From NCBI RefSeq assembly GCF_003206715.1, contig NZ_PZJU01000032.1, positions 1 to 64,000 of the forward strand: DNA of 64,000 nt. Direction: 5' to 3'. Of this stretch, positions 1 to 64,000 are shown piece after piece (position 1 is the stretch's first letter; every line of letters begins with the position of its first letter). The notes beneath the pieces are model-generated. The model had not been told where the DNA came from and ran no database searches. It saw only the letters and a program-made list of their open reading frames with translations. Position numbers and translations under genes: made by a program. The stretch comes from Salinicola peritrichatus (GTDB taxonomy: Bacteria; Pseudomonadota; Gammaproteobacteria; Pseudomonadales; Halomonadaceae).

Positions 1-1235
1 CGCACCGGCGTGCGCCCGGCACCATTGAGATGCGTCTGGCAGCCGATGTTGGCGGTGACGATGGTATCCGGTGCCTGTTCCTCGAGCGCATCCAGTTTGT
101 TGTCGCGCAGGCGCTTGGCGAGCGTCGGCTGGGTGATCGAGTAGGTGCCGGCGGAGCCGCAGCAGAGATGGCCATCGCGCACCGGCGTCAGATCGAACCC
201 CAGCCGTTCGAGTACGCCCTCGACCGCGCCGCCGAGACGCTGGGCATGCTGCAGCGTGCACGGGCAATGGAACGCCAGGCGGGGCTTCGGGCGTGTGTCC
301 TGCTCCGTTGACGCGGCTTGTGGCGATACTGATGGAGAGAGGGCTTCCAGGTTCTCGTCGCGCAGGACCTCGACCAGATCCTTGGCCAATTCGCTGACCC
401 GTTTGGCCTTGGTGGCATAGGCCGGGTCGTCGGCCAGCATGTCGCCATACTCCTTGACGAAGGCGCCGCAACCGCTGGCGGTCTGTACGATCGCTTCGCA
501 GCCGTTCTCGATCGCCGGCCACCAGGCGTCGATGTTGGCACGCATGCGCGCGCGTCCGGCTTGCTGAGCGTTGAGGTGGTAGTCGATGGCGCCGCAGCAG
601 CCGGCTTCCTGGGCGGCATGCACGCCGATGCCGAGACGGTCGAGCACACGGGCGGTGGCATCGTTGGTATTGGGAGCGAGCCCCGGCTGCACGCAGCCCT
701 CCAGGATCAGCATCCGGCGCGAATGACGGCCGGGTGCGGGGCGTCGGCTGCGGTGGGGCTGGCGCGGTGGAATCTTGTCGCGGAGGTCATGGGGCGCCAG
801 CGGCCGAAAGGTCTGGCCCAGTGCCAGCAGTGCCTGAAACCGCTTGGGTTCGACCAGCGCCTTGCGCAGGCCGAGCCGCAGCGCCCGTTCGCCGGGGCGG
901 CGGCCGACCCGGCGGTCGACCTCGGCGCGGCCGATATCGAGCAGCTTGTGGTACTCCACGCCGGAAGGGCAGGTGGTTTCGCAGTTGCGGCAGGTCAGGC
1001 AGCGATCCAGGTGCAGTTGAGTCTCCTGGGTGACCTGATCGTCACGCTCGTCGCTCTCCAGCAGTTCCTTGATCAGGTAGATGCGTCCGCGCGGGCCGTC
1101 GCGCTCGTCGCCCAACAGTTGATAGGTCGGGCAGGTCGCATTGCAGAACCCGCAATGCACGCAGGTGCGCAGGATACGGTCCGCTTCACGAATATGCGGT
1201 TGGGCGCGGGCGGCGTCGGTGAAGTGGGTTTGCAT
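1..1235 (-). CDS. glcF: Glycolate oxidase iron-sulfur subunit GlcF (cut by window edge)
   Basis: Third subunit of the membrane-associated glycolate oxidase, passing electrons from the FAD subunit GlcD to the respiratory chain. Two ferredoxin-type 4Fe-4S motifs are visible: CVHCGFCNATCP (Cys25, 28, 31, 35) and CLTCRNCETTCP (Cys79, 82, 85, 89). Two CCG-type motifs, GCCGAIDYH and CCGSAGTY, follow. The frame is open to position 1, so the C-terminus lies outside the window; about 411 residues are visible, close to the family's usual ~405-410. The start (MQTHFTD) lies 30 bases after glcE, in the order glcD-glcE-glcF. A D-lactate oxidase with the same three-subunit build is the main alternative, given the lactate permease upstream. 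Confidence 0.93.
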   Translation of the reverse strand, partial: MQTHFTDAARAQPHIREADRILRTCVHCGFCNATCPTYQLLGDERDGPRGRIYLIKELLESDERDDQVTQETQLHLDRCLTCRNCETTCPSGVEYHKLLDIGRAEVDRRVGRRPGERALRLGLRKALVEPKRFQALLALGQTFRPLAPHDLRDKIPPRQPHRSRRPAPGRHSRRMLILEGCVQPGLAPNTNDATARVLDRLGIGVHAAQEAGCCGAIDYHLNAQQAGRARMRANIDAWWPAIENGCEAIVQTASGCGAFVKEYGDMLADDPAYATKAKRVSELAKDLVEVLRDENLEALSPSVSPQAASTEQDTRPKPRLAFHCPCTLQHAQRLGGAVEGVLERLGFDLTPVRDGHLCCGSAGTYSITQPTLAKRLRDNKLDALEEQAPDTIVTANIGCQTHLNGAGRTPV

Positions 1236-1265
1236 GGGATCGTTTCCTACCAGTCGGTCCTTGCT

Positions 1266-2411
1266 CTACCAATCGGAATAGAGCCGGCCGGGATTGAAAA
1301 TGGCGTGCGGGTCGAGGCGCGCCTTAAGCTGGCGGTGGTACTTGGCCAGTGTCGGCGGCAGCGGCGTGAACGGGGAGTCGGCGCTCCCCTCGCGGTCAAA
1401 GCGCGTGGCGTGCCCCCCGACTGCGACAGCGGCTTCCTGGATCTGGATGCCGCTTTCCTCGCTTCTCGTTCCTTCACTTCTTAGCCAGCACTGGGCGCCG
1501 GCCCAATCGATCAGCCAGTCGCCCTCGAGCGCCGGGAGCCGCGCGCGGGCGGGCAGGGAAAGGCGCCACAGCGGACGTGAATCGTTGTGTGCGAAGAAGG
1601 GCAGCCGCTGCTCGCGCAGGTCGCTCCAGAATCCGGGGTCCTCTTCGTCGCCGCCAAGGCTTGCCGAGGTGGCGGCAACCGAGCCTTCGCCACCTTCGAG
1701 ACGGATGTGCAGTGCCTTGCCGTCATGCGCCGCGCCGGTGATCGGCAAGGGCCTGCGGCCCCACTCGCCGAGTCGCTGGCGGGCGCTCTCCAGCGGCAGT
1801 TCGAGCCGCAGGCAGGCCTGCGCCGGCGGCAACGGCAGCACCTTGAAGGAGACCTCGGTGAGCACGCCGAGCGTGCCCTGGGCGCCGACCATGAGCCGGG
1901 AGAGGTCGTAGCCGGCGACATTCTTCATCACCTCGCCGCCGAAGCGCAGTGACTTGCCCTCGAAAGTGATCACCCGCACGCCGAGCACGAAGTCGCGCAC
2001 CGCTCCCGCCCACGGGCGCCGGGGGCCGGAGAGACCCGCGGCGACCATGCCGCCGACGGTGGCGGAGTCGCCGAAGTGAGGCGGCTCGAAGGCCAGCTGC
2101 TGGCCGCTGTCGGCCAGCGTGCGTTCCAGCACCGCGAGCCGGGTGCCGGCGCGTACCGTGGCCACCAGTTCGACCGGATCGTAGTGGACGATGCCATGGT
2201 GGCCGGTGGTCGAGAGTTCATGGGCGGCCTCGACCCGGCGGCCGTAGAACGCCTTGGTGTCGCCACCGACGATGCGCAGCGGGCTGCGCTCGTGATGCGC
2301 TCGCCGGACCCGTTCGCACAGCGCCTCGCTGTCGTCGTGTCCGGCATCGAACGTCGGGCCGGGGTCGCCCGGCGCGGTGTATTCCGGCTGCTGATCCTGC
2401 AGGTGGGTCAT
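1266..2411 (-). CDS. glcE: Glycolate oxidase FAD-binding subunit GlcE
   Basis: 381-residue FAD-binding type-4 (PCMH) protein, the second flavin-type subunit of glycolate oxidase. Family blocks seen include FGDSATVGGMVAAGLSGPRR, FGGEVMKNVAGYDLSRLMVG and GTLGVLTEVSFKVLP, with the conserved C-terminus HAIFNPGRLY. Start chosen at MTHLQDQ because AAGGAG lies 6 bases upstream. An in-frame ATG 24 bases earlier (MVKGKE) overlaps the glcD stop codon and has no ribosome site. It sits 23 bases after glcD and 30 before glcF, so one operon is likely. The stretch at residues 290-320 (EGTRSEESG) is poorly conserved, as is normal for GlcE. Confidence 0.92.
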   Translation of the reverse strand: MTHLQDQQPEYTAPGDPGPTFDAGHDDSEALCERVRRAHHERSPLRIVGGDTKAFYGRRVEAAHELSTTGHHGIVHYDPVELVATVRAGTRLAVLERTLADSGQQLAFEPPHFGDSATVGGMVAAGLSGPRRPWAGAVRDFVLGVRVITFEGKSLRFGGEVMKNVAGYDLSRLMVGAQGTLGVLTEVSFKVLPLPPAQACLRLELPLESARQRLGEWGRRPLPITGAAHDGKALHIRLEGGEGSVAATSASLGGDEEDPGFWSDLREQRLPFFAHNDSRPLWRLSLPARARLPALEGDWLIDWAGAQCWLRSEGTRSEESGIQIQEAAVAVGGHATRFDREGSADSPFTPLPPTLAKYHRQLKARLDPHAIFNPGRLYSDW

Positions 2412-2434
2412 AAACGTCTCCTTGCCCTTGACCA

Positions 2435-3934
2435 TTAGAACCGGGGCAACTCGGGATGCGGCAGCTCGCCGTGGTGAACATGCATGGCGCCGAACTCCGC
2501 GCAGCGGGCGAGCGTCGGTATGTTCTTGCCGGGGTTGAGCAGCCGCCGCTCGTCGAAGGCGGCCTTCACCGCGTGGAACAGGGTCAACTCGTCGGCGGCG
2601 AACTGGGTGCACATCTGGTTGAGCTTCTCGCGGCCGACGCCATGTTCGCCGGTGATGCTGCCGCCGGCTTCGACGCAGAGTTCGAGAATCTTGCCGCCGA
2701 GGGTTTCGGCGGTTTCCAGTTCGTCCGCCTGGTTGGCATCGAACAGGATCAGCGGATGCAGGTTGCCGTCGCCGGCATGGAAGACGTTGGCCACGCGCAA
2801 CCCATAGCGTTGCGAGAGCTCGTTGATGCCCTTGAGTACCCGCGGCAGTTCGCGACGCGGGATGGTGCCGTCCATGCAGTAGTAGTCCGGCGACATCCGC
2901 CCCACGGCGGGAAAGGCGGCCTTGCGCCCGGCCCAGAACAGTTGACGTTCGGCGTCGTCGCGGGCCAGCTGGATCTGGGTGGCGCCGGCCGCTTCGAGCA
3001 GGCCGCGAACGCGTTCGCAGTCGGCATGGACATCGGCCTCGACGCCGTCGAGTTCGCACAGGAGAATGGCCTCGGCCTCGACCGGGTAGCCGGCGTGGAC
3101 GAAATCTTCCGCGGCGCGGATCGCCAGGTTGTCCATCATCTCCAGCCCGCCGGGAATGCAGCCCGCGGCGATGATGTCGCCGACCGCCTTGCCGGCACGC
3201 TCGACGTCGTCGAAACAGGCCATCAGCACCTTGGCCACTTCCGGCTTGGGCAGCAGCTTGACGGTGACTTCGGTGACCACGCCCAGCATGCCCTCGGAGC
3301 CCATGAACAGCGCCAGCAGGTCGAAGCCGGGCGAGTCCAATGCTTCGCCGCCCAGCCTCATCCGCTCGCCCTCGATGGTGACGATCTCGACCCCGATGAC
3401 GTTGTGGACGGTCAGGCCATATTTCAGACAGTGCACGCCGCCGGCGTTTTCGGCCACGTTGCCGCCGATCGAGCAGGCGATCTGCGACGAAGGATCGGGC
3501 GCGTAGTAGAGCCCGTGGGGCGCGGCGGCCTCGCTGATCGCCAGGTTGCGCACGCCGGGCTGGACCCGGGCGATGCGGGCGTCGGGATCGAGCTCCAGGA
3601 TCCGGTTGAAGCGCGACATCACCAGCAGCACGCCTTTCTCCAGCGGCAGCGCGCCGCCGGAGAGACCGGTGCCGGCACCGCGGGTGACCACCGGTACGCC
3701 ATGCTCGTAGCACACCCGCATCAGGGCCTCGACCTCGGCCAGCGTCGTTGGCAGCGCCACCAGCATCGGCAGGGTGCGGTAGGCCGCCAGACCGTCGCAC
3801 TCAAACGGACGCAGATCCTCTTCGCGGTCGAGCAGGGTCAATTTGGGCGCCACGGCCTGGATGGCGGCGATCAACGACGCCTTGTCGACGCTCTCGATCT
3901 CGCCGTCGAGGCGCTCGTCGTAGAGCAGGTTCAT
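2435..3934 (-). CDS. glcD: Glycolate oxidase catalytic subunit GlcD
   Basis: 499-residue FAD-linked oxidase that oxidises glycolate to glyoxylate (D-lactate is also used by family members); the length matches E. coli GlcD. The PCMH domain shows RGAGTGLSGGALP, the flavin contact block PSSQIACSIGGNVAENAGG and GSEGMLGVVTEVTVKLLP. The C-terminal half has HAGDGNLHPLILFD and GGSITGEHGVGREK, the histidine and catalytic blocks of the family. The start at 3934 is preferred over the ATG at 3940 because GAGGAG lies six bases before it and directly abuts the other. First gene of the glcDEF operon, with its own operator upstream at 4046-4056. Confidence 0.94.
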   Translation of the reverse strand: MNLLYDERLDGEIESVDKASLIAAIQAVAPKLTLLDREEDLRPFECDGLAAYRTLPMLVALPTTLAEVEALMRVCYEHGVPVVTRGAGTGLSGGALPLEKGVLLVMSRFNRILELDPDARIARVQPGVRNLAISEAAAPHGLYYAPDPSSQIACSIGGNVAENAGGVHCLKYGLTVHNVIGVEIVTIEGERMRLGGEALDSPGFDLLALFMGSEGMLGVVTEVTVKLLPKPEVAKVLMACFDDVERAGKAVGDIIAAGCIPGGLEMMDNLAIRAAEDFVHAGYPVEAEAILLCELDGVEADVHADCERVRGLLEAAGATQIQLARDDAERQLFWAGRKAAFPAVGRMSPDYYCMDGTIPRRELPRVLKGINELSQRYGLRVANVFHAGDGNLHPLILFDANQADELETAETLGGKILELCVEAGGSITGEHGVGREKLNQMCTQFAADELTLFHAVKAAFDERRLLNPGKNIPTLARCAEFGAMHVHHGELPHPELPRF

Positions 3935-4045
3935 GGCCATCTCCTCGGGTCGTCGAGTCGAACGGATATTTATGGAAGTCTTTTCCATATTCTGTGGAAG
4001 GGAGCCAACGGCCACCATTAGCCGAAAGCCTAATATGTTGTTAAA

Positions 4046-4056
4046 TGGTCTTACCA
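4046..4056. promoter_or_regulatory. TGGT-N3-ACCA operator upstream of glcD
   Basis: TGGTCTTACCA is an interrupted palindrome (TGGT-CTT-ACCA) lying 112 bases before the glcD start. TGGT-N3-ACCA is the established core recognised by FadR-type GntR regulators of lactate, pyruvate and glycolate genes (LldR, PdhR, GlcC). The same core recurs upstream of the lactate permease at 5971-5981, so one regulator probably controls both. No such regulator gene lies in this part of the window. Confidence 0.6.
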
Positions 4057-4089
4057 AAACGGCTCCCGCAGCGAGCGACGGGAGCCGTT
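4056..4089 (-). terminator. Rho-independent terminator after lctP
   Basis: On the minus strand an 11-bp perfect stem (AACGGCTCCCG paired with CGGGAGCCGTT, arms 4079-4089 and 4058-4068) is followed by TTTT. It begins 22 bases after the lactate permease stop. It ends against the glcD operator, so permease read-through into glcDEF should be limited and the two units are separately promoted. Confidence 0.8.
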
Positions 4090-4110
4090 CCGAACAGGCG
4101 ACGAGATGGG

Positions 4111-5808
4111 TCAACCACCCACGAGAGGGTCGCCGATGCCGAACACGAAGAACGCCAACAGGCCGATGATCCCGGCGAACAGGCAGTAGTAGAGCGTCGG
4201 CAGGATCGTCTTGCGCAGCGTCGTGCCCTCGCGGCCGAGCAATCCGACGGTGGCCGAGGCAGCGACCACGTTGTGGATCGCGATCATGTTGCCGGCGGCG
4301 GCGCCCACCGCCTGCAGCGACACCATCATCGCGGTGGAGAGTCCCAGCACCTCGGCGACGTTGAACTGGAACGCCGACAGCATCAGGTTGGAGACGGTGT
4401 TGGAACCGGCGATGAAGGCGCCCAGCGCGCCGACCGCCGGGGCGAACAGCGGATAGATCTGGCCGACGCCGTCGGCAACCAACTGCGCCATGGCCACCGG
4501 CATCGAGACCAGGTCGGACTCGTTGACGCCGGAGTTGATCAGGATGCGTACCATCGGGATGGTGAACAGCAGCACGAAGCCGGCACCGAAAATGGTTCTG
4601 GACGACTCGGCGAAGGCGGCCTTGACCTGCGGGGCGCGCATGCCATGAAGAAAGATCGTGGCGATCACTGCGATCAGGATGATTCCGCCGGGCAGGTAGA
4701 GCCATTCGATGCTGCCGGAAACGCCCTGTTCACCCAGGATATCGCTCCAGCCGGTGCTGACCGAGGAGAGCGCGGCCTTGACCGAAGGTACCGTGCGCGA
4801 GATCACCAGCAGCGCGGCGACGATGACGTAGGGCATCCAGCCGCGCAGCGTCGACATCGGTGCCTTGCCGGCGACGTCGTCGACCTTGATCTCGATCTTG
4901 CCCAGCCATTCGGCGGGCCACTGCGAGCGTTCCGGGAAATCCCAGGTATCCTTGGGCAGCAGGAAGCCCTTGCGCGCCGCCGGCACTACGATCGCCAGGC
5001 CGATCAGACCGCCCAGCAGCGAGGGAAACTCCGGCCCCAGGAACACGCCCACCAGCATCGACGGCACCACGAAACAGACACCGACGAACAGCGCGAACGG
5101 GGTGATCGACAGGCCCTCGGTCCAGGAACGGTTCTCGCCGAAGAAGCGCACCATCATCACCACCAGGATCAGCGGCATGAACACGCCGATGATGCCGTGA
5201 GTGATGACGACTTCTGAGGTGATCAGGCGGAAATAGGTCTCCCAACTGGAACCGCTGGCGGTGAGCTGTTCGGCGATCGCGGACTGGTTCACGCCGCCGG
5301 TGACACCGACCACGATCGGGGTGCCCACGGCGCCGAACGAGACTGGCGTCGATTGCAGCATCATTCCCACCACCACGGCGGCCAGCGCCGGAAAGCCCAA
5401 CGCCACCATCAGCGGCGCGGCCACCGCGGCTGGCGTACCGAAGCCGGAGGCGCCCTCGATGAAGCAGCCGAACAGCCAGGCGACGATCAACGCCTGCACG
5501 CGGCGGTCCGGGCTGATGCCGGAGAAGCCGTTGCGGATCGCCATGATACCGCCCGAGTGCTTGAGCGTGTTGAGCAGCAGGATGGCACCGAAGATGATCC
5601 ACAAAAGCGACACGGTCATGACGAGCCCCTGCAGCGTGGAGGCCAGCACGCGGGTGCCGGTCATGTCCCAGGCCAGCAGCGCGATCAATACCGCGACGAC
5701 GAACACGATCGGCATCGCCGTGCGCGCCGCCATGCGGAAGCCGATCAGTAGTACCCCGGCCAACACCAGTGGCAGAAAGGCCAGCAGCGATAATAGCGTA
5801 TGGTTCAT
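4111..5808 (-). CDS. lctP: L-lactate permease family transporter (LctP/LldP)
   Basis: 565-residue multi-pass inner-membrane protein of the lactate permease family (proton-coupled uptake of lactate and glycolate); E. coli LldP is 551. About 14 hydrophobic segments are seen. Family blocks include [33 protein letters not shown] and the C-terminal [17 protein letters not shown] and [18 protein letters not shown]. Start chosen at [11 protein letters not shown], where the first membrane segment begins; the upstream in-frame extension (MPGGDRRC) is unlike the family. It is transcribed ahead of glcDEF and separated from it by a terminator and operator. It would supply lactate or glycolate to that oxidase. 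Confidence 0.93.
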
Positions 5809-6244
5809 ATCGAAAGCCCTTGAGTCATTTTTATGAGCGCTTGTCGAAGCCGTGTCTCGTGCGGTGGCGCTCGAGCAACGGCGGTCGCCGCCCGGCATGC
5901 TCGCTTCGAGGGGAAGCGGCGATTGCCCGGAAGATAACCAGCGCCGCAGTGGGTGCCAACGCTGGTTAATTGGTCAGACCATAATGGCGAAATGTTCGGT
6001 GTGTTGAGATAAGCATTTGATAAATATTATTTATTGTCGCAATTTGCCGAAGGCAAAACGGTGATGGCAGATAGCAGGAGTGCGACTAATGGACGTTACC
6101 GGCCGGCAACACCGATAACCGTGTGATGACGATTCGTCATCGCGCCGCCGTGGCAGAGGACAAGATCGCGTTGACGAATGGTCAGATGCTTGGACATGCT
6201 GCATCGACAAGCGTGTCGACGTTTGGGCCAACGAGGAGAGTGAC
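5809..6244. other. Intergenic region between lctP and a glutathione transferase
   Basis: 436 bases without a supported gene, lying between divergent genes. It holds the TGGT-N3-ACCA operator at 5971-5981 and an AT-rich block (6002-6040) that could carry promoter elements for either side. The last 60 bases lead into a clear GAGGAG ribosome site before the gene at 6245. No open frame here looks like a protein. Confidence 0.7.
5971..5981. promoter_or_regulatory. TGGT-N3-ACCA operator upstream of lctP
   Basis: TGGTCAGACCA is a perfect palindrome around a central A, inside TTAATTGGTCAGACCATAA. It lies 163 bases before the lactate permease start and shares the TGGT-N3-ACCA core with the glcD operator. 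The AATTGGT left flank matches the usual LldR/PdhR operator flank. Assignment to an LldR/GlcC-type repressor is inferred from the motif. Confidence 0.62.
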
Positions 6245-6955
6245 ATGAGCCGCAAGATGTACGATCTGTGCGGTCGCGATGAGCGACTGCGGTTTTCGCC
6301 CTACTGCTGGCGGGTCAAGTATGCCCTGGCGCACAAGGGGCTGGATTGCGAATTCATTCCGTGGAAGTTCACCGACAAGCAGGCGATAGCCTTCTCCGAT
6401 CAGACGCGAGTGCCGGTGCTGGTCGACGGTGACGAGAGCGTGGTCGACAGCTACGAGATCTTCCGTTACCTCGACCATGCCTACCCCGAAAAGCCGCTGC
6501 TCGGCGACGCCACGGCGGAAGCCCGGGCACGCTTCTTCAAGTTCTACGCCGAGCGTTCGTTGGCGCCGGGCATTCTGCGCACGATCCTGATGGACGTCTT
6601 CAACGCCGTGCATCCCGATGACAGGGAGTATTTCCGCACCTCGCGGGAAAAAATGTTCGGGCGCACGCTGGAAGAGATGCATTCGCCGAGCCAGGGGCTG
6701 TCGATGCTGGACCGCGCACTGGAACCGATGCGTGGACGGCTCGACGAGGCGCCTTTCCTCGAAGGGGAAACGGCCGGTGCCGCGGATTATCTGGTGATCG
6801 GTGTCTTCCTGTGGGCGCGGGTCACCTCGGCTGCCGATCTGGTCTCCAACGCCGATCCGGTCTATGCCTGGCTCAATCGCATGCTCGATCTGCATGGCGG
6901 CCTGGGGCGCAACGCCACGCGGATCGTCGATATCGAAGGGGCGTTCGCCGACTGA
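6245..6955 (+). CDS. Glutathione S-transferase, beta-etherase-like
   Basis: 236-residue cytosolic glutathione transferase. The thioredoxin-fold N-terminus carries RFSPYCWRVKYALAHKGL, as in the LigE/LigF-like group, followed by the cis-proline region TRVPVLVDGDE and the glutathione gamma-glutamyl site DSYEIFRYLD. The all-helical C-terminal domain follows from about residue 90. GGAGAG sits eight bases before the ATG. LigE-like enzymes cleave aryl ethers, but many relatives have unknown substrates; nothing nearby shows lignin breakdown, so no substrate is assigned. A second glutathione transferase of a different class follows 123 bases downstream. Confidence 0.82.
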   Translation: MSRKMYDLCGRDERLRFSPYCWRVKYALAHKGLDCEFIPWKFTDKQAIAFSDQTRVPVLVDGDESVVDSYEIFRYLDHAYPEKPLLGDATAEARARFFKFYAERSLAPGILRTILMDVFNAVHPDDREYFRTSREKMFGRTLEEMHSPSQGLSMLDRALEPMRGRLDEAPFLEGETAGAADYLVIGVFLWARVTSAADLVSNADPVYAWLNRMLDLHGGLGRNATRIVDIEGAFAD

Positions 6956-7078
6956 GGTCGCGTGCTGGCCGGTTACGTCCGGGCGGGTGGCGCGATGCCA
7001 TGCGAGACGCTGCTCGGGCGAAGGCTTATGCTGGGGGCACATCCGGCCTCATGCCGGTAATCGCGACAGGAGCTTGTG

Positions 7079-7765
7079 ATGATCGATCTCTACTACTGGA
7101 CGACGCCCAACGGCCACAAGGTGACGCTGTTTCTCGAAGAGGCCGGGCTCGACTATCGCATTCACCCGATCAACATCGGCAAGGGCGAGCAGTTTTCCCC
7201 CGAGTTTCTCGAGATCGCCCCCAACAACCGTATCCCCGCGATCGTCGACCGGGCCCCCAGCGACGGCGGCCAGCCGCTCTCGCTGTTCGAGTCCGGTGCG
7301 ATTCTGGAGTACCTGGCCGACAAGAGCGGCAAGTTCCTGCCCAAGTCGGGCCGCCAGCGCTACCGGGTTCTGCAGTGGCTGTATTGGCAGATGGGCGGTC
7401 TGGGGCCCATGGCGGGGCAGAATCACCATTTTCGCAACTACGCGCCAAAGAAGATCGAATACGCCGTCGAGCGCTATATCAATGAAACTTCACGGCTCTA
7501 CGGAGTACTCGACAAGCAACTCGACGACAATGAATACGTCGCCGGCGACGACTATTCCATCGCCGACATGGCAATCTGGCCCTGGATCAAACCCTACGAG
7601 AAGCAGGGCCAGGACATCGAGGACTATCCCAACCTGCAGCGCTGGTTCGAACGGGTGGGGGAACGCGACGCGGTCAAGCGCGCCTACGCCAAGGCGGAAG
7701 AGATCAATCCGCAGAACAACGTGGAAATGAACGACGAGGCTCGCCGACACCTGTTTGGCCAATAG
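7079..7765 (+). CDS. yfcG: Disulfide-bond oxidoreductase YfcG (Nu-class GST)
   Basis: 228-residue glutathione-transferase-fold protein matching E. coli YfcG along its length. Shared blocks are TPNGHKVTLFLEEAGLDY, APNNRIPAIVDR, LFESGAILEYLADK, the hallmark GGLGPMAGQNHHF and DYSIADMAIWPW. YfcG uses two glutathiones to reduce disulfides and peroxides and lacks classical transferase activity. The ATG at 7079 is preferred over a GTG three bases earlier because AGGAG lies six bases before it. The last codons (CTGTTTGGCCAAT) are repeated directly after the stop at 7769-7781, a local duplication. Confidence 0.9.
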   Translation: MIDLYYWTTPNGHKVTLFLEEAGLDYRIHPINIGKGEQFSPEFLEIAPNNRIPAIVDRAPSDGGQPLSLFESGAILEYLADKSGKFLPKSGRQRYRVLQWLYWQMGGLGPMAGQNHHFRNYAPKKIEYAVERYINETSRLYGVLDKQLDDNEYVAGDDYSIADMAIWPWIKPYEKQGQDIEDYPNLQRWFERVGERDAVKRAYAKAEEINPQNNVEMNDEARRHLFGQ

Positions 7766-7796
7766 CCCCTGTTTGGCCAATGGCTACCCGATAGTG

Positions 7797-7820
7797 GCGC
7801 CCCGGCCTGGGCCGGGGCGC
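7797..7820. terminator. GC-rich hairpin between convergent genes
   Basis: GCGCCCCGGC, loop CTGG, GCCGGGGCGC: a ten-pair perfect stem between the stop of yfcG (7765) and the stop of the minus-strand dehydrogenase (7826). There is no U-run on either side, so it may be a weak or 3'-end-protecting structure. Confidence 0.55.
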
Positions 7821-7825
7821 GCCGC

Positions 7826-8791
7826 TCAGGGTCGCCGGGCTTCGAAGAATTCCCGTACCTGCCGGAAGGCGGTGGAAAAATAGAGTTCGTAAGTGTCTTT
7901 TTCGACGAAGCCGATATGTGGCGTCGCCAGGACGCGGGAATGGGCCTGGTAGGCGACGGCCCCGGCGGGCTCGTTCTCGAACACGTCGACGGCGGCGGCT
8001 CCCGGGCGGCCGGCGTCGAGGGCATCAAGCAGCGCCCCCGGGCGGATCAGCTCGGCGCGGCTGGTGTTGACCAACAGGGCATCGGCGCGCATCGCGGCCA
8101 GATCCGCCGCCGTTACCAGCCCGCGGGTTTCGGCGGTGAGCTTGAGATGCAGGCTGACCACGTCGCAGCGTGAGAGAAAGGCGCGACGGTTGGGCTCGAA
8201 TTCGACCCCGAGCTCGAAGGCGCGTCCGGCGCTCGACTCGCGGCCATGGGCGACGACCCGCATGCCGAAGGCCTTGGCGTAGCCGGCGACGAGACTACCG
8301 ATCTTGCCCAGCCCCCAGATACCCAGAGTACGACCATGCAGGGTGTAGCCCAGCGACTCTTCCTCCAGGCGTGGCGTGGTGCGTTGCCACTCGCCCTCGG
8401 CCTGGCGCGCCAGGTAGCCACCCAGGCGCCGGCTGCCAGCCAGGATCAGCAGCCAGCTCAGCTCCGCCGGCGCCACGGGCGAGCCGTTGCCATCACGGAT
8501 TTCGATGCCTAGCTCGCGGCAGGCGTCGAGATCGATCGCCGAGGAGAGGCGGCCCGTCTGTACCACCAGCTTCAGCTTCGGCAATTGCTCCAGCAACTCG
8601 CGGGTCAGACGGGTACGCTCGCGGATCAGGATGACCGCGTCGCTCTCGGCCAGGCGTGCCGGCAACGCCGCCGGCGCGAGATGGCGGTGCTCGATATCCA
8701 GACGGATGTCGCTGCCGTCGAGTTCATGGGCCGCATCGAGAAAGGCACAACAGCCCTGATAGTCATTCAGTACCGTGACGGTGATCGACAT
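7826..8791 (-). CDS. D-isomer-specific 2-hydroxyacid dehydrogenase family protein
   Basis: 321-residue NAD(P)-dependent oxidoreductase. The Rossmann motif is GIWGLGKIGSLVAGYA (about residues 157-172). The catalytic Arg lies in NTSRAELI, the Glu in VDVFENEPAG and the His in ATPHIGF, all in family order. It is the last gene of the minus-strand unit that starts with the amino-acid ABC transporter (73 bases after the ATPase), so the substrate may be a 2-keto acid derived from the imported solute; that is inference. The exact substrate (phosphoglycerate, hydroxypyruvate, other) cannot be read from sequence. Confidence 0.85.
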   Translation of the reverse strand: MSITVTVLNDYQGCCAFLDAAHELDGSDIRLDIEHRHLAPAALPARLAESDAVILIRERTRLTRELLEQLPKLKLVVQTGRLSSAIDLDACRELGIEIRDGNGSPVAPAELSWLLILAGSRRLGGYLARQAEGEWQRTTPRLEEESLGYTLHGRTLGIWGLGKIGSLVAGYAKAFGMRVVAHGRESSAGRAFELGVEFEPNRRAFLSRCDVVSLHLKLTAETRGLVTAADLAAMRADALLVNTSRAELIRPGALLDALDAGRPGAAAVDVFENEPAGAVAYQAHSRVLATPHIGFVEKDTYELYFSTAFRQVREFFEARRP

Positions 8792-8864
8792 GGCGGGCTC
8801 CTCGGATCGATGGCGTCTTCGGCATTGTTGGCACGTTCGCCGGGCGCTGTCGAGACCCGTTGTC

Positions 8865-9638
8865 TCAACTCTCGCGCTCGAGGAATTTCCTGACCCGTTC
8901 GGTACTGGCGTTGGTGAAGAAGGTCTCGGGGTCCGCGCGCTCGATGATCAGGCCTTTCTCCAGGAACACCACCTGGTCGGAAACCGCACGGGCAAAGGCC
9001 ATCTCGTGGGTCACGATCACCATGGTGTAGCCTTCGGCGGAGAGGTCCTTGATGACCGCGAGCACTTCGCCGACCAGTTCGGGGTCGAGCGCCGAGGTCG
9101 GCTCGTCGAACAGCATCACCTCCGGCTGCATCGCGAGAGCCCGGGCGATCGCCACGCGCTGCTTCTGGCCACCGGAAAGCGTGTTGGGATAGGCATCCGC
9201 CTTGTGCGACATGCCGACTTTCTCCAGCAGTGCCCGGGCGTGTTCCTCGGCCTCGCGCTTCGACTTGCCGAGCACGTGGATCGGCGCCTCGGTGACATTG
9301 TGCAGGACGTTGAGATGGGGCCACAGGTTGAAGCTCTGGAACACCATGCCGGTGCGGGCGCGGACCCGGGCCAGCGTCTTGACCGGCATCGGGCGACCGG
9401 CATCGTCGACACCGATACGCTGGCCGGCAATGTGGATGCTGCCGCGATCGGGCTGCTCGAGCCAGTTGATGCAGCGCAACAGCGTCGACTTGCCCGATCC
9501 GGACGAGCCCAGAATCGTCACCACCTCGCCTTTCGCGACTTCGAGGTTGACGTCGCGCAGCACTTCGACACCGTCGAAGCTTTTCGACAGTTGGCGAATC
9601 GATACCGCGGCCGTCTCGGGCAGGGTTGTTTCAGACAT
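8865..9638 (-). CDS. Polar amino-acid ABC transporter, ATP-binding protein
   Basis: 257-residue HisP/GlnQ-type ATPase. Walker A is GSSGSGKST (residues 44-52), the Q-loop is VFQSFNLWPH, the signature is LSGGQKQR, Walker B is VMLFDEPTSALDPE and the switch His lies in IVTHEMAFA. Its start overlaps the upstream permease stop by 8 bases, which implies translational coupling. It powers the importer formed with the two permeases (9631-10967) and the binding protein (11052-11945). Confidence 0.93.
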   Translation of the reverse strand: MSETTLPETAAVSIRQLSKSFDGVEVLRDVNLEVAKGEVVTILGSSGSGKSTLLRCINWLEQPDRGSIHIAGQRIGVDDAGRPMPVKTLARVRARTGMVFQSFNLWPHLNVLHNVTEAPIHVLGKSKREAEEHARALLEKVGMSHKADAYPNTLSGGQKQRVAIARALAMQPEVMLFDEPTSALDPELVGEVLAVIKDLSAEGYTMVIVTHEMAFARAVSDQVVFLEKGLIIERADPETFFTNASTERVRKFLERES

Positions 9639-10296
9639 GGTCGAATCCTCGTTTGGCGCTGAAACGCCCGCACTGTTTGATGATGATTTCCATGACGATG
9701 CTGACCGCCCAGTAGAAACCGATGACCACGATGAAGGCTTCGGTGGGGATGAAGTAGGTTCCCGACAGGTTGTTGGCGGCGGCGGTGAGCTCGCGCACGG
9801 TGATGATCACCAGGAAGGCCGTGTCCTTGAGCGCATAGATCAGCTGGTTGCCGATCAGCGGCCGGGTCTGCATCACGATCTGCGGCAGGATCAGGCGCAG
9901 GAACATCTTGCCCTTGGTGAACCCATGGGCCTTGGCGGCCTCGATCTGCCCCGGCGGGAAGGTCAGTCGGCTGCCGCGGAAGATTTCGGCGAAGTAGCAG
10001 CCGTGATAGACCGCCAGCGCGCCCACGCCAGCCCACCAGGCGTTCAGGCGAATGCCGAAGGTCGGCAGGCCGTAGTAGAGCACGTAGGCGAGCATCAGAA
10101 ACGGCAGCATGCGCATGCCGTCGATGAATATCCGTAGCGGCAGTGCCAGCCGGGGCCGGGTGCCCTCCAGCATGAAGAGCATCACGCAGCCGATGAGAAA
10201 GGCCGCGCTGATCGACAGCCCGAAGATCTCCATCGTGCTGAGGAAACCGGACCAGAATTGATCGCGGGCATCCCACAGGATTTGCCAGTTGGTCAT
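9631..10296 (-). CDS. Polar amino-acid ABC transporter permease (second)
   Basis: 221-residue inner-membrane protein of the HisM/GlnP type with about five membrane segments. The EAA loop that contacts the ATPase is IEAAKAHGFTKGKMFLRLIL, ending in PQ. YYGLPTFGI and YHGCYFAEIFRG are family blocks. It follows the other permease by 29 bases and overlaps the ATPase gene by 8. It is presumed to form a heterodimer with the 10326-10967 product. Confidence 0.92.
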   Translation of the reverse strand: MTNWQILWDARDQFWSGFLSTMEIFGLSISAAFLIGCVMLFMLEGTRPRLALPLRIFIDGMRMLPFLMLAYVLYYGLPTFGIRLNAWWAGVGALAVYHGCYFAEIFRGSRLTFPPGQIEAAKAHGFTKGKMFLRLILPQIVMQTRPLIGNQLIYALKDTAFLVIITVRELTAAANNLSGTYFIPTEAFIVVIGFYWAVSIVMEIIIKQCGRFSAKRGFDHV

Positions 10297-10325
10297 GTCG
10301 CTCCTCGCTTGCGTTTGTCAGCCGA

Positions 10326-10967
10326 TCACACGGCCAACCGATTGGCGCGACGTTCGGCGAGTCGCTGCAGCCACACCAGGCAACCGATCGCCAGCATGTA
10401 GAGCGCGCAGGCGGCCAGGATCGGCGGCAGCGGTTCGTAGGTCACCGCCGAGATGCGATTGGTGACGCGGGTGAGATCGACGATCCCGATCACCGCGATC
10501 GCCGGGCTGCCCTTGATCAGGAACGACATCTCGTTGACCAGGCCGGGCAGGCTGGTGACCACCAGTTGCGGCAACATGATGCGACGGAAGGTGATCCAGG
10601 GCGTCATGCCGACCGCCATGGCGGCCTCGCGCTGCTCGCGGGAGAAGTTGCGGAAGGCGCTGCGCCAGATTTCGGCGTTGAACGCCGTGGTATTGAGCGT
10701 CAGAGCCAGGATGCCGGTGACGTTGCGGTTGAGGTTGATGCCGAATGTCGGGGCGCTGAGGAAGATGAACAGGGTCAGCGTCACCAAGGGCGTGGCGCGG
10801 GCCAGACTGACGTAGAGCACCAGCAATTGGTCGACGATCGGAATGCGGGCCAAGCGGATCAGCGCGATGAGCAGGCCGGCCACCACGCCGATGGCGATCG
10901 AGACGCCGGAGATCCAGACGGTGGTCCAGGCACCTTCCAGCAGCATGTGCCAGGCACTGGTGTTCAT
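10326..10967 (-). CDS. Polar amino-acid ABC transporter permease (first)
   Basis: 213-residue membrane permease with the family blocks SLARATPLVTLTLFIFLSAP, TLNTTAFNAEIWRS and the EAA loop REAAMAVGMTPWITFRRIML. Start chosen at MNTSAWHM, with AGGGG six bases upstream; the longer frame (MLSRGARF) adds residues with no family counterpart. It pairs with the next gene. The binding protein lies 84 bases upstream on the same strand. Confidence 0.91.
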   Translation of the reverse strand: MNTSAWHMLLEGAWTTVWISGVSIAIGVVAGLLIALIRLARIPIVDQLLVLYVSLARATPLVTLTLFIFLSAPTFGINLNRNVTGILALTLNTTAFNAEIWRSAFRNFSREQREAAMAVGMTPWITFRRIMLPQLVVTSLPGLVNEMSFLIKGSPAIAVIGIVDLTRVTNRISAVTYEPLPPILAACALYMLAIGCLVWLQRLAERRANRLAV

Positions 10968-11051
10968 GAATAGACCCCTGAGACAGACGATGAAACGGGC
11001 GCCGCGCGACAGCACGGCGCTTTATGGCGCAAGGCAACGAGGGAGCAGGTA

Positions 11052-11945
11052 TCAGCCGTCCAGGCCCGCCAGCTCATGGAACTGCTCGACGCTGGTCAAC
11101 GGCTCGGTGGGCAGATCGGGGAAGCTCTCGCCGAACCACTTCTCCTGCAACTCGGCCAGACGTCCGGTTTCGCGCATATGAGCGAGGAAGTCGGTCATGT
11201 AATCGAGCAGTTCGGGACTGTTCTTGGGAATCGGCCAGGAAACATAGCCCGCGCCGGAAACGGCGGGCCCCTTGGCGAAGACATCCGGCTTGGAGGCGAC
11301 CAGCGTGTTGACCGGCACCGCCGAGTCGATCACGTAGTCGAGGCGGCCGTTGGCCAGATCGGCGAAGGCTTCCGGGTAGGATTCGTACTGCACCACCTCA
11401 CCGAGCTTGCCGCCGTCGTCCTCGAGCATCTTCTTCAATTCCGGCAGACGGGACAGCAGCACGCTACCGGCCTGAACGCCCACCGTCTTGCCGCTGAGAT
11501 CGTCGACGTCGCTGATGCTGTCGTCGTCGGCGCGCTTGATGGCGAAGTGCTGGGCGGAAGCGTAGGGCGGCGTGTAGTTGAATACGCGCAGCCGCTCGTC
11601 GGAGACCGACGCGCCGGTCAGCGCCATGTCGTACTGACCGGTGGAGACCGCCGCCAGCAGTCCGGTCCAGGGCAGGATGTCCTGACGCACATCGAAGTCG
11701 GCGTACTGGCGCAGCTCTTCCAGCATGTCGGCATTGAAGCCCACGGCGTTGCCATCCTCGATGTAGTTGAACGGCGAGTAGTTGTCCTCGGTAGCCACGC
11801 TCAGGTAGCCGCGGCTCTCTATCTCGGAGAGGTCGGCGGCGAAGGCCGACAACGACAACGCCATCAACGTACCGGCTACGGTGGTGGCGACGAGTCTGGA
11901 CAGGCGGCGGGAAGGCGAAGTGGCATTGGTCGGGAAGCGCAGCAT
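11052..11945 (-). CDS. Polar amino-acid ABC transporter substrate-binding protein
   Basis: 297-residue periplasmic binding protein of family 3. The signal peptide (residues 1 to about 37) ends in a typical LSLSAFAAD site. The mature protein opens with LSEIESRGYLSVATEDNYSPF, carries GFNADMLEEL, and has the hinge block LSGKTVGVQAGS. Start taken at MLRFPTN (ATG); a GTG three codons earlier is possible. First gene of the transporter unit. The ligand is not readable, but sequence style suits a polar or modified amino acid rather than a sugar. Confidence 0.9.
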   Translation of the reverse strand: MLRFPTNATSPSRRLSRLVATTVAGTLMALSLSAFAADLSEIESRGYLSVATEDNYSPFNYIEDGNAVGFNADMLEELRQYADFDVRQDILPWTGLLAAVSTGQYDMALTGASVSDERLRVFNYTPPYASAQHFAIKRADDDSISDVDDLSGKTVGVQAGSVLLSRLPELKKMLEDDGGKLGEVVQYESYPEAFADLANGRLDYVIDSAVPVNTLVASKPDVFAKGPAVSGAGYVSWPIPKNSPELLDYMTDFLAHMRETGRLAELQEKWFGESFPDLPTEPLTSVEQFHELAGLDG

Positions 11946-12124
11946 GAAGAACACCCTCGATATATTGTTGTCGGTGATAGGTCTGTCGGTTGGCCCGGCG
12001 GCGCCGTTGAAAGAGCGTTGCGGACGCCCCGAGTCGGTCTCTCCACCCTAAAGAATTCACGCGATGTCGCTATAGAGCCAGTTTGCTGTCATTGGCTGGC
12101 CAGATTGGCGTTGCCGCTGGCAAA

Positions 12125-13033
12125 TCAGGCGAGCGCCTTCAGTGCCGCGATCAGCGCATCGAAGGGCGCCCCGGCAAAGCCGATTCCTACCAGTTGGCTG
12201 GCGCCCGGACGCGGCCTGGCGGGTGTCCAGTCGGCATGTCCGCCGCTCCATTGAAAGACATAGTGCTGGCCGTCGGCCTGAATGAATCCCTTGGCCCGCG
12301 CCAGCCCGTCGGCATGCTTGGCGAGCAGAAATTCCAGTGTCCGTCGTTCCAACGATGGCGGGAGGGCGATCGCAAAACGCTGCCAGTCGGGATCGTGTTC
12401 TCCGGCGGCGCGGCGCACAGTCATCGGTTGCGCCGTCGCGGGTTCCGGTGTCCTGCCGACGCTGGAATCGGCGTACGTGATGCGAGCCGTGGGGTTGAGC
12501 GCGTGGAGCCGACCCATCAGGTGGTCACGCTCGACGACATCGAGATCATCGCCGCGGTTGAGGGAGAGCAGGTCGGCGCTGAGGATCTGGTCTGCCACCA
12601 GCTCGGCGACGCGGCTGTCGTTCAGGCGCTGCGCAAGGCTCGCCAGGTCGACCATAGTGACGATGCGATCCAGGCAGAAACGTTGCGCCACGCGGATCAT
12701 GTCGGCGATGCGTCGAGGTCGGGCCACACCACTGGTCTCGATGATCAACGCCGCGGGCGGCTCCGGCCAGCGGCCGATACGCGAGAGTTGCGAGCCCAGC
12801 TCGTCGCTCAACGAGCAGCACAGGCAGCCGCTGCTGAGCTTGAGCAGGCGCTCCCCGGCGTAGTCGATCAGCTCGGCGTCGACATTGATGGTGCCGAAGT
12901 CGTTGACCAGCACCAAGGTGCCCGGTGCCACGCCGTCTCGCAGATGGATGTTGAGCCAGGTGGTCTTGCCGGCGCCGAGATAACCGGCCACCAACGTCAC
13001 AGGTATCGGGCTGGTGGTGACGAGCTCAGACAT
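12125..13033 (-). CDS. CobW/G3E-family GTPase, probable metallochaperone
   Basis: 302-residue G3E P-loop GTPase. Walker A is GYLGAGKTT (residues 14-22), the metal-binding motif is GCLCC and the switch region contains IETSGVARP. A short C-terminal CobW domain (about 215-302) is present. Its ATG overlaps the stop of the upstream amidohydrolase by 8 bases, so the two are translationally coupled. G3E GTPases deliver Zn, Co or Ni to partner metalloenzymes; overlap with a metal-dependent amidohydrolase suggests that enzyme is the client. No zinc-uptake regulator box was recognised upstream of the operon. Confidence 0.87.
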   Translation of the reverse strand: MSELVTTSPIPVTLVAGYLGAGKTTWLNIHLRDGVAPGTLVLVNDFGTINVDAELIDYAGERLLKLSSGCLCCSLSDELGSQLSRIGRWPEPPAALIIETSGVARPRRIADMIRVAQRFCLDRIVTMVDLASLAQRLNDSRVAELVADQILSADLLSLNRGDDLDVVERDHLMGRLHALNPTARITYADSSVGRTPEPATAQPMTVRRAAGEHDPDWQRFAIALPPSLERRTLEFLLAKHADGLARAKGFIQADGQHYVFQWSGGHADWTPARPRPGASQLVGIGFAGAPFDALIAALKALA

Positions 13034-14654
13034 TGCTGAAGACGTGGCCGCCGACGACCGTTGCCGCGATGCCGATCGAAGCCAGTCGATCCAGCGGCAC
13101 CTCACGCGGGTCTTCGTCGAGCACCGCCATATCGGCGAACTTGCCCACCTCCAGGCTGCCGACGTGGTCGTCCAGCTTCAGGGTATAGGCTGCGTCCAGC
13201 GTGATCAGGCGCAGCGCACGTTCCACGTTCAACGCCTCATTAGGCCCCAGCACCTCGCTGCTGGCGGTCTGACGAGCGACGGCACACCACGCCGTGAACA
13301 GCGGCGCCAACGGGGTGACCGGCGCATCGCAATGCGCTGCGATCGGTATGCTCAGGCGATCCGCCGAGGCCAGCGGTTCGAGACGCTGGCAGCGTTCGAA
13401 ACCCAGCGTGCGGGTGCGGTGGATGTCGCCCCAGTAGTAGAGATGGTTGGCGAACATGTTGAGACACACCCCGAGTCGCGCCGCGCGTTTCAGCTGGGCG
13501 TGGCTGATGATCTGGCAGTGCTGCAGGGTGTGGCGATGGTCGGCCCGCGGCCACAGCTCCAGCGCCGATTCGATGGCGTCCAGCATCAGCTCCACGGCTT
13601 CGTCGCCGTTGGTATGGATATGCAGTTGCAGCCCGGCCTGATGATAGCGGTGGACGATCTCGGTCAGGCGTTCCGGCTCCGCGTTCCACATGCCGTTGGG
13701 CGATCCGTCGTGATAGCCGGGCCACTTGAGACGTGCGGTGTAGCCCTGGATGGAGCCGTCGGTCATCAGCTTGACCAGCCCGAAATGCAGCTTGTCGCTG
13801 CGCTTCTCGCGACAGCCGAGAACTCGGTCGATGCCGTCTTCCGGCGTGTAGGTCAGCGCACTCATGGCCGGCGCCAGGCGCATCGGAACGTCGGCCCGGT
13901 TACAGGTGCGCTGCATGCACTCGACACCATCGTCACTCAGCGGATTGTAGAGGTCGGTCAGCGTGGTCACGCCGTGGCGCTGGGCGATGCGCGCGTATCG
14001 CTCGAGCGTCGTCTGTTCACTGCCGCGGTCGAAAAGATCCAGATTCAGGGCGTCGAAGATCGCGAACATCGCCGCCATCTCGCGCAGCTCGCCGTTGGGT
14101 CGGCCGTCGTCGAAGGTCAGTACGCCCTCGATAGCGGCCTGCGACTCGAGACCGGAAAGACGCAGCATGGCGCTGTTGACCGTCATCATGTGCAGGTTGG
14201 CATGGATGACAACAATCGGGCGCTCGGCGTCGATGGCGTCGAGATCGTCGCGATCAAGCCGGCGCTGGGGGAAGTAGATCGGATCGAAGCCCCAGGCGAT
14301 CAGTGGTGTGTCCGGCGATAGCTTGGCCATCTGTTCGCCGAGATGACGCTGTAGCGAGGGGATATCGGTCAGCCCCGGCCAGATATGGCCGTCGGGATCC
14401 TGGCGCGGGAAGAAACCGGCGTAGGGGTATTCCCACAGCACGCCTTCCAGCGCGTGGCTGTGGCCCTCGACGAAGCCGGGGAGGATGATCTTGTCGGCGA
14501 AGCGCTCGTCGAGTTCGAAGTCACCCAGATCCGACAGCGTTTCCAGCGAGCCGACGCCGAGAATCCGACCGTCGCGGACCGCGATGTGGGTGGCCTCCGG
14601 CTGCGAGGGGTTCATGGTTAGAATGCGCCGGGCGGCGAAAATGCGATGGTTCAT
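13026..14654 (-). CDS. YtcJ-like metal-dependent amidohydrolase
   Basis: 542-residue amidohydrolase-3 family protein. Metal-ligand blocks in order are GFVEGHSHALEG (HxH), a Lys region FGLVKLMTDGSIQ, LQLHIHTNGDEAVE, RHTLQHCQIIS and PIAAHCDAPVTP. The C-terminal GKFADMAVLDEDP closes the composite beta-sandwich. It overlaps the GltS-like carrier by 4 bases (ATGA) upstream and the CobW GTPase by 8 downstream, so three genes form one unit. Substrate is unknown; the carrier suggests an anionic amide or N-acyl amino acid. Confidence 0.85.
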   Translation of the reverse strand: MNHRIFAARRILTMNPSQPEATHIAVRDGRILGVGSLETLSDLGDFELDERFADKIILPGFVEGHSHALEGVLWEYPYAGFFPRQDPDGHIWPGLTDIPSLQRHLGEQMAKLSPDTPLIAWGFDPIYFPQRRLDRDDLDAIDAERPIVVIHANLHMMTVNSAMLRLSGLESQAAIEGVLTFDDGRPNGELREMAAMFAIFDALNLDLFDRGSEQTTLERYARIAQRHGVTTLTDLYNPLSDDGVECMQRTCNRADVPMRLAPAMSALTYTPEDGIDRVLGCREKRSDKLHFGLVKLMTDGSIQGYTARLKWPGYHDGSPNGMWNAEPERLTEIVHRYHQAGLQLHIHTNGDEAVELMLDAIESALELWPRADHRHTLQHCQIISHAQLKRAARLGVCLNMFANHLYYWGDIHRTRTLGFERCQRLEPLASADRLSIPIAAHCDAPVTPLAPLFTAWCAVARQTASSEVLGPNEALNVERALRLITLDAAYTLKLDDHVGSLEVGKFADMAVLDEDPREVPLDRLASIGIAATVVGGHVFSNV

Positions 14655-16054
14655 GACGGATTCGGCTCCTGAACGGAAGGCGTCTGGCCGCCCCGACTAT
14701 GCTGCCATTTCAGCAGTAGCGGGATGCAGATCGCCATCAGTACCACGTAGCCACCGAAGATCGCCAGGTAGCTCCAGGTGCCGAGGGAGGGCGCAATCGG
14801 GGCGACGAAGAACAGTGTCGGGATGTTGACCACGATGATCGCGATATTGAAGAACGCCAGCTCCTTGGGCACCGAGGTGCTGAAGTCGGCATCCAGCATG
14901 CGCAGCAATAGCAAGCCGGTACCGGTGGAGCCACAGCAGCAGCCAAAGGCGGTGACGGCACGCTCCGGCCCGAGCCGGCCGCTGAGGCGTCCGATCGCCA
15001 TCGCGCCGAGGAAGGTGACCAGCGTGATGGCAACCGCAACGAGCAAGATTGGCACCAGCAGGGCAGAGAGCACGGCGATCTGGATGCTCATCAGGGTGGC
15101 GACGACCATGAAGTCCACCGACCCGCTGGTGATGCGCTTGAGCGTGTCGTCGTCGACCTTGTCGGCCCAGCCGAAGCGGTCGATCGCCATCCGCATCAGT
15201 ACGCAGACCGTCAGCCCGTGGATGAAGAACAGGTTGTAGCTGAAGAACACCGAAAGCACCTGATTGCCGGCCACCAGTGGCTGCATCGCGGTCAGCCAGA
15301 CGTAGGTGATGACATAGGCCACGCCCAGCAGGCCTATGTGCCAGGCCAGCGAGTCGACGGTGCCGGAATGCGACACCTGCTTACCGGCAGAGGGTTGTGC
15401 CTGTGGCGTATGAAAGCCGCGAACGAAATCGTCATCCAGCGTCGAGCTGCGGTTGGTGTTGAGCCCCTGTTTGAGAAAATAGCGTGCGGCCGGCACGCCG
15501 ACGACGAAGGCGGCCACGAAGCCCAGCGAGGCGAAAATGACGCCCACCTGCGCGGCATTGGCGATGCCGTAATCGTTCTCCCAGATCGTGCCGTAGGTCA
15601 ACGCCTGGCCCGGGCCCTGGGTGAATCCGTGGGTGACGATCGCTCCCAGCAATGGGCTGAGATCACTGCCGCTGATCAGGTCGTAGCCCGCCATCAGGCC
15701 AAAACCGATCACCGCCTGGGCGCCGAGACTGGCGGTCCAGATCAGCGTCAGCCACAACCCGCCACCGACGATGCTCTGGCGCTGTTCACCTGCGGCTGGT
15801 TTGGAGCTGCCGGTCAGGCACAGCGACATGAAGCTCAGGGTAAAGAAATGGAATGCGAGCGCAGTGAAATCGGAAGGGGCATAGCCGGGAACCAGCCCCG
15901 CGGAGAGCCCGATGAAACCGATGATGCCCGCGACGATGCTGCCGGGAATCAGGCTGGCTCGTAGCCAGGGAAGACGGCTGCGCAGCAGGCTGCCGACAAC
16001 CAGCAAGGCAGCGATCAGCGCGAAGGCGATGACGCCATGGAAGGTACTGCCCAT
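14651..16054 (-). CDS. GltS-like sodium/anion (glutamate) symporter
   Basis: 467-residue inner-membrane carrier resembling the sodium:glutamate symporter GltS, with two inverted halves of about five segments each. Family traits are IVTHGFTQGPGQALTYG in the first half and GCCCGSTGTGLLLLRML in the second, the paired re-entrant glycine-rich loops. GltS of E. coli is 401 residues; this one has a longer central cytoplasmic loop (about 205-235). First gene of the carrier-amidohydrolase-CobW operon and divergent from the MocR regulator. Confidence 0.78.
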   Translation of the reverse strand: MGSTFHGVIAFALIAALLVVGSLLRSRLPWLRASLIPGSIVAGIIGFIGLSAGLVPGYAPSDFTALAFHFFTLSFMSLCLTGSSKPAAGEQRQSIVGGGLWLTLIWTASLGAQAVIGFGLMAGYDLISGSDLSPLLGAIVTHGFTQGPGQALTYGTIWENDYGIANAAQVGVIFASLGFVAAFVVGVPAARYFLKQGLNTNRSSTLDDDFVRGFHTPQAQPSAGKQVSHSGTVDSLAWHIGLLGVAYVITYVWLTAMQPLVAGNQVLSVFFSYNLFFIHGLTVCVLMRMAIDRFGWADKVDDDTLKRITSGSVDFMVVATLMSIQIAVLSALLVPILLVAVAITLVTFLGAMAIGRLSGRLGPERAVTAFGCCCGSTGTGLLLLRMLDADFSTSVPKELAFFNIAIIVVNIPTLFFVAPIAPSLGTWSYLAIFGGYVVLMAICIPLLLKWQHSRGGQTPSVQEPNPS

Positions 16055-16116
16055 GTTGTAGTCCTCGTGATTGACGTTGTTATGGTCGGGGGCGAGTCGC
16101 TCCGACGCGACAGGGC

Positions 16117-16142
16117 CGGGTCATACGTAAGTCGGGTCATAC
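16117..16142. promoter_or_regulatory. Direct-repeat operator candidate for the MocR regulator
   Basis: CGGGTCATAC occurs twice, at 16117-16126 and 16133-16142, with a 16-base period and similar following bases (GTAAGT and TAAAGT). MocR/GabR/PdxR regulators are known to bind direct repeats in the divergent region beside their own gene. These lie between the GltS-like operon and the MocR gene at 16270. Binding by that protein is inferred. Confidence 0.5.
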
Positions 16143-16269
16143 TAAAGTTCGGAATGCGCGGCGCTACAGGACAGATTCCCGTCGTGCTCGAGACAGTTGA
16201 GCGTGCCACTGGCGCAAATCTTGCAGGAGTGAGAGCAGTCCATTTCTGTGATTGCCGCGGGAGTCCCGC

Positions 16270-17730
16270 ATGCTCGACCACTATTTCCATCTCGACTTCG
16301 ATGCCCAGCGAGGTTTACAGGAGCAACTGCGCGAGGCGCTGCTCGATGCCATCCACACCGGTACCATTCCCGCCGACGAGGCGCTGCCGTCCTGCCGCAA
16401 GCTGTCGCTGCAACTGGGTATCTCGCGCAATACCGTGGCGCTGGTCTACGAGGGGTTGGTGGAAGACGGTTATCTGATCAGCCGGCCACGCAGCGGCTAC
16501 TACCTGCACGACGCCTACCACGAGCCCGATGCACTGGAATCGTCCCGGGCGATGCATGACGCAGTCCTGGATGCACCAACTTGGAGCCGACGTTTTACCC
16601 ACCGGCCGAGCCATCTGCAGGGCGTTCTGCGCCCCAGCAACTGGATGCACTACGAATTTCCCTTCGTCTATGGTCAGCTCGATACCCGGTTGTTCCCGCT
16701 GGAGCAGTGGCGCGAAGCCTCGCGGCGTCTGTTGGGCAGTCATCGCGAACGCCACTGGCTGAGCGACCGCTACGATCAGGACGATCTGATGCTGGTGGAG
16801 CAGCTGCGCACCCGTGTCCTGCCCAAGCGCGGCATCCATGCGCGCAGCGACGAGATATTGATCACGCTGGGCTCGCAGAATGCGCTGTTTCTGATCGCGC
16901 AGCTGTTGTTCGATCGTCGCACCCGTGTCGCGGTCGAGAATCCCGGCTATCGTGAGGCGGCCAACGTCTTTCTGCGCCAGGGCGCGCAGCTGAGCTACCA
17001 GCCCATCGACGGTGAAGGCATGTGTCTCGACGCGTCGGCGGCGAAGAGCGATTACCTCTACGTGACGCCCAGCCATCAAGGCCCTACCGGCGTGACCATG
17101 AGCCGCCGTCGGCGCGAGGCATTGATCGAGCAGATCCAGCGCCGCGACCAGATCGTGCTGGAGGACGACTACGACGCCGAGGTCAATTTCGATCGTCATG
17201 CCCAGCCGGCGCTGAAGGCGAGCCGGGCCGGCTCCCGAGTGATCTACATGAGCAGCCTGTCGAAGCCGCTGTCGCCTGGATTGCGCCTGGGCTATGTGGT
17301 GGCCGACGCCGAACTGATCGACGAGCTGCGGGCGCTGCGCCGGTTGATGTACCGCCATCCACCTTCCGGCCTGCAGCAGCAGTTGGCACAGTTTCTCTCC
17401 CAGGGGCATTACGACCGTTACTTGCGTCAGTTTGCCGACGAGATGCGCCAGCGCTGGGAAGTCATGAATGCCGCCATCGGGCGGGAGCTGCCCGACTGCC
17501 GCCGGGTAGGCGGGGAACATGCCAGTGTGTTCTGGCTGGAAGCGCCTAGTGCGGTCGATACCCAGCGGCTGGCCTGGCAGGCGGCGCAGCATGGCGTGCT
17601 GATCGAGCCCGGCTTCCAGCACTTCTTCGACCAGGCGCCGCCACGCAACTACATGCGGTTGGGATTCGGCGCCATCGACGCCGAGCGCATCGCGCCGGGG
17701 ATCGCCCGGCTGGCACGCGCTTTCGGTTAG
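16270..17730 (+). CDS. MocR-family transcriptional regulator (GntR-aminotransferase fusion)
   Basis: 486-residue fusion of a winged-helix GntR domain (residues 1 to about 75; LPSCRKLSLQLGISRNTVAL) and a class I aminotransferase-like domain. The aminotransferase part retains VTPSHQGPTG, LEDDYDAEV and the PLP-lysine region MSSLSKPLSPGLRLGYV (Lys in SLSK). Such proteins sense amines or PLP. ATG at 16270 is chosen with GGAG seven bases upstream; an in-frame TTG at 16252 lacks one. It is divergent from the GltS/amidohydrolase/CobW operon and convergent with an aminotransferase, either of which may be its target. Confidence 0.9.
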   Translation: MLDHYFHLDFDAQRGLQEQLREALLDAIHTGTIPADEALPSCRKLSLQLGISRNTVALVYEGLVEDGYLISRPRSGYYLHDAYHEPDALESSRAMHDAVLDAPTWSRRFTHRPSHLQGVLRPSNWMHYEFPFVYGQLDTRLFPLEQWREASRRLLGSHRERHWLSDRYDQDDLMLVEQLRTRVLPKRGIHARSDEILITLGSQNALFLIAQLLFDRRTRVAVENPGYREAANVFLRQGAQLSYQPIDGEGMCLDASAAKSDYLYVTPSHQGPTGVTMSRRRREALIEQIQRRDQIVLEDDYDAEVNFDRHAQPALKASRAGSRVIYMSSLSKPLSPGLRLGYVVADAELIDELRALRRLMYRHPPSGLQQQLAQFLSQGHYDRYLRQFADEMRQRWEVMNAAIGRELPDCRRVGGEHASVFWLEAPSAVDTQRLAWQAAQHGVLIEPGFQHFFDQAPPRNYMRLGFGAIDAERIAPGIARLARAFG

Positions 17731-17748
17731 CCTGAAACCCAAACGACT

Positions 17749-17770
17749 GCGACCGGCAAACGCCGGTCGC
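17749..17770. terminator. Hairpin between convergent MocR and aminotransferase genes
   Basis: GCGACCGGC, loop AAAC, GCCGGTCGC: nine perfect pairs, located 18 bases after the MocR stop and 22 bases before the aminotransferase stop. No U-run follows, so termination is plausible for both strands but not certain. Confidence 0.55.
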
Positions 17771-17792
17771 TCACGGTGCTTTCCGGTATCTG

Positions 17793-19121
17793 TCAGCCGG
17801 CCGCAAACTCGCCCAGCACCCGGTCGAGAATGCCCAACCCCTCGGCGACTTCCGCTTCGCTGACGATGCACGGTGGCACCACGTGGATGCGGTTCTCGAC
17901 CACGAACGGCAGCAGGCCCTTGGCGATCAGCGCGTTCTTGATGGCGCCCATCCGATCTGCCGGCAATGGCGCGCGGGTGTGGCGATCGCTGACCAGCTCC
18001 AGTGCGTGGAAGACGCCGAGGCCGCGGGTTTCGCCGACGATGGCGTGATCGGCCGCCAGCTGCCGGAGTCCGGCGGCCAGTGCCCCGTTACCCACGCGAT
18101 CGGCGTTCTCGACCACGCCTTCCTCGGCCATCGCATCCAGCGTGGCGACGATCGCGGCCATCGCCAGCGGATGGCCGGAGTAGGTCAGCCCGCCGAAGAA
18201 CATATGATCGTCGAAGTAGCGACAGATCTCGTCGGAGACGATCACGCCCCCGGCCGGCACATAGCCGGAATTGACGCCCTTGGCGAACACGATCAGATCC
18301 GGCCTGGCGCCGAAATGCTCGAGGGCGAACCAGCGGCCGGTGCGGCCGAAGCCGGCCATGACCTCATCGAAGATCAGCAGAATGCCGTACTGGTCGGCCA
18401 GCTGGCGCACGCCTTCCATGTAGCCCTTGGGCGGAATCAGTACGCCGGCGGTGCCGGGAATCGATTCGAGCAGAATCGCGGCGATGGCGCTCGGCCCTTC
18501 GCATTCGATCACCCGCTTCAGATGTTGTAGCGCGCGCTGACACTCTTCTTCCTCGTTGCCGGCCCAGAAGTCGCTGCGGTAGAGGAACGGATTGAAGAAG
18601 TGCGCGTGGCCGCGAGCGAACTCGTTGGGCACGCGTCGCGGGTCGCCGGTGGCGACGATCGCCGCGCCGGTATTGCCGTGATAGGAACGGTAGGCCGACA
18701 GGATCTTGTCGCGGCCGGTGAAAGCCCGCGCCATGCGCATGGCGTTTTCGTTGGCGTCGGCGCCGGCGTTGGTGAAGAACACCTTGCCGAAACCGGAGGG
18801 AGCCCGCTCGAGAATGCGCTTGGCCGCCTCGCCGCGCGCCAGGTTGGCGTGCGCCGGCGCCACGGTGGCGAGCTGCCCGGCCTGGGCCTGAATGGCGGCG
18901 ATCACCTTGGAATGCTGATGGCCGATGTTGGTGTTGACCAGCTGGCTGCTGAAATCCAGGTACTCCTTGCCGGCGTAGTCCCACAACCGGCATCCCTGGC
19001 CACCGGCGATCACCATCGGCGAAAGATTGCCCTGCGTCGACCAGGAATGGAATACGTGCTGGCGGTCGAGCTGATGGACATAGGCGTTGGAAACATCGTC
19101 GTTGGTGATGGGGTCGGTCAT
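17793..19121 (-). CDS. Class III PLP-dependent aminotransferase
   Basis: 442-residue fold-type I aminotransferase. The pyridine-ring Asp lies in LLIFDEVMAGFGRTG and the Schiff-base Lys in LIVFAKGVNSGYVPAGGV. The N-terminus contains HVFHSWSTQG and the substrate-side block TNAGADANENAMRMAR. These blocks resemble taurine- or beta-alanine:pyruvate aminotransferases. The neighbouring TauE-type exporter (19425) fits sulfonate or omega-amino-acid metabolism, but the exact donor is not proven. Confidence 0.85.
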   Translation of the reverse strand: MTDPITNDDVSNAYVHQLDRQHVFHSWSTQGNLSPMVIAGGQGCRLWDYAGKEYLDFSSQLVNTNIGHQHSKVIAAIQAQAGQLATVAPAHANLARGEAAKRILERAPSGFGKVFFTNAGADANENAMRMARAFTGRDKILSAYRSYHGNTGAAIVATGDPRRVPNEFARGHAHFFNPFLYRSDFWAGNEEEECQRALQHLKRVIECEGPSAIAAILLESIPGTAGVLIPPKGYMEGVRQLADQYGILLIFDEVMAGFGRTGRWFALEHFGARPDLIVFAKGVNSGYVPAGGVIVSDEICRYFDDHMFFGGLTYSGHPLAMAAIVATLDAMAEEGVVENADRVGNGALAAGLRQLAADHAIVGETRGLGVFHALELVSDRHTRAPLPADRMGAIKNALIAKGLLPFVVENRIHVVPPCIVSEAEVAEGLGILDRVLGEFAAG

Positions 19122-19424
19122 GGCTGGGTTCCTGTCGTTTGGCGTTGCTGACGAGCGTCTACAATGGCTGGCCTACCTCGACGAGGCGATGGCTGGCGCT
19201 TCCGGACGGCTGCTCGAACGGGGGTGTTCACTGTCTCGATTCAAGACTAGGGGGCCGTGACCGAATCCCGTAGAGCCAGAATTCGTCGGACGTCGTGACA
19301 GCCTTGGCGGATGTCCCGTGGCGGTCGGAAAACTGGCTCTACCCGGAGGCCGGGGGGCTCGGTATGGTTCCCGCTTCGGCTTGTGTTTGGCGGCTGCGGA
19401 AGCAGCCGGAGGAGGTTAGCCGGG
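19122..19424. other. Intergenic region before the TauE-type gene
   Basis: 303 bases between the divergent aminotransferase and TauE-type genes. No supported open frame or clear operator was seen. A strong GGAGGAGG ribosome site at its end decides the GTG start of the next gene. Confidence 0.6.
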
Positions 19425-20183
19425 GTGATCCCATCGATGCCGCTGCTGTGGCCGGCCGTCGGCCTGGCGTGTTTCGCCGGATTCATCAGGGGCTACTGCG
19501 GATTCGGCTTTGCGATGCTGCTGGCCCTGGGATTGATGCTGTTTCTGCCGCCGATCGAGGCGGTATCGCTGGCGCTGTTGCTGGACCTGGTGACCAGCGT
19601 CGGGTTGTGGCGACGCGCGCTGCGTCATGCCGACTGGAAACGCCTGCGCTGGCTATTGATCGGCATGCTCGCGGCAACGCTGGCGGGCGTGTGGCTGATC
19701 TCGTCGGTTCCCGCCGCCCCGATGCGAATCGCGATCGCACTGCTGGCGCTGGCCGGGGCGGTAGCGCTGATACTGCGACGTGAACTCGCGTTCGACGCCC
19801 CGGCAGAAGGCCCGCGAGGGGGAAACAGTCTGGTCGCCGGCGCGGTTGCCGGGCTGTGCATGACCCTGGCTTCTTCCGGCGGGCCGCCACTGATGCTCTA
19901 TCTGCTGCATCAGCGCATGCGCCCGGTGGCGCTTCGGGCCACGGCGATCCTCTTCTTTGCAGCCAGCAGTGCCTCTTCTCTGATCGGCTTGGGGCTGGCG
20001 GGCGAGTTGGGGCGGGAGACACTGATTCGCGCCGCCTGGCTGATGGTGCCCGCACTGCTTGGCAATCTTTTGGGGCAGTGGGCGTTCGAGCGATCGAAGC
20101 CACGTTCGATGAAGGTTACCGTGGCGCCGCTACTGATCGTGCTGTCGGTATGGGTGCTGGCCCGTGAAGCCGGCTATGGCTAG
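19425..20183 (+). CDS. TauE/SafE-family anion permease
   Basis: 252-residue inner-membrane protein with about eight hydrophobic segments in two repeats. The diagnostic glycine-rich turns are FAGFIRGYCGFGFAMLLALG in the first half and LASSGGPPLMLYLLHQRM in the second. The family exports sulfite, sulfoacetate or related organosulfonates. GTG at 19425 is chosen because AGGAGG lies ten bases upstream; a more upstream ATG adds about 38 charged, non-family residues. Its neighbour is a class III aminotransferase, which could generate a sulfonate product. Confidence 0.83.
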   Translation: MIPSMPLLWPAVGLACFAGFIRGYCGFGFAMLLALGLMLFLPPIEAVSLALLLDLVTSVGLWRRALRHADWKRLRWLLIGMLAATLAGVWLISSVPAAPMRIAIALLALAGAVALILRRELAFDAPAEGPRGGNSLVAGAVAGLCMTLASSGGPPLMLYLLHQRMRPVALRATAILFFAASSASSLIGLGLAGELGRETLIRAAWLMVPALLGNLLGQWAFERSKPRSMKVTVAPLLIVLSVWVLAREAGYG

Positions 20184-20247
20184 GCCCCGTTCCGTCAACT
20201 TGTACACAGCGCCGAGCGCAGACTGTCGCTCGGCTATCGAAATCTGA

Positions 20248-21024
<777 letters not shown>

Positions 21025-21046
21025 GAAGTCCAGCTTATAACGACAT

Positions 21047-21070
21047 CGCCCCGGCCAGACGGCCGGGGCG
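21047..21070. terminator. Hairpin between ydfG and the glucose dehydrogenase
   Basis: CGCCCCGGCC, loop AGAC, GGCCGGGGCG: ten perfect pairs between two convergent stop codons (21024 and 21097). Its sequence resembles the hairpin at 7797-7820. No U-run is visible. Confidence 0.6.
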
Positions 21071-21096
21071 ACGTGCATGCCGAATGAAACCGGCGG

Positions 21097-23652
21097 TCAG
21101 GAACCGCTGTTCTCCGGCAAGGCATAGGCGATCACGTAGTCGCCACTTGGCGTTTCCATGAAGTGGTGGCCAGTGGCAACGATCACCAGGTACTGGCGGC
21201 CATCGGCTTCGTAGACCATCGGGTTGGCCTGGCCGCCGGCGGGCAGCGGTGCCTGCCACACGGTTTCGCCGCTTTCGATGTCGATCGCGCGGATCAGGTC
21301 GTCGGTGGCGGCGGCGATGAAGATCAGGCCGCCCGCGGTGACCACGGAGCCGCCGTTGTTGGGCGTACCGATGTCGATCGGCAGTCCCGAGCGGATACCC
21401 CAGGGGCCGTTGGCGCGAGCGGTACCGAACGGGCGGTCCCACAGGGTCTTGCCGCTGGCCAGGTCGATGGCGCGGATGTGCCCATAAGGCGGCTGCTTGC
21501 ACAGCATGCCTGTATAGGGCACGCGCCAACCGGCGTTGACGTTGATCGCATAGGGCGTATTGGCCTGCGGATCACCGGCGCCTTCGGCACCGCCACCGTC
21601 CGCCTCCTGCTCTTCCCGGGGAACCCAGCCGAGCTGGTTGGCGACGTCACGCGGCACCAGTTCGTTGTAGTTGGGCATGTCGTTGTAGTTGGCAATGATC
21701 ACGCCACGCCGCGGGTCGATCGCCACGCTGCCCCAGTCGGAACCACCGTTGTAACCGGTGTACTGAATCCACGGCTGTTCGGCGGTGGGCGGCGTGTACA
21801 TGCCTTTCCAACTGGCCTGGCGATACTGGATGCGGCAGTACAGCTGGTCGAACGGCGACATGCCCCACATGTCATGCTCGGTGATGTCCGGCTGACGCAG
21901 GGTGGCGTAGAGCGAGAAGGGTTGTGTTTCGCTGCGCTGTTCCGGCTCGGCGCCACCCTGCGGCACCGGGCGTTCTTCGGCTCCGCCGCCCAGCAGCTCG
22001 CCGGTCTCGCGGTTGAAGACATAGATCTCGCCCTGTTTGGTCGGCATCACTACTGCCGGTACCTTGCCGTTGTCAGTGGGGAAGTCGATCAACGTCGGCT
22101 GCGAGCCGGGATCGTAATCCCAGACATCCTTGTGCGCGGTCTGGAAGTGCCATACCGGCAGGCCGGTCTCGACATTGAGCGCGACCAGGGAGCTGGCCCA
22201 CTCGTTCTCCTCCGGCGTGCGCGAGCTGCTCCAGTAATCGGCGGCGCTGTTGGCCATCGGCAGGTAAACCATGCCGAGCTTGCTGTCGCCGACGGCAGTG
22301 GTCCACATGTTTGGAGAGCCGCGCACGTAGGTCTCGTCGCCGGTCAGCGGTTCGCTCTGGTCGGGGCGCGCGGCATCCCAGGCCCACTGAATTTCGCCGG
22401 TAACGGCGTCGAAGCCCTTGATCACGCCGGATGGCGGGTAGCGGCGCTGGCCGTCGAGCACCTGGTGGCCGGTAACGATCACATCGCGCACCACCACCGG
22501 GGCGGAGTTGATCGAGACGTAACCCGGCGGGGTCTCGCCCATGTTGCGCTTGATATCGACCTGGCCGTTGTCGCCGAAGTCGGTGCAGGGCTCGCCGGTA
22601 GCGGCGTCGACTTCGATGATACGACCATCGAGCGTGCCGGCGATGATACGCGTGCGGCAGGCCTGGTCATCGTCGGCGGCAACCGTCGCTTGCGCGGGCG
22701 CTTCCTCCGCGGGGGCCTGGTCGCCGTCTGCGTTCTGGGCAGCAGTAGCAGAGCCCTGTTCGCCCTGGTCGTTGTCGGCGGCGGCGTTCGATGCGTTCAG
22801 GCGTTCCTCGGGGACCTCGTAATAGGTCACGCCGCGGCAGGCGGCCGTGTAAGGGATGGCCTCGTCGGAGACTTGCGGATCGTAACGCCAGTTCTCTTCG
22901 CCAGTCGCGGCATTCAGGGAAATCAGGATGTTATGAGAGGTGCACACATAGACGCTGTCGCCCACCTTGAGCGGGGTATTCTCCGAGCCCCAGCGGAGAT
23001 CGAGCAGGTCGCCGGTACGATACTGCCAGGCGACTTCGAGATTGCCGACGTTATCGGGCGTGATCTGGTCCAGCGGCGAATAGCGTGTGGCTGCCGAGTC
23101 GCGGCCGTAAGCGGTCCAATCCCCCTCGTCGGGCGTGTCCGCCGGTTGCGCGTTGCCGACATCGGTCGCCAATGAGTCGTCGGCGATCGCCGGCACCTCG
23201 TTGGGATTCTCGTAACCCCGGCCGGGGACGAAGGCCAGTGCGCCGGCCACGACCAGACCCAGGAACAGCACGCCGGCCAGCGAAAAACCGACCTTTCGCG
23301 ACGGGCCGCCGATCAGGGCGGGCGTGATCAAGGCAACCAGGATACCCAGGATCAGTACGACATCGAAGCGGGGAATCCAGCCCCAGTAGTTGAGTCCCGA
23401 CTCCCACGCGGTCCATAGAAAAGTGCCGATGAATACCAGCGCATAGAGCCAGGCCCCGGAGACTTGTCCTCGGAACAGCAGGATGCCGGCAATCAGCATC
23501 AGCACGCCGGCGATCAGGTAGTACCAGGAACCACCCAATATGACGAGATAAAGCCCGCCGCCGCCCAGGGCGAGACCGACGAGCGCGACAATGATCCCCA
23601 CGATTTTGGCGAATGTTCCGCCTGCTCCGGGGGAAGAATCTGTATTGGCCAC
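21097..23652 (-). CDS. gcd: Membrane-bound PQQ-dependent glucose dehydrogenase
   Basis: 851-residue quinoprotein dehydrogenase that oxidises aldoses in the periplasm and feeds ubiquinone. Five N-terminal membrane segments (residues about 15-140) precede an eight-bladed propeller that begins at WTAYGRDSAATRYSPLDQIT. The conserved propeller blocks GSENTPLKVGDSVYVCTSHN, DYDPGSQPTLIDFP and HIRAIDLASGKTLWDRPFGT are present. Start set at GTG (MANTDSS) behind GGGAGGGAATA. Unusual: an acidic, Ala/Gln/Asp-rich insert at about 284-331, and a smaller Gly/Glu-rich one before DPQANTPYAIN. PQQ synthesis genes are not in the window. Confidence 0.92.
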   Translation of the reverse strand: MANTDSSPGAGGTFAKIVGIIVALVGLALGGGGLYLVILGGSWYYLIAGVLMLIAGILLFRGQVSGAWLYALVFIGTFLWTAWESGLNYWGWIPRFDVVLILGILVALITPALIGGPSRKVGFSLAGVLFLGLVVAGALAFVPGRGYENPNEVPAIADDSLATDVGNAQPADTPDEGDWTAYGRDSAATRYSPLDQITPDNVGNLEVAWQYRTGDLLDLRWGSENTPLKVGDSVYVCTSHNILISLNAATGEENWRYDPQVSDEAIPYTAACRGVTYYEVPEERLNASNAAADNDQGEQGSATAAQNADGDQAPAEEAPAQATVAADDDQACRTRIIAGTLDGRIIEVDAATGEPCTDFGDNGQVDIKRNMGETPPGYVSINSAPVVVRDVIVTGHQVLDGQRRYPPSGVIKGFDAVTGEIQWAWDAARPDQSEPLTGDETYVRGSPNMWTTAVGDSKLGMVYLPMANSAADYWSSSRTPEENEWASSLVALNVETGLPVWHFQTAHKDVWDYDPGSQPTLIDFPTDNGKVPAVVMPTKQGEIYVFNRETGELLGGGAEERPVPQGGAEPEQRSETQPFSLYATLRQPDITEHDMWGMSPFDQLYCRIQYRQASWKGMYTPPTAEQPWIQYTGYNGGSDWGSVAIDPRRGVIIANYNDMPNYNELVPRDVANQLGWVPREEQEADGGGAEGAGDPQANTPYAINVNAGWRVPYTGMLCKQPPYGHIRAIDLASGKTLWDRPFGTARANGPWGIRSGLPIDIGTPNNGGSVVTAGGLIFIAAATDDLIRAIDIESGETVWQAPLPAGGQANPMVYEADGRQYLVIVATGHHFMETPSGDYVIAYALPENSGS

Positions 23653-23921
23653 TATTCCCTCCCTTGAATGACTCAATTCCAAAGCCGTATAGATAACCGG
23701 CTAATGAATTGTCGCGACAATCTGCCGCAGTCGCAATCCGCTTGATTCAATCAAGTTGCTGAATGCCGCTTTGTAAAGCGCTCGGGGGAGAATTACGACA
23801 TTGATCGAACCTCGATCATCAAAGCGTCAAACGGCGTTCTGTTGCTCACGGCGGGTGCCATGAAAAACGCGCCGATGTCTCGGCGCGAGGGGGATGGAAG
23901 GAAAATCGAGGAGCGGCTGGG

Positions 23922-24923
23922 TCAGACGACGCTAAAACCGTGGGCGAACGGATCGCGATCATCGATGAAGATGGTGTTGTAGCCGGTGACTCGCGCCCAG
24001 CCGGCGATGCTGGGACGGATGGCCGGCTTGCCGCCGACCTCCGTCAGCGATTCGACCCGGCCTTCGAACAGGCTGCCGATGATGCTCTCGTGGATGAAGG
24101 TCTGGCCCGCCTCGAGCCAGCCGCGAGCGACACGTTGGGCCATGCGCGCCGAGGTGCCGGTGCCGCAGGGAGAGCGGTCGATGGCGCGGTCGCCATAGAA
24201 CACTGCGTTGCGGGCGTCGGCATTCGGCTCATGCGCCGGGCCGGTCCACATGGCGTGGGAAACGCCGCGGATGGTCGGATTCTCGGGATGGACCGGGGTG
24301 ATGATCTCGTTGAGGCGTCGGCGCACGATCGGCGAGAGCCGGAGGATCTGGTCGACGTCCAGCGCGTCGAGGCCACCGAAGCCCGGCTGGGGATCGAAGA
24401 TGGCATAGAAGTTGCCGCCGTAGGCGATATCGCACTTGAGCCTGCCGAAGCCCGGAACGTCGACCTCGACATCGGCCGCCTCGAGCCATGCCGGTACGTT
24501 GAACAGGCGGACTTTCTCGATGTAGCGCCCGTTGCGCTCGTATTCGATGTCGACGCGGCCGGCCGGCGTATCCAGCGACAGCTTGCCCTCGACCCGCGGC
24601 GTGACGAAGCCCTCTTCCAACGCCGTGGTCACGGTGCCGATGGTGCCGTGACCGCACATCGGCAGACAGCCGCTGGTCTCGATGAACAGCACGCCGATAT
24701 CGCAGTCGTCCCGGGTCGAAGGATAGAGGATCGAGCCGGACATCATGTCGTGGCCGCGCGGTTCGAACATCAGCCCGCGACGAATCCAGTCGTATTCACG
24801 CAAAAAGTGCTGGCGGCGCTCGCTCATGGTCGCGCCCTCCAGTCGCGGCGCGCCGCCGGCCACGACGCGCACCGGATTGCCGCAGGTATGCCCGTCGACG
24901 CACATGAAGGTGTGTCTGGCCAT
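23922..24923 (-). CDS. 4-hydroxyproline 2-epimerase (proline racemase family)
   Basis: 333-residue two-domain epimerase converting trans-4-hydroxy-L-proline to cis-4-hydroxy-D-proline without a cofactor. Both catalytic cysteines are present: Cys90 in PMCGHGTIG and Cys253 in DRSPCGTGTSAR. A Cys (not Thr) at the second position excludes the hydroxyproline dehydratase subgroup. FMCVDGHTCGNPVRVV opens the protein as in epimerases. It is divergent from the GntR gene at 25158. The shared region holds the 13-bp operator at 24991-25003. Confidence 0.9.
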   Translation of the reverse strand: MARHTFMCVDGHTCGNPVRVVAGGAPRLEGATMSERRQHFLREYDWIRRGLMFEPRGHDMMSGSILYPSTRDDCDIGVLFIETSGCLPMCGHGTIGTVTTALEEGFVTPRVEGKLSLDTPAGRVDIEYERNGRYIEKVRLFNVPAWLEAADVEVDVPGFGRLKCDIAYGGNFYAIFDPQPGFGGLDALDVDQILRLSPIVRRRLNEIITPVHPENPTIRGVSHAMWTGPAHEPNADARNAVFYGDRAIDRSPCGTGTSARMAQRVARGWLEAGQTFIHESIIGSLFEGRVESLTEVGGKPAIRPSIAGWARVTGYNTIFIDDRDPFAHGFSVV

Positions 24924-24990
24924 CGCTCTCTCCTCGATCGGAATGCAACTCCGCGCGGGTTAGTGCATCCCCGTTGTCGTTTTGGATATT

Positions 24991-25003
24991 GTATATAATA
25001 TAC
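24991..25003. promoter_or_regulatory. GTATA-N3-TATAC operator, copy 1 (epimerase/GntR divergent region)
   Basis: GTATATAATATAC is a 13-bp near-perfect palindrome 68 bases before the epimerase start and 155 bases before the GntR start. A second site of the same form lies at 25883-25895 upstream of the transporter. Both are followed, 1-4 bases on, by GATGCGGT. FCD-type GntR proteins bind short palindromes of this kind; the GntR encoded between the two sites is the obvious candidate. Confidence 0.65.
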
Positions 25004-25157
25004 GGATGCGGTGGGCAATCCTTGGGCGTGTATGAAAAGTCGGCGAGCGCAGACAGTTTTCGTACATGACCTGGCGGATGCCTGATGCTCGCGACCGGTG
25101 GTCCCGGAACGGCTCGGTGGCAAGCCGGCCATATCATTTTATCTGCAGGATCGGTGC

Positions 25158-25880
25158 ATGAGCCCAAGTGCCAACTTCAAGCGTCAAACCGTCGCCGCCA
25201 CCCTGGCCGATGCCTTGCGCGAACGCATCCTCAATCAGGAACTTGAGGAGGGCAGCGCACTGCGCCAGGATGCGCTGGCGAGCGAGTTCGGCGTCAGCCG
25301 CATTCCGGTGCGCGAGGCACTGCTGCAGTTGGAAGGCGAGGGGCTGGTGGTGCAGGTCGCGCACAAGGGCTATACCGTTTCGGTACTGTCCTGCGATGAC
25401 ATTCGCGAGCTTTTCGATCTGCGTGCGCTGCTCGAAGTGGATCTGCTGCGCCGGGCGCTTCCGCGGATGACCGATGAGGTGATCGCCAAGGCCTGGTCGA
25501 TCGTCGAGACCTTCGATGATCGCCTGAAGCATAAAGCGGAGGAGGTCAACTGGGGCGTGCTCAACTGGCAGCTGCATTCGACGCTCTACGCCCCGGCCGG
25601 GCGCGAGCAGACCATGCGCATGCTCCAGTCACTGCATCGCAGCGCCGACCGCTATCTGCGCATGCAACTCAAAATCGCCCAGCGCAGCAATGACCGTGCC
25701 CGGTCGGAGCACGCCAGGCTGGTGGCGTTATGCGAGCAGCGTGACGGCGTCGAGGCGACACGACTGCTCAATGAACACATCCTGACGGCGCGCGACGAGT
25801 TGCTGGATTTTTTGATCACTCGCACCAATGGATCGAATGGTGTGGATGACAAAAGCAAGGACGATCGACAGTTTCGCTGA
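25158..25880 (+). CDS. GntR-family (FCD-type) regulator of the epimerase/transporter unit
   Basis: 240-residue regulator. The winged helix covers residues 10-75, with LRQDALASEFGVSRIPVREA as turn and recognition helix. An all-helical FCD ligand domain follows, with metal/ligand residues in DIRELFDLRALLEVDLLR, a central His in LNWQLHSTLY and later H residues (RSEHARLV, LNEHILTA). ATG at 25158 is preferred because it begins just before the family N-terminus; its ribosome site (AGGAT) is weak. It sits between the epimerase and LIV transporter, with matching palindromes on both sides. Confidence 0.88.
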   Translation: MSPSANFKRQTVAATLADALRERILNQELEEGSALRQDALASEFGVSRIPVREALLQLEGEGLVVQVAHKGYTVSVLSCDDIRELFDLRALLEVDLLRRALPRMTDEVIAKAWSIVETFDDRLKHKAEEVNWGVLNWQLHSTLYAPAGREQTMRMLQSLHRSADRYLRMQLKIAQRSNDRARSEHARLVALCEQRDGVEATRLLNEHILTARDELLDFLITRTNGSNGVDDKSKDDRQFR

Positions 25881-25882
25881 TC

Positions 25883-25895
25883 GTATATTTTATAC
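25883..25895. promoter_or_regulatory. GTATA-N3-TATAC operator, copy 2 (upstream of livK)
   Basis: GTATATTTTATAC, arms GTATA and TATAC around TTT, starts three bases after the GntR stop and 162 bases before the livK start. It matches copy 1 at 24991-25003 in 11 of 13 positions. It links transporter control to the epimerase regulator. Confidence 0.65.
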
Positions 25896-26056
25896 AAAAG
25901 ATGCGGTATCAGTTTGTTAACGGCCATGGCAGGATGAGCTATCGGCGATCTCGCAGATACCGCCGACCTGGTGGGCGCAGCGCCCGATCCTGATACTCAG
26001 TCCCAACCCTGGGCAGTACGAATAACCACAAAGCGCTGAAGAGAGAAGTTGCGATA

Positions 26057-27178
26057 ATGAACAAGATCCTCAGTCTCATCGCCTCCGCGGCGGTCATCAA
26101 TCTGGCCGCAGGCAGCCTGGCCATGGCGCAGGATGGTCCGATCACCATCGGCGTGCAGGTGCCGACGACCGGCTCCGAAGCCACCTACGGCAAGGACATG
26201 CTCAATGCCGTCACCCTGTCCGCCAACGAGATCAATGCCGACGGCGGTCTGCTCGATGGCCGCCAGATCCAACTGGTGACCGGTGACACCGCCTGTGATC
26301 CGCAGCAGTCGGTCAACGCCGCCAGCCGCCTGGCCTCGCGGCAGGTCGTCGGCGTGGTCGGCGGTTACTGCTCCGGCGCCACCCAGCCGACGCTCAAGAC
26401 CTACGGCGATGCCAATATTCCGTTCGTGATCGTCGCCGCCAACTCGACCCAACTGATTCCCGCCAACCCCGGCAACGCCTTCATGATCAACTCGACCGGT
26501 GCCGACCAGGCCAAGACGGCGGTCGATTTCTTCGAGGGCAAAGGCATCGAGAAAGTCGCCATCGTCAATCAGGGCGATGCCTACTCCCAGGATCTCGCCA
26601 ACCTGACCCGCGACGCCTGGACCGAGGCTGGCCATACCGTTTCCGCCTTCGAGTACGTCAACAAGGGCGAGCAGGATTTCTCCGCGCTGGTCAACAAGAT
26701 CCGCAGTTCGGGTGCCGAAGCGGTGTTCTGGACCGCCTACTATGCCGATGGCGGCCTGCTGATCCGCCAGCTGCGCCAGCGTGGCTTCCAGGGCACCATC
26801 GCCGTGGGTGACGGCTCCAACTCGCCGGAGCTGTTCAACATCGCCGGCCAGGCCGCCGAAGGGGTGTTCGCCTTCTCCAATCCCACCGCCGACTTCCTGC
26901 CGGCCGCCAAGCAGTTCATCGGCGACTACCAGACTGAGTTCGGCAATGCGCCGGGGCCGTATGCGCCGCTCGCCTACGACGGCATGCAACTGATGGCCTG
27001 GGCGATCGACAAGGCCGGCTCCACCGACAGCGACGCGATCATCGAGGCGCTGGCCAGCGCCGACGACCAGGAGTGGTTGGCGGGGCCGATCTCGTTCACG
27101 CCGCAGCATACGCTGGCGCGCAGTAACTTCGTGGTGCTCGAGGGGCAGGACGGCAAGTGGATTCGCTACGAGGAATGA
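26057..27178 (+). CDS. livK: LIV-type ABC transporter substrate-binding protein
   Basis: 373-residue periplasmic binding protein of the leucine/isoleucine/valine-binding family. The signal peptide ends at SLAMAQD (about residue 26). The mature N-terminus is GPITIGVQVPTTGSEATYGK, followed by GVVGGYCSGATQPTLKTYGD, the amino-acid carboxylate contact region. First gene of livKHMGF. Location beside 4-hydroxyproline epimerase and shared GTATA-N3-TATAC operators suggest the ligand is hydroxyproline or a relative rather than leucine; this is inference. Confidence 0.9.
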   Translation: MNKILSLIASAAVINLAAGSLAMAQDGPITIGVQVPTTGSEATYGKDMLNAVTLSANEINADGGLLDGRQIQLVTGDTACDPQQSVNAASRLASRQVVGVVGGYCSGATQPTLKTYGDANIPFVIVAANSTQLIPANPGNAFMINSTGADQAKTAVDFFEGKGIEKVAIVNQGDAYSQDLANLTRDAWTEAGHTVSAFEYVNKGEQDFSALVNKIRSSGAEAVFWTAYYADGGLLIRQLRQRGFQGTIAVGDGSNSPELFNIAGQAAEGVFAFSNPTADFLPAAKQFIGDYQTEFGNAPGPYAPLAYDGMQLMAWAIDKAGSTDSDAIIEALASADDQEWLAGPISFTPQHTLARSNFVVLEGQDGKWIRYEE

Positions 27179-27187
27179 CGATTCGCT

Positions 27188-27217
27188 CCTCGGTTCGAGC
27201 CTCGGCTCGAACCGAGG
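27188..27217 (+). other. Intercistronic stem-loop between livK and livH
   Basis: CCTCGGTTCGAGC, loop CTCG, GCTCGAACCGAGG: 13 perfect pairs located 9 bases after the livK stop. No U-run follows. Such structures protect the binding-protein mRNA and attenuate read-through, so that the binding protein is made in excess over the membrane parts. Confidence 0.6.
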
Positions 27218-27300
27218 ATGTCGTCACGCGTTGCGGGACGTGAAACCCGCGACGCCTCCGCTCTGCTCATCCGCTTTCCGCTGTCCAGAGACATACGTCC

Positions 27301-28215
27301 ATGACCTGGTACGACTCCTTTCTGCAACAGCTCGTCGACGGGCTGGTGCTGGGCTCCTTCTATGCCTTGGTGGCACTTGGTTACACCATGGTGTTCGGGG
27401 TCATCAAACTGCTCAACTTCGCCCATGGCGATCTCTACATGACCGGCGCTTTCGCTGGCTTCGGTGGGCTGTCGCTGGTCTCCGGCTTTCTCGGTGCCGG
27501 CTGGCTCGGCATCTTCGTGGCGATGTTGCTGGCGATGCTGGCGGTTGGCTGTCTCGGCGTGGTGATCGAGCGCGTCGCCTACCATCCGATGCTGGCGGCG
27601 CCGCGGCTGTCGATCCTGATCACCGCGCTGGCGGTATCGCTGGTGCTGCAGAACGCGGCGTTATCGCTGACCGGCGGCCAGTATACGGCGTTTCGCACCG
27701 ATCTCGGTTTCGGCGGCTTCAATCTCGGCAACCTGTTTCTCTCCTACAACCAGATCGTGCTGGTGGCGACGGCGGCGGTGCTGATGATCGCGCTCGAGCT
27801 GTTCGTGTCCAGGACGCTCTATGGCCGCGCCATGCGCGCGGTGTCGATCGACAAGGACATGTGCCGGATGATGGGGATCAACGTCTCCGCGGTGATCGCG
27901 GTGACCTTCTTCATCGGTTCGGGGCTGGCCGCCGCCGCCGGCACCATGGCCGGCGCCTACTACGGCAGCATCTGGTACTTCATGGGCTTTCTGATCGGGC
28001 TGAAAGCCTTTACCGCAGCGGTAATCGGCGGCATCGGCAGCATCACCGGCGCCATGCTCGGTGGCCTGATCCTGGGACTGCTGGAATCGTTCGGTACCCA
28101 TATCCCGTTCATCGGCAGCGAATGGAAGGATGTCTTCACCTTCTCGATCCTGATCCTGGTGCTGGTGTTCAAACCGACCGGGTTGTTGGGCAAGTCCGAA
28201 GTGGAGAGGATGTGA
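27301..28215 (+). CDS. livH: LIV-type ABC transporter permease LivH
   Basis: 304-residue membrane permease with about eight segments. Family blocks are LVLGSFYALVALGYTMVFG and KLLNFAHGDLYMTGAF at the N-terminus. The ATPase-contact region is GRAMRAVSIDKDMCRMMGIN, and IGGIGSITGAMLGGLILG lies near the C-terminus. It follows livK after a 122-base gap that contains a strong hairpin, and precedes livM by one base. Confidence 0.93.
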   Translation: MTWYDSFLQQLVDGLVLGSFYALVALGYTMVFGVIKLLNFAHGDLYMTGAFAGFGGLSLVSGFLGAGWLGIFVAMLLAMLAVGCLGVVIERVAYHPMLAAPRLSILITALAVSLVLQNAALSLTGGQYTAFRTDLGFGGFNLGNLFLSYNQIVLVATAAVLMIALELFVSRTLYGRAMRAVSIDKDMCRMMGINVSAVIAVTFFIGSGLAAAAGTMAGAYYGSIWYFMGFLIGLKAFTAAVIGGIGSITGAMLGGLILGLLESFGTHIPFIGSEWKDVFTFSILILVLVFKPTGLLGKSEVERM

Positions 28216-28216
28216 C

Positions 28217-29206
28217 ATGGCCAATCGAACACCGACCCTGCGGGAAGACATCCCCCGCGGCAATGTCTTCCAGCGGTTCTACGCCTCCTTCGAGTCCCCG
28301 GGTCGCCGGCGTGCCCTGCATGCGCTGATCGTGGCGTTGCTGATCGTCACGCCGTGGATCTCGAGCCAGTACGTCACGGTGATCCTGACCAACGCGTTGC
28401 TCTACGTGGTGCTGTGTCTCGGGCTCAACGTCGTGGTCGGCTACGCCGGCCTGCTCGACCTCGGCTATGCCGCGTTCTTTGCCGTCGGCGCCTATACCGT
28501 CGGCATTCTGACCCAGCAGTTCGGCATCAATTTCTGGGCCGCGATTCCGTTCGCGCTGCTTGCCGCGGCGATCGCCGGGGTGATCATCGGCGGGCCGACG
28601 CTGCGGCTGCGCAGCGACTATCTGGCGATCGTCACCCTCGGTTTCGGCGAGATCGTGCGTTTCACCGCGCGCAATCTCGAGATCACCGGTGGCGCCAGCG
28701 GGCTTTCGCACATCCCGGAACCTTCGCTGTTCGGCTGGCAGATCGATAGCTCGATCGACTTCTACTACGTCTTCGCGCTGTTGGCGGTGCTCGCCTACAT
28801 CGCCAGCCAGCGACTGTTCGATTCGCGCCTGGGGCGCGCCTGGCTCTACGTGCGCCACGACGAGGACGCCGCCGAGGCGATGGGCATCAATCGCGTCGCG
28901 ACCAAGCTGGCGGCCTACGTCATCGGTGCCATCTTCGGCGCGATCGGTGGCATCTTCTTCTCGGTCAACCTGGGCGCGATCTCGCCCGAGAGCTTCAGCT
29001 TTCAGCAGTCGGTGCTGATTCTGCTGGCGGTGGTGCTCGGCGGCATGGGCAAGATTCCCGGGGTCATTCTCGGCGCCTTCATCGTCGTGCTGGGGCCGGA
29101 GCTGCTGCGCGACTTCGATACCCTGAGGTTGTTGATCTTCGCCGTGCTGCTGTTGTTGATCATGCTGTTCCGGCCGAGCGGCATATGGCCCGAGAAACGT
29201 TCCTGA
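28217..29206 (+). CDS. livM: LIV-type ABC transporter permease LivM
   Basis: 329-residue membrane permease. Blocks seen are LNVVVGYAGLLDLGYAAFFA, LRLRSDYLAIVTLGFGEIVR, the ATPase-contact RHDEDAAEAMGINRVATKL and GGMGKIPGVILGAFIV. The ATG lies one base after the livH stop, with GAGAGG upstream inside livH. Normal length for the family. Confidence 0.93.
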   Translation: MANRTPTLREDIPRGNVFQRFYASFESPGRRRALHALIVALLIVTPWISSQYVTVILTNALLYVVLCLGLNVVVGYAGLLDLGYAAFFAVGAYTVGILTQQFGINFWAAIPFALLAAAIAGVIIGGPTLRLRSDYLAIVTLGFGEIVRFTARNLEITGGASGLSHIPEPSLFGWQIDSSIDFYYVFALLAVLAYIASQRLFDSRLGRAWLYVRHDEDAAEAMGINRVATKLAAYVIGAIFGAIGGIFFSVNLGAISPESFSFQQSVLILLAVVLGGMGKIPGVILGAFIVVLGPELLRDFDTLRLLIFAVLLLLIMLFRPSGIWPEKRS

Positions 29207-29216
29207 GGGGGAAGCG

Positions 29217-29993
29217 ATGCTGCTGCAACTCAACCAGGTGTCGCTGAGCTTCGCCGGCAACACCGTGCTGCACGATGTCGACTTCGGCGTCGAACCGGGA
29301 CGCATCCAGAGCCTGATCGGCCCCAACGGCGCCGGCAAGACCTCGATGTTCAATGTCATTACCGGCTTCTATCGCCCCCAGCGGGGCGAGATCACCTTCG
29401 ATGGCGAGCGCATCGTCAAGCGCAAACCCCACAGCGTGACCCAGCTGGGAATCGCGCGCACCTTCCAGAACGTGCGCCTGTTCCGCGAGATGTCGGTGCT
29501 CGAGAACGTCATGGCGGGCCAGCACTGCCGCTCCCGGGCCGGTGCCCTGGCTGCGGTGCTGCGGCTGCCGAGTCAGCGCGCCGAGGAGCGCAAGATCCTC
29601 GAAGTCAGTCTCGAATGTCTCGATTTCGTCGGCCTGATGGGGCAACAGGACCGTCTGGCGACCAATCTCGCCTACGGTCACCAGCGGCGGGTCGAGATCG
29701 CCCGCGCCCTGGCCACCGAACCCAAGCTGCTGCTGCTCGACGAACCGGCGGCGGGGCTCAACAGCGGCGAGAAACAGGCACTGATCGAACTGATCCGACG
29801 CATTCGTGACGAGCGCGGCGTTTCGGTGCTGCTGATCGAGCACGACATGAGCCTGGTGATGAACGTCTCCGAACGCATCAGCGTGCTCGACCACGGCAGC
29901 CTCATCACCGAGGGCGCGCCCCAGGCGGTGCAGAACGACCCGCGGGTGATCGAGGCCTATCTCGGCCAGGACGACGAGGAGTTGGCACTGTGA
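29217..29993 (+). CDS. livG: LIV-type ABC transporter ATPase LivG
   Basis: 258-residue ATPase. Walker A is GPNGAGKTS, followed by the LivG-type RTFQNVRLFREMSVLENVM. The signature appears as LAYGHQRRVEIARALA (family form LSYGxQRR) and Walker B as LLLLDEPAAGLN. The switch His is in LIEHDMSLVM. Overlaps livF by four bases (GTGA). It pairs with LivF to drive LivHM. Confidence 0.93.
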   Translation: MLLQLNQVSLSFAGNTVLHDVDFGVEPGRIQSLIGPNGAGKTSMFNVITGFYRPQRGEITFDGERIVKRKPHSVTQLGIARTFQNVRLFREMSVLENVMAGQHCRSRAGALAAVLRLPSQRAEERKILEVSLECLDFVGLMGQQDRLATNLAYGHQRRVEIARALATEPKLLLLDEPAAGLNSGEKQALIELIRRIRDERGVSVLLIEHDMSLVMNVSERISVLDHGSLITEGAPQAVQNDPRVIEAYLGQDDEELAL

Positions 29994-30763
29994 CGCAATC
30001 CCCCACCCAACCGGCGCCGGCCGCGGCCGCGAAGCGCCCCGAGCGCGTGCGCCTGTGCGTTGAAGGCGTCGAGGCGTTCTATGGCCAGATCCAGGCCCTG
30101 CGCGGGGTTTCGCTGGAGGTGCGCGAAGGCGAGATCGTGACCCTGCTCGGCAGCAACGGCGCCGGCAAGTCGACCACGCTCAAGACCATCTCCGGGCTGG
30201 TGCGCGCCCGGCGTGGCGACGTTCAGTTGGAAGGGCAGTCGATCGCCAGGCTGGCGGCCCACGAGATCGCCCGGCGCGGCGTGGTCCACGTGCCCGAGGG
30301 GCGGCGTATCCTGCGCGGCTTGACGGTCAAGGAAAACCTCGAGCTGGGCGCCTTCACGCTCAAGGACAACGCCCTGCGTCGCCAGCGGCTCGAGGAAGTC
30401 TACGAACTCTTTCCGATCCTCCACGAGCGCCGCCATCAGGACGGCTCGCTGCTCTCCGGCGGCCAGCAGCAGATGCTGGCGATGGGCCGCGCGCTGATGC
30501 ACGGCCCCAGCGTGATGCTGCTCGACGAACCTTCGATGGGTCTGGCGCCCAAGCTGGTCACCGACATCATGCGCATCATCAAGCGCCTGAACGAGGCCGG
30601 CACGACGATTCTGCTGGTGGAACAGAACGCCCGTCTGGCGTTGCGACTGGCCCACTACGCCTACGTGATCGAGAACGGCGAGATTCGCATGCAGGGCGAG
30701 GCGGCCAAGCTGCGCGCGGACGAATCGGTGGTCAAGGCCTATCTCGGTGTCGGCGAGTCATAG
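29990..30763 (+). CDS. livF: LIV-type ABC transporter ATPase LivF
   Basis: 257-residue ATPase with Walker A GSNGAGKST, the LivF-type HVPEGRRILRGLTVKENLEL, signature LSGGQQQMLAMGRALM and Walker B VMLLDEPSMGLAP. An extra Pro/Ala-rich N-terminus (about 20 residues) precedes the usual start. GTG start overlaps livG. Last gene of the transporter operon; the repeat element at 30773-30995 begins 10 bases later and could end its transcript. Confidence 0.93.
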   Translation: MTQSPTQPAPAAAAKRPERVRLCVEGVEAFYGQIQALRGVSLEVREGEIVTLLGSNGAGKSTTLKTISGLVRARRGDVQLEGQSIARLAAHEIARRGVVHVPEGRRILRGLTVKENLELGAFTLKDNALRRQRLEEVYELFPILHERRHQDGSLLSGGQQQMLAMGRALMHGPSVMLLDEPSMGLAPKLVTDIMRIIKRLNEAGTTILLVEQNARLALRLAHYAYVIENGEIRMQGEAAKLRADESVVKAYLGVGES

Positions 30764-30772
30764 ACAGAGCTT

Positions 30773-30995
30773 CCCTAAGGAAACACTGCCTAAATGTCTG
30801 CGCAGGCGAATCGCTGCGCTATGACCGCCATCCCTGGCGGTCACCGAAGGCCGGCCTACGGCCGTTCAAATTCGCTCCCGGCGAATTTGTGCGCGGTGCT
30901 CGGAGTCCTCACATATAACCCATAGGCTCCGGGTCCTGCGCTCCGTGCGCCTTGCGCTTCATCCTGCTCGCCGATTTATTCAGCATTTCCATGGG
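30773..30995 (+). repeat. Terminal-inverted-repeat multi-hairpin element, copy A
   Basis: 223-bp element directly after livF. Its ends are imperfect inverted repeats sharing the core GGAAA-N2-CTG-N2-TAAAT. Inside are three consecutive perfect stem-loops: GACCGCCA/TGGCGGTC (30823-30842), GGCCG/CGGCC (30849-30863) and AAATTCGC/GCGAATTT (30868-30888). About 40 bp at the left end and 45 bp at the right end match copy B at 61746-62000, which lies in the opposite orientation, while the middle differs. No open frame is carried. It looks like a non-autonomous mobile repeat (MITE-like) or a structured RNA element. Confidence 0.72.
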
Positions 30996-31027
30996 TTGCC
31001 GTTGATAATGATTAGGCGGCACTTAAT

Positions 31028-31041
31028 TCGATTCGAATCGA
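31028..31041. promoter_or_regulatory. 14-bp palindrome upstream of the MFS gene
   Basis: TCGATTCGAATCGA is a perfect 14-bp palindrome 20 bases before the MFS start codon, where a TetR- or MarR-type repressor would block transcription or initiation. No such regulator gene is adjacent. Confidence 0.4.
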
Positions 31042-31060
31042 CTCATCGCAAGGACCCCCA

Positions 31061-32257
31061 ATGGCCTCGTCCACGTCTCGCGCGGTTTCCGGTGGCCCGG
31101 CCACCTTTCTCGGCGCCGCCTTCGCCTTTGCCGTCACCATGATCGGCACCACCATGCCGACGCCGCTCTATCCGATCTATCAGCAACAGTTCGGTTTCTC
31201 GCAGTTGATGATCACGCTGATCTTCGCGGTCTACGCCGTCGGGGTGATCGCGGCGCTGCTGATCACCGGACGCTGGTCGGATCAACTGGGGCGGCGGCCG
31301 ATGCTGTTCGCCGGCCTGCTGGCATCGGCGCTGAGCGACCTGGTGTTCTGGCATGCCGGCGGTCTCGGCGTGATTCTGCTGGGGCGCGTGCTTTCCGGAA
31401 TCTCGGCCGGCATCTTCACCGGCACCGCGACGGTGGCAGTGATGGAGCTGGTGCCCGACTCATGGCAGCGTGTCGGAACGTTGATCGCCACCGCCGCCAA
31501 CATGGGTGGCCTGGGCCTGGGACCGATGCTGGCGGGGGTACTGGCGGTACTCTTCCCCATGCCGCTGGCGCTGCCCTATATCGTGCACCTGGCGCTCGCG
31601 CTGGTCGCAGTAATCTGTATCTGGCGCGCACCGGAAACCGTGAAGCGTCCCGAGCGAATTCGCCTGCGGGTGCAGAAGCTCAAGGTGCCCGCCGAGGTGC
31701 GGGGCGTATTCGTGCCGGCGGCGATCGCCGTCTTCGCCGGCTTCATGGTGTGCGGCTTTGCCACGTCGGTGACCCCGGCATTCCTGGGCAAGGTATTGGG
31801 CTACAGCAATCACGCGCTGATCGGCGTCGCCGCCGGGCTGTTGTTCATCGCTTCCATGCTGGGACAGACGCTGCAGCAAAAGCTGCCGGAGGCGCGCCGC
31901 CTGCCGATCGGCTGCGGCGTGCTGCTGCTGGGGGTGCTGTTCTTCGCCTGGGGCATCGGCGCGGCACAGCTCGCCGGCTTCCTCATCGGTGCCGTGGTTG
32001 CCGGCATCGGCCAGGGTATCGCCTTTCGTGCGGGATTGGGCGCGGTGGCGGCGGCCAGCCCCGCGCAGCACAAGGCGGCGGTGGTCTCGACCTTCTTCGT
32101 CGTCGCCTACGTCGCCATCTCGCTGCCGGTGATCGGCATCGGCGTGATCGCCAATCTCATCGGCCTGAAACTGACCGGCTTGCTGTTCGATCTACTGGTG
32201 GCGCTGCTCTGCTGCGCGGCGCTGATATTGCTGCTGCGCAGGCCGGCTCGAGGATGA
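31061..32257 (+). CDS. MFS transporter
   Basis: 398-residue major facilitator with 12 hydrophobic segments. The loop 2-3 motif is [18 protein letters not shown] and the motif-C-like [13 protein letters not shown] lies in segment 5, as in drug:proton antiporters. AAGGA is ten bases before the ATG. It stands between the repeat element and pyrC, with a perfect palindrome just upstream. Substrate unknown; efflux of a small organic compound is likely from motif C. Confidence 0.85.
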
Positions 32258-32328
32258 GCAGCCCGCCGGCACGGCGCTCTGGTATCATGAGCGGCGTTTG
32301 GTTACCCACCCGCCGCCAGGAGTTCTCG

Positions 32329-33378
32329 ATGACCGCTTCGCCCGATACGCTTCGCATCCGCCGCCCCGACGACTGGCACCTGCATCTGCGTGACGGCGAG
32401 GTGCTGAAGACGGTGCTTCCCTATACCAGCCGAACCTTTGCCCGCGCCATCGTCATGCCCAATCTGGTACCGCCAGTAACCACGATCGAAGCGGCCAGCG
32501 CCTACCGCGAGCGGATCGTGGCGGCGATCCCTGCCGGCCACGACTTCACCCCGCTGATGACCTGCTACCTCAACGAGAGCGTCAGCCGCGAAACCCTGGA
32601 ACGCGGCCACGCCGATGGCCTGTTCACCGCCGCCAAGCTCTACCCCGCCAACGCCACCACCAACTCCCAGCACGGCGTCAAGCGCATTGCCGACGTCTAC
32701 CCGCTGCTGGAAGTGATGCAGCGCATCGGCATGCCGCTGCTGGTCCACGGCGAAGTCACGCGCGGCGAGATCGACATCTTCGATCGCGAGAAGATCTTCA
32801 TCGACGAAGTGATGATCGACATCCGTCGCCGGTTCCCCGAACTGAAAGTGGTCTTCGAGCACATCACCACCCGGGACGCGGCCCAGTTCGTGCTCGAGGG
32901 CGACGAATACCTCGGTGCCACGCTGACCCCGCAGCATCTGGCCCAGAACCGCAACGACATGCTGGTCGGCGGTATCCGACCGCATCTCTACTGCCTGCCG
33001 ATCCTCAAGCGCGGCGAGCACCAACAGGCGCTGCGCAAGGCGGTGGCCAGCGGTCATCCGCGCTTCTTCCTCGGCACCGATTCGGCGCCCCACGTCAGCG
33101 CCGCCAAGGAGACCGCGTGCGGCTGTGCCGGCGTGTTCAATGCCGAAGCCGCACTCTCGGTCTACGCCGACGTGTTCGAACAGGAAGGCGCGCTCGAACA
33201 CTTCGAAGCTTTCTGTTCCGAAAACGGCCCGCGCTTCTACGGCCTGCCGCTCAATGACGGCTATGTCACCCTGACTCGCCGATCGACCCCGGTGGCGGAA
33301 TCGGTCGGCGAGGGCGACAAAACCTTCGTGCCCTATAAGGCGGGTGAGTCGCTGAGCTGGTCGGTGGCACGAGATTGA
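32329..33378 (+). CDS. pyrC: Dihydroorotase PyrC
   Basis: 349-residue class II dihydroorotase, third step of pyrimidine synthesis. Zinc ligands are in [10 protein letters not shown] (HxH), the carboxylated Lys in [13 protein letters not shown], His in LLVHGEVT and VFEHITT, and Asp in FLGTDSAPH. Length matches E. coli PyrC (348). CAGGAG sits seven bases before the ATG. It is 71 bases after the MFS gene; pyrE is in the same window at 52606. Confidence 0.96.
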
Positions 33379-33431
33379 CGCGGGATTGAAATAGCACCTT
33401 GCCGCTAGCGCCTCGCTGTCCAGGTTAGAAC

Positions 33432-34382
33432 TTAGGACCGGTTATCGAATTGCCGGGACCACTGTGCATACCAGTTGCGGAACAGGGTGTACTGGGTTTC
33501 GGCGTAGTTGCGCTGGGCGGGGCTCAAGGCGTCGGTTTCGTTGAAGTGCAGGGTGTATTCGGTGTCGCCGTTCAGCACCATCAGATGCTTGTAATAGAGC
33601 ACCAGGTCCACGCCTTCGTCGAAGGAGGAAAGCACCGCCAGGGCGGATTCCAGCTCCTGCGCCAGCCGGCGCGCCTCGGCGTCCCCCTGCGCGGCCTGTT
33701 TGCACAGCGAAACGAGGTGCAGCACTTCGCGCGGCAGGGCGTTGCCGATACCGGTGATGGCGCCGGTCGCGCCGCAATTGATAAAGCCGTGGAACACCAG
33801 GGTATCGACGCCGACCATCAGGGTAACGTCGTCGTCCTGCGAGGTGATGTGCTCCGCCGCGTAGCGCAGGTCGTCGGCACCGCCGAACTCCTTGAAGCCG
33901 ATCAGGTTGGGGTGTTCCCGGCGTAGTTCGAAGAACAGCTCGGCGCGGGTGGCGAAACCATAGTAGGGACTGTTGTAGATCACCGCCGGCAGTTCGGGCG
34001 CGGCCTCCAGGATGGCGGAGAAATGCGCTTTCTGAGCGGCGCTCGAAGTACCGCGCGAGAGTACGCGGGGAATCACCATCAGCCCCTGGGCGCCGACCTT
34101 GGCGGCATGGGCCGCGTGGGATACCGCCTCCTTGGAGTTGACCGCGCCGGTGCCGACGATGGTCGGTACGCCGGCGGCGACCAGGCGTGCGACGCCTTCC
34201 TGGCGCTCGGCTTCGGTCAGTAGCGGCCAGTCGCCCATCGAACCGCAATAGACCACCGCGCTCATGCCGGTCTCGACAAGTTCACGACCCTTGGCGACCA
34301 GGGCGTCGTAGTCCGGCTTGCGCTCGGCGGTGCAGGGCGTCATCAGCGCTGGAATGCAACCGGTGAAAATCGTGTCGTTCAT
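33432..34382 (-). CDS. DapA-family 1-pyrroline-4-hydroxy-2-carboxylate deaminase (probable)
   Basis: 316-residue class I aldolase-fold enzyme of the dihydrodipicolinate synthase family. The Schiff-base lysine is Lys164 in LIGFKEFGGADDLRYA and the catalytic Tyr136 is in AVIYNSPYYGF. Instead of the DapA GTTGE loop it has YCGSMGDWPLLT, a feature I associate with the deaminase of the bacterial 4-hydroxyproline pathway. That assignment agrees with the epimerase, GntR and transporter at 23.9-30.8 kb. Start at MNDTIFTG, with AAGGA seven bases upstream. An alternative is another keto-acid lyase of the same family. Confidence 0.78.
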   Translation of the reverse strand: MNDTIFTGCIPALMTPCTAERKPDYDALVAKGRELVETGMSAVVYCGSMGDWPLLTEAERQEGVARLVAAGVPTIVGTGAVNSKEAVSHAAHAAKVGAQGLMVIPRVLSRGTSSAAQKAHFSAILEAAPELPAVIYNSPYYGFATRAELFFELRREHPNLIGFKEFGGADDLRYAAEHITSQDDDVTLMVGVDTLVFHGFINCGATGAITGIGNALPREVLHLVSLCKQAAQGDAEARRLAQELESALAVLSSFDEGVDLVLYYKHLMVLNGDTEYTLHFNETDALSPAQRNYAETQYTLFRNWYAQWSRQFDNRS

Positions 34383-34465
34383 CGTTTTTCCTTCGAGGTT
34401 TCTCGGGTGTGTCGAGCTGGCTTCCTGTGACATATCGAGCTTAGCCCTTTTTGTCGACTTAAAAA

Positions 34466-34476
34466 ATACAAAGTAT
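34466..34476. promoter_or_regulatory. ATAC-N3-GTAT palindrome upstream of the deaminase
   Basis: ATACAAAGTAT is an 11-bp palindrome 84 bases before the deaminase start and 82 bases after the end of the adjacent GntR gene (on the minus strand). Its size and position suit a FCD-type GntR operator. It differs in geometry from the GTATA-N3-TATAC sites of the other GntR. Confidence 0.38.
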
Positions 34477-34558
34477 CGAGCCATAGCGATGCGTCGAGAT
34501 ATCGCTCGATAACCGGAAAACCCGATTTATGAGGAGAAGCCGGTGCGGCGGCTTCAGG

Positions 34559-35281
34559 TCACAGTGGAATGGAAGCGTTCAGGCGGCGGTCGGCGGAGAT
34601 GTAGGCGCGTATCTGGCGCACGATCTGGTCGGCATGGGCGTGGGCGATACGGTCGGCCGCCTCGATGTCGCGCGCTTCGATGGCGGAGACCATGTCCTGG
34701 TGCTCCTGGAGATAGACCCGTGGCAACTCATCGTTGAAGGAGGAGTAGTAAAAGCGGAGCAGGCGCCGGCCCTCGTCGAGCAGGCGTTCGAACAGCTCGG
34801 TGTAGTAGTGGTTCTTGCCGGCCCGGGCGATGGCGGCGTGGAAATGGCGATTGACCTCGATCATGCCGGCCACGTCCTTGGCTTCCACCGCCTCGGCGTA
34901 ACCCGCCTGGAGCTGGCGAATGTGCGCGATCTCGTCGTCGCTGCGGTTCATCGCCGCGAGACGGGTGGTGACCCGATACATCAGGGTCAGCGCATCGAAG
35001 AACTGCGGCAGGTCGAGAAAGTCGATCGGGGCGACGATGGTCGAGCGGTTGGGCAGGGTCACGATCAGCCCCTCGCTGGCCAGGCGTACCAGGGCTTCGC
35101 GTATGGGCGTACGCGACATGCCGAAGCGCTGCGACAACTGGATCTCGTCGACCGGGCTGCCGGGCGCCATGGTCAGCTCGAGAATCTCGCGCTTCAAGGT
35201 TTCGTAGGCCGTGATGACGCCGTGACCGCGCTTGTGCTTCGCGCGCGGCCGCCCTGTCTTCGCATCGTCGCCGTTGGCCAT
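34559..35281 (-). CDS. GntR-family (FCD-type) regulator next to the deaminase
   Basis: 240-residue regulator with a basic N-terminal tail (RPRAKHKRGHG), a winged helix carrying EIQLSQRFGMSRTPIREALV, and a helical FCD domain with His residues in VNRHFHAAIARAG, LQEHQDMV and AHAHADQIV that usually bind a metal. Start taken at MANGDDAK behind AGGGA; the longer frame (MLSSVILTG) has no family match. It lies upstream of the deaminase on the same strand and probably controls it. Confidence 0.87.
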   Translation of the reverse strand: MANGDDAKTGRPRAKHKRGHGVITAYETLKREILELTMAPGSPVDEIQLSQRFGMSRTPIREALVRLASEGLIVTLPNRSTIVAPIDFLDLPQFFDALTLMYRVTTRLAAMNRSDDEIAHIRQLQAGYAEAVEAKDVAGMIEVNRHFHAAIARAGKNHYYTELFERLLDEGRRLLRFYYSSFNDELPRVYLQEHQDMVSAIEARDIEAADRIAHAHADQIVRQIRAYISADRRLNASIPL

Positions 35282-35365
35282 GGAGTATCCCTTGTATCGT
35301 CGCCCGCCAGTGAGGATGACGGACGATAGCAAAAAAACGTGTCTCGAACAGGGGCGACCGCGTTC

Positions 35366-35944
35366 TCAGCAGCCGACGGAACCGTTGGTGCGGGCGAGCG
35401 TTGCGTCGAAGGGGGCGATCGACCATGCGCGGCGTCCCTCGGGTGCGATCCACAGCGGCACGGCGTTGGCCGAGCGCGGGCCATGGGGGCTGCCGGCGGT
35501 CAACCAGCGTACCGCGCGGACCAGACCCGAGTGGCCGACGATCAGCGGCGTGTCGGCTTCCTCGAGCAACGCATTGAGGGTATCGGCGATGCGCGTGACG
35601 AAGGCGTCCCAGGATTCGCCTCCCTTGGGTGTGCTCATGTAGGGAATGGTCTCGGGAATCGGCTGGCCCTCCAACTCGCCCCAGTGGCGCTCCATCAGCC
35701 CGTCGACGAGTCGATCCGGCGCGCGGCCCAGCGCCAGTTCGGCGGTGCGTCGGGCGCGCTCGAGCGGACTCGAGACCACCAGCGACCAGTCGATATCGCC
35801 CAGCAGTACCCGGGCACGCCGGGCCTCCTCTTCGCCTTGCGCGGTGAGCGCCACATCGTGCTGACCGCCGATTCGCCGCTCGAGATTGCGCGTGCTCTGG
35901 CCGTGGCGCAGGAAGACGAAGGGACGGCGAATCAAGGTTGGCAT
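35366..35944 (-). CDS. Histidine phosphatase family protein
   Basis: 192-residue member of the phosphoglycerate-mutase-like branch. The phospho-acceptor His is in FLRHGQSTRN, the second Arg in SSPLERARRTAE, the Glu in MERHWGELEG and the second His in LIVGHSGLVRAV. Substrate unknown; many relatives act on small phosphorylated metabolites. It stands 104 bases downstream of a truncated ABC permease on the same strand, so it may be the surviving neighbour of a deletion. Confidence 0.85.
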   Translation of the reverse strand: MPTLIRRPFVFLRHGQSTRNLERRIGGQHDVALTAQGEEEARRARVLLGDIDWSLVVSSPLERARRTAELALGRAPDRLVDGLMERHWGELEGQPIPETIPYMSTPKGGESWDAFVTRIADTLNALLEEADTPLIVGHSGLVRAVRWLTAGSPHGPRSANAVPLWIAPEGRRAWSIAPFDATLARTNGSVGC

Positions 35945-36048
35945 GGGGCGATGACTCCAGAACGAATTCGATGCCCTATCCTACCGTTCCCACGAGCGCT
36001 GTCACGCGGCGGGATCGAGCCCCCAGACACGATCGATCGCCACTCGCG

Positions 36049-36756
36049 TCAGGCTGCCCGGCGCGTGCGGGCGGTCGCTGTAGGCGGCCAGCGTCTGGCC
36101 GCCACCAGCGCCATCGCCGTGCCGGCGATCAAACCCGGCGAGGAGAGCGGCAGTACCACGGTGCGCCACACCGTCCACGGACCCGCGCCGCTCAGGCGGG
36201 CGGCCTCGATCAACTCGCCGGGCAGGCCATTGAGCGTGGCCCGCAGCGCCAGAAAGACCATCGGCGCATGCTGCACGCCGAGCAGCAGCGCGATGCCGTT
36301 GGCGGAATAGAGCGGCTGCGGTGCGCCCAGTGGCGGCGCCAGCCCCAGCGTGATCAACAGCGTGCTGGAAGGCCCGAACAGTTGCAGCCAGGCCAGTGCC
36401 GTGACCTGCGGCGGGATCATCATCGGCAGCATGAAGCAGAGCACCAGCGCCCGCTTGCCGCGCAGATCGGTCAACGCCAGCGGAAAGGCGAACGCCCCGC
36501 CCAGCACGACGCTGATCAGCGTGCCGAACAGCGCGGTGTAGAGACTGTGGACGGTGGCCCGCCAGGTAGCGGCGCTGGTCAGCACATCCACCAACGCGGT
36601 ATCGCGCCAGTGATCCAGCGAGGTGAGCAATTCGCCGATGGCATCGAACAATAGCTGTCCCAACGGCAGCAGGCTGATCGCAAGTGCCGGCGCTAGCAGG
36701 AGTATCGAGCCGAGGAGTCTTGGCCAGGCCCCGGCCCGAGGTGCCACCGATGGCAT
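36049..36756 (-). pseudogene. Truncated iron(III)-type ABC permease (N-terminal half only)
   Basis: 235-residue remnant of an FbpB-like permease. It has four or five N-terminal membrane segments and the first EAA loop, LIEAARLSGAGPWTVWRTVV followed by LPLSSPGLIAGTAMALV. The family is normally about 500-560 residues with two such halves. After GLIAGTAMALV the frame turns into a non-membrane tail (ARRWPPTATARTRRAA) and stops. I checked the other minus frames beyond and saw no continuation, so this is a deletion rather than a frameshift. No ATPase gene follows. The ATG overlaps the binding-protein stop (TGATG). Confidence 0.75.
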
Positions 36757-37763
36757 CAGGGTGAGAAAATCTCTGAGAAGCGTGCCTTCTCGGCGTCGGC
36801 CTGCTCCAGCGCCCGGGTCGCCGAGAACGGCAGACGGTGAATCGCGTCGCGGGGCGGATAGCCGTCGGGGGCTTCGACATCGTCCCGAGCCGGCAGGTAG
36901 CCCTGCTCGCTGACCAGCTCCTGGCCCTGTCGCGAGAGCACGAAGTCGACGAAACGCCGGGCCGCTTCGGGATGCGCGGCATCCTTGAGGATCGCCACCG
37001 GTTCGGTCACCATGCTGACGCCCTCGTCGGGATAGACGAACTCGATCGGCGAGCCCTTGGCCTTCTCGCGCAGGGCGAGAAAGTCCACCACCACGCCGTA
37101 GGGTTTGGTGCCGGCGGCCACCTGCTTGAACACGCCGCCGTTGCCGCCGTTCGGGTTGACGCCGTTGGCGGCCAACTGCTCGTAGTAGTCCCAACCGAAC
37201 TGGGGATCGTTGACCAGCGTGTCGAGATGGATCAGCGCCGCGCCGGAGTAGAGCGGACTGGGCATGGCGACCTGATTGGCCAGCGCCGGATCGGCGAGAT
37301 CCTGCCAATGCTGCGGATGCTCGGCGGCGCGCTGATGATAGACGATGCCGGTGGCGATCTGCTTGGTGCCGTAGTAATAGCCATCGGGATCGTAGAAATC
37401 CTTGGAATAGTGCGAAAGCCCTTCCGGCCGATAGGCCGCCAGGCGACCTTGCTGGCGCAGGCTCTCCAGGCTGACGGCATCGGCCACCAGCAGTACGTCC
37501 GGCTTGGTCTGGCCGGCGGCCAGTTCGGCCTGCAGACGCGCCATCAGCCGGGTGGTGCCGTCGCGCACCCACTCGACGTCGATATCCGGATTGGCGGCCT
37601 CGAAGGCGTCGACGGTCTGCTGGGCGTCGGTGGTCGGCTGGCTGGTGTAGAGCATCAGCGATTCGGCGCTGGCAGTGCCGGCGACGGCGATACAGGCCAG
37701 GCCGGCGCCAAGCTGAACGGAAAGCCGAGCGGCAAGGCGAACGAGGGACGATCTGGGAGTCAT
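36756..37763 (-). CDS. Iron(III)-type ABC transporter substrate-binding protein
   Basis: 335-residue periplasmic binding protein of the AfuA/FbpA-like family. The signal peptide ends at VAGTASAES (about residue 34), then LMLYTSQPTTDAQQTVDAFE. LLVADAVSLESLRQQGRLAAY, GTKQIATGIVYHQ and SGAALIHLDTLV are family blocks. Ligands may be Fe(III) or an organophosphonate; sequence alone does not decide. Its partner permease is truncated, so the gene is probably an orphan that cannot drive import by itself. Confidence 0.85.
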   Translation of the reverse strand: MTPRSSLVRLAARLSVQLGAGLACIAVAGTASAESLMLYTSQPTTDAQQTVDAFEAANPDIDVEWVRDGTTRLMARLQAELAAGQTKPDVLLVADAVSLESLRQQGRLAAYRPEGLSHYSKDFYDPDGYYYGTKQIATGIVYHQRAAEHPQHWQDLADPALANQVAMPSPLYSGAALIHLDTLVNDPQFGWDYYEQLAANGVNPNGGNGGVFKQVAAGTKPYGVVVDFLALREKAKGSPIEFVYPDEGVSMVTEPVAILKDAAHPEAARRFVDFVLSRQGQELVSEQGYLPARDDVEAPDGYPPRDAIHRLPFSATRALEQADAEKARFSEIFSP

Positions 37764-38000
37764 GGGCGGACAACGTTGGCGGATGGCGGATCAAAATCGC
37801 GAGCGAAGCGCGCCATGGCGTGTGCCTGTCGCGACAACTATCAGGACAGGCTAGGTCGGCAATATGACAATGCGGTGACAGCCAAATGGCGATGAGTCCG
37901 CCACCGATTTGCCGGCTATTCCGTTTTACGGTAACACTGCTGGCTCAAACGTCATACAACCATCCGAACCTGCGCCAGCATCACGACAACGAGGAACATC

Positions 38001-39002
38001 ATGGCCACCGAAAGCCCCGCTCCGCTCAATATCCATATCTATACCGACCCCGAATTCCGCCAGTCGAAGGATTTCGCCGACGAGCGCGTGCTGTCGATTC
38101 TGGCCGAATTCACGGGGCTGTCATCGCGTGTCGCGCTGAGTTTCAGCCACGACGAAGCGACTCTCGATGCGGCGCTGGCCGAGGCGGAGGTACTGATTCT
38201 GGTCGGGGCGCTGGATATCGCCGACGTCGCAGCCAGAGCGCCGAAGTTGCGCTGGATTCATATCACCAGCGCCGGCGTTGACCGCATCCCGCTGAATCGG
38301 TTGCCGGCGGACGTGTTGGTGACCAATGCCAAGGGCAACCACGAGGCACGCACCCGCGAGTTCTCGATGACCGCGCTGCTGATGCTCAACAATCGCTTGC
38401 CGGATTTCGTTACCCAACAGATCCAGCGGCACTGGGAGCAGACCGCGATCGAGCCGATCGACGGCAAGACGGTGGTCATTCTGGGCATGGGCGCACTGGG
38501 CAGCGCGGCGGCCGAGGCGGCGAAGCGGCTGAATCTGAAGGTGATCGGCGTCAGCCGATCGGGACGCGAGCATGCGCTGGCCGATGCGAGCCTGCCCCAG
38601 AGCCGGTTGCGGGAAGCGCTGGCGGAGGCGGATTTTCTGCTCATCACCCTGCCGCTGACGGCGGAGACTCGGCACGCGGTCGGCGAGGCGGAACTGGCGG
38701 CGCTGCCAGCGCGTGCCGGCGTGATCAACATCGGCCGCGGCCCGGTACTGGATGTCGAGGCGCTGGCCAAGCGGCTGGAAGCGGGCCAGTTGCGCGGCGC
38801 CGTGCTCGATGTGTTTCCCGAGGAACCGCTACCGGCGGATTCGCCCTACTGGCGCACGCGCAACCTGATCGTCACGCCGCATAGCGGGCTCTACGACGCC
38901 GACTACGTGCCGCGCTGCCTGCGTTTCTTCTTCGCCAACGTCGCGCGTTATCTCGACGGCGAGCCGTTGCAGAACCGGGTCGATACGGCACTGGGCTACT
39001 GA
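38001..39002 (+). CDS. D-isomer-specific 2-hydroxyacid dehydrogenase
   Basis: 333-residue oxidoreductase. The NAD(P) motif is VVILGMGALGSAAAEAAKRL (about 155-174). Catalytic Arg lies in NIGRGPVLD, Glu in DVFPEEPLPADSPYW and His in VTPHSGLYD. A second, distinct family member is at 7826-8791. It is divergent from the iron-type binding-protein gene and convergent with a MocR gene. Glyoxylate or hydroxypyruvate reductase activity is common in this branch, which would fit the glycolate genes, but the substrate is unproven. Confidence 0.86.
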   Translation: MATESPAPLNIHIYTDPEFRQSKDFADERVLSILAEFTGLSSRVALSFSHDEATLDAALAEAEVLILVGALDIADVAARAPKLRWIHITSAGVDRIPLNRLPADVLVTNAKGNHEARTREFSMTALLMLNNRLPDFVTQQIQRHWEQTAIEPIDGKTVVILGMGALGSAAAEAAKRLNLKVIGVSRSGREHALADASLPQSRLREALAEADFLLITLPLTAETRHAVGEAELAALPARAGVINIGRGPVLDVEALAKRLEAGQLRGAVLDVFPEEPLPADSPYWRTRNLIVTPHSGLYDADYVPRCLRFFFANVARYLDGEPLQNRVDTALGY

Positions 39003-39015
39003 TCGAAATCGAAGC

Positions 39016-40413
39016 TCACACTGTCTGCCACAGCATCGGGTCCGGATTGCCCAGCGTCTCGGCGATGATGTCCAGCGCGCGATCCAGCGCTTCCCGGCTT
39101 TCGGCGGCGCTGATGCAGACGCGGATCGCCTGCGGGGCCGCGACATTGCCGAGACAGAAGCTTTCGGCGCTGCTGACGGTGACCTGGCGTGCCTTCAATT
39201 GTTCGATGACATGGCTGGTGCGCAGCTCGCCGGGCAGCGGCAGCCACAGATAGAAACCGCCGCGCTGACCGCGCGGCTGGAAGCCTTCCAGTTTCTGCAT
39301 GGCGCGGTCGAAGCGCCAGACCAGCTCCTCGCGCTGCCATGCCAGCAGGGCGTCGGCGTCGCCGCTGGCGATCCACTGACACACCAGCGAGGTCATCAGC
39401 GGTGGCGGCATCCAGCTTTGTGCGCGGAGAGCGGCGGTCAGGCGGCCGTGCAGTTCCCCGGGCGCGCGCAGGGCGCCGACGCGCAGGCCGCCGCCAAGCA
39501 GCTTGGCGACCGAGAACAGCGTCACGGTGCGCTCCGGTGCCAGTTGGTAGAGCGGCGTGGCGGGCTCGACATGCGGATGCTGGTAGACCTCGTCCTCGAT
39601 CAGCCAGAACTGCCGCTCGCGGGCCAGCGCCACGAGATCCCGCCGACGTGATTCGGTAAGCCGCGTGGTGGTCGGATTGTGGCAATCCGGCATCACGTAC
39701 AGCGCGCGAAACGGTTGCTGGTCGGAGGCCCTGGCCAACGCGTCCACATCGATACCGTCACGATCGTGCGGGATTGCCACGCTCTTGAGCGAGAGTTGCT
39801 GTAGCGCGCTGATCAGTCCCGGATAGGTCAGGCGTTCGGCAGCCAGGCGTTCGCCGGGCGCCAGCAGTGCGCTCAGGCTGAGATAGATGCCGTGCATTCC
39901 GCCCTGATCGATCAGCAGTTCGTCCACCGAGACCGGTCGGCCCAGCCGGGTGAACCAGTCGGCCAGGATCTCGCGCTGGCCGGCCTGGCCCTGCTCCGGC
40001 TGATAATCGATCGCCGCGCGCAGGTTGGCGGGCTCCCGCTGGATCGCCTGCATCGCCCGCCCCAGCGCGGCTTCGCGCTCGGGGTGTGCCGGCGGCAGCG
40101 ACAGGCTGAGGTCGACCGTGTCGCTTTCCGGCGGCGTCTGGCGCACGTGATTGAACGCCAGCTGTGTTTTTTCTGCTCCACGAACATAGGTACCGCTGCC
40201 GACACGCGCCATGACGTCGCCACGTTGTTCCGCCAGTGCGTAGGCGCGCGTGACCGTACCGACGGTGACGCCGAGCGCATCCGCCAGGCGACGCTGTGGC
40301 GGCAGCTTGGTGCCCGGCGCGAGTTCGCCACGGGCGATGGCATGGCCGATGGCGTCGGCCAGTTGACGATAACGCGGGCCTTGGCCGGCAAGTTCGGGTA
40401 TCCAGATTGTCAT
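39016..40413 (-). CDS. MocR-family transcriptional regulator (second)
   Basis: 465-residue fusion of a GntR winged helix (KLPPQRRLADALGVTVGTVT, residues about 40-59) and an aminotransferase-like domain. The latter holds VMPDCHNPTTTRL, WLIEDEVYQHPH and the PLP-Lys region LFSVAKLLGGGLRVGAL. It is shorter and more diverged than the MocR at 16270. It is divergent from an alanyl-tRNA editing gene and a LysE-type exporter; MocR control of an amino-acid exporter is a frequent arrangement. Confidence 0.88.
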   Translation of the reverse strand: MTIWIPELAGQGPRYRQLADAIGHAIARGELAPGTKLPPQRRLADALGVTVGTVTRAYALAEQRGDVMARVGSGTYVRGAEKTQLAFNHVRQTPPESDTVDLSLSLPPAHPEREAALGRAMQAIQREPANLRAAIDYQPEQGQAGQREILADWFTRLGRPVSVDELLIDQGGMHGIYLSLSALLAPGERLAAERLTYPGLISALQQLSLKSVAIPHDRDGIDVDALARASDQQPFRALYVMPDCHNPTTTRLTESRRRDLVALARERQFWLIEDEVYQHPHVEPATPLYQLAPERTVTLFSVAKLLGGGLRVGALRAPGELHGRLTAALRAQSWMPPPLMTSLVCQWIASGDADALLAWQREELVWRFDRAMQKLEGFQPRGQRGGFYLWLPLPGELRTSHVIEQLKARQVTVSSAESFCLGNVAAPQAIRVCISAAESREALDRALDIIAETLGNPDPMLWQTV

Positions 40414-40486
40414 GGTGACAAAAATCGAGTTGACCGGGGAAACGGTGGGTTTATGCTCGGATTGTTCGGAAGATTAGTCGTTATGT

Positions 40487-40509
40487 CAATAAATTGAACC
40501 CGTACAATT
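40487..40509. promoter_or_regulatory. ATTG/CAAT half-site cluster in the MocR/alaX divergent region
   Basis: Three half-sites occur in 23 bases: CAAT-AA-ATTG (40487-40496) and then CAATT (40505-40509), the last forming an inverted pair with AATTG across 8 bases. This is the only clear repeat in the 105-base divergent region, so it is the best candidate for the MocR operator. It ends nine bases before the alaX ATG and overlaps its translation start region. Confidence 0.35.
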
Positions 40510-40518
40510 GGAGGCCCC

Positions 40519-41256
40519 ATGTCTACCGCGTTGCTCTTTCGTGAATTGCCTACCGCCCGGGAAAGCCTGGCGACCGTAACCGCGATCGGCGACGACGGCG
40601 TCGTGGTGACCGATGCCACGCTGTTCTATCCGCATGGCGGCGGTCAGCCCGGCGACCGCGGCGCGTTCATTACCGCCGACGGGCGCACGCTGGCGGTCAA
40701 CGATACCCGCAAGGGCGAGGGTGGGCAGGTATGCCACTTGCTCGATCCCGGACACGGCCTCGAAGTCGGCCAGAGCGTCACCCAGCAACTCGACTGGCCG
40801 CGCCGTTGGGCACACATGCGCATGCATACCGCGCTGCACCTGCTCTCGGTGGTCGTGCCCCATGGCGTCACCGGCGGCAGTATCGGTGCCGATCGCGGGC
40901 GGCTCGACTTCGATCTCGGCGACGCCAGCTTCGACAAGGACGAGCTGACCGAGCGGCTCAACGCCTTGATCGCCGCCGACCATCCGGTCACCAGCGAATG
41001 GATCAGCGAAGCGGAACTGGACGCGCACCCGGAACTGGTGAAGACGATGTCGGTGGCGCCGCCGCGGGGCGCGGGCGAAATCCGCATGGTGCGTATCGGC
41101 GATATCGACTACCAGCCCTGCGGCGGTACGCATGTCGCTTCCACCGCCGAGATCGGGCCGGTCCGGGTCGCCAGCATCAAGAACCGTGGCGCGCGCAACC
41201 GCCGTATCACCCTGGTGTGGGGCGACGATAACGCTCAGGGAGGCGAGCCGTCATGA
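40519..41256 (+). CDS. Alanyl-tRNA editing protein (AlaX-type)
   Basis: 245-residue free-standing editing domain that hydrolyses Ser- or Gly-tRNA(Ala). It has the N-terminal FYPHGGGQPGDRG block, the zinc motif HMRMHTALHLL (HxxxH) and the second metal site YQPCGGTHVAST (CxxxH). It overlaps the LysE-type gene by four bases (ATGA) and is divergent from MocR. The pairing of an editing protein with an amino-acid exporter recurs in this group and suggests detoxification of excess or non-standard amino acids. Confidence 0.9.
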   Translation: MSTALLFRELPTARESLATVTAIGDDGVVVTDATLFYPHGGGQPGDRGAFITADGRTLAVNDTRKGEGGQVCHLLDPGHGLEVGQSVTQQLDWPRRWAHMRMHTALHLLSVVVPHGVTGGSIGADRGRLDFDLGDASFDKDELTERLNALIAADHPVTSEWISEAELDAHPELVKTMSVAPPRGAGEIRMVRIGDIDYQPCGGTHVASTAEIGPVRVASIKNRGARNRRITLVWGDDNAQGGEPS

Positions 41257-41855
41257 CGTCGCTGGCCTGGTGGTTCTCGGTGGCACTGTTCGCGATTTCG
41301 ATGACCGGCACGCCCGGTCCCAACAACGTGATGTTGACCGCATCCGGTGCGCTCTACGGCTATCGCCGCACGCTGCCGCATATCTTCGGCATCATGGCGG
41401 GCTGCTTCGTGCTGTTCATGGCCGTGGCGCTGGGCCTGGGTGTGCTGTTCGAGCGCTTCCCGATCGTGCAGCAGGCGCTCAGGATCGCCGGCGCCATCTG
41501 CCTGCTCTATCTGGCGTGGAAGATCGCCACCGCGCCATCGCCCGATCTGGCTGCCACGGAGGGCGCGCGACCGCTGACGGCGTGGCAGGCGGCGGTGTTC
41601 CAGTTCGTCAATCCCAAGGCATGGGTGATGGGCATTGCGCTGATCGCCGGCTTCATGCCGCATGAAGGGCCGTTGATCGTGAATGCGGTGGTGCTGTCGC
41701 TGTTCATGGAACTGGTCGGATTTTTCTGCATCTCGTTCTGGGCCGGCTTCGGCATGGCGATCGGCCGGCTGTTGAAGACGCACCGAGCCTGGCGGGTGTT
41801 CAACGGCGTGATGGGGCTCGCCACCGCCGCCTGCGTGGGCTTTATCCTCAGTTGA
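41253..41855 (+). CDS. LysE/RhtB-family amino-acid exporter
   Basis: 200-residue membrane exporter with about six segments. Family signature blocks are SMTGTPGPNNVMLTASGALYG at the N-terminus (the PGPN motif) and FVNPKAWVMGIALIAGF in the middle. Its start overlaps the alanyl-tRNA editing gene, so both are probably controlled together by the divergent MocR. Confidence 0.9.
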   Translation: MTSLAWWFSVALFAISMTGTPGPNNVMLTASGALYGYRRTLPHIFGIMAGCFVLFMAVALGLGVLFERFPIVQQALRIAGAICLLYLAWKIATAPSPDLAATEGARPLTAWQAAVFQFVNPKAWVMGIALIAGFMPHEGPLIVNAVVLSLFMELVGFFCISFWAGFGMAIGRLLKTHRAWRVFNGVMGLATAACVGFILS

Positions 41856-41860
41856 AGCGC

Positions 41861-42658
41861 CTAGCTGCTGCGTAGCATGCGTTCCAGCATGGCGGCATTG
41901 GGGTCGTCGGGCTGGCTGACCACGGCGTAGTTGTAGTTGCCCTCGGACCAATACTGCGCCATCAGGTGGCCGTCGAGTCGTTTGCCGGGATCGAGCAGAC
42001 GATTGCCGCTGCCGGGTGGGCGGATATACATCATCATCCGGCGTCCGGCGCGGTCACGGTAGATCACCATGGCGGCTGGTCCCTGTTCGGTCGCGAGCAG
42101 GCGGACGTCGACCATACGCAGACCGGCGGCGCTGAGATCGGGAGGCATGACGCCACCGCTGAAATGAGTATGAAAGAGCTGCTCGACGTGCGCCCGGGTG
42201 TCGACGGCGGGTTCGGCGTGGGCGTCGCGGCCATTGGCCGGCGTTGTCTCGGGCTCGAGACCGACCGGCGAGGCATCGGCAAACAGACGGTAGGCTTGCA
42301 CCGCGTCGGCCATGGGCGGCGGGGAGGGTGGGCGCATCATGTCGTTGGCCTGCCAGCCGCCGGTCATGCCGAGACCGAGCGCCATCACCAGCATGGCCGC
42401 CGTGGCCAGGTGTCGTCGTTGCCGCTGGTGGCGTCGGCGGCGCAGAGCGGCGGGGTCCAGTGCCGGGTTGTGGGGCCACTGCTGCGGATTGGCGTAGACG
42501 GCGCGCAGACGCCGGGCATCCCGGCGCCAGGCTTCGACCTCGGCGGCCCGCTCCGGTTGGGTTGCCAGCCATGCCTCGACCCAGCGCTGGCGCTCGTCGT
42601 CCAACTGGCCATCGAGGTAGGCGTGCAGATCGTATTCGCTCGGATGACGCTCGTTCAT
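41861..42658 (-). CDS. Anti-sigma factor, partner of the adjacent ECF sigma factor
   Basis: 265-residue single-pass protein. The cytoplasmic N-terminus (YDLHAYLDGQLDDERQRWVE) resembles the anti-sigma domain. One membrane helix follows at about 84-102 (HLATAAMLVMALGLGMTGGW). A periplasmic C-terminal domain of about 160 residues includes a His-rich part (HVEQLFHTHFSGG). It overlaps the sigma gene by four bases. It probably holds the sigma factor until an oxidative or envelope signal arrives. The N-terminus lacks the usual zinc-binding CxxC. Confidence 0.82.
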   Translation of the reverse strand: MNERHPSEYDLHAYLDGQLDDERQRWVEAWLATQPERAAEVEAWRRDARRLRAVYANPQQWPHNPALDPAALRRRRHQRQRRHLATAAMLVMALGLGMTGGWQANDMMRPPSPPPMADAVQAYRLFADASPVGLEPETTPANGRDAHAEPAVDTRAHVEQLFHTHFSGGVMPPDLSAAGLRMVDVRLLATEQGPAAMVIYRDRAGRRMMMYIRPPGSGNRLLDPGKRLDGHLMAQYWSEGNYNYAVVSQPDDPNAAMLERMLRSS

Positions 42659-43185
42659 TTCAGCCTCCGCAATGCCGCTTGCTCTTTCTGTCGTCCCGCT
42701 CCATCGGACTCGCCCTCGTCCAGCGTGCGCAAGGCCCGGCGTGCCCGGGACAGGCGTGACATCACCGTACCCATCGGGATGTTCAGGGTTGCGCTGACCT
42801 CGCGATAGCTCAGCCCTTCCAGCGTGACCAGCATCAACAGTGCCCGCTGTTCGGCGGGTAGCCGGTCGAAAGCCTCCCAGGTGGCGCGAGCGATCACCAC
42901 CTCCTCCGCCGAGGCAGTGGTCGAGGTCTCGCCGGTGAACAACTGCAACAACCGCGTATAGCGCTTGGCGCGTCGCTGTCCGTCGATGAACTGTCGATAG
43001 AGGATGGAGAACAGCCAGGCGCGCAGATCGCCATCGGCGCGGCGGTCATGCCAGCGGCCGATCGCTTTCTCCATGGTCGACTGCACCAGATTGTCGGCGT
43101 TGCTGGGGTCCTGCGTCAGCGACAGCGCGAAGCGTCGCAGCCGGGGCAGGACGTCACGCAGTTGGTCATCGTCCGGTGGGTTCAT
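42655..43185 (-). CDS. ECF RNA polymerase sigma factor
   Basis: 176-residue sigma-70 family protein with only regions 2 and 4. Region 2 reads LRAWLFSILYRQFIDGQRR and region 4 reads LPAEQRALLMLVTLEGLSYR then EVSATLNIPMGTVMSRLSRA. Start at MNPPDDDQ, because the upstream frame runs through the promoter at 43218-43243. It is cotranscribed with its anti-sigma factor and divergent from a SrpA-type catalase and cytochrome b561. Both sides carry the same GGGAATA-N15-CGTC motif, consistent with autoregulation. Confidence 0.9.
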   Translation of the reverse strand: MNPPDDDQLRDVLPRLRRFALSLTQDPSNADNLVQSTMEKAIGRWHDRRADGDLRAWLFSILYRQFIDGQRRAKRYTRLLQLFTGETSTTASAEEVVIARATWEAFDRLPAEQRALLMLVTLEGLSYREVSATLNIPMGTVMSRLSRARRALRTLDEGESDGAGRQKEQAALRRLK

Positions 43186-43217
43186 GGTGTGCTCGCAATC
43201 CGGGTAAGTCCCCGTCA

Positions 43218-43243
43218 GACGAACGAGACGCAAGGCTATTCCC
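43218..43243 (-). promoter_or_regulatory. ECF promoter for the sigma/anti-sigma genes
   Basis: On the minus strand GGGAATA (43243-43237), exactly 15 bases, then CGTC (43221-43218). The ATG of the sigma gene follows 33 bases later. The plus-strand promoter at 43302-43327 has identical elements and identical spacing. CGTC-type -10 elements are typical of ECF sigma factors. Confidence 0.7.
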
Positions 43244-43301
43244 GCCGAGCGCTGACTCGTCACTTTCCTTGCCTTTCCGGCGATCCTCTTCGCGCGCCGG
43301 C

Positions 43302-43327
43302 GGGAATAAACCGTCGATCGGCTCGTC
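43302..43327 (+). promoter_or_regulatory. ECF promoter for the catalase/cytochrome b561 genes
   Basis: GGGAATA (43302-43308), 15 bases, CGTC (43324-43327), then 37 bases to the SrpA-type ATG. It mirrors the element at 43218-43243 on the other strand, which points to one sigma factor reading both. Confidence 0.7.
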
Positions 43328-43364
43328 CTACCCGCTCCCAACGGCAATCACTCGTGGAGTGCCC

Positions 43365-44435
43365 ATGTCTCGACAACCCCCGCGACCGCCCCGTGCCATC
43401 TTCCGGTTGGCGGCGATCGGCCTGGTCATCGCCATCCTGGCGACGGCCTTCGCCTACGTTTCCGGTTGGCTGGACCCCGGCTGGCTGACGCCGGATAGCC
43501 TGATCGATACCTTGGAGGCGGACACCGGAATCCATGCAGGTTACCGCCGCAACCATGCCAAGGGTATCTGCGTGACTGGTGAATTCGAGAGCAACGGCCA
43601 GGCGGCAGCGCTTTCCCGGGCCAGTGTTTTCGACCCGGGCCGCCGTGTTCCGGTGATCGGCAGGCTGGCGATCCCTGGTCCCGATCCGAATGCGTCGGAT
43701 GCGATGCCGCCGGTGCGCAGTTTCGCGCTGCTGTTCCGGTTGCCGGACAACGAACAGTGGCGTACGGCGATGAATGCCATGCCGGTCTTTTCGGTTTCCA
43801 CGCCGGAGGCCTTCCGGGAGCAGTTGGAGGCATCGCAGCCGGACCCGCAAACCGGCAAGCCCGATCCCGACAAGCTGGCGGCCTTCTTCCAGGCGCACCC
43901 GGAAACCAAGCCGTTTCTCGCCTGGGCCAAGACCGCTCGGCGCTCCTCCAGCTACGCCAATATCGGTTACAACAGCCTGAACGCCTTCCGCTTCATCGAT
44001 GACGACGGCAATACGCACTTCGTGCGCTGGGGCGTGGAGCCCGAAGCGCCGTTCTCGCCGATGACCGAGGCTCAGAAGCAGGATCCCGATTTCCTCTCCC
44101 AGGAACTGCGGCAGCGGTTGGCCGACGGGCCGCAGCGCTGGCATCTGATCATCACCGTCGCCGAGCCCGGCGACCCCACCGACGACGCGACCCTGGCGTG
44201 GCCGGCGGAGCGGCGCAGGATCGACGCCGGCATCGTGACCGTCGACAGCGCGCAATCCCAGGTCGACGGCCCGTGCCGGGACATCAACTACGATCCGCTG
44301 ATCCTGCCGGACGGCATCGAGGGCTCCGACGATCCGATATTGAGCGCGCGCTCGGCGGCCTATTCCGAATCCTTCAACCGCCGTACCCGCGAGCAGGCCG
44401 AGGCACCCAACCGCCACCAGGAGCCGCAGTCATGA
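43365..44435 (+). CDS. SrpA-type catalase-related peroxidase
   Basis: 356-residue heme protein of the mini-catalase (SrpA) group. An N-terminal membrane/signal segment (residues 13-32) exports it. The distal His is His64 in YRRNHAKGICVTGEFESNG. The proximal heme-ligand region is RSAAYSESFNRR near the C-terminus (RxxxY motif). GGAG precedes the ATG. It overlaps the cytochrome b561 gene by four bases, and both lie under the ECF-type promoter. The pair probably couples peroxide removal to the quinone pool, a link inferred from context. Confidence 0.88.
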   Translation: MSRQPPRPPRAIFRLAAIGLVIAILATAFAYVSGWLDPGWLTPDSLIDTLEADTGIHAGYRRNHAKGICVTGEFESNGQAAALSRASVFDPGRRVPVIGRLAIPGPDPNASDAMPPVRSFALLFRLPDNEQWRTAMNAMPVFSVSTPEAFREQLEASQPDPQTGKPDPDKLAAFFQAHPETKPFLAWAKTARRSSSYANIGYNSLNAFRFIDDDGNTHFVRWGVEPEAPFSPMTEAQKQDPDFLSQELRQRLADGPQRWHLIITVAEPGDPTDDATLAWPAERRRIDAGIVTVDSAQSQVDGPCRDINYDPLILPDGIEGSDDPILSARSAAYSESFNRRTREQAEAPNRHQEPQS

Positions 44436-45007
44436 ACGAACGCCACGCCTCCCGCCACGGGCAGGACTTTTCGATACCGGCTCGCCTGCTGCACTGGGCG
44501 ATGGCGGTGATGATCATCGCCATGCTGTTCATCGGTGCCGGCATGGTGGCGACGGTCTCGGAGCGCCACGCCCTGCTGATTTCGATCCACAAGCCGCTCG
44601 GCATCGCCATTCTACTGCTGGCGATCGTGCGCCTCGGCGTGCGCTGGCGCTACCCGACACCCGAGTTGCCACGGCACCTTCCAGCCTGGCAGCGACTGGC
44701 TGCCAGGCTGTCGCACTGGCTGCTCTATGCGTTGATGCTGGCGATGCCGCTGATCGGCTGGGCGATGGTCTCGGCCGCTGGCTACCCGGTGACACTGGCG
44801 CCCGGCATCACCTTGCCGCCACTGGTGCCGACATCGGTGACGCTCTACGCCGCCTTGCGTTTCGCCCATACCTGGCTGGCGCTCACGCTGTTCGCATTGA
44901 TTCTCTTGCATCTGGCGGCGGCGCTGTATCACGCCTGGATGCTGCGCGACGACGTGTTCGCCAGCATGACTTCGGGGACACGGCGCCGTGGCCCCGGTTC
45001 AGAATGA
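44432..45007 (+). CDS. Cytochrome b561
   Basis: 191-residue membrane cytochrome with four helices. Heme-ligand histidines are in PARLLHWAMAVMI (helix 1), LISIHKPLGIAILLL (helix 2), ARLSHWLLYALMLAMPLIGW (helix 3) and AHTWLALTLFALILLHLAAA (helix 4). Start overlaps the SrpA-type gene stop (ATGA). It would deliver electrons from ubiquinol to the exported SrpA-like peroxidase. Its 3' end overlaps the convergent DUF924 gene by nine bases. Confidence 0.9.
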   Translation: MNERHASRHGQDFSIPARLLHWAMAVMIIAMLFIGAGMVATVSERHALLISIHKPLGIAILLLAIVRLGVRWRYPTPELPRHLPAWQRLAARLSHWLLYALMLAMPLIGWAMVSAAGYPVTLAPGITLPPLVPTSVTLYAALRFAHTWLALTLFALILLHLAAALYHAWMLRDDVFASMTSGTRRRGPGSE

Positions 45008-45598
45008 AGAACCCGGCTGGCGCAGGAATTCGATCTCTTCCGGCGTCGATTCCCGCCCCAGGATCGCGTTGCGGTGCGGATAGCGGCCGAAGCGCTCGAT
45101 GATCACGCGGTGGCGTCGCTCGTAGTCGAGCTGCTCTTCCATGCCGGGCCGGTCGAACAGCTCGAGGGCGCGGTCGTGAATCGGCAACGACTCGCTGTGC
45201 ATGAATGGCATGTAGGCGAAGATGCGCTGCGCCAGCGGCAATGACGTATCCAGGCCCAGCCCGATCAGTTCCTGAGATAGCGCCAGCGCCAGCGGGTCCT
45301 GGGCGAAGGCGTCGGGCGTGTCGCGATGCATATTGCGCGAGAACTGGTCGAGCACGATGATCTCCGCCACCCGGCCGGCGGGCGTCTTTCGCCAAGCCCA
45401 GCATTCGCAGCGCGTGGCGGCGGCCAGGGTCGCGCCGAAGCGCTCGCCGATCATGCGGTCGAGTTCGGAATCCTTGAGAAACCACTGCTTGGGAATGAGC
45501 TCCTCGAACCAGAACTCGAGGATCTGCTGCGGCGTGGCGATGTATTCGGGCGCTCGGTACACGGGATTGCCTCGCTGTCTGTCGGTGAATAGCAGCAT
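44999..45598 (-). CDS. DUF924 family protein
   Basis: 199-residue soluble helical protein of the DUF924 family, with the signature ILEFWFEELIPKQWFLKDSE, IIVLDQFSRNMHR, FAYMPFMHSES and RFGRYPHRNAILGRESTPEE. The fold is TPR-like and no biochemical role is established. The ATG start gives a slightly longer N-terminus than usual (about 20 extra residues before TPQQILEFW). It ends inside the last codons of the convergent cytochrome b561 gene. Confidence 0.85.
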   Translation of the reverse strand: MLLFTDRQRGNPVYRAPEYIATPQQILEFWFEELIPKQWFLKDSELDRMIGERFGATLAAATRCECWAWRKTPAGRVAEIIVLDQFSRNMHRDTPDAFAQDPLALALSQELIGLGLDTSLPLAQRIFAYMPFMHSESLPIHDRALELFDRPGMEEQLDYERRHRVIIERFGRYPHRNAILGRESTPEEIEFLRQPGSSF

Positions 45599-45625
45599 AA
45601 CCCGCCGACAGCGAGGCGTGGCGAC

Positions 45626-46282
45626 TCAGGTGGGCTCGATGGCCTGATCGTGCAGCGGCACGCGGGACAGCTGGGCCATGGCGAGGCGGTAGGCGTCGAC
45701 CTTTTCGGGGTACTTCACGCCTTCGACGATCGAGAGATGACGCAGGGTTGGATAGAGTGCGATGTCGTCGAGCGAGAGCACCTGATTGACCGCCTCGGGC
45801 GACTGAATCAGGGGTTCCAACTCGTTGAGCCAACGCTCGAGCTCGTTCATCAGTGGCGCGGTCTGCTCGCGCAGCTCGTCGAGGTCGCCGACCATATCGG
45901 TCATCTTGGCGCCGAACAGCGCGGCTGCTTCCGGTGTTGCCAGTTCACCGAACGGCGCTTCCACCGCACGCGGCGCGAACAGCTTGAAGATGATGTCGTT
46001 GGCGGCCTTCACCCAGCGCTCGATCTCCGGATTCTGAGGGCCTTCCATGACCTTGACGCCCTCCGCTTCCGAGTCGATGCCGCGCACGATCTCCTGGGTA
46101 TCGCTCAGGGTGTCGCCGTCGTCGAATTCCAGAATCGGCACGGTCTTCTCGCCGACCAGGCGGGTCGGGGTTTCGGCATCGTCGAACAGCAGTGTCTGCA
46201 CTTCCACCGGTACGTCGCGCAGACCGAAGATCATGCGAGCCCGCGCACAGAATGGGCAGTGATCGTAGATGTAAAGACGCAT
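45626..46282 (-). CDS. grxB: Glutaredoxin 2 (GrxB)
   Basis: 218-residue atypical glutaredoxin with a GST fold, as E. coli Grx2 (215). The active site is YDHCPFCARARM (CPFC), followed by GEKTVPILEFDDG around the cis-proline and a helical C-terminal domain. Start set at MRLYIYDH with GGAGGAG six bases upstream; the longer frame (MTRRYHGG) is not family-like. It reduces protein disulfides with glutathione. It follows DUF924 in reverse order, 27 bases away. Confidence 0.92.
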   Translation of the reverse strand: MRLYIYDHCPFCARARMIFGLRDVPVEVQTLLFDDAETPTRLVGEKTVPILEFDDGDTLSDTQEIVRGIDSEAEGVKVMEGPQNPEIERWVKAANDIIFKLFAPRAVEAPFGELATPEAAALFGAKMTDMVGDLDELREQTAPLMNELERWLNELEPLIQSPEAVNQVLSLDDIALYPTLRHLSIVEGVKYPEKVDAYRLAMAQLSRVPLHDQAIEPT

Positions 46283-46375
46283 AATCGCTCCTCCATGATA
46301 TCGACGCGTCATTACAAGGTAGAAAAGGGACAGTGAGGCTGCCCGGGTGGTGACATTTTTTAACGCCAGTGCGCT

Positions 46376-47574
46376 TTATTCCGTGACCAGTTCCCGGTCG
46401 CGACTGCGGATCTGCCAGGCAAAACCGAAGCCGACCGGCAGTATGGCGATGGCCGCCAGTGCCAATGTGGGGGCCGTGCCCGAGAACGCGATGATGGCAC
46501 CACCGATGCCGGTGCCGAGAGACTGACCGGTAAAGAACGCGGTCGAGAACAGCGATACGGCCGCGCCGCGGCGTTCCGGCGCCATCTGCGTCGCGGTCGT
46601 CTGCAGAGTGTTGTGCAGCATATAGAAGCCGAGCCCGAAGAGATAACACCCAACGATGGCGACGACGGGCGTCGGCCAGACACAGATGGCGACCAGGGCG
46701 ATCGCGATCAGCACGCACCCCAGTTGGCACAGTCCGCTCTCGCCGAGTCTCGGCACCAGACGCCGTGCCAGCAGGGCGAAGCTCAGGCCGCCCACGGCGA
46801 ATACCGCCAGGATCAGCCCGGCCTCGGTCAGCGGCATGTCGCCGGCGACATGCAGGTGGCTGGCGACGAAGGCAAATCCGCAGAATACTGCCGCCCCCTC
46901 GCAGAACACGGCGATGAGTACCACCCGCGCCCGGGCTTCTGCAGCACATGGCGCAGGCTCACGCCGAGCGATTCCCGCTTCCGACCCTGGGGCCGCTCGT
47001 GACGGCCGGCGCGATACCACAAGAGTCCACCGGCGGCGGCAAACAGTAGCGTGTAGGCGACGAACGGCCACTGCCACCAGCTCTGCTCCGCGGCCAGGCC
47101 GCCGAAGGTCTGGCCGCAGGCCAGCCCGCAGATCTGGCCGATCAAAAAGCGCGCCAGCACCGCCTGTCGCTGCTCGTAGGGAACGTTGTCGCCGATCCAT
47201 GCCATCGCCAGCGGAATCACCGCGGCGCAGCCGACCCCGGCCAGCATGCGCGCTGCGATCAGGGTCGCCAGGCTGCCGGAAAGTGCGCACAGCAGGCTGG
47301 CCACGGCGGCCACCAGGGAAAACAGCGAGATCACCCGCAGCTTGCCGTAGCGGTCGCCGCTGGGACCCAGGACCAGCTGCAGACAGCCATAAACGATGGC
47401 GAACGCGGTGATCGCCCATGACGCCGCGGAGAGCGAAGTCGCATAGACCTCGGCGACCCGCGGCAGCATGGGGTCGAGGATTCGCTGCGTGGCGGCGGCG
47501 CAGAAAGCGGTCAGCGCCAGCAGGATGATGGTGGGCCAGGGAGTGGTATCGATGCGCTGGGGTGAGGTCGGCAC
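46376..47574 (-). pseudogene. MFS transporter split by a one-base frameshift
   Basis: The N-terminal half (MPTSPQRIDTTPWPTIILL; six membrane segments) reads in one minus-strand frame from 47574 to about 46935. The C-terminal half (ARVVLIAVFCEGAAVFCGFA and five more segments) continues in another frame to 46376. The junction is the GCCCGGGC run at about 46929-46936; adding one C restores a continuous protein of about 400 residues through KPRARVVLI. Motif A appears as LGPSGDRYGKLRV. It is either a recent inactivating deletion in a homopolymer or a sequencing error. The intact protein would be a Bcr/AraJ-like drug exporter. Confidence 0.8.
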
Positions 47575-47784
47575 AGGCGGTGTATCCGAGCTGGAGGCGA
47601 ATGATGAACGATATTAGCACGCTAAATGCATCATCGGGCTTCGGCACTTCTTGAGCGCTCCGAGAACATGGCGCTGCCCGAATGAGTGAAGCATGCAGCA
47701 TTCATAATTCATGAACAGTGTTTTCTAATTTTCCCCGCATGCTGACGACATCTCGCCATCAAGGGCGAAGAGAGGAGACTGATC

Positions 47785-48141
47785 ATGAAGCGTCGCATAT
47801 TGACGACCAGCCTGCTGATCGCCGCGCTGGGTGTGACGGGATTGGCACAGGCCGACCCCGGACATGGCCATGGGCACGGTCATGGCAATGGCAACAAGCA
47901 TGGGAACGCGCATCATCAAGGCGGTCATGACTACCAGGGGCACGACTCTCATCGCAACTGGCACAAAGGCGGACACATCGACTCGCGCTACTATCGCGAC
48001 GACCGCTATTGGGTCCGCGACTGGCATGCGCGCCATCTGCCCGAACCGCCGCACGGCCATCGCTGGATCAGAATCGATGGCGACTACGTGCTGGCGGCCG
48101 TGGCGACCGGTGTGATCGCCGCGGTCATTCTGGGGCACTGA
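47785..48141 (+). CDS. RcnB-like periplasmic His-rich protein
   Basis: 118-residue small exported protein. The signal peptide ends at GLAQADP (about residue 23). A His/Gly-rich metal-binding-like stretch follows (HGHGHGHGNGNKHGNAHH), then the RcnB core RYYRDDRYWVRDWHARHLPE and PPHGHRWIRIDGDYVLAAVATGVI. RcnB of E. coli helps nickel/cobalt homeostasis; close relatives have unproven roles. The stretch 47575-47784 before it holds only AGGAG and AT-rich sequence. Confidence 0.82.
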   Translation: MKRRILTTSLLIAALGVTGLAQADPGHGHGHGHGNGNKHGNAHHQGGHDYQGHDSHRNWHKGGHIDSRYYRDDRYWVRDWHARHLPEPPHGHRWIRIDGDYVLAAVATGVIAAVILGH

Positions 48142-48148
48142 TCGCGCT

Positions 48149-48182
48149 GGGCACTGCCGGCTACCATCAACCGGCAGTGCCC
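48149..48182. terminator. Strong hairpin between convergent RcnB-like and IMPase genes
   Basis: GGGCACTGCCGG and CCGGCAGTGCCC form 12 perfect pairs around a ten-base loop, between stop codons at 48141 and 48191. Likely a bidirectional transcript end; no U-run. Confidence 0.65.
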
Positions 48183-48190
48183 CATCGGCC

Positions 48191-49030
48191 TCACACCAGA
48201 AACGCGAACTTGTCGCGCAACTGTTCCCAATGGTTGCGGGAACTGGCGGCAAGCAGGTGGCCCTGGTGAACGGTCGATTTGTAGGGTGTGCCATCGAGCA
48301 ATGCCGAATAGCCGCCGGCCTCGGCGTGGATCAGCAGTCCGGCGGCATGATCCCACGGCATCAGCTTGCCGGTGAGCATGAAGTCGACGAAGCCGAACGC
48401 CATGGTGCGGTATTCGTGGCAGGCACAGCCGAAGGCCATCATGCGCTGGAAGTCGGGAAAGGTGGCCGCCAACTGGTACTGCTGCGGCTTGGGAAAGAGC
48501 CGGATCGAGGTCGAGCCGACCATCTCGTCGAGCCTGTCGGTTTCCGACACCTGCAGTTGACGCTGGGTGCCGTCCGGGCGACCGAACCAGGCGCCTTCGC
48601 CGCACCGGGCGACGATCCAGTCATCCGCCAGCGGATCGTAGAGCAGGCCGAAGATCGTCTCGCCGAAGCTGGTCGCCGCCAGGATCACGCCGAACTGATT
48701 TAGCCCGCGGGCGAAGTTCCAGGTGCCGTCGACCGGGTCGATGACCAGCGCCAGCTCCGCGCCGGCGATGTCGCCGAGACTGGCGCTGTCCTCCGCCACC
48801 GCTTCCTCGCCGATCACCGTCGCCTCCGGCAGCAGATCACGGATCGCCGCCGTCATCATCCGCTCTGCGCCTTGATCGGCGTCGGTGACCAGATCGTCCG
48901 GCGCGCTCTTCGAACGGATCGCGTCTTCGGAGAGATTGCGAAAGCGCGGCAGAATCTCGGCCTTGGCGGCCCGACGCACGATCTCGATCAGTTGCTGCTG
49001 CAGTTCAAGGTTGATGGCTTGGGTGGGCAT
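48191..49030 (-). CDS. Inositol monophosphatase family protein
   Basis: 279-residue Mg-dependent phosphatase. Metal-binding blocks are VIGEEAVAE (motif with Glu pair), DPVDGTWNFARGLNQFGV (motif 1) and MPWDHAAGLLIHAEAGG (motif 2). The fold covers inositol phosphatase, histidinol phosphatase and 3'-phosphoadenosine phosphatase; the substrate here is not decided. Stands alone. Confidence 0.88.
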   Translation of the reverse strand: MPTQAINLELQQQLIEIVRRAAKAEILPRFRNLSEDAIRSKSAPDDLVTDADQGAERMMTAAIRDLLPEATVIGEEAVAEDSASLGDIAGAELALVIDPVDGTWNFARGLNQFGVILAATSFGETIFGLLYDPLADDWIVARCGEGAWFGRPDGTQRQLQVSETDRLDEMVGSTSIRLFPKPQQYQLAATFPDFQRMMAFGCACHEYRTMAFGFVDFMLTGKLMPWDHAAGLLIHAEAGGYSALLDGTPYKSTVHQGHLLAASSRNHWEQLRDKFAFLV

Positions 49031-49121
49031 GCGGGGCTCCTGGCTCGTTGGGACTTCTCCCTAGGGTAACCGATTCCGTCGCCCAGGTTCGTCGGTCCGC
49101 GCTGAGCATCCCACCTTGCAC

Positions 49122-49508
49122 TCAAACCCGCCGAATCGGTCCCGGGTAACGCGCGACCAGTTCATCCGCCGTTAATAATAGAAAACCCTCGGACTCGGCC
49201 TGGGCTACCAGAATACGGTCGAACGGATCCTTGTGAATATCTGGCAAGTGGCTGATAGCCAAGGTGTGCCGAGAGGTGATTGGCAGCTCGAGGTAATCGT
49301 TCTCGATCAGGCCGCGGCGTAGGAGATGCGGATCTACCTGGAAGTCAGGGCGATCTAGGCCGGCTTTGATGACGATCTCCCAAAGACTCGCCGCGCTGAA
49401 ATAGACCTTGTTGCCTCGGTCATTGATCAGCGCGATCGACTCATCGGAGAGCCGGCTGGGCTCCGCCGCTGCCCAGAGCAACACATGTGTATCGAGAAGC
49501 AAGTTCAT
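49122..49508 (-). CDS. PIN-domain toxin (VapC-like)
   Basis: 128-residue PIN-domain ribonuclease. Acidic active-site residues are Asp7 (NLLLDTHVLLWA), Glu in SLWEIVIK, Asp in HKDPFDRILVAQAESEG and Asp in LLTADELVARY. Start at MNLLLDTH, one base after the antitoxin stop. The longer frame overlaps the antitoxin gene. Together with the Phd-type antitoxin it forms a standard module, probably cleaving tRNA or rRNA when freed. Confidence 0.9.
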   Translation of the reverse strand: MNLLLDTHVLLWAAAEPSRLSDESIALINDRGNKVYFSAASLWEIVIKAGLDRPDFQVDPHLLRRGLIENDYLELPITSRHTLAISHLPDIHKDPFDRILVAQAESEGFLLLTADELVARYPGPIRRV

Positions 49509-49509
49509 T

Positions 49510-49749
49510 TCAGCCCCCGAACATTCCAGCGATTTCATCCTCGCCCATGCGATCGAAGTCTTCGGGAACCTTGAACTGACCTTCCATGAAGCCAAGCCGT
49601 TTCTGCTGACCGGCTTCCGGGCTCTCGATGGCTGTCACTTTGGCGATCGGCTTGCCGGCCTTGGCAATGATGAACCCTTCTCCCTGCGCGGCTTTGGCGA
49701 GGAGTTGGGAGAGACGGGTCTTGGCTTCGTGAATGTTGACGGATTCCAT
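49510..49749 (-). CDS. Phd/YefM-type antitoxin
   Basis: 79-residue antitoxin. The N-terminal DNA-binding fold shows VNIHEAKTRLSQLLAKAAQG and FIIAKAGKPIAKVTAI, and the acidic C-terminus (VPEDFDRMGEDEIAGMF) is the toxin-binding tail. It is directly upstream of the PIN toxin. A perfect 17-bp palindrome lies 23 bases before its start and probably binds the complex for autoregulation. Confidence 0.9.
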   Translation of the reverse strand: MESVNIHEAKTRLSQLLAKAAQGEGFIIAKAGKPIAKVTAIESPEAGQQKRLGFMEGQFKVPEDFDRMGEDEIAGMFGG

Positions 49750-49772
49750 GGGATGCTCCGACGATCTAGTTT

Positions 49773-49789
49773 AATAGACTTAGTCTATT
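49773..49789. promoter_or_regulatory. 17-bp palindromic operator of the Phd/PIN module
   Basis: AATAGACT-T-AGTCTATT is a perfect inverted repeat of eight-base arms around T, 23 bases upstream of the antitoxin ATG. Its arms overlap the likely -10 region. Phd-family antitoxins bind such palindromes to repress their own operon. Confidence 0.68.
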
Positions 49790-49828
49790 CGAAGTGGCCG
49801 ATAGTGTCGCTACCGAGGTTTGGCGTCG

Positions 49829-50692
49829 TCATTCCAGATTCTGAATCTGTTCCCGCATCTGCTCGATCAGCACTTTCAGCTCCACCGCGCAGCGGGTGGT
49901 GTCGGCGACGATGGCCTTGGAGGAGAGGGTGTTGGCTTCGCGGTTGAGTTCCTGCATCAGGAAGTCGAGGCGGCGGCCGATGGGGCCTTTTTGCTTGAGC
50001 TGGCGCTCTACTTCGGTGACATGGGTTTCCAGCCGGTCGAGTTCCTCGGCGACGTCTGCCTTCTGCGCCATCAGCACCATTTCCGCTTCCAGCCGCTGTG
50101 AGTCGAGTTCGGCCTTGGCGGTTTCCAGTCGTTCGAGCAGTTGGCCGCGCTGGCGTTCGAGAATCGTCGGCAGATGTGTGCGCACCATGGCGACTTGCTC
50201 GCGAACGCCATCGAGCCGCTCGCGAATCAGTTCCGCCAGGCGGTCGCCTTCGCGGGCGCGGCCGGTCTCCAGATCCTTCAGCGCGGCGTCGAAGAGTTCG
50301 ATTCCGGCGGCCTTGATGCTTTCCAGGTCCAGTCGCTGCGTTGCCATCACGCCGGGATGGGCGAGCAGTTCCAGCGCGTTGGGCATTGGCGCTTCCGGTA
50401 GTTGGCGACGGACCTGTTCCAGCGCTTGCGCGAGCGCATTGAGTTGATCGAGGTTGATCTCCGGGGCGGTGCCCGTCTCGGCAGGTTCGAAGCGCAGGGT
50501 ACACTCCACCTTGCCGCGCGAGATGCGCTGGCGCAGTGCCTCGCGAAAGTGCGGTTCGAGATCGCGCAGTGGATCGGCAAGCCGAAAGTGCGGCTCCAGG
50601 TAGCGTTGATTCACCGAGCGCAGTTCGAGCTGCAGGCTGCCCCACTCGGCATCACAGGTCTGGCGGGAGAAGGCGGTCATGCTGTGAGGCAT
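49829..50692 (-). CDS. yicC: YicC family endoribonuclease-related protein
   Basis: 287-residue protein, as E. coli YicC. It opens MPHSMTAFSRQ, carries LELRSVNQRYLEPHFRL, a long coiled helical middle, and the conserved C-terminal GRRLDFLMQELNREANTLSS with VADTTRCAVELKVLIEQMRE. YicC has been described as an endoribonuclease acting on small RNA. Start chosen at MPHS; the upstream frame (MSMRYTRT) is unlike the family. Divergent from rph. Confidence 0.93.
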   Translation of the reverse strand: MPHSMTAFSRQTCDAEWGSLQLELRSVNQRYLEPHFRLADPLRDLEPHFREALRQRISRGKVECTLRFEPAETGTAPEINLDQLNALAQALEQVRRQLPEAPMPNALELLAHPGVMATQRLDLESIKAAGIELFDAALKDLETGRAREGDRLAELIRERLDGVREQVAMVRTHLPTILERQRGQLLERLETAKAELDSQRLEAEMVLMAQKADVAEELDRLETHVTEVERQLKQKGPIGRRLDFLMQELNREANTLSSKAIVADTTRCAVELKVLIEQMREQIQNLE

Positions 50693-50879
50693 GGGGAATC
50701 CTTGAATCGGCGAGCTGATCGTTCGAGTGTACCGCATCGACAAGGTCGTTGGTCGCCGCCAATCGGGGTCGCTGCGTTGGGCCGTGATTGTGCGTGCAGG
50801 ATGTGTAGAATGGCCGACCTCCTTGAGGCGCCGTCAGCGTGGTGCTTCTATCATTGATGTTTTGGATCGAGAGGCTTTC

Positions 50880-51602
50880 ATGCGCCCGAGTGGACGACAA
50901 CCCGACCAGCCCCGCGAGGTCACGCTGACCCGCGGTTTCACCCGCCATGCCGAAGGCTCGGTGCTGGTGAGCTTCGGCGACACCCAGGTGCTGTGCAACG
51001 CCAGCGTCGAGGCCGGCGTACCGCGCTGGCTGCGTGGCAAGAACCAGGGCTGGGTGACGGCGGAGTACGGCATGCTGCCGCGCGCGACCCATACCCGCGG
51101 TGGCCGCGAGGCGGCACGGGGCAAGCAGGGCGGGCGTACGCTGGAAATTCAGCGCCTGATCGGCCGATCGCTGCGCGCGGCGGTGGATCTGAAGAAGCTC
51201 GGCGAGTTCACCATCACGGTCGATTGCGACGTGTTGCAGGCCGATGGCGGCACGCGCACGGCGTCGATCACCGGCGCTTGCGTGGCGCTGGTCGAGGCAC
51301 TGCAGTTCATGCAGCGCAAGAAGCTGATCAAGACCGATCCGTTCCGACAACTGGTCAGTTCGATTTCGGTGGGCGTGTTCCAGGAGACGCCGGTGCTGGA
51401 TCTGGACTATCCGGAAGACAGCGCTGCCGACACCGACATGAACGTGGTGATGACCGAGGATGGCAAGTTGATCGAGGTCCAGGGCACGGCCGAAGCCAAG
51501 GCATTCTCCCGCGCCGAGCTCAACGGCATGCTCGATCTGGCCGAGAGCGGCTGCCAGATGCTGTTCGAGAAGCAGCGCGAAGCGCTGGGCATGCGCCGCT
51601 GA
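50880..51602 (+). CDS. rph: Ribonuclease PH
   Basis: 240-residue phosphorolytic 3'-5' exoribonuclease for tRNA ends. Blocks [50 protein letters not shown] (phosphate-binding Arg region) and [21 protein letters not shown] are present with full family length (E. coli 238). Divergent from yicC and convergent with crc. Confidence 0.96.
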
Positions 51603-51627
51603 CTTTGCCTTTCCCTTCCAGGCATGA

Positions 51628-51653
51628 AAACGCCCCGCGGTTGCGGGGCGTTT
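51628..51653. terminator. Bidirectional terminator between rph and crc
   Basis: AAACGCCCCGC, loop GGTT, GCGGGGCGTTT: an 11-pair stem with A-run before and T-run after, so it reads as a rho-independent terminator on both strands. Lies 25 bases after the rph stop. Confidence 0.8.
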
Positions 51654-51713
51654 CAGGTAATGACAACAGCGGGTGTGCTTGTCCTGCTTGCCGTTATGTC
51701 CAAGGCCGAGCGA

Positions 51714-52481
51714 TCACAGCTCGAGATCGTACTCCACGATCAGCGGAGCGAACTCGCTGAAGGTGGCGTCGGTGTCGATCCAGGCATCCTTGACGTGGCG
51801 GCGGAAGTTGGGGCCGACGATCTGATAATCGAGTCGCCAGCCTTCCTGACGCGCACGCGGCACTTCCTGGTCCAGCTTCGGCCACCAGGTGTACTGGTTG
51901 GCTTCGCGATTGACCTCGCGGAAGGTGTCGATGAAGCCGGTCGGGCCGAAGACCTGATCCATCCACGCGCGCTCTTCGGGTTTGAAGCCCGGCGTGGTCT
52001 GGTTGTCGGTCCAGTTGGCCAGATCGAGCGTCTTGTGCGCGATATGCCAGGTGCCGCAGATGATGTACTCGCGACGCTTGCGCGCCATCTTGTTCAAGTA
52101 CTCCAGATACTGCGTCATGAACGCCTGCTTGGCGGCCGGGTCCTGCCCGTCCGGCATCAGGAAGGAGGCGATGCTGAAGCGATCGTAATCCGCCTGCAGA
52201 AAGCGTCCCTCGTGATCGCACTGCTCGAAGCCCAGGCCATACATGATCGCCTTGGGGATCTTGCGACAATAGAGTCCCACGCCCGAGAATCCGTCCTGCT
52301 CGGCATCCAGGAAGTAACCTTCATAGCCTTCCGGATAGAGGACGCTGTCGTCGAGCTCGAAGCTCTTGGCCTTCAGGTTCTGCACGCAAACGACGTCAGC
52401 ATCCTGTTCGGCCAGCCAGTCGAGAAAGCCCCGTTCGACGGCGTCACGGATTCCGTTGACATTGATGCTGGCGATTTTCAT
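51714..52481 (-). CDS. crc: Crc catabolite-repression protein (inactive exonuclease III fold)
   Basis: 255-residue protein of the exonuclease III fold. Expected catalytic residues are replaced: Asn35 for the metal-ligand Glu (VCVQNLKAKS), Thr144 and His146 for Asp and Asn (IICGTWHIAHK), and Glu243-Phe244 for Asp-His (FSEFAPLIVEYD). The framework blocks GWRLDYQ and SVNVNG-like IASINVNGIRDA are kept. Pseudomonas Crc is likewise an inactive ExoIII relative that acts with Hfq on mRNAs, and it is also beside pyrE. An active nuclease is therefore unlikely. Divergent from pyrE. Confidence 0.85.
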   Translation of the reverse strand: MKIASINVNGIRDAVERGFLDWLAEQDADVVCVQNLKAKSFELDDSVLYPEGYEGYFLDAEQDGFSGVGLYCRKIPKAIMYGLGFEQCDHEGRFLQADYDRFSIASFLMPDGQDPAAKQAFMTQYLEYLNKMARKRREYIICGTWHIAHKTLDLANWTDNQTTPGFKPEERAWMDQVFGPTGFIDTFREVNREANQYTWWPKLDQEVPRARQEGWRLDYQIVGPNFRRHVKDAWIDTDATFSEFAPLIVEYDLEL

Positions 52482-52542
52482 ACCGTGTTCCTTCTTTGTC
52501 GCGCGTGTATGATACCCGAGCTTGAGAGATTTAGGTAAACGA

Positions 52543-52566
52543 GAACGCCCCTAAATGGGGGCGTTC
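52543..52566. other. Stem-loop in the crc-pyrE divergent region
   Basis: GAACGCCCC and GGGGCGTTC pair over nine bases around TAAATG, 40 bases before the pyrE start. It could be part of a pyrE leader or a transcript boundary between the divergent genes. No U-run follows on the pyrE strand, so classic attenuation is not shown. Confidence 0.4.
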
Positions 52567-52605
52567 CCAGCCCAAGACAACGGCCGGCGCGATTAGGGGG
52601 ACCGA

Positions 52606-53295
52606 GTGAGCGTGGAGATCCAGCCTTACCAACAGCAATTCATCGAATTCGCGATCGCCGAGGGGGCGCTGCGATTCGGCGAGTTCACGCTCAAGTCAGG
52701 CCGTCTCAGTCCCTACTTCTTCAATGCCGGGCTGTTCCGCTCCGGCCGTGCCTTGGCCCGCTTGGGGCGTTTCTATGCCAGCGCCATTGCCGACAGTGGA
52801 ATCGAGGCCGATGTACTATTTGGTCCAGCTTACAAGGGTATTTCATTGGCCGCGAGTACGGCCATCGCTTTGGCCGACCACCACGACCATGACATGCCCT
52901 TCGCTTTCAACCGCAAGGAAGCCAAGGATCACGGCGAAGGCGGCAACATCGTCGGTGCCGAACTACGCGGTAACGTACTGATCATCGACGACGTGATCAC
53001 CGCCGGCACCGCCATCCGCGAAGTGATGCAGATCATCCAGGGCGCCGGCGCCAAGGCGGCTGGCGTGGTCATTGCGCTGGATCGCCAGGAGCGAGGCCAG
53101 GATGCCAATGGCCTCAAACCGCATAGCGCCATCCAGGAAGTCGAGGCGGCGTATCATATGCCGGTCGTCAGCATCGTCAACCTCGATCAAATGCTCGCTT
53201 ACCTCGAAAGCCACGCCTCGGACAGCGATTCGTTGGCCAGCCATGCTGAAGCGATTCGGGTCTACCGCGATCGCTACGGCGTTCAGGCTGGCTGA
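52606..53295 (+). CDS. pyrE: Orotate phosphoribosyltransferase PyrE
   Basis: 229-residue enzyme making orotidine monophosphate in pyrimidine synthesis. The PRPP loop is [47 protein letters not shown] and [14 protein letters not shown] (catalytic loop) are standard. GTG start behind AGGGGGA. About 15 residues longer than E. coli PyrE at the C-terminus. Divergent from crc. Confidence 0.95.
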
Positions 53296-53344
53296 AGAGT
53301 CTGCCTTCATCCGCTGCTGCGACGTATCGACGCGCGGCGCGTTA

Positions 53345-53368
53345 CAAACGGTTTAAAAACACCGTTTG
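53345..53368 (+). terminator. Terminator after pyrE
   Basis: CAAACGGT, loop TTAAAAAC, ACCGTTTG, followed by ATAATTTTC. An eight-pair stem with a T-rich tail 49 bases after the pyrE stop. Confidence 0.65.
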
Positions 53369-53440
53369 ATAATTTTCGGAATTATGTCACGCTTGCGTTC
53401 GTAGTCCAACGCGTTTCGACGCGATTTCGGGAGACGTGAC

Positions 53441-54010
53441 ATGATCAAGCGCAGCAGGTTCAAACTTTGGGGTTCTGCCCTCGCGACAGCGACCTTCGTT
53501 TTTGCCAGTCAGCAGGCAATGGCGCTCAGCGTATCGGCCAACGGCGGCGACGATTCCTTCGGCGTTGAAGCCAGCCAGACCATTTTTCCCAGCGTGCGCG
53601 CCGGCGTCGGCTATCTGACCACCGACGACAGCGGCCACAACGCCAAGGCCTATTCGGGTTCGCTGATGTTCTCGCCCTGGTTGCCGGGCATCGATCTCGC
53701 AGTCGGTGCCCGTTACCAGTATCAGGATACGCATTACGGTGACGGTGGTGGTGTTGGCCTGGGCGGTTCGGCGTTCGTCGATACACCGATTCCGCTGACC
53801 TCCATCGGTGCCTACGGCTTCTACACGCCGGATGGTCTGACCCATGGAGATATCGACAAGAGCTACGAATATGGCGCCCAGGCACGGGTGAACATCATCT
53901 CTCAGACTTATGTCTATGGCGGCTACCGTTACATGCGCACCGACTTCGACAACGATGACGGTCACACGCTCGACAGCGGGCCGGTACTGGGGGTCAGCGT
54001 CGGTTTCTAA
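53441..54010 (+). CDS. YfaZ-like outer-membrane protein
   Basis: 189-residue exported protein. The signal peptide ends at SQQAMALS (about 28). The rest alternates in beta-strand style with aromatic caps and ends in VLGVSVGF, a C-terminal Phe as in outer-membrane barrels. AGVGYLTTDD, GARYQYQDTHYGDGGGVGLG and YVYGGYRYMRTDF resemble the YfaZ family. No function is established. No terminator was recognised after it. Confidence 0.72.
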   Translation: MIKRSRFKLWGSALATATFVFASQQAMALSVSANGGDDSFGVEASQTIFPSVRAGVGYLTTDDSGHNAKAYSGSLMFSPWLPGIDLAVGARYQYQDTHYGDGGGVGLGGSAFVDTPIPLTSIGAYGFYTPDGLTHGDIDKSYEYGAQARVNIISQTYVYGGYRYMRTDFDNDDGHTLDSGPVLGVSVGF

Positions 54011-54413
54011 GCCGCCCAAAACATTCTGCGCTCGATCAAGCAGTGTTAAAAATTCGCTCAAGCTGCTCATTTACAACCCGTAAACTCCGCGCTTTCGCGA
54101 ATTTTTGCCTCGCCTGATCTTCGCTCGAAGAGTTTTGGATATTCGTGCCCAATGGAGTGAATGTTCGAAAACCATGAGATGACGCCAGTCTCGGGGCGCT
54201 TGAGAGATCAGCTATCGGCGTCCCATTGCGAGGGCTGGCGTCGGGTCCTGTAGCGCGGGCCGGCTTGGGGCTCTGTAGCAAGGGCCGGCGTCGGGGCTCT
54301 GTAGCAAGGGCCGGCGTCGGGGCTCTGTAGCAAGGGCCGGCGTCGGGGCCCTGTAGAGAGTGGCGCCGATTGCGTATCATGCGGGAGTTCCCTCACCTGC
54401 GAGCCCGGCCGCC
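54011..54413. other. Gene-free region between the YfaZ-like gene and trmL
   Basis: 403 bases. The first part (54011-54225) shows nothing recognisable. The last 115 bases hold the 26-bp tandem repeat at 54246-54356, which runs up to the trmL leader. Open frames here have no protein-like features. Confidence 0.6.
54246..54356. repeat. 26-bp tandem repeat upstream of trmL
   Basis: CTGTAG recurs at 54248, 54273, 54299, 54325 and 54351, a period of 25 then 26 bases. The middle three units are identical (GGGCTCTGTAGCAAGGGCC plus GGCGTCG); the outer units are diverged. Units abut directly, with no spacers. This is a minisatellite-type array that could change length by slippage, close to the trmL promoter. 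Confidence 0.85.
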
Positions 54414-54884
54414 ATGCTCGATATCGTGCTCTATGAACCCGAAATCCCGCCCAACACCGGCAACATCATCCGGTTGTGCGCCAATACCGGTTTTCGCTTG
54501 CATATCATCGAGCCGATGGCCTTCGAGCTCGACGACAAACGCCTGCGGCGCGCGGGGCTGGATTACCACGAGTGGGCGCGCGTCCAGGTCCATGCCAACT
54601 GGGCGGCGTTTCTCGAGACCGTCGGCCCGGAGCGGGTATTCGCCGTTTCCACGCGCGGTCGTCACGGCTACAACCATATCCATTACCGAGAAGGCGATGC
54701 ACTGGTGTTCGGCCCGGAAACCCGCGGCCTGCCGCAGGACATGCTCGACGCGCTGCCCCCGGCGCAACGGTTACGCCTGCCGATGCTGCCCGATAGCCGC
54801 AGCCTCAACCTCTCCAACGCCTGCGCGATCATCGTTTACGAGGCTTGGCGCCAGTTGGATTTCGCCGGGGCGGTGGATATCTAG
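54414..54884 (+). CDS. trmL: tRNA (cytidine/uridine-34-2'-O)-methyltransferase TrmL
   Basis: 156-residue SPOUT methyltransferase, same length as E. coli TrmL (157). It modifies the wobble base of tRNA-Leu. Motifs are [34 protein letters not shown] and the knot region [20 protein letters not shown]. Start at [10 protein letters not shown]; the longer frame (MAPIAYHA) has no family match. The ribosome site is weak. The tandem repeat lies just upstream. Confidence 0.94.
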
Positions 54885-54908
54885 CGCGCCGTTGGGTGAC
54901 GTCTTTTC

Positions 54909-55376
54909 TTATAACGTCCGCGTCATGAAAACACTGTAGGGATCTTCGACGTAATCCGCGAACGGCTCGCAGTAATCGAAGCCGAACGCTGCGTAGAGTT
55001 GGCGCGCCGGGGCAAAGGCTTCCATTGAACCGGTTTCCAGACTCAACCGCTGAATGCCGAGCGCCCTCGCTTCGTCGATCAGATGGGCGAGTATCGCCCG
55101 CGCCACGCCTTTGCGTAGATGTTTCGGGTCGGTACGCATCGATTTGACCTCGGCGTGGGTGTCGTCGAGGCGCTTGAACGCGCCGCAGCCCAGTAGCTGG
55201 CCATCTTCCCAGGCGCTATAGAAGTGAATCTCCGGGCGCCGCAGGCCTTCGAGATCCAGCGCGTGGCGGCTCTCCGGGGGTGAGTGCGGCGCGAAGTCCT
55301 TGAGGTGGGCTTCCAGCAACGCGGCGATTTCCGGGCCACGCAAGTCGTCTCGGATGATGTCCATGGGGTGTATCAT
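54909..55376 (-). CDS. GNAT-family N-acetyltransferase
   Basis: 155-residue acetyltransferase. The acetyl-CoA loop is MRTDPKHLRKGVARAILAHL (Q/RxxGxG/A type), preceded by GQLLGCGAFKRLDDTHAEVK and followed by LETGSMEAFAPARQLYAAFGF. Start at 55376 (MIHPM) or 55364 (MDIIRDDL); the second is nearer the family start, but neither has a good ribosome site. Convergent with trmL, divergent from rep. Acceptor unknown. Confidence 0.86.
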   Translation of the reverse strand: MIHPMDIIRDDLRGPEIAALLEAHLKDFAPHSPPESRHALDLEGLRRPEIHFYSAWEDGQLLGCGAFKRLDDTHAEVKSMRTDPKHLRKGVARAILAHLIDEARALGIQRLSLETGSMEAFAPARQLYAAFGFDYCEPFADYVEDPYSVFMTRTL

Positions 55377-55429
55377 TCCCGTTCGGTTGTTCTTCTCGAT
55401 GCTGTCTCCACCTTTGCGATTCTGCCTCC

Positions 55430-57478
55430 ATGTCCGATATTCGCCAACGCCTCGCCAAACTCAATCCGCGTCAGCAGGAAGCGGTGCGCTATATCGATGG
55501 CCCTTGCCTGGTGCTGGCGGGGGCCGGTTCCGGCAAGACCAGCGTGATCACCACCAAGATCGCTTACCTGGTTCAGGAGTGCGGGATGAGCGCGCGCAGG
55601 ATCGCCGCCGTCACTTTTACCAACAAGGCGGCCCGCGAGATGAAGGAGCGCGTGGGGCAGATGCTCAAGGGGCGCGAAGGCCATGGCCTGACCGTCTCGA
55701 CCTTCCACAACCTCGGCCTCAACATCATCCGCCGCGAACTCAAGGCGCTCGGCTTCCGTCCCGGCTTTTCGCTGTTCGATCCCGAGGACGCCAAGGCGCT
55801 GCTGCGCGACCTGATGCAGAAGGAGGCCGATACCGACGCCGAGCAGATCGGTGCGGTGCAGAGCCTGATCTCGCAGTGGAAGAACGACCTGGTGCTGCCG
55901 GGGCAGGCGATCTCGCACGCGACGGACGAAGACGAGCAGTACGCCGCGCGTATCTACGAGGCCTACAACCGGCATTTGAAGGCCTACAACGCGGTCGATT
56001 TCGACGACCTGATCATGCTGCCGGTGGTGCTGCTGAAGACCGATCCGGAGGCGCTGGCGCGCTGGCGCAAGCGCATCCACTACATGCTGGTGGACGAGTA
56101 CCAGGACACCAACGTCAGCCAGTACCAGCTGGTCAAGCTGTTGATGGAGGAGCGCGCGACCTTCACCGTGGTCGGCGACGACGACCAGTCGATCTACGCC
56201 TGGCGCGGCGCGCGGCCGGAGAACCTGGTCACACTCGGCGAGGACTTCCCGCGCCTGAACGTGATCAAGCTGGAGCAGAACTACCGCTCGACCGGTACGA
56301 TCCTGCGCGCGGCCAACACGCTCATTGCCAACAATCCCCACGTCTACGACAAGACGCTGTGGTCCGACATGGGCCAGGGCGACCCGATCCGCGTGATCGT
56401 CAACCGCCACGAGGAAGCCGAGGCCGAACGCGTCGCCGGCGAGATTCTCACCCGGCGAATCAAGGAGCGCGCGGAGTGGCGAGATTTCGCCGTGCTCTAT
56501 CGCGGCAACTTCCAGGCCCGGCTTTTAGAACTCAAGCTCCAGCACCATCAGATTCCCTACAAGCTCTCCGGCGGTACTTCGTTCTTCTCGCGCAACGAGA
56601 TCAAGGATGCGATGGCCTATCTGCGGCTGTTGATCAATCCGGACGACGACAACGCCTTCCTGCGCATCGTCAACGTGCCGCGCCGCGAGATCGGCCCCGG
56701 CACGCTGGAAAAACTCGCCAACTACTCGAGTGATCGCGGCGGTTCGATGTTCGCTGCCTGCGGCGAGATGGGGCTGGAGCAGGTGCTGCCGACCCGCGCC
56801 GTCGAGCGGCTGGGCCGCTTCGCGCATTTTATCGATGGCGTGCGCAAACGCATGGATCAAGGTGATGCCATCAGCGCGATCCGCGAGATGATTCGCGACA
56901 TGGACTACGAGGCCTGGCTCTACCAGAACGCCAGCGCGCCAACCATCGCCGAGCGTCGCATGGCCAACGTCTGGACGCTGATCGACCAGCTCGAAAAGTC
57001 GATGCATCGCGACGACGAGGACGGCGAAGCGAGCGAGGAGACCGATGACGTGCAGTCGGCGATCTCGCGCCTGGTGCTGCGCGACATCCTCGAACAGCAA
57101 GCGGAAGAGGACGACTCCGACCGCGTGCAACTGCTGACCATGCACGCCTCCAAGGGCCTCGAGTTTCCCCACGTCTATCTGATGGGGCTCGAGGAGGAAC
57201 TGCTGCCACACCGCAACGCCATCGAATCTGGCACCATCGAGGAGGAGCGCCGCCTGGCCTACGTCGGCATCACCCGGGCCCGGCGCACGCTGACATTGAC
57301 CCTGGCGCGTCAGCGCAAGGCCTACGGCGAACTGCTCGACTGCACCCCGAGCCGCTTCCTTGACGAGCTGCCGGCGGATGACCTCGAATGGGAAGGCCGC
57401 GCCGACAAAGAGAACCCCGAGAAGAAGCAGGAACGGGGCCAGAGTGCGATTGCTGGGCTCAGGTCGCTGTTGGGGTAG
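55430..57478 (+). CDS. rep: ATP-dependent DNA helicase Rep
   Basis: 682-residue superfamily 1A helicase that clears replication-fork barriers. Motif I is GAGSGKTSV (Lys36), Ia VTFTNKAAREM, II LVDEYQDTN, III VGDDDQSIYAWRGA, IV QNYRS, V LLTMHASKGLEF and VI AYVGITRARRTL. Length matches E. coli Rep (673), and the UvrD-type C-terminal tail is absent. Divergent from a GNAT gene. Confidence 0.95.
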   Translation: MSDIRQRLAKLNPRQQEAVRYIDGPCLVLAGAGSGKTSVITTKIAYLVQECGMSARRIAAVTFTNKAAREMKERVGQMLKGREGHGLTVSTFHNLGLNIIRRELKALGFRPGFSLFDPEDAKALLRDLMQKEADTDAEQIGAVQSLISQWKNDLVLPGQAISHATDEDEQYAARIYEAYNRHLKAYNAVDFDDLIMLPVVLLKTDPEALARWRKRIHYMLVDEYQDTNVSQYQLVKLLMEERATFTVVGDDDQSIYAWRGARPENLVTLGEDFPRLNVIKLEQNYRSTGTILRAANTLIANNPHVYDKTLWSDMGQGDPIRVIVNRHEEAEAERVAGEILTRRIKERAEWRDFAVLYRGNFQARLLELKLQHHQIPYKLSGGTSFFSRNEIKDAMAYLRLLINPDDDNAFLRIVNVPRREIGPGTLEKLANYSSDRGGSMFAACGEMGLEQVLPTRAVERLGRFAHFIDGVRKRMDQGDAISAIREMIRDMDYEAWLYQNASAPTIAERRMANVWTLIDQLEKSMHRDDEDGEASEETDDVQSAISRLVLRDILEQQAEEDDSDRVQLLTMHASKGLEFPHVYLMGLEEELLPHRNAIESGTIEEERRLAYVGITRARRTLTLTLARQRKAYGELLDCTPSRFLDELPADDLEWEGRADKENPEKKQERGQSAIAGLRSLLG

Positions 57479-57493
57479 GATAAGGAAATTGAG

Positions 57494-57685
57494 ATGCTTC
57501 CACGACTACGGGATCTCGACAGCCATGTCGTCGATATTGCCATTCGCTATCGCAGCGATGTCGCTGATGACGCGGGAACGGCAAAAAATTGCGTGCTCGA
57601 ACGAGGATACCCGGTCTGCTCGCCAGCATTGGCAAATACGCCGCAGGCCCTGAACCGGCTATTGGTCGAAGGGAGGCTGCTATGA
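57494..57685 (+). pseudogene. LysR-type regulator fragment
   Basis: 63 codons resembling part of a GcvA-like LysR effector domain: LRDLDSHVVDIAIRYRSDVA and CVLERGYPVCSPALANTP (family: VDxAIRYG ... PVCSPAL). The DNA-binding domain and the rest of the effector domain are missing on both sides. Base composition is lower in GC than the flanking rep gene. Likely the leftover of a deleted gene. Confidence 0.6.
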
Positions 57686-57733
57686 AGTTATCTTGACGGA
57701 CTATCGCCAAGGCGATGCTGTCTGTGAAAAGAC

Positions 57734-57755
57734 GGCGCGCTGGTTATCGCGCGCC
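57734..57755 (-). terminator. Terminator overlapping the hepT stop
   Basis: On the minus strand GGCGCGC, loop GATAACCA, GCGCGCC, followed by GTCTTTTC. The first arm covers the last codons of hepT and the loop covers its stop codon. A seven-pair GC stem with TTTT. Confidence 0.7.
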
Positions 57756-58169
57756 TTGGCTTGATGACGCCGACAACTGCTCTCGAGCAAAATCGATCAG
57801 CCTTTGATAATCGCGCTGACGGATGATGGTCTCGACGATCGCGGTATCGAGCTTCAGATAATCATGTACCAGCGCGTTGCGCAGACCGATAACCTTGTTC
57901 CATGGCGTCTCGCTAAGGTCGTGGCCCAGGTTGTGCAGCTTGGCGAAGGCCTGCCGGGCATCACTGGGCACCACGGTGCCGAGTGACTTCAAGCGCTGTT
58001 TGGCGATCCCGATGCACGCTTCGGTCAGCAACTGAAGATTGCGCTCGGCGGCACGGTAAAGCAGTCCGTTCAGACCTCCAGGGCGGCTTGCAGCCTCATG
58101 CAGCTGCCCCAGCTCTTCCTCCAGGATGGCCAGATGTTCCCGCATGGCATCGATGTATTCGCTTTCCAT
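57744..58169 (-). CDS. hepT: HEPN-domain toxin HepT
   Basis: 141-residue all-helical HEPN ribonuclease. The RX4HXY active motif is RNALVHDYLKLD near residue 105, in the standard place. It follows the nucleotidyltransferase MntA by 14 bases. In studied pairs HepT cleaves RNA and MntA inactivates it by adding AMP to the motif Tyr, which is present here. Start at MESEYIDAM; the longer frame overlaps mntA. Confidence 0.88.
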   Translation of the reverse strand: MESEYIDAMREHLAILEEELGQLHEAASRPGGLNGLLYRAAERNLQLLTEACIGIAKQRLKSLGTVVPSDARQAFAKLHNLGHDLSETPWNKVIGLRNALVHDYLKLDTAIVETIIRQRDYQRLIDFAREQLSASSSQGAR

Positions 58170-58183
58170 TGGGGATTCGTCGC

Positions 58184-58588
58184 TCAGGCATAGTGTCGTT
58201 GGTGGTACTGGTGATCGATTTCCCACATCGAGGTAATGCGCTGCTCTTCTCGAATCAGCCGCAGCTTGTCGCCAACGAACAAGACCCGGCCAGTACGGAT
58301 CACTGCGTGAGCGAGCGGCAGTGGGACGAGGTTGATGTCGACGACGGAAAGGCGATCATCGCCGAGCCCCATTTCATCCTGCCAGGCCTGAGCCAGCAAT
58401 TCCGGGCGCAGACGGCGCTCCAACGCATCCTGTTCAAAGTCGCGGAAAGCGACGGCGAGATCGTAATCGCTTTCGGCGTGGTGGGTGCCTTTTGCGCGTG
58501 AACCATAAAGCCAAAGCACGGCGATCTCTTCATCCATGGTCGCCAATTCAACAAGATGCTGCAGAACCTCGGATTCTTCGGGCATCAT
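58184..58588 (-). CDS. mntA: Minimal nucleotidyltransferase antitoxin MntA
   Basis: 134-residue MNT-fold protein. The nucleotidyl-transfer motif is LYGSRAKGTHHAESDYDLAV (GSx10DxD) with a third acidic residue in LSVVDINLVPL. It acts as antitoxin to the downstream HepT. ATG at 58588 is chosen with AAGGA seven bases upstream; a TTG at 58603 is possible. Divergent from cysE, with 88 bases between. Confidence 0.88.
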   Translation of the reverse strand: MMPEESEVLQHLVELATMDEEIAVLWLYGSRAKGTHHAESDYDLAVAFRDFEQDALERRLRPELLAQAWQDEMGLGDDRLSVVDINLVPLPLAHAVIRTGRVLFVGDKLRLIREEQRITSMWEIDHQYHQRHYA

Positions 58589-58676
58589 CAACTTTTCCTT
58601 CAATCGTTACCGGTTCAGTCTAGCATCAAGGACATGGCGCGAAACGCGATGCCGAGAAACAGACTCAGGAGAGACG

Positions 58677-59516
58677 ATGAATACGACGGAGCTATGGCAA
58701 CAGGCCCACGACGAGGCGATGGCGATCTCGCGACAGGAGCCGTCGCTGACGCCGCTGATGCTGGGCGCGGTGCTCAATCGTTCGACCCTGGGTGCCGGTC
58801 TGGCCTACCGTCTGGGCCATCGTCTGGCGCACCCTGATCTGTCGGCGCAGCCGTTGATCGAAATGTTCGATTGCCTGCTCGATGCCGATCCGTCAATCAG
58901 TGAAGGCATCGCCCAGGATCTCACCGCCGTGATCGAGCGCGATCCGGCGATTCGCCAGGTCACCGAAGTGGTGCTTTACCTCAAGGGTCTCCATGCGCTG
59001 GCCGTGCACCGCTTTGCTCACGCACTATGGCAGGCGGGTCGTCGGCAGATGGCGCGCTATCTGCAGAGTCGCAGCTCGGAAGTCTTCCAGACCGACATCC
59101 ATCCCGCCGCGCGGATCGGCAACGGCGTATTCATCGATCATGCCACCGGGGTGGTGATCGGCGAGACCACGGTGATCGAGGACGATGTCTCGTTGCTCCA
59201 GGGCGTGACCCTCGGCGGGACCGGTAAGGAAGCTGGCGATCGTCACCCCAAGGTGCGCCGAGGTGTGTTGATCGGTGCCGGTGCCAAGGTGCTGGGCAAT
59301 ATCGAGATCGGCGAGGGCGCGCGTATCGGCGCCGGATCGGTGGTCCTCAAGGCGGTGCCGGCGCATACCACCGCTGTCGGCGTACCGGCGCGTATCGTCG
59401 GCGATGCCGGTTGTACCGCTCCCTCGCGGGAGATGCAGCACTGCCTGGACAAACCGCATGAGCCAGGTGGCGACGAAAAGGCAGCGGCCAGTGGCCAGCT
59501 CTGCTGCGGGCGGTAG
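58677..59516 (+). CDS. cysE: Serine O-acetyltransferase CysE
   Basis: 279-residue left-handed beta-helix acetyltransferase, first step of cysteine synthesis. The helical N-terminal domain is followed by VFQTDIHPAARIGNGVFIDH and ATGVVIGETTVIEDDVSLLQ, then GVTLGGTGKEAGDRHPKV, with catalytic Asp/His in place. CAGGAG precedes the ATG. The C-terminal tail after VGVPARIVG is longer than usual and ends in CCGR rather than the Ile that normally inserts into O-acetylserine sulfhydrylase, so complex formation may differ. Confidence 0.93.
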   Translation: MNTTELWQQAHDEAMAISRQEPSLTPLMLGAVLNRSTLGAGLAYRLGHRLAHPDLSAQPLIEMFDCLLDADPSISEGIAQDLTAVIERDPAIRQVTEVVLYLKGLHALAVHRFAHALWQAGRRQMARYLQSRSSEVFQTDIHPAARIGNGVFIDHATGVVIGETTVIEDDVSLLQGVTLGGTGKEAGDRHPKVRRGVLIGAGAKVLGNIEIGEGARIGAGSVVLKAVPAHTTAVGVPARIVGDAGCTAPSREMQHCLDKPHEPGGDEKAAASGQLCCGR

Positions 59517-59564
59517 CACAGACCAACGCCGCCACGGCATTCATGACGGCCGTGCGGCTAGCGG

Positions 59565-60407
59565 CTAAGCCAGCTCATGGCGAGCCACGCGAGTCTCGAA
59601 GAATGCCGTCAAGTCGACGCTATCCAGCGCATCCAGCCAGGCAACGGCAAAACTTCCCGGCCCCTTGGCTTCCTGCTCGGCCCGTTCCGCTGCGGCAGCC
59701 GCATGGGCATGCGCCGCAATCATCGCGTCCAGTGTCGAGTCGGCGACGGCCAGATAGGCGGCGATCAGCGCACCGAGGGCGCAGCCGGTACCGGTGACTC
59801 GCGGCTGCCAGGCGCTGCCGCCCTCGATACTGACCAGGACCGGGTCGGCATTGTCATGAATTCCGACGAGCCGATCTATCTTGCCGGAAATCGCCACGCC
59901 CGAGGTGCGGTCGAGCAAGTGGGGCGCGGCCGTTGCCGCATCGCCCGCATCGTGCCGGGTATCCACACCGCGGCCCCGAGCGTCGCTGTCGACCAGCGAC
60001 AGGATCTCCGAGGCATTGCCGCGAACCACCGCCGGGCGATGGGCCATCAGTTCGATACTGATTTCACGGCGCAGGGGCAGGGCCGCGGCGCCGACCGGAT
60101 CGAGCACCCACGGCCGCCTAGCCTTGCTGGCTGCAAGACTGGCGCGGCGCATCGCTTCCAGGCTGGCGGCATTGGGTGTGCCCAGGTTGATCAGCACGCC
60201 ATCCGCCGCTGCCGCCAGCTCGCCGGCTTCCTTGGGATGATCCGTCATCGCGGGCGAGGCACCCGCGGCCAACAGCACGTTGGCGACGAAATTCATCGTC
60301 ACCTGATTGGTGAGGCAGTGAACGAGCGGCGTGCGCTCACGCAAGCGTGCACGCGTTGCGAGCAGGCGCTGTTGCCAGTCGGGGGAAAGGGTTAGCGGAT
60401 CGCGCAT
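59565..60407 (-). CDS. thiM: Hydroxyethylthiazole kinase ThiM
   Basis: 280-residue ribokinase-like enzyme that phosphorylates the thiazole alcohol for thiamine salvage. It shows TPLVHCLTNQVTMNFVANVL and LAAGASPAMTDHPKEA at the N-terminus, VLDPVGAAALPLRR, and the anion-hole/catalytic VTGTGCALGALIAAYLA. Start at MRDPLTLSP; the earlier frame is not family-like. No thiD or thiE gene is adjacent and no TPP riboswitch was seen upstream. Confidence 0.94.
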   Translation of the reverse strand: MRDPLTLSPDWQQRLLATRARLRERTPLVHCLTNQVTMNFVANVLLAAGASPAMTDHPKEAGELAAAADGVLINLGTPNAASLEAMRRASLAASKARRPWVLDPVGAAALPLRREISIELMAHRPAVVRGNASEILSLVDSDARGRGVDTRHDAGDAATAAPHLLDRTSGVAISGKIDRLVGIHDNADPVLVSIEGGSAWQPRVTGTGCALGALIAAYLAVADSTLDAMIAAHAHAAAAAERAEQEAKGPGSFAVAWLDALDSVDLTAFFETRVARHELA

Positions 60408-60564
60408 ACGGATTGTGCCTCTGGACGTTCGGCCGGCGTTAGCTTGCGTTTTCGGTTTGAGTATAATGCTCGCTGGCGGGCCCGAAAGCAGGCGTGGGCG
60501 CGCTGGACAGCTAACAGCCGAGCGGTTAGGATGGCCGCGCCGCAAACGGCGACAATCTGATTAC

Positions 60565-60641
60565 GCGCCCTTAGCTCAGCTGGATAGAGCGTTGCCCTCC
60601 GGAGGCAAAGGTCATAGGTTCGAATCCTATAGGGCGCGCCA
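60565..60641 (+). tRNA. tRNA-Arg (anticodon CCG)
   Basis: 77 nt forming a full cloverleaf: acceptor GCGCCCT/AGGGCGC, D arm AGCTCAGCTGGATAGAGC, anticodon stem TTGCC/GGCAA with loop CTCCGGA (anticodon CCG at 60599-60601), T arm ATAGGTTCGAATCCTAT, discriminator G and encoded CCA. The region downstream is full of phage remnants, so this tRNA is the probable integration site. Confidence 0.96.
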
Positions 60642-60884
60642 TTTAAAATCAGTCACTTAGCTATATTCTGTCACAACACCTTCAGACTGATTTTCACGCC
60701 TGTAACCACACTGATAATCACTCCCGGCAATTCCAAAGCCCTTTTGACCGGTTTTCCGCCGTGCGTGGTTGTCCGCCATGCGTCGCCTGATGCAATCCTC
60801 GGTGCAACGACACTCGATGCTAAGGGAATAGCATCGCTGGACTACGTGGCACCCTGAGCGCACCCCGCATTAGTTGCGTAGGGT
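60642..60884. other. Non-coding stretch between tRNA-Arg and the integrase fragment
   Basis: 243 bases. It contains short open frames on both strands, but none has a recognisable domain. GC is lower than in the core genes. Probably decayed mobile-element DNA; no copy of the tRNA 3' end was found here. Confidence 0.5.
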
Positions 60885-61103
60885 GTGCAGAAACCAGGGG
60901 GTCATTACACCCGAAGGCGTCTCGAGCACGCCGGCAAGTTCGAACAGCCGCGTAAGGTGCACTCGTTCTGCCGCGATATCTATCGCTTCGCCGTTATCAC
61001 CGGTCGGGCCTACACCCACGCCGAGCACATGGCAGCCGAGCAGCGCCCAGCGATGATGCAATTTTGGTCGGACAAGCTCTATCCGACACCGTCATCCGGC
61101 TAG
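60885..61103 (+). pseudogene. P4-type integrase fragment
   Basis: About 40 residues resemble the core-binding part of P4-family tyrosine integrases: RRRLEHAGKFEQPRKVHSFC then RDIYRFAVITGRAYTHAEHM (family style: LExxGxxExAxRVxxxCxxIFRYAVxTGRA). The N-terminal arm domain and the catalytic R...HxxR...Y domain are absent. Its place 244 bases after a tRNA gene supports an integrated element that later decayed. Similarity is judged by eye and short. Confidence 0.45.
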
Positions 61104-61510
61104 GTCAGAATCTCCATGCCGGAATAGGGCTTTTGCCTACAGGCTTCCAGCCTGCTGTTCAGGTCACCTACGTGGAGCTCGAGCTTGTGGCCATTGGGGT
61201 CGAGAAAATAGAACGATTCCCCCTCGCTTCGGTTCTGCCGCCACTCTTCTACGCCCTGGGCTCTAAGATGCTCTACGGCGGGAGCGAAGCCATCACCCGT
61301 AACCGTGAAGGCATAGTGGGTGTATTCGGGATGCGGTTCGGTGCCGCGGTGCTCGTCCAGGGTGAGACAAAGTCACAAACCGTCAAGCGATAGGTACGCT
61401 CCCTTATCCCATTGGGCATTTAGAGTTAGACCTAGTGTGTCCTGATAAAATGCAATGCTTCTGCCCAAGTCGGAGACCGCGAGGGTGAGGTGGTTCAAGC
61501 CTTTAAGCAT
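61100..61510 (-). pseudogene. fosA: Fosfomycin-resistance glutathione transferase fosA with internal stop at codon 46
   Basis: Reading the minus strand from the ATG at 61510 gives a 136-codon frame with FosA features end to end: [20 protein letters not shown] (metal His7, Thr9), [20 protein letters not shown] (second metal His), [19 protein letters not shown] and [20 protein letters not shown]. The only break is codon 46 at 61375-61373, TGA, where FosA proteins have an active-site Trp (TGG). A single G-to-A change explains it. Intact FosA adds glutathione to fosfomycin. Apart from this stop the frame is undamaged, so the mutation is recent, or the stop is a sequencing error. Confidence 0.87.
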
Positions 61511-61584
61511 TTCTAACTCCTAGCCCTGAAAGAATTTTCTGAAGCTCAAGTGGCCAAGAACATCACAATCCCAAGGGAGAATAA

Positions 61585-61905
61585 ATGCGAGGAATGGACA
61601 TTCATTGCGAACACTGCGGGTCACTGATGCGCACGCGTTCGAGCAAGCAACCGCACCCGGATTATCGGAAGCTCTACCTTGAATGCTTGAACCCTGACTG
61701 TGGCGCTAGAGTGCGTGCCGATTTTATCGTCACCGAGACGCTCAGCCCTAGGGACATACTGAATAAATCGACGAGCAGGATGAACCGGGACGGCGCACCG
61801 TCGCAAGGCGCACGGAGCGCAGACTCGAAGCGAAGCGGAGAGAACGTCCGAAGGACGGCCCCGACGGGGCGAGTTGCCAAAGGCAACGAGTCATGCGAGA
61901 CATAA
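61585..61905 (+). CDS. ogr: Ogr/Delta-type phage late activator, C-terminus replaced by a repeat element
   Basis: Residues 1-54 are a classic Ogr/Delta zinc protein: Cys8, Cys11, Cys34 and Cys39 give the exact C-X2-C-X22-C-X4-C spacing, with MRTRSSKQPHPDYRKLYLEC and NPDCGARVRADF. These proteins switch on late genes of P2-like phages. From about codon 55 (61746) the frame runs into the inverted-repeat element and reads unrelated residues to a stop at 61905. AAGGGAG precedes the ATG. In P2, ogr lies near the attachment site, which fits a tRNA 0.9 kb away. No other P2 late genes are present. Confidence 0.75.
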   Translation: MRGMDIHCEHCGSLMRTRSSKQPHPDYRKLYLECLNPDCGARVRADFIVTETLSPRDILNKSTSRMNRDGAPSQGARSADSKRSGENVRRTAPTGRVAKGNESCET

Positions 61906-62000
61906 CATGGGGTTAGGCGAGTCTCGACCGGGCTGGCGCACCAGCACCGCGCAACGCAGCGATTCGCCTGCACAGGCATTTATGCAGTGTTTCCTAGCGG
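61746..62000 (-). repeat. Terminal-inverted-repeat multi-hairpin element, copy B (inserted in ogr)
   Basis: 255-bp element inverted relative to copy A at 30773-30995. Ends carry the same core (GGACATACTGAATAAAT and, on the other strand, GGAAACACTGCATAAAT). Five perfect mini-hairpins lie inside: GACGG/CCGTC (61789), CGTCC/GGACG (61845), GCCCC/GGGGC (61858), GTTGCC/GGCAAC (61873) and GCTGG/CCAGC (61932). Outer 40-45 bp match copy A with few changes; the hairpin cargo differs. It begins inside the ogr coding frame, direct evidence of insertion. No target duplication was found. Confidence 0.75.
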
Positions 62001-62091
62001 TAACCCAAATCCCGACTACCAGGAAAGGTTGGCTGCTACCGCCCCTTGGCGGCGCATAGATCAGCACTGACGGCCCAGTTAATCGCCCCTT

Positions 62092-62538
62092 CGTAAGCCG
62101 CAGCCCTCTCTCGAATACAACCAGCGCCGCCACGTGCCGGCCTATATCGCCAGCCACCATGGCTTGGGCCGCATCCTGGCCACCACCACCCGACCGGGCT
62201 GGCACGACGCCAGCGGCGCGTTCGTGCTGCCCCACCGCATCATCGGTAAAGCCGACGTGTGGTTTCAGGACAGTGGCAAGGGCGCGCATCTGTTCACCGA
62301 GCGCGGCTCGTTGAAAAGCTGGCAGGGCGAACTCGCCCACTACTGCCGGGGCGACCCGGTGCTGATCCTGTCGGTCTGCTGTGTGCTGGCCGGGCCGGTC
62401 TTGTCCCGTGTCGGCGTCAACGCCGGCACCTGCACCTATTGGGCGTTCGACACTTTCGAGGGGGAAAACAGGAACATCTGTGTCAGTTCTCACATGAACC
62501 TGAAAAATAGTGGAAATACCGGGAACACCGCGCTGTAA
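62092..62538 (+). pseudogene. DUF927-type phage/ICE helicase fragment
   Basis: In frame from about 62092, residues RRHVPAYIASHHGLGRILAT, RPGWHDASGAFVLPHRIIG and LAHYCRGDPVLILSVCCVLA are typical of the DUF927 (primase/helicase-like) domain of phages and integrative elements. The following P-loop (STGKT) is missing: after VGVNAG the frame reads unrelated residues (CTYWAFDTFEG) and stops at 62538. Both ends are truncated, so no function is expected. Confidence 0.65.
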
Positions 62539-62613
62539 CCCGCATGGTTGAGCGCCTCCCTTGTTCCCAGTATGAAGTGTGTAAACGGGAACAAGTGAGT
62601 ACAACAAGGAGAG

Positions 62614-63024
62614 GTGGCTACGAGGCAACGACACCCGGCACTATGGGCGCAAAACATCTCGCGCCGTTGCGATGCCGGGCCAACCGGAGGAGAGTCAATC
62701 CGTGACGTCATGACGCGAGTGCGAGATGGCCTACTCGAACTGGAGTTGCGGTACGCTTCGAAAACAATCGCAATCGTTGCGCACGGATTCGTGGCGGAGG
62801 TGGTCAGAGCGTTGTCCAGCGGTAGCTTCGGTAGCTTCTCGGACATCTTCGAGTGGCGTCTCCCCAGCGGCAGCGTTCTCTCCTTGGAAAACTTCGCAAT
62901 CCCGATTCAAGACGCTGACACCTTGAGAGCCTCTCTCCACATCACCATTGCCTCGACCGAGACCTGCCAAGCTGTCTGGCCACCCATCCCTCCTGCCAAC
63001 CCCGGCTGCCCCTCGGCGCGCTAG
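62614..63024 (+). pseudogene. Histidine phosphatase fragment (C-terminal half)
   Basis: Residues about 28-95 match the second half of the histidine phosphatase fold: GGESIRDVMTRVRDGLLELE, KTIAIVAHGFVAEVVRAL with the second catalytic His, and FEWRLPSGSVLSLENF. The N-terminal RHG motif with the phospho-acceptor His is absent. The frame opens with GTG behind AAGGAGAG, so it might be translated, but the product could not be catalytic. Unrelated to the intact family member at 35366. Confidence 0.62.
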
Positions 63025-63167
63025 ATGGGTCGGTTTTGTTGCAGCGTTGCAAATGGCTCCAAGCCGCGCCGTCACTGGGGCGGCGGAGCGATTTCGGGTG
63101 TAGCCGCCCGCATCACTTGCGAACCGCCGGTGCGCTAAATGGATCGAAAATGATGCACGTGCAGTCG
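63025..63167. other. Spacer before the AraC gene
   Basis: 143 bases between the phosphatase fragment and the AraC gene stop. Nothing recognisable; no terminator with a U-run was seen. Confidence 0.5.
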
Positions 63168-63989
63168 CTATGGGTGACTGGCTTTCCATTTCCGCGGCGA
63201 TTGCCCGGATTGCGCCTTGAACGCACGAGAGAGCGCGGCTTCACTGCCGTAGCCAACTTCGGTTGCGACCGCTTTTAGAGGACGTCCGTACCGCAAGGCC
63301 TTCTGTGCCAGCTGCACGCGCCAACCCTGGAGATACTGCCCGGGTGTAATACCGACCGTTCTGCGGAACGTCGTGGCGAACACGCTGCGCGACATGCCGG
63401 CAACATTTGCCAGTGCGTCCAGTGTCCATTCCTGCGCTGGCGTCTCGTGCATAGCCACCAGCGCATTGCGCAGACGCGGATGCGACAACCCGGACAACAG
63501 CCCCCCCTTAACTTCGCCGCTTTCCATCAAATGGCGCAACACCTGGATCATCATTACCTCGAACAAGCGCTCGACCAGCGCGACACGTCCGCACCGCTGC
63601 CCGAACGCCTCCTCGAACAACAACGACAACACCGGCTCGGCACCGACAATATTTTCCAGTGGCAGGCAAACGACGTCCGGCAGTGCCGATGAAATCGGAT
63701 TACCTGCGTCGCCCTCGAACGATAGGTTCGCGCAGACCATGTCTGCACCGCGCTCGGGATCGGTGATGAAACGCCGTGTCAGTGGCCGTGGAAACAGCAG
63801 CAGGCTCGGTCGTTCGATATGTATTAACTTCCTGTCGTACTGCACCTCAACCGCACCTCGGCGCACCAAGTGCAATTGGCCGTTCGTGCCATCACTTTCC
63901 AGTGTGTTGAAACCGCACAGCGCACCAACGTTGAACACCTGCGCGTTCACTGGGAAGTGCGCCATCAGTGCCGTGAGTCGGTCGGCCAT
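63168..63989 (-). CDS. AraC-family transcriptional regulator with cupin N-terminus
   Basis: 273-residue regulator. The N-terminal cupin-like sensor (GQLHLVRRGAVEVQYDRKLI and PSLLLFPRPLTRRF) resembles the AraC_binding/Cupin_6 group. The C-terminal two helix-turn-helices are intact: LDALANVAGMSRSVFATTFR and LKAVATEVGYGSEAALSRAF, followed by SGQSPRKWK. ATG start lies 12 bases from the window edge, so the promoter and any target gene are outside. It is the only undamaged gene of the post-tRNA region. Confidence 0.9.
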   Translation of the reverse strand: MADRLTALMAHFPVNAQVFNVGALCGFNTLESDGTNGQLHLVRRGAVEVQYDRKLIHIERPSLLLFPRPLTRRFITDPERGADMVCANLSFEGDAGNPISSALPDVVCLPLENIVGAEPVLSLLFEEAFGQRCGRVALVERLFEVMMIQVLRHLMESGEVKGGLLSGLSHPRLRNALVAMHETPAQEWTLDALANVAGMSRSVFATTFRRTVGITPGQYLQGWRVQLAQKALRYGRPLKAVATEVGYGSEAALSRAFKAQSGQSPRKWKASHP

Positions 63990-64000
63990 AATCGAACTCC

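Follow-up and report, generated by a model that had tools for sequence, protein, structure and literature searches.

Divergent GGGAATA-N15-CGTC sites as predicted promoters of an ECF26-like sigma factor operon and a catalase/cytochrome b561 operon in Salinicola peritrichatus

What controls two operons that diverge from a single 179-bp gap, one encoding an ECF sigma factor with its anti-sigma factor and the other a catalase-family peroxidase with a cytochrome b561? In the window analyzed here, a 64,000-nucleotide stretch of the Salinicola peritrichatus genome, an earlier note had pointed to two exact GGGAATA-N15-CGTC matches on opposite strands of this gap. Their coordinates and spacing were verified: the minus strand carries GGGAATAGCCTTGCGTCTCGTTCGTC at 43218-43243, and the plus strand GGGAATAAACCGTCGATCGGCTCGTC at 43302-43327. 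The unit common to both strands is slightly longer than first noted, CGGCGGGAATA-N14-TCGTC. The gap and its elements are as follows.

43186..43364, no strand: divergent intergenic region of 179 bp, from the sigma ATG at 43185 (minus) to the catalase ATG at 43365 (plus)
43237..43243, minus strand: predicted -35 element GGGAATA of the sigma/anti-sigma promoter, exact, invariant in 7 Salinicola/Phytohalomonas loci
43218..43221, minus strand: predicted -10 element CGTC of the sigma/anti-sigma promoter, exact match
43302..43308, plus strand: predicted -35 element GGGAATA of the catalase/cytochrome b561 promoter, exact, invariant in 7 Salinicola/Phytohalomonas loci
43324..43327, plus strand: predicted -10 element CGTC of the catalase promoter, exact match

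The note had also held that two such matches were improbable by chance, and the numbers bear this out. With spacers of 14-17 allowed, these two sites remained the only matches in the window. None of 100 dinucleotide shuffles contained two GGGAATA/CGTC sites (shuffle mean, 0.03), and base composition predicts only about 2e-5 (plus strand) and 4e-5 (minus strand) GGGAATA-N15-CGTC matches in the gap. A simple scan of 43186-43364 found neither a sigma-70-type promoter nor a terminator. Four genes flank the gap.

42655..43185, minus strand: ECF sigma factor, 176 aa, probably ECF26-like (Pfam Sigma70_r2 and r4_2; NCBIfam sigma70-ECF; in a tree with RpoE6)
41861..42658, minus strand: putative membrane anti-sigma factor, 265 aa, overlapping the sigma stop by 4 nt (hydrophobic segment 84-102)
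43365..44435, plus strand: small catalase-family peroxidase, 356 aa (Pfam Catalase 2e-27, residues 61-340; hydrophobic segment 8-38)
44432..45007, plus strand: cytochrome b561, 191 aa, overlapping the catalase stop by 4 nt (Pfam Ni_hydr_CYTB 3e-29)

The sigma factor consists of regions 2 and 4 only, and its Pfam r2, r4_2 and NCBIfam sigma70-ECF matches are all above cut-off, which places it among the ECF (group 4 sigma-70) factors. The anti-sigma factor has one hydrophobic segment by hydropathy, taken as a membrane helix, and contains no cysteine; its Pfam zf-HC2 match (0.019) is sub-threshold. Judged by its short catalase domain, the 356-aa protein appears to be a small SrpA-type catalase-family peroxidase. 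Its nearest solved chain is 3e4w (320 aa; PDB), and a Klebsiella homologue annotated as srpA adjoins yceJ. The hydrophobic segment at residues 8-38 fits an N-terminal membrane anchor or signal, in keeping with the earlier description of the peroxidase as exported.

We looked for the same arrangement in close relatives. The sigma factor was found in six of 18 Salinicola genomes, counting that of the window, and a seventh copy is present in Phytohalomonas tamaricis. In all seven loci (the window, five other Salinicola and one Phytohalomonas), both sites and the N15 spacing are invariant, while the 49-76 bp of DNA between the paired sites have diverged in sequence. The distance from the sigma-side -35 element to the start codon is 57-59 bp in each of the seven, and most of all loci compared carry a site of the same type 57-60 bp 5′ of the sigma start, as would be expected of an autoregulated ECF operon. 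Phytohalomonas tamaricis (L034 / L130) retains the sigma factor, the anti-sigma factor and both promoter sequences, and its catalase is an N-terminal remnant; a search of that genome for a further catalase of this type found none. Because the catalase has been lost and the promoters kept, the catalase-side site in that genome is no proof of a working target.

More distant loci were retrieved by protein similarity rather than by motif, and sites were looked for only afterwards. The divergent pair was present in another Halomonadaceae genus (L113), in 10/10 genomes of family f21 and 2/2 of family f16 (both of the same order, with sigma factors 49-69% identical), and in two Gluconobacter plasmids, with a spacing of N15 or N16. 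On Pantoea and Duffyella plasmids, the catalase, b561, sigma and anti-sigma genes form one operon with a single site before it. Two Cupriavidus replicons carry the sigma and anti-sigma genes with a site 5′ of the sigma gene, and the fetched stretch contains no catalase. In Caballeronia (L046), which has a catalase and a more distant pair with a sigma factor at 42%, a site between the genes was looked for and was absent (0/1). Across all catalase loci, a site lies upstream of the catalase in 22/22 with an adjoining related sigma/anti-sigma pair versus 0/26 without the pair, counts that are not phylogenetically independent. Of 46 sites gathered, in which GGAATA and CGT are fixed by the search pattern itself, 40 have an N15 spacer; 38 of these extend CGT to CGTC, and 31 extend GGAATA to GGGAATA. 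The predicted divergent promoter layout recurs in many Proteobacteria.

Several of these loci hold further features. The other Halomonadaceae genus has two more sites near the cluster, at L113:8033 (plus) and L113:10058 (minus), the latter in front of genes for two proteins named by eye, one exported and YVTN beta-propeller-like, the other small and HiPIP-like. Genome G051, which has a related sigma factor (42%), holds two more mirror-image pairs (L129:5857(-)/5868(+) and 8454(-)/8465(+)) with -35 elements that nearly touch, in a stretch without a catalase. The two Gluconobacter plasmids bearing the divergent cassette (L045 and L135) were typed one as mobilizable and one as conjugative; in L135, an IS5 transposase gene follows the catalase, and a b561 gene was not detected.

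These comparisons bear on two other explanations of the sites. With only 11 fixed bases, the motif could in principle arise as a coincidence of two short words; since the sites are conserved across several lineages and the shuffles never yielded a pair, we exclude chance, whose probability we regard as practically nil. Alternatively, because CGGCGGGAATA forms an 11-bp inverted repeat in the window, the sites could be the two arms of an operator at which a dimeric transcription factor regulates both operons. Among relatives, however, the arms lie 25-78 bp apart while CGTC stays fixed at N15/N16 within each half, conservation does not extend to the outer flank CGGC, and the Pantoea loci as well as a third target described below have a single site. 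We reject a dimeric operator on the grounds of this variable distance between fixed halves, and consider it very unlikely.

If the sigma factor recognizes this sequence, further members of its regulon might be found elsewhere in the genome. The genome-wide search for GGGAATA-N15-CGTC proposed in the earlier note returned three exact occurrences over all 4.6 Mb, two of which are the window pair. The third was dropped as a target, as it sits inside a relaxase-like coding sequence. That 613-aa relaxase/helicase-like gene (G000 contig C22:124847-127872, L001; named by eye) suggests an integrative conjugative element in the genome. The relaxed pattern GGAATA-N15/16-CGTC gave nine matches in the 4.6-Mb genome versus five for a reversed control pattern. 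Six of the nine fall within predicted reading frames, which leaves the window pair and one further site, on contig C33.

G000 contig C33:129425-129909 (L222, L226): unlinked third predicted promoter and 120-aa target, found by the GGAATA-N15/16-CGTC search

About 100 bp separate the end of the C33 site, AGGAATAGATCACCTGCCCATGCGTCTTAC, from the start of its predicted target, a 120-aa protein that appears to carry a signal peptide and had no family above cut-off in Pfam or NCBIfam. The six sigma-positive Salinicola alone have a close orthologue of this protein (60-63%), while the other Salinicola have only paralogues at no more than 38%. Weaker paralogues are present in every Salinicola genome searched. 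GGAATA-N15-CGTCTTAC is found upstream of the orthologue in 6/6 sigma-positive Salinicola; in the five other than the window genome, the gene adjoins the catalase cluster, with GGAATA-N15-CGTCTTACC upstream in 5/5. In the window genome, it lies on another contig and would thus be a target in trans. A strict pattern search across the genus also returned recurrent N16 matches such as GGGAATAGATCACCTAGACTGAGCGTC; we did not count these as targets because genomes that lack the sigma factor have them too. Judging from sequence and position, the three matches that stand between genes in promoter position probably belong to one regulon.

To which group of ECF sigma factors does this system belong? The published ECF26 promoter consensus is -35 GGAATA and -10 GT; among the Sinorhizobium meliloti promoters mapped by 5′-RACE, AAGAGGGAATAGACCGACGACTCAGCCGTTCTGACACAa and CGAGGGAATTTTCCGGGGCGTCAGTCGTCTCTTCCAGTc each have a spacer of N15 (PMC6180224). 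The sites collected here have both elements. AAGAGGGAATAGACCGACGACTCAGCCGTTCTGACACAa is located beside rpoE6 on pSymA, whose product RpoE6 is 41% identical to the window sigma factor, and in a tree of 44 ECF sigma factors the latter clusters with RpoE6 (ECF26), apart from the other ECF factors of its order. An ECF26 anti-sigma factor would combine an anti-sigma domain, a membrane helix and a periplasmic domain. The overlapping downstream gene, its membrane helix by hydropathy and, in a structure model, its helical N-terminus and beta C-terminal domain accord with this layout, and for the anti-sigma domain itself the NCBIfam antisigma match (3e-8) is below cut-off. The promoter match and the grouping with RpoE6 together suggest an ECF26-like system. 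If the last lower-case base in the S. meliloti sequences is the mapped start, transcription begins 9-10 nt past the -10 element (PMC6180224); by this analogy, the starts in the window are predicted near 43209 (minus) and 43336 (plus).

Membership in this group raises the possibility that the promoters are used mainly by another ECF sigma factor of the cell. Cross-recognition within ECF26 is documented (PMC6180224, PMC3511301, PMC10880074), and cross-talk of the kind seen between S. meliloti RpoE1 and RpoE4 could apply here. However, the next best match to the sigma factor in the genome has an E value of 7e-8 over only about 60 residues, so that no second ECF26-like sigma factor is evident, and the sites track the presence of this particular sigma factor. 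We consider such use by another factor improbable. The earlier claim that GGGAATA-N15-CGTC is the recognition sequence of the adjoining sigma factor gains from two sides, as the site follows the sigma gene among the catalase loci and matches the ECF26 promoter.

In the regulatory scheme that we infer, the two sites are very probably promoters of the adjoining ECF26-like sigma factor. In the resting state, the membrane anti-sigma factor would hold the sigma factor until a periplasmic oxidant, most likely peroxide, inactivates it. Once released, the sigma factor would join a holoenzyme that binds the minus-strand promoter to yield more sigma and anti-sigma factor, and the plus-strand promoter to yield the membrane-anchored catalase-family peroxidase and cytochrome b561, its presumed electron partner. 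The third promoter elsewhere in the genome would supply the 120-aa exported protein. Autoregulation and control of the catalase/b561 operon, both predicted in the earlier note, are strongly supported by comparison: the sites are invariant in six related genomes, the pair occurs in further lineages and together with the sigma factor, a third target exists, and the sites match ECF26 promoters mapped by 5′-RACE. Cross-lineage conservation, the unlinked third target, the ECF26-like assignment and the evidence favoring peroxide over hypochlorite go beyond that first reading.

The evidence on the signal comes from Burkholderia cenocepacia, in which a similar divergent gene pair has been studied. According to PMC2830190, qPCR on biofilms treated with H2O2 gave values of 1.7, 6.5 and 23.1 over three times for BCAL3477, a putative catalase gene; at the same times, the divergent putative sigma gene BCAL3478 gave no significant change, 5.5 and 16.6. 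The same study reports no significant change of either gene with NaOCl, and its authors remark on the parallel but do not explain it. PMC2194791 describes BCAL3478 as PrtI-like, with a linked anti-sigma gene. Since this pair is induced by H2O2 and not by NaOCl, peroxide is by analogy the more likely signal, and the suggestion of hypochlorite in the earlier note is weakened. The promoters could still act as described in response to hypochlorite, to which some other ECF/anti-sigma systems respond (PMC7907618, PMC8315932), or to temperature, as proposed for PrtI/PrtR, a pair described as regulating a protease with temperature (work cited in PMC2194791). Besides the Burkholderia result, the cargo of catalase and b561 without a methionine sulfoxide reductase speaks against such a signal, and we judge it unlikely, though a serious contender.

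The structure model of the anti-sigma factor (mean pLDDT 69, moderate confidence) consists of N-terminal helices, a long helix that covers the membrane segment in part, and a beta domain at the C-terminus. This domain is closest to the C-terminal domain of RseB/MucB (Z 6.7-7.0 versus 4.3 for most unrelated rows), to which Foldseek finds a weak match (E 4e-3 to 3e-2), which is suggestive only of an RseB/MucB-like periplasmic domain. In the known systems, the RseB/MucB C-terminal domain belongs to a separate protein, and in the model it lies within the anti-sigma chain (41861-42658). It is conceivable, though doubtful, that the anti-sigma factor is a one-chain version of the RseA/RseB or MucA/MucB sensor, whose periplasmic RseB-like domain senses an oxidation product such as a peroxidised lipid, and that the freed sigma factor runs a compact, sometimes plasmid-borne cassette for envelope peroxide defence that includes the 120-aa exported protein.

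Our findings provide a sharp candidate recognition sequence, GGAATA-N15-CGTCttAC, for a widespread, little studied sigma/anti-sigma pair, and link that pair in several lineages to a catalase/cytochrome b561 system. Regulon members, including an exported protein of no known family, can be predicted from sequence alone, and a promoter-level explanation is suggested for why BCAL3477 and BCAL3478 rise together in B. cenocepacia.

Among known systems, those of the ChrR and EcfF types likewise place oxidant defence under an ECF sigma factor. Their promoters differ, for example TGATC-N-CGTA for PSPTO_1043 and GTAAC-N14-15-CG for EcfF, and the present anti-sigma factor has no cysteine; PSPTO_1043, EcfF and H. 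influenzae RpoE2 were set aside as models because their promoters or cargo differ. RpoE-RseA-RseB and AlgU-MucA-MucB also employ a membrane anti-sigma factor, and RseB/MucB have a C-terminal domain to which the periplasmic domain modeled here is similar at Z about 7, a weak fold match (Foldseek E 5e-3). The anti-sigma factor and the RseB-like domain would, however, form a single chain here, and the sigma factor and promoter group differ. By gene order and literature rather than by sequence, the system resembles the PrtI/PrtR type. In Pseudomonas fluorescens, PrtI/PrtR pair an ECF sigma factor with a membrane regulator, and the PrtI-like EcfB (BCAL3478) of B. cenocepacia is divergent from the catalase gene BCAL3477 and shares its H2O2 induction kinetics; PrtR, by contrast, is described as an activator, and the excerpts of this literature contain no promoter motif (PMC2194791, PMC2830190, PMC2997014). 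Although the targets described for ECF26 factors in S. meliloti (sulfite oxidation, a serine protease and others) include no catalase/b561 operon, RpoE1, RpoE3, RpoE4 and RpoE6 (PMC6180224, PMC3511301) share with the present system the -35 GGAATA and -10 CGT elements at a spacing of 15-16 and a sigma/anti-sigma operon, autoregulated there and predicted to be so here, which for rpoE6 is divergent from a target gene; their anti-sigma factors begin in the cytoplasm, cross the membrane with one helix and end in the periplasm, a topology also predicted for the one in the window.
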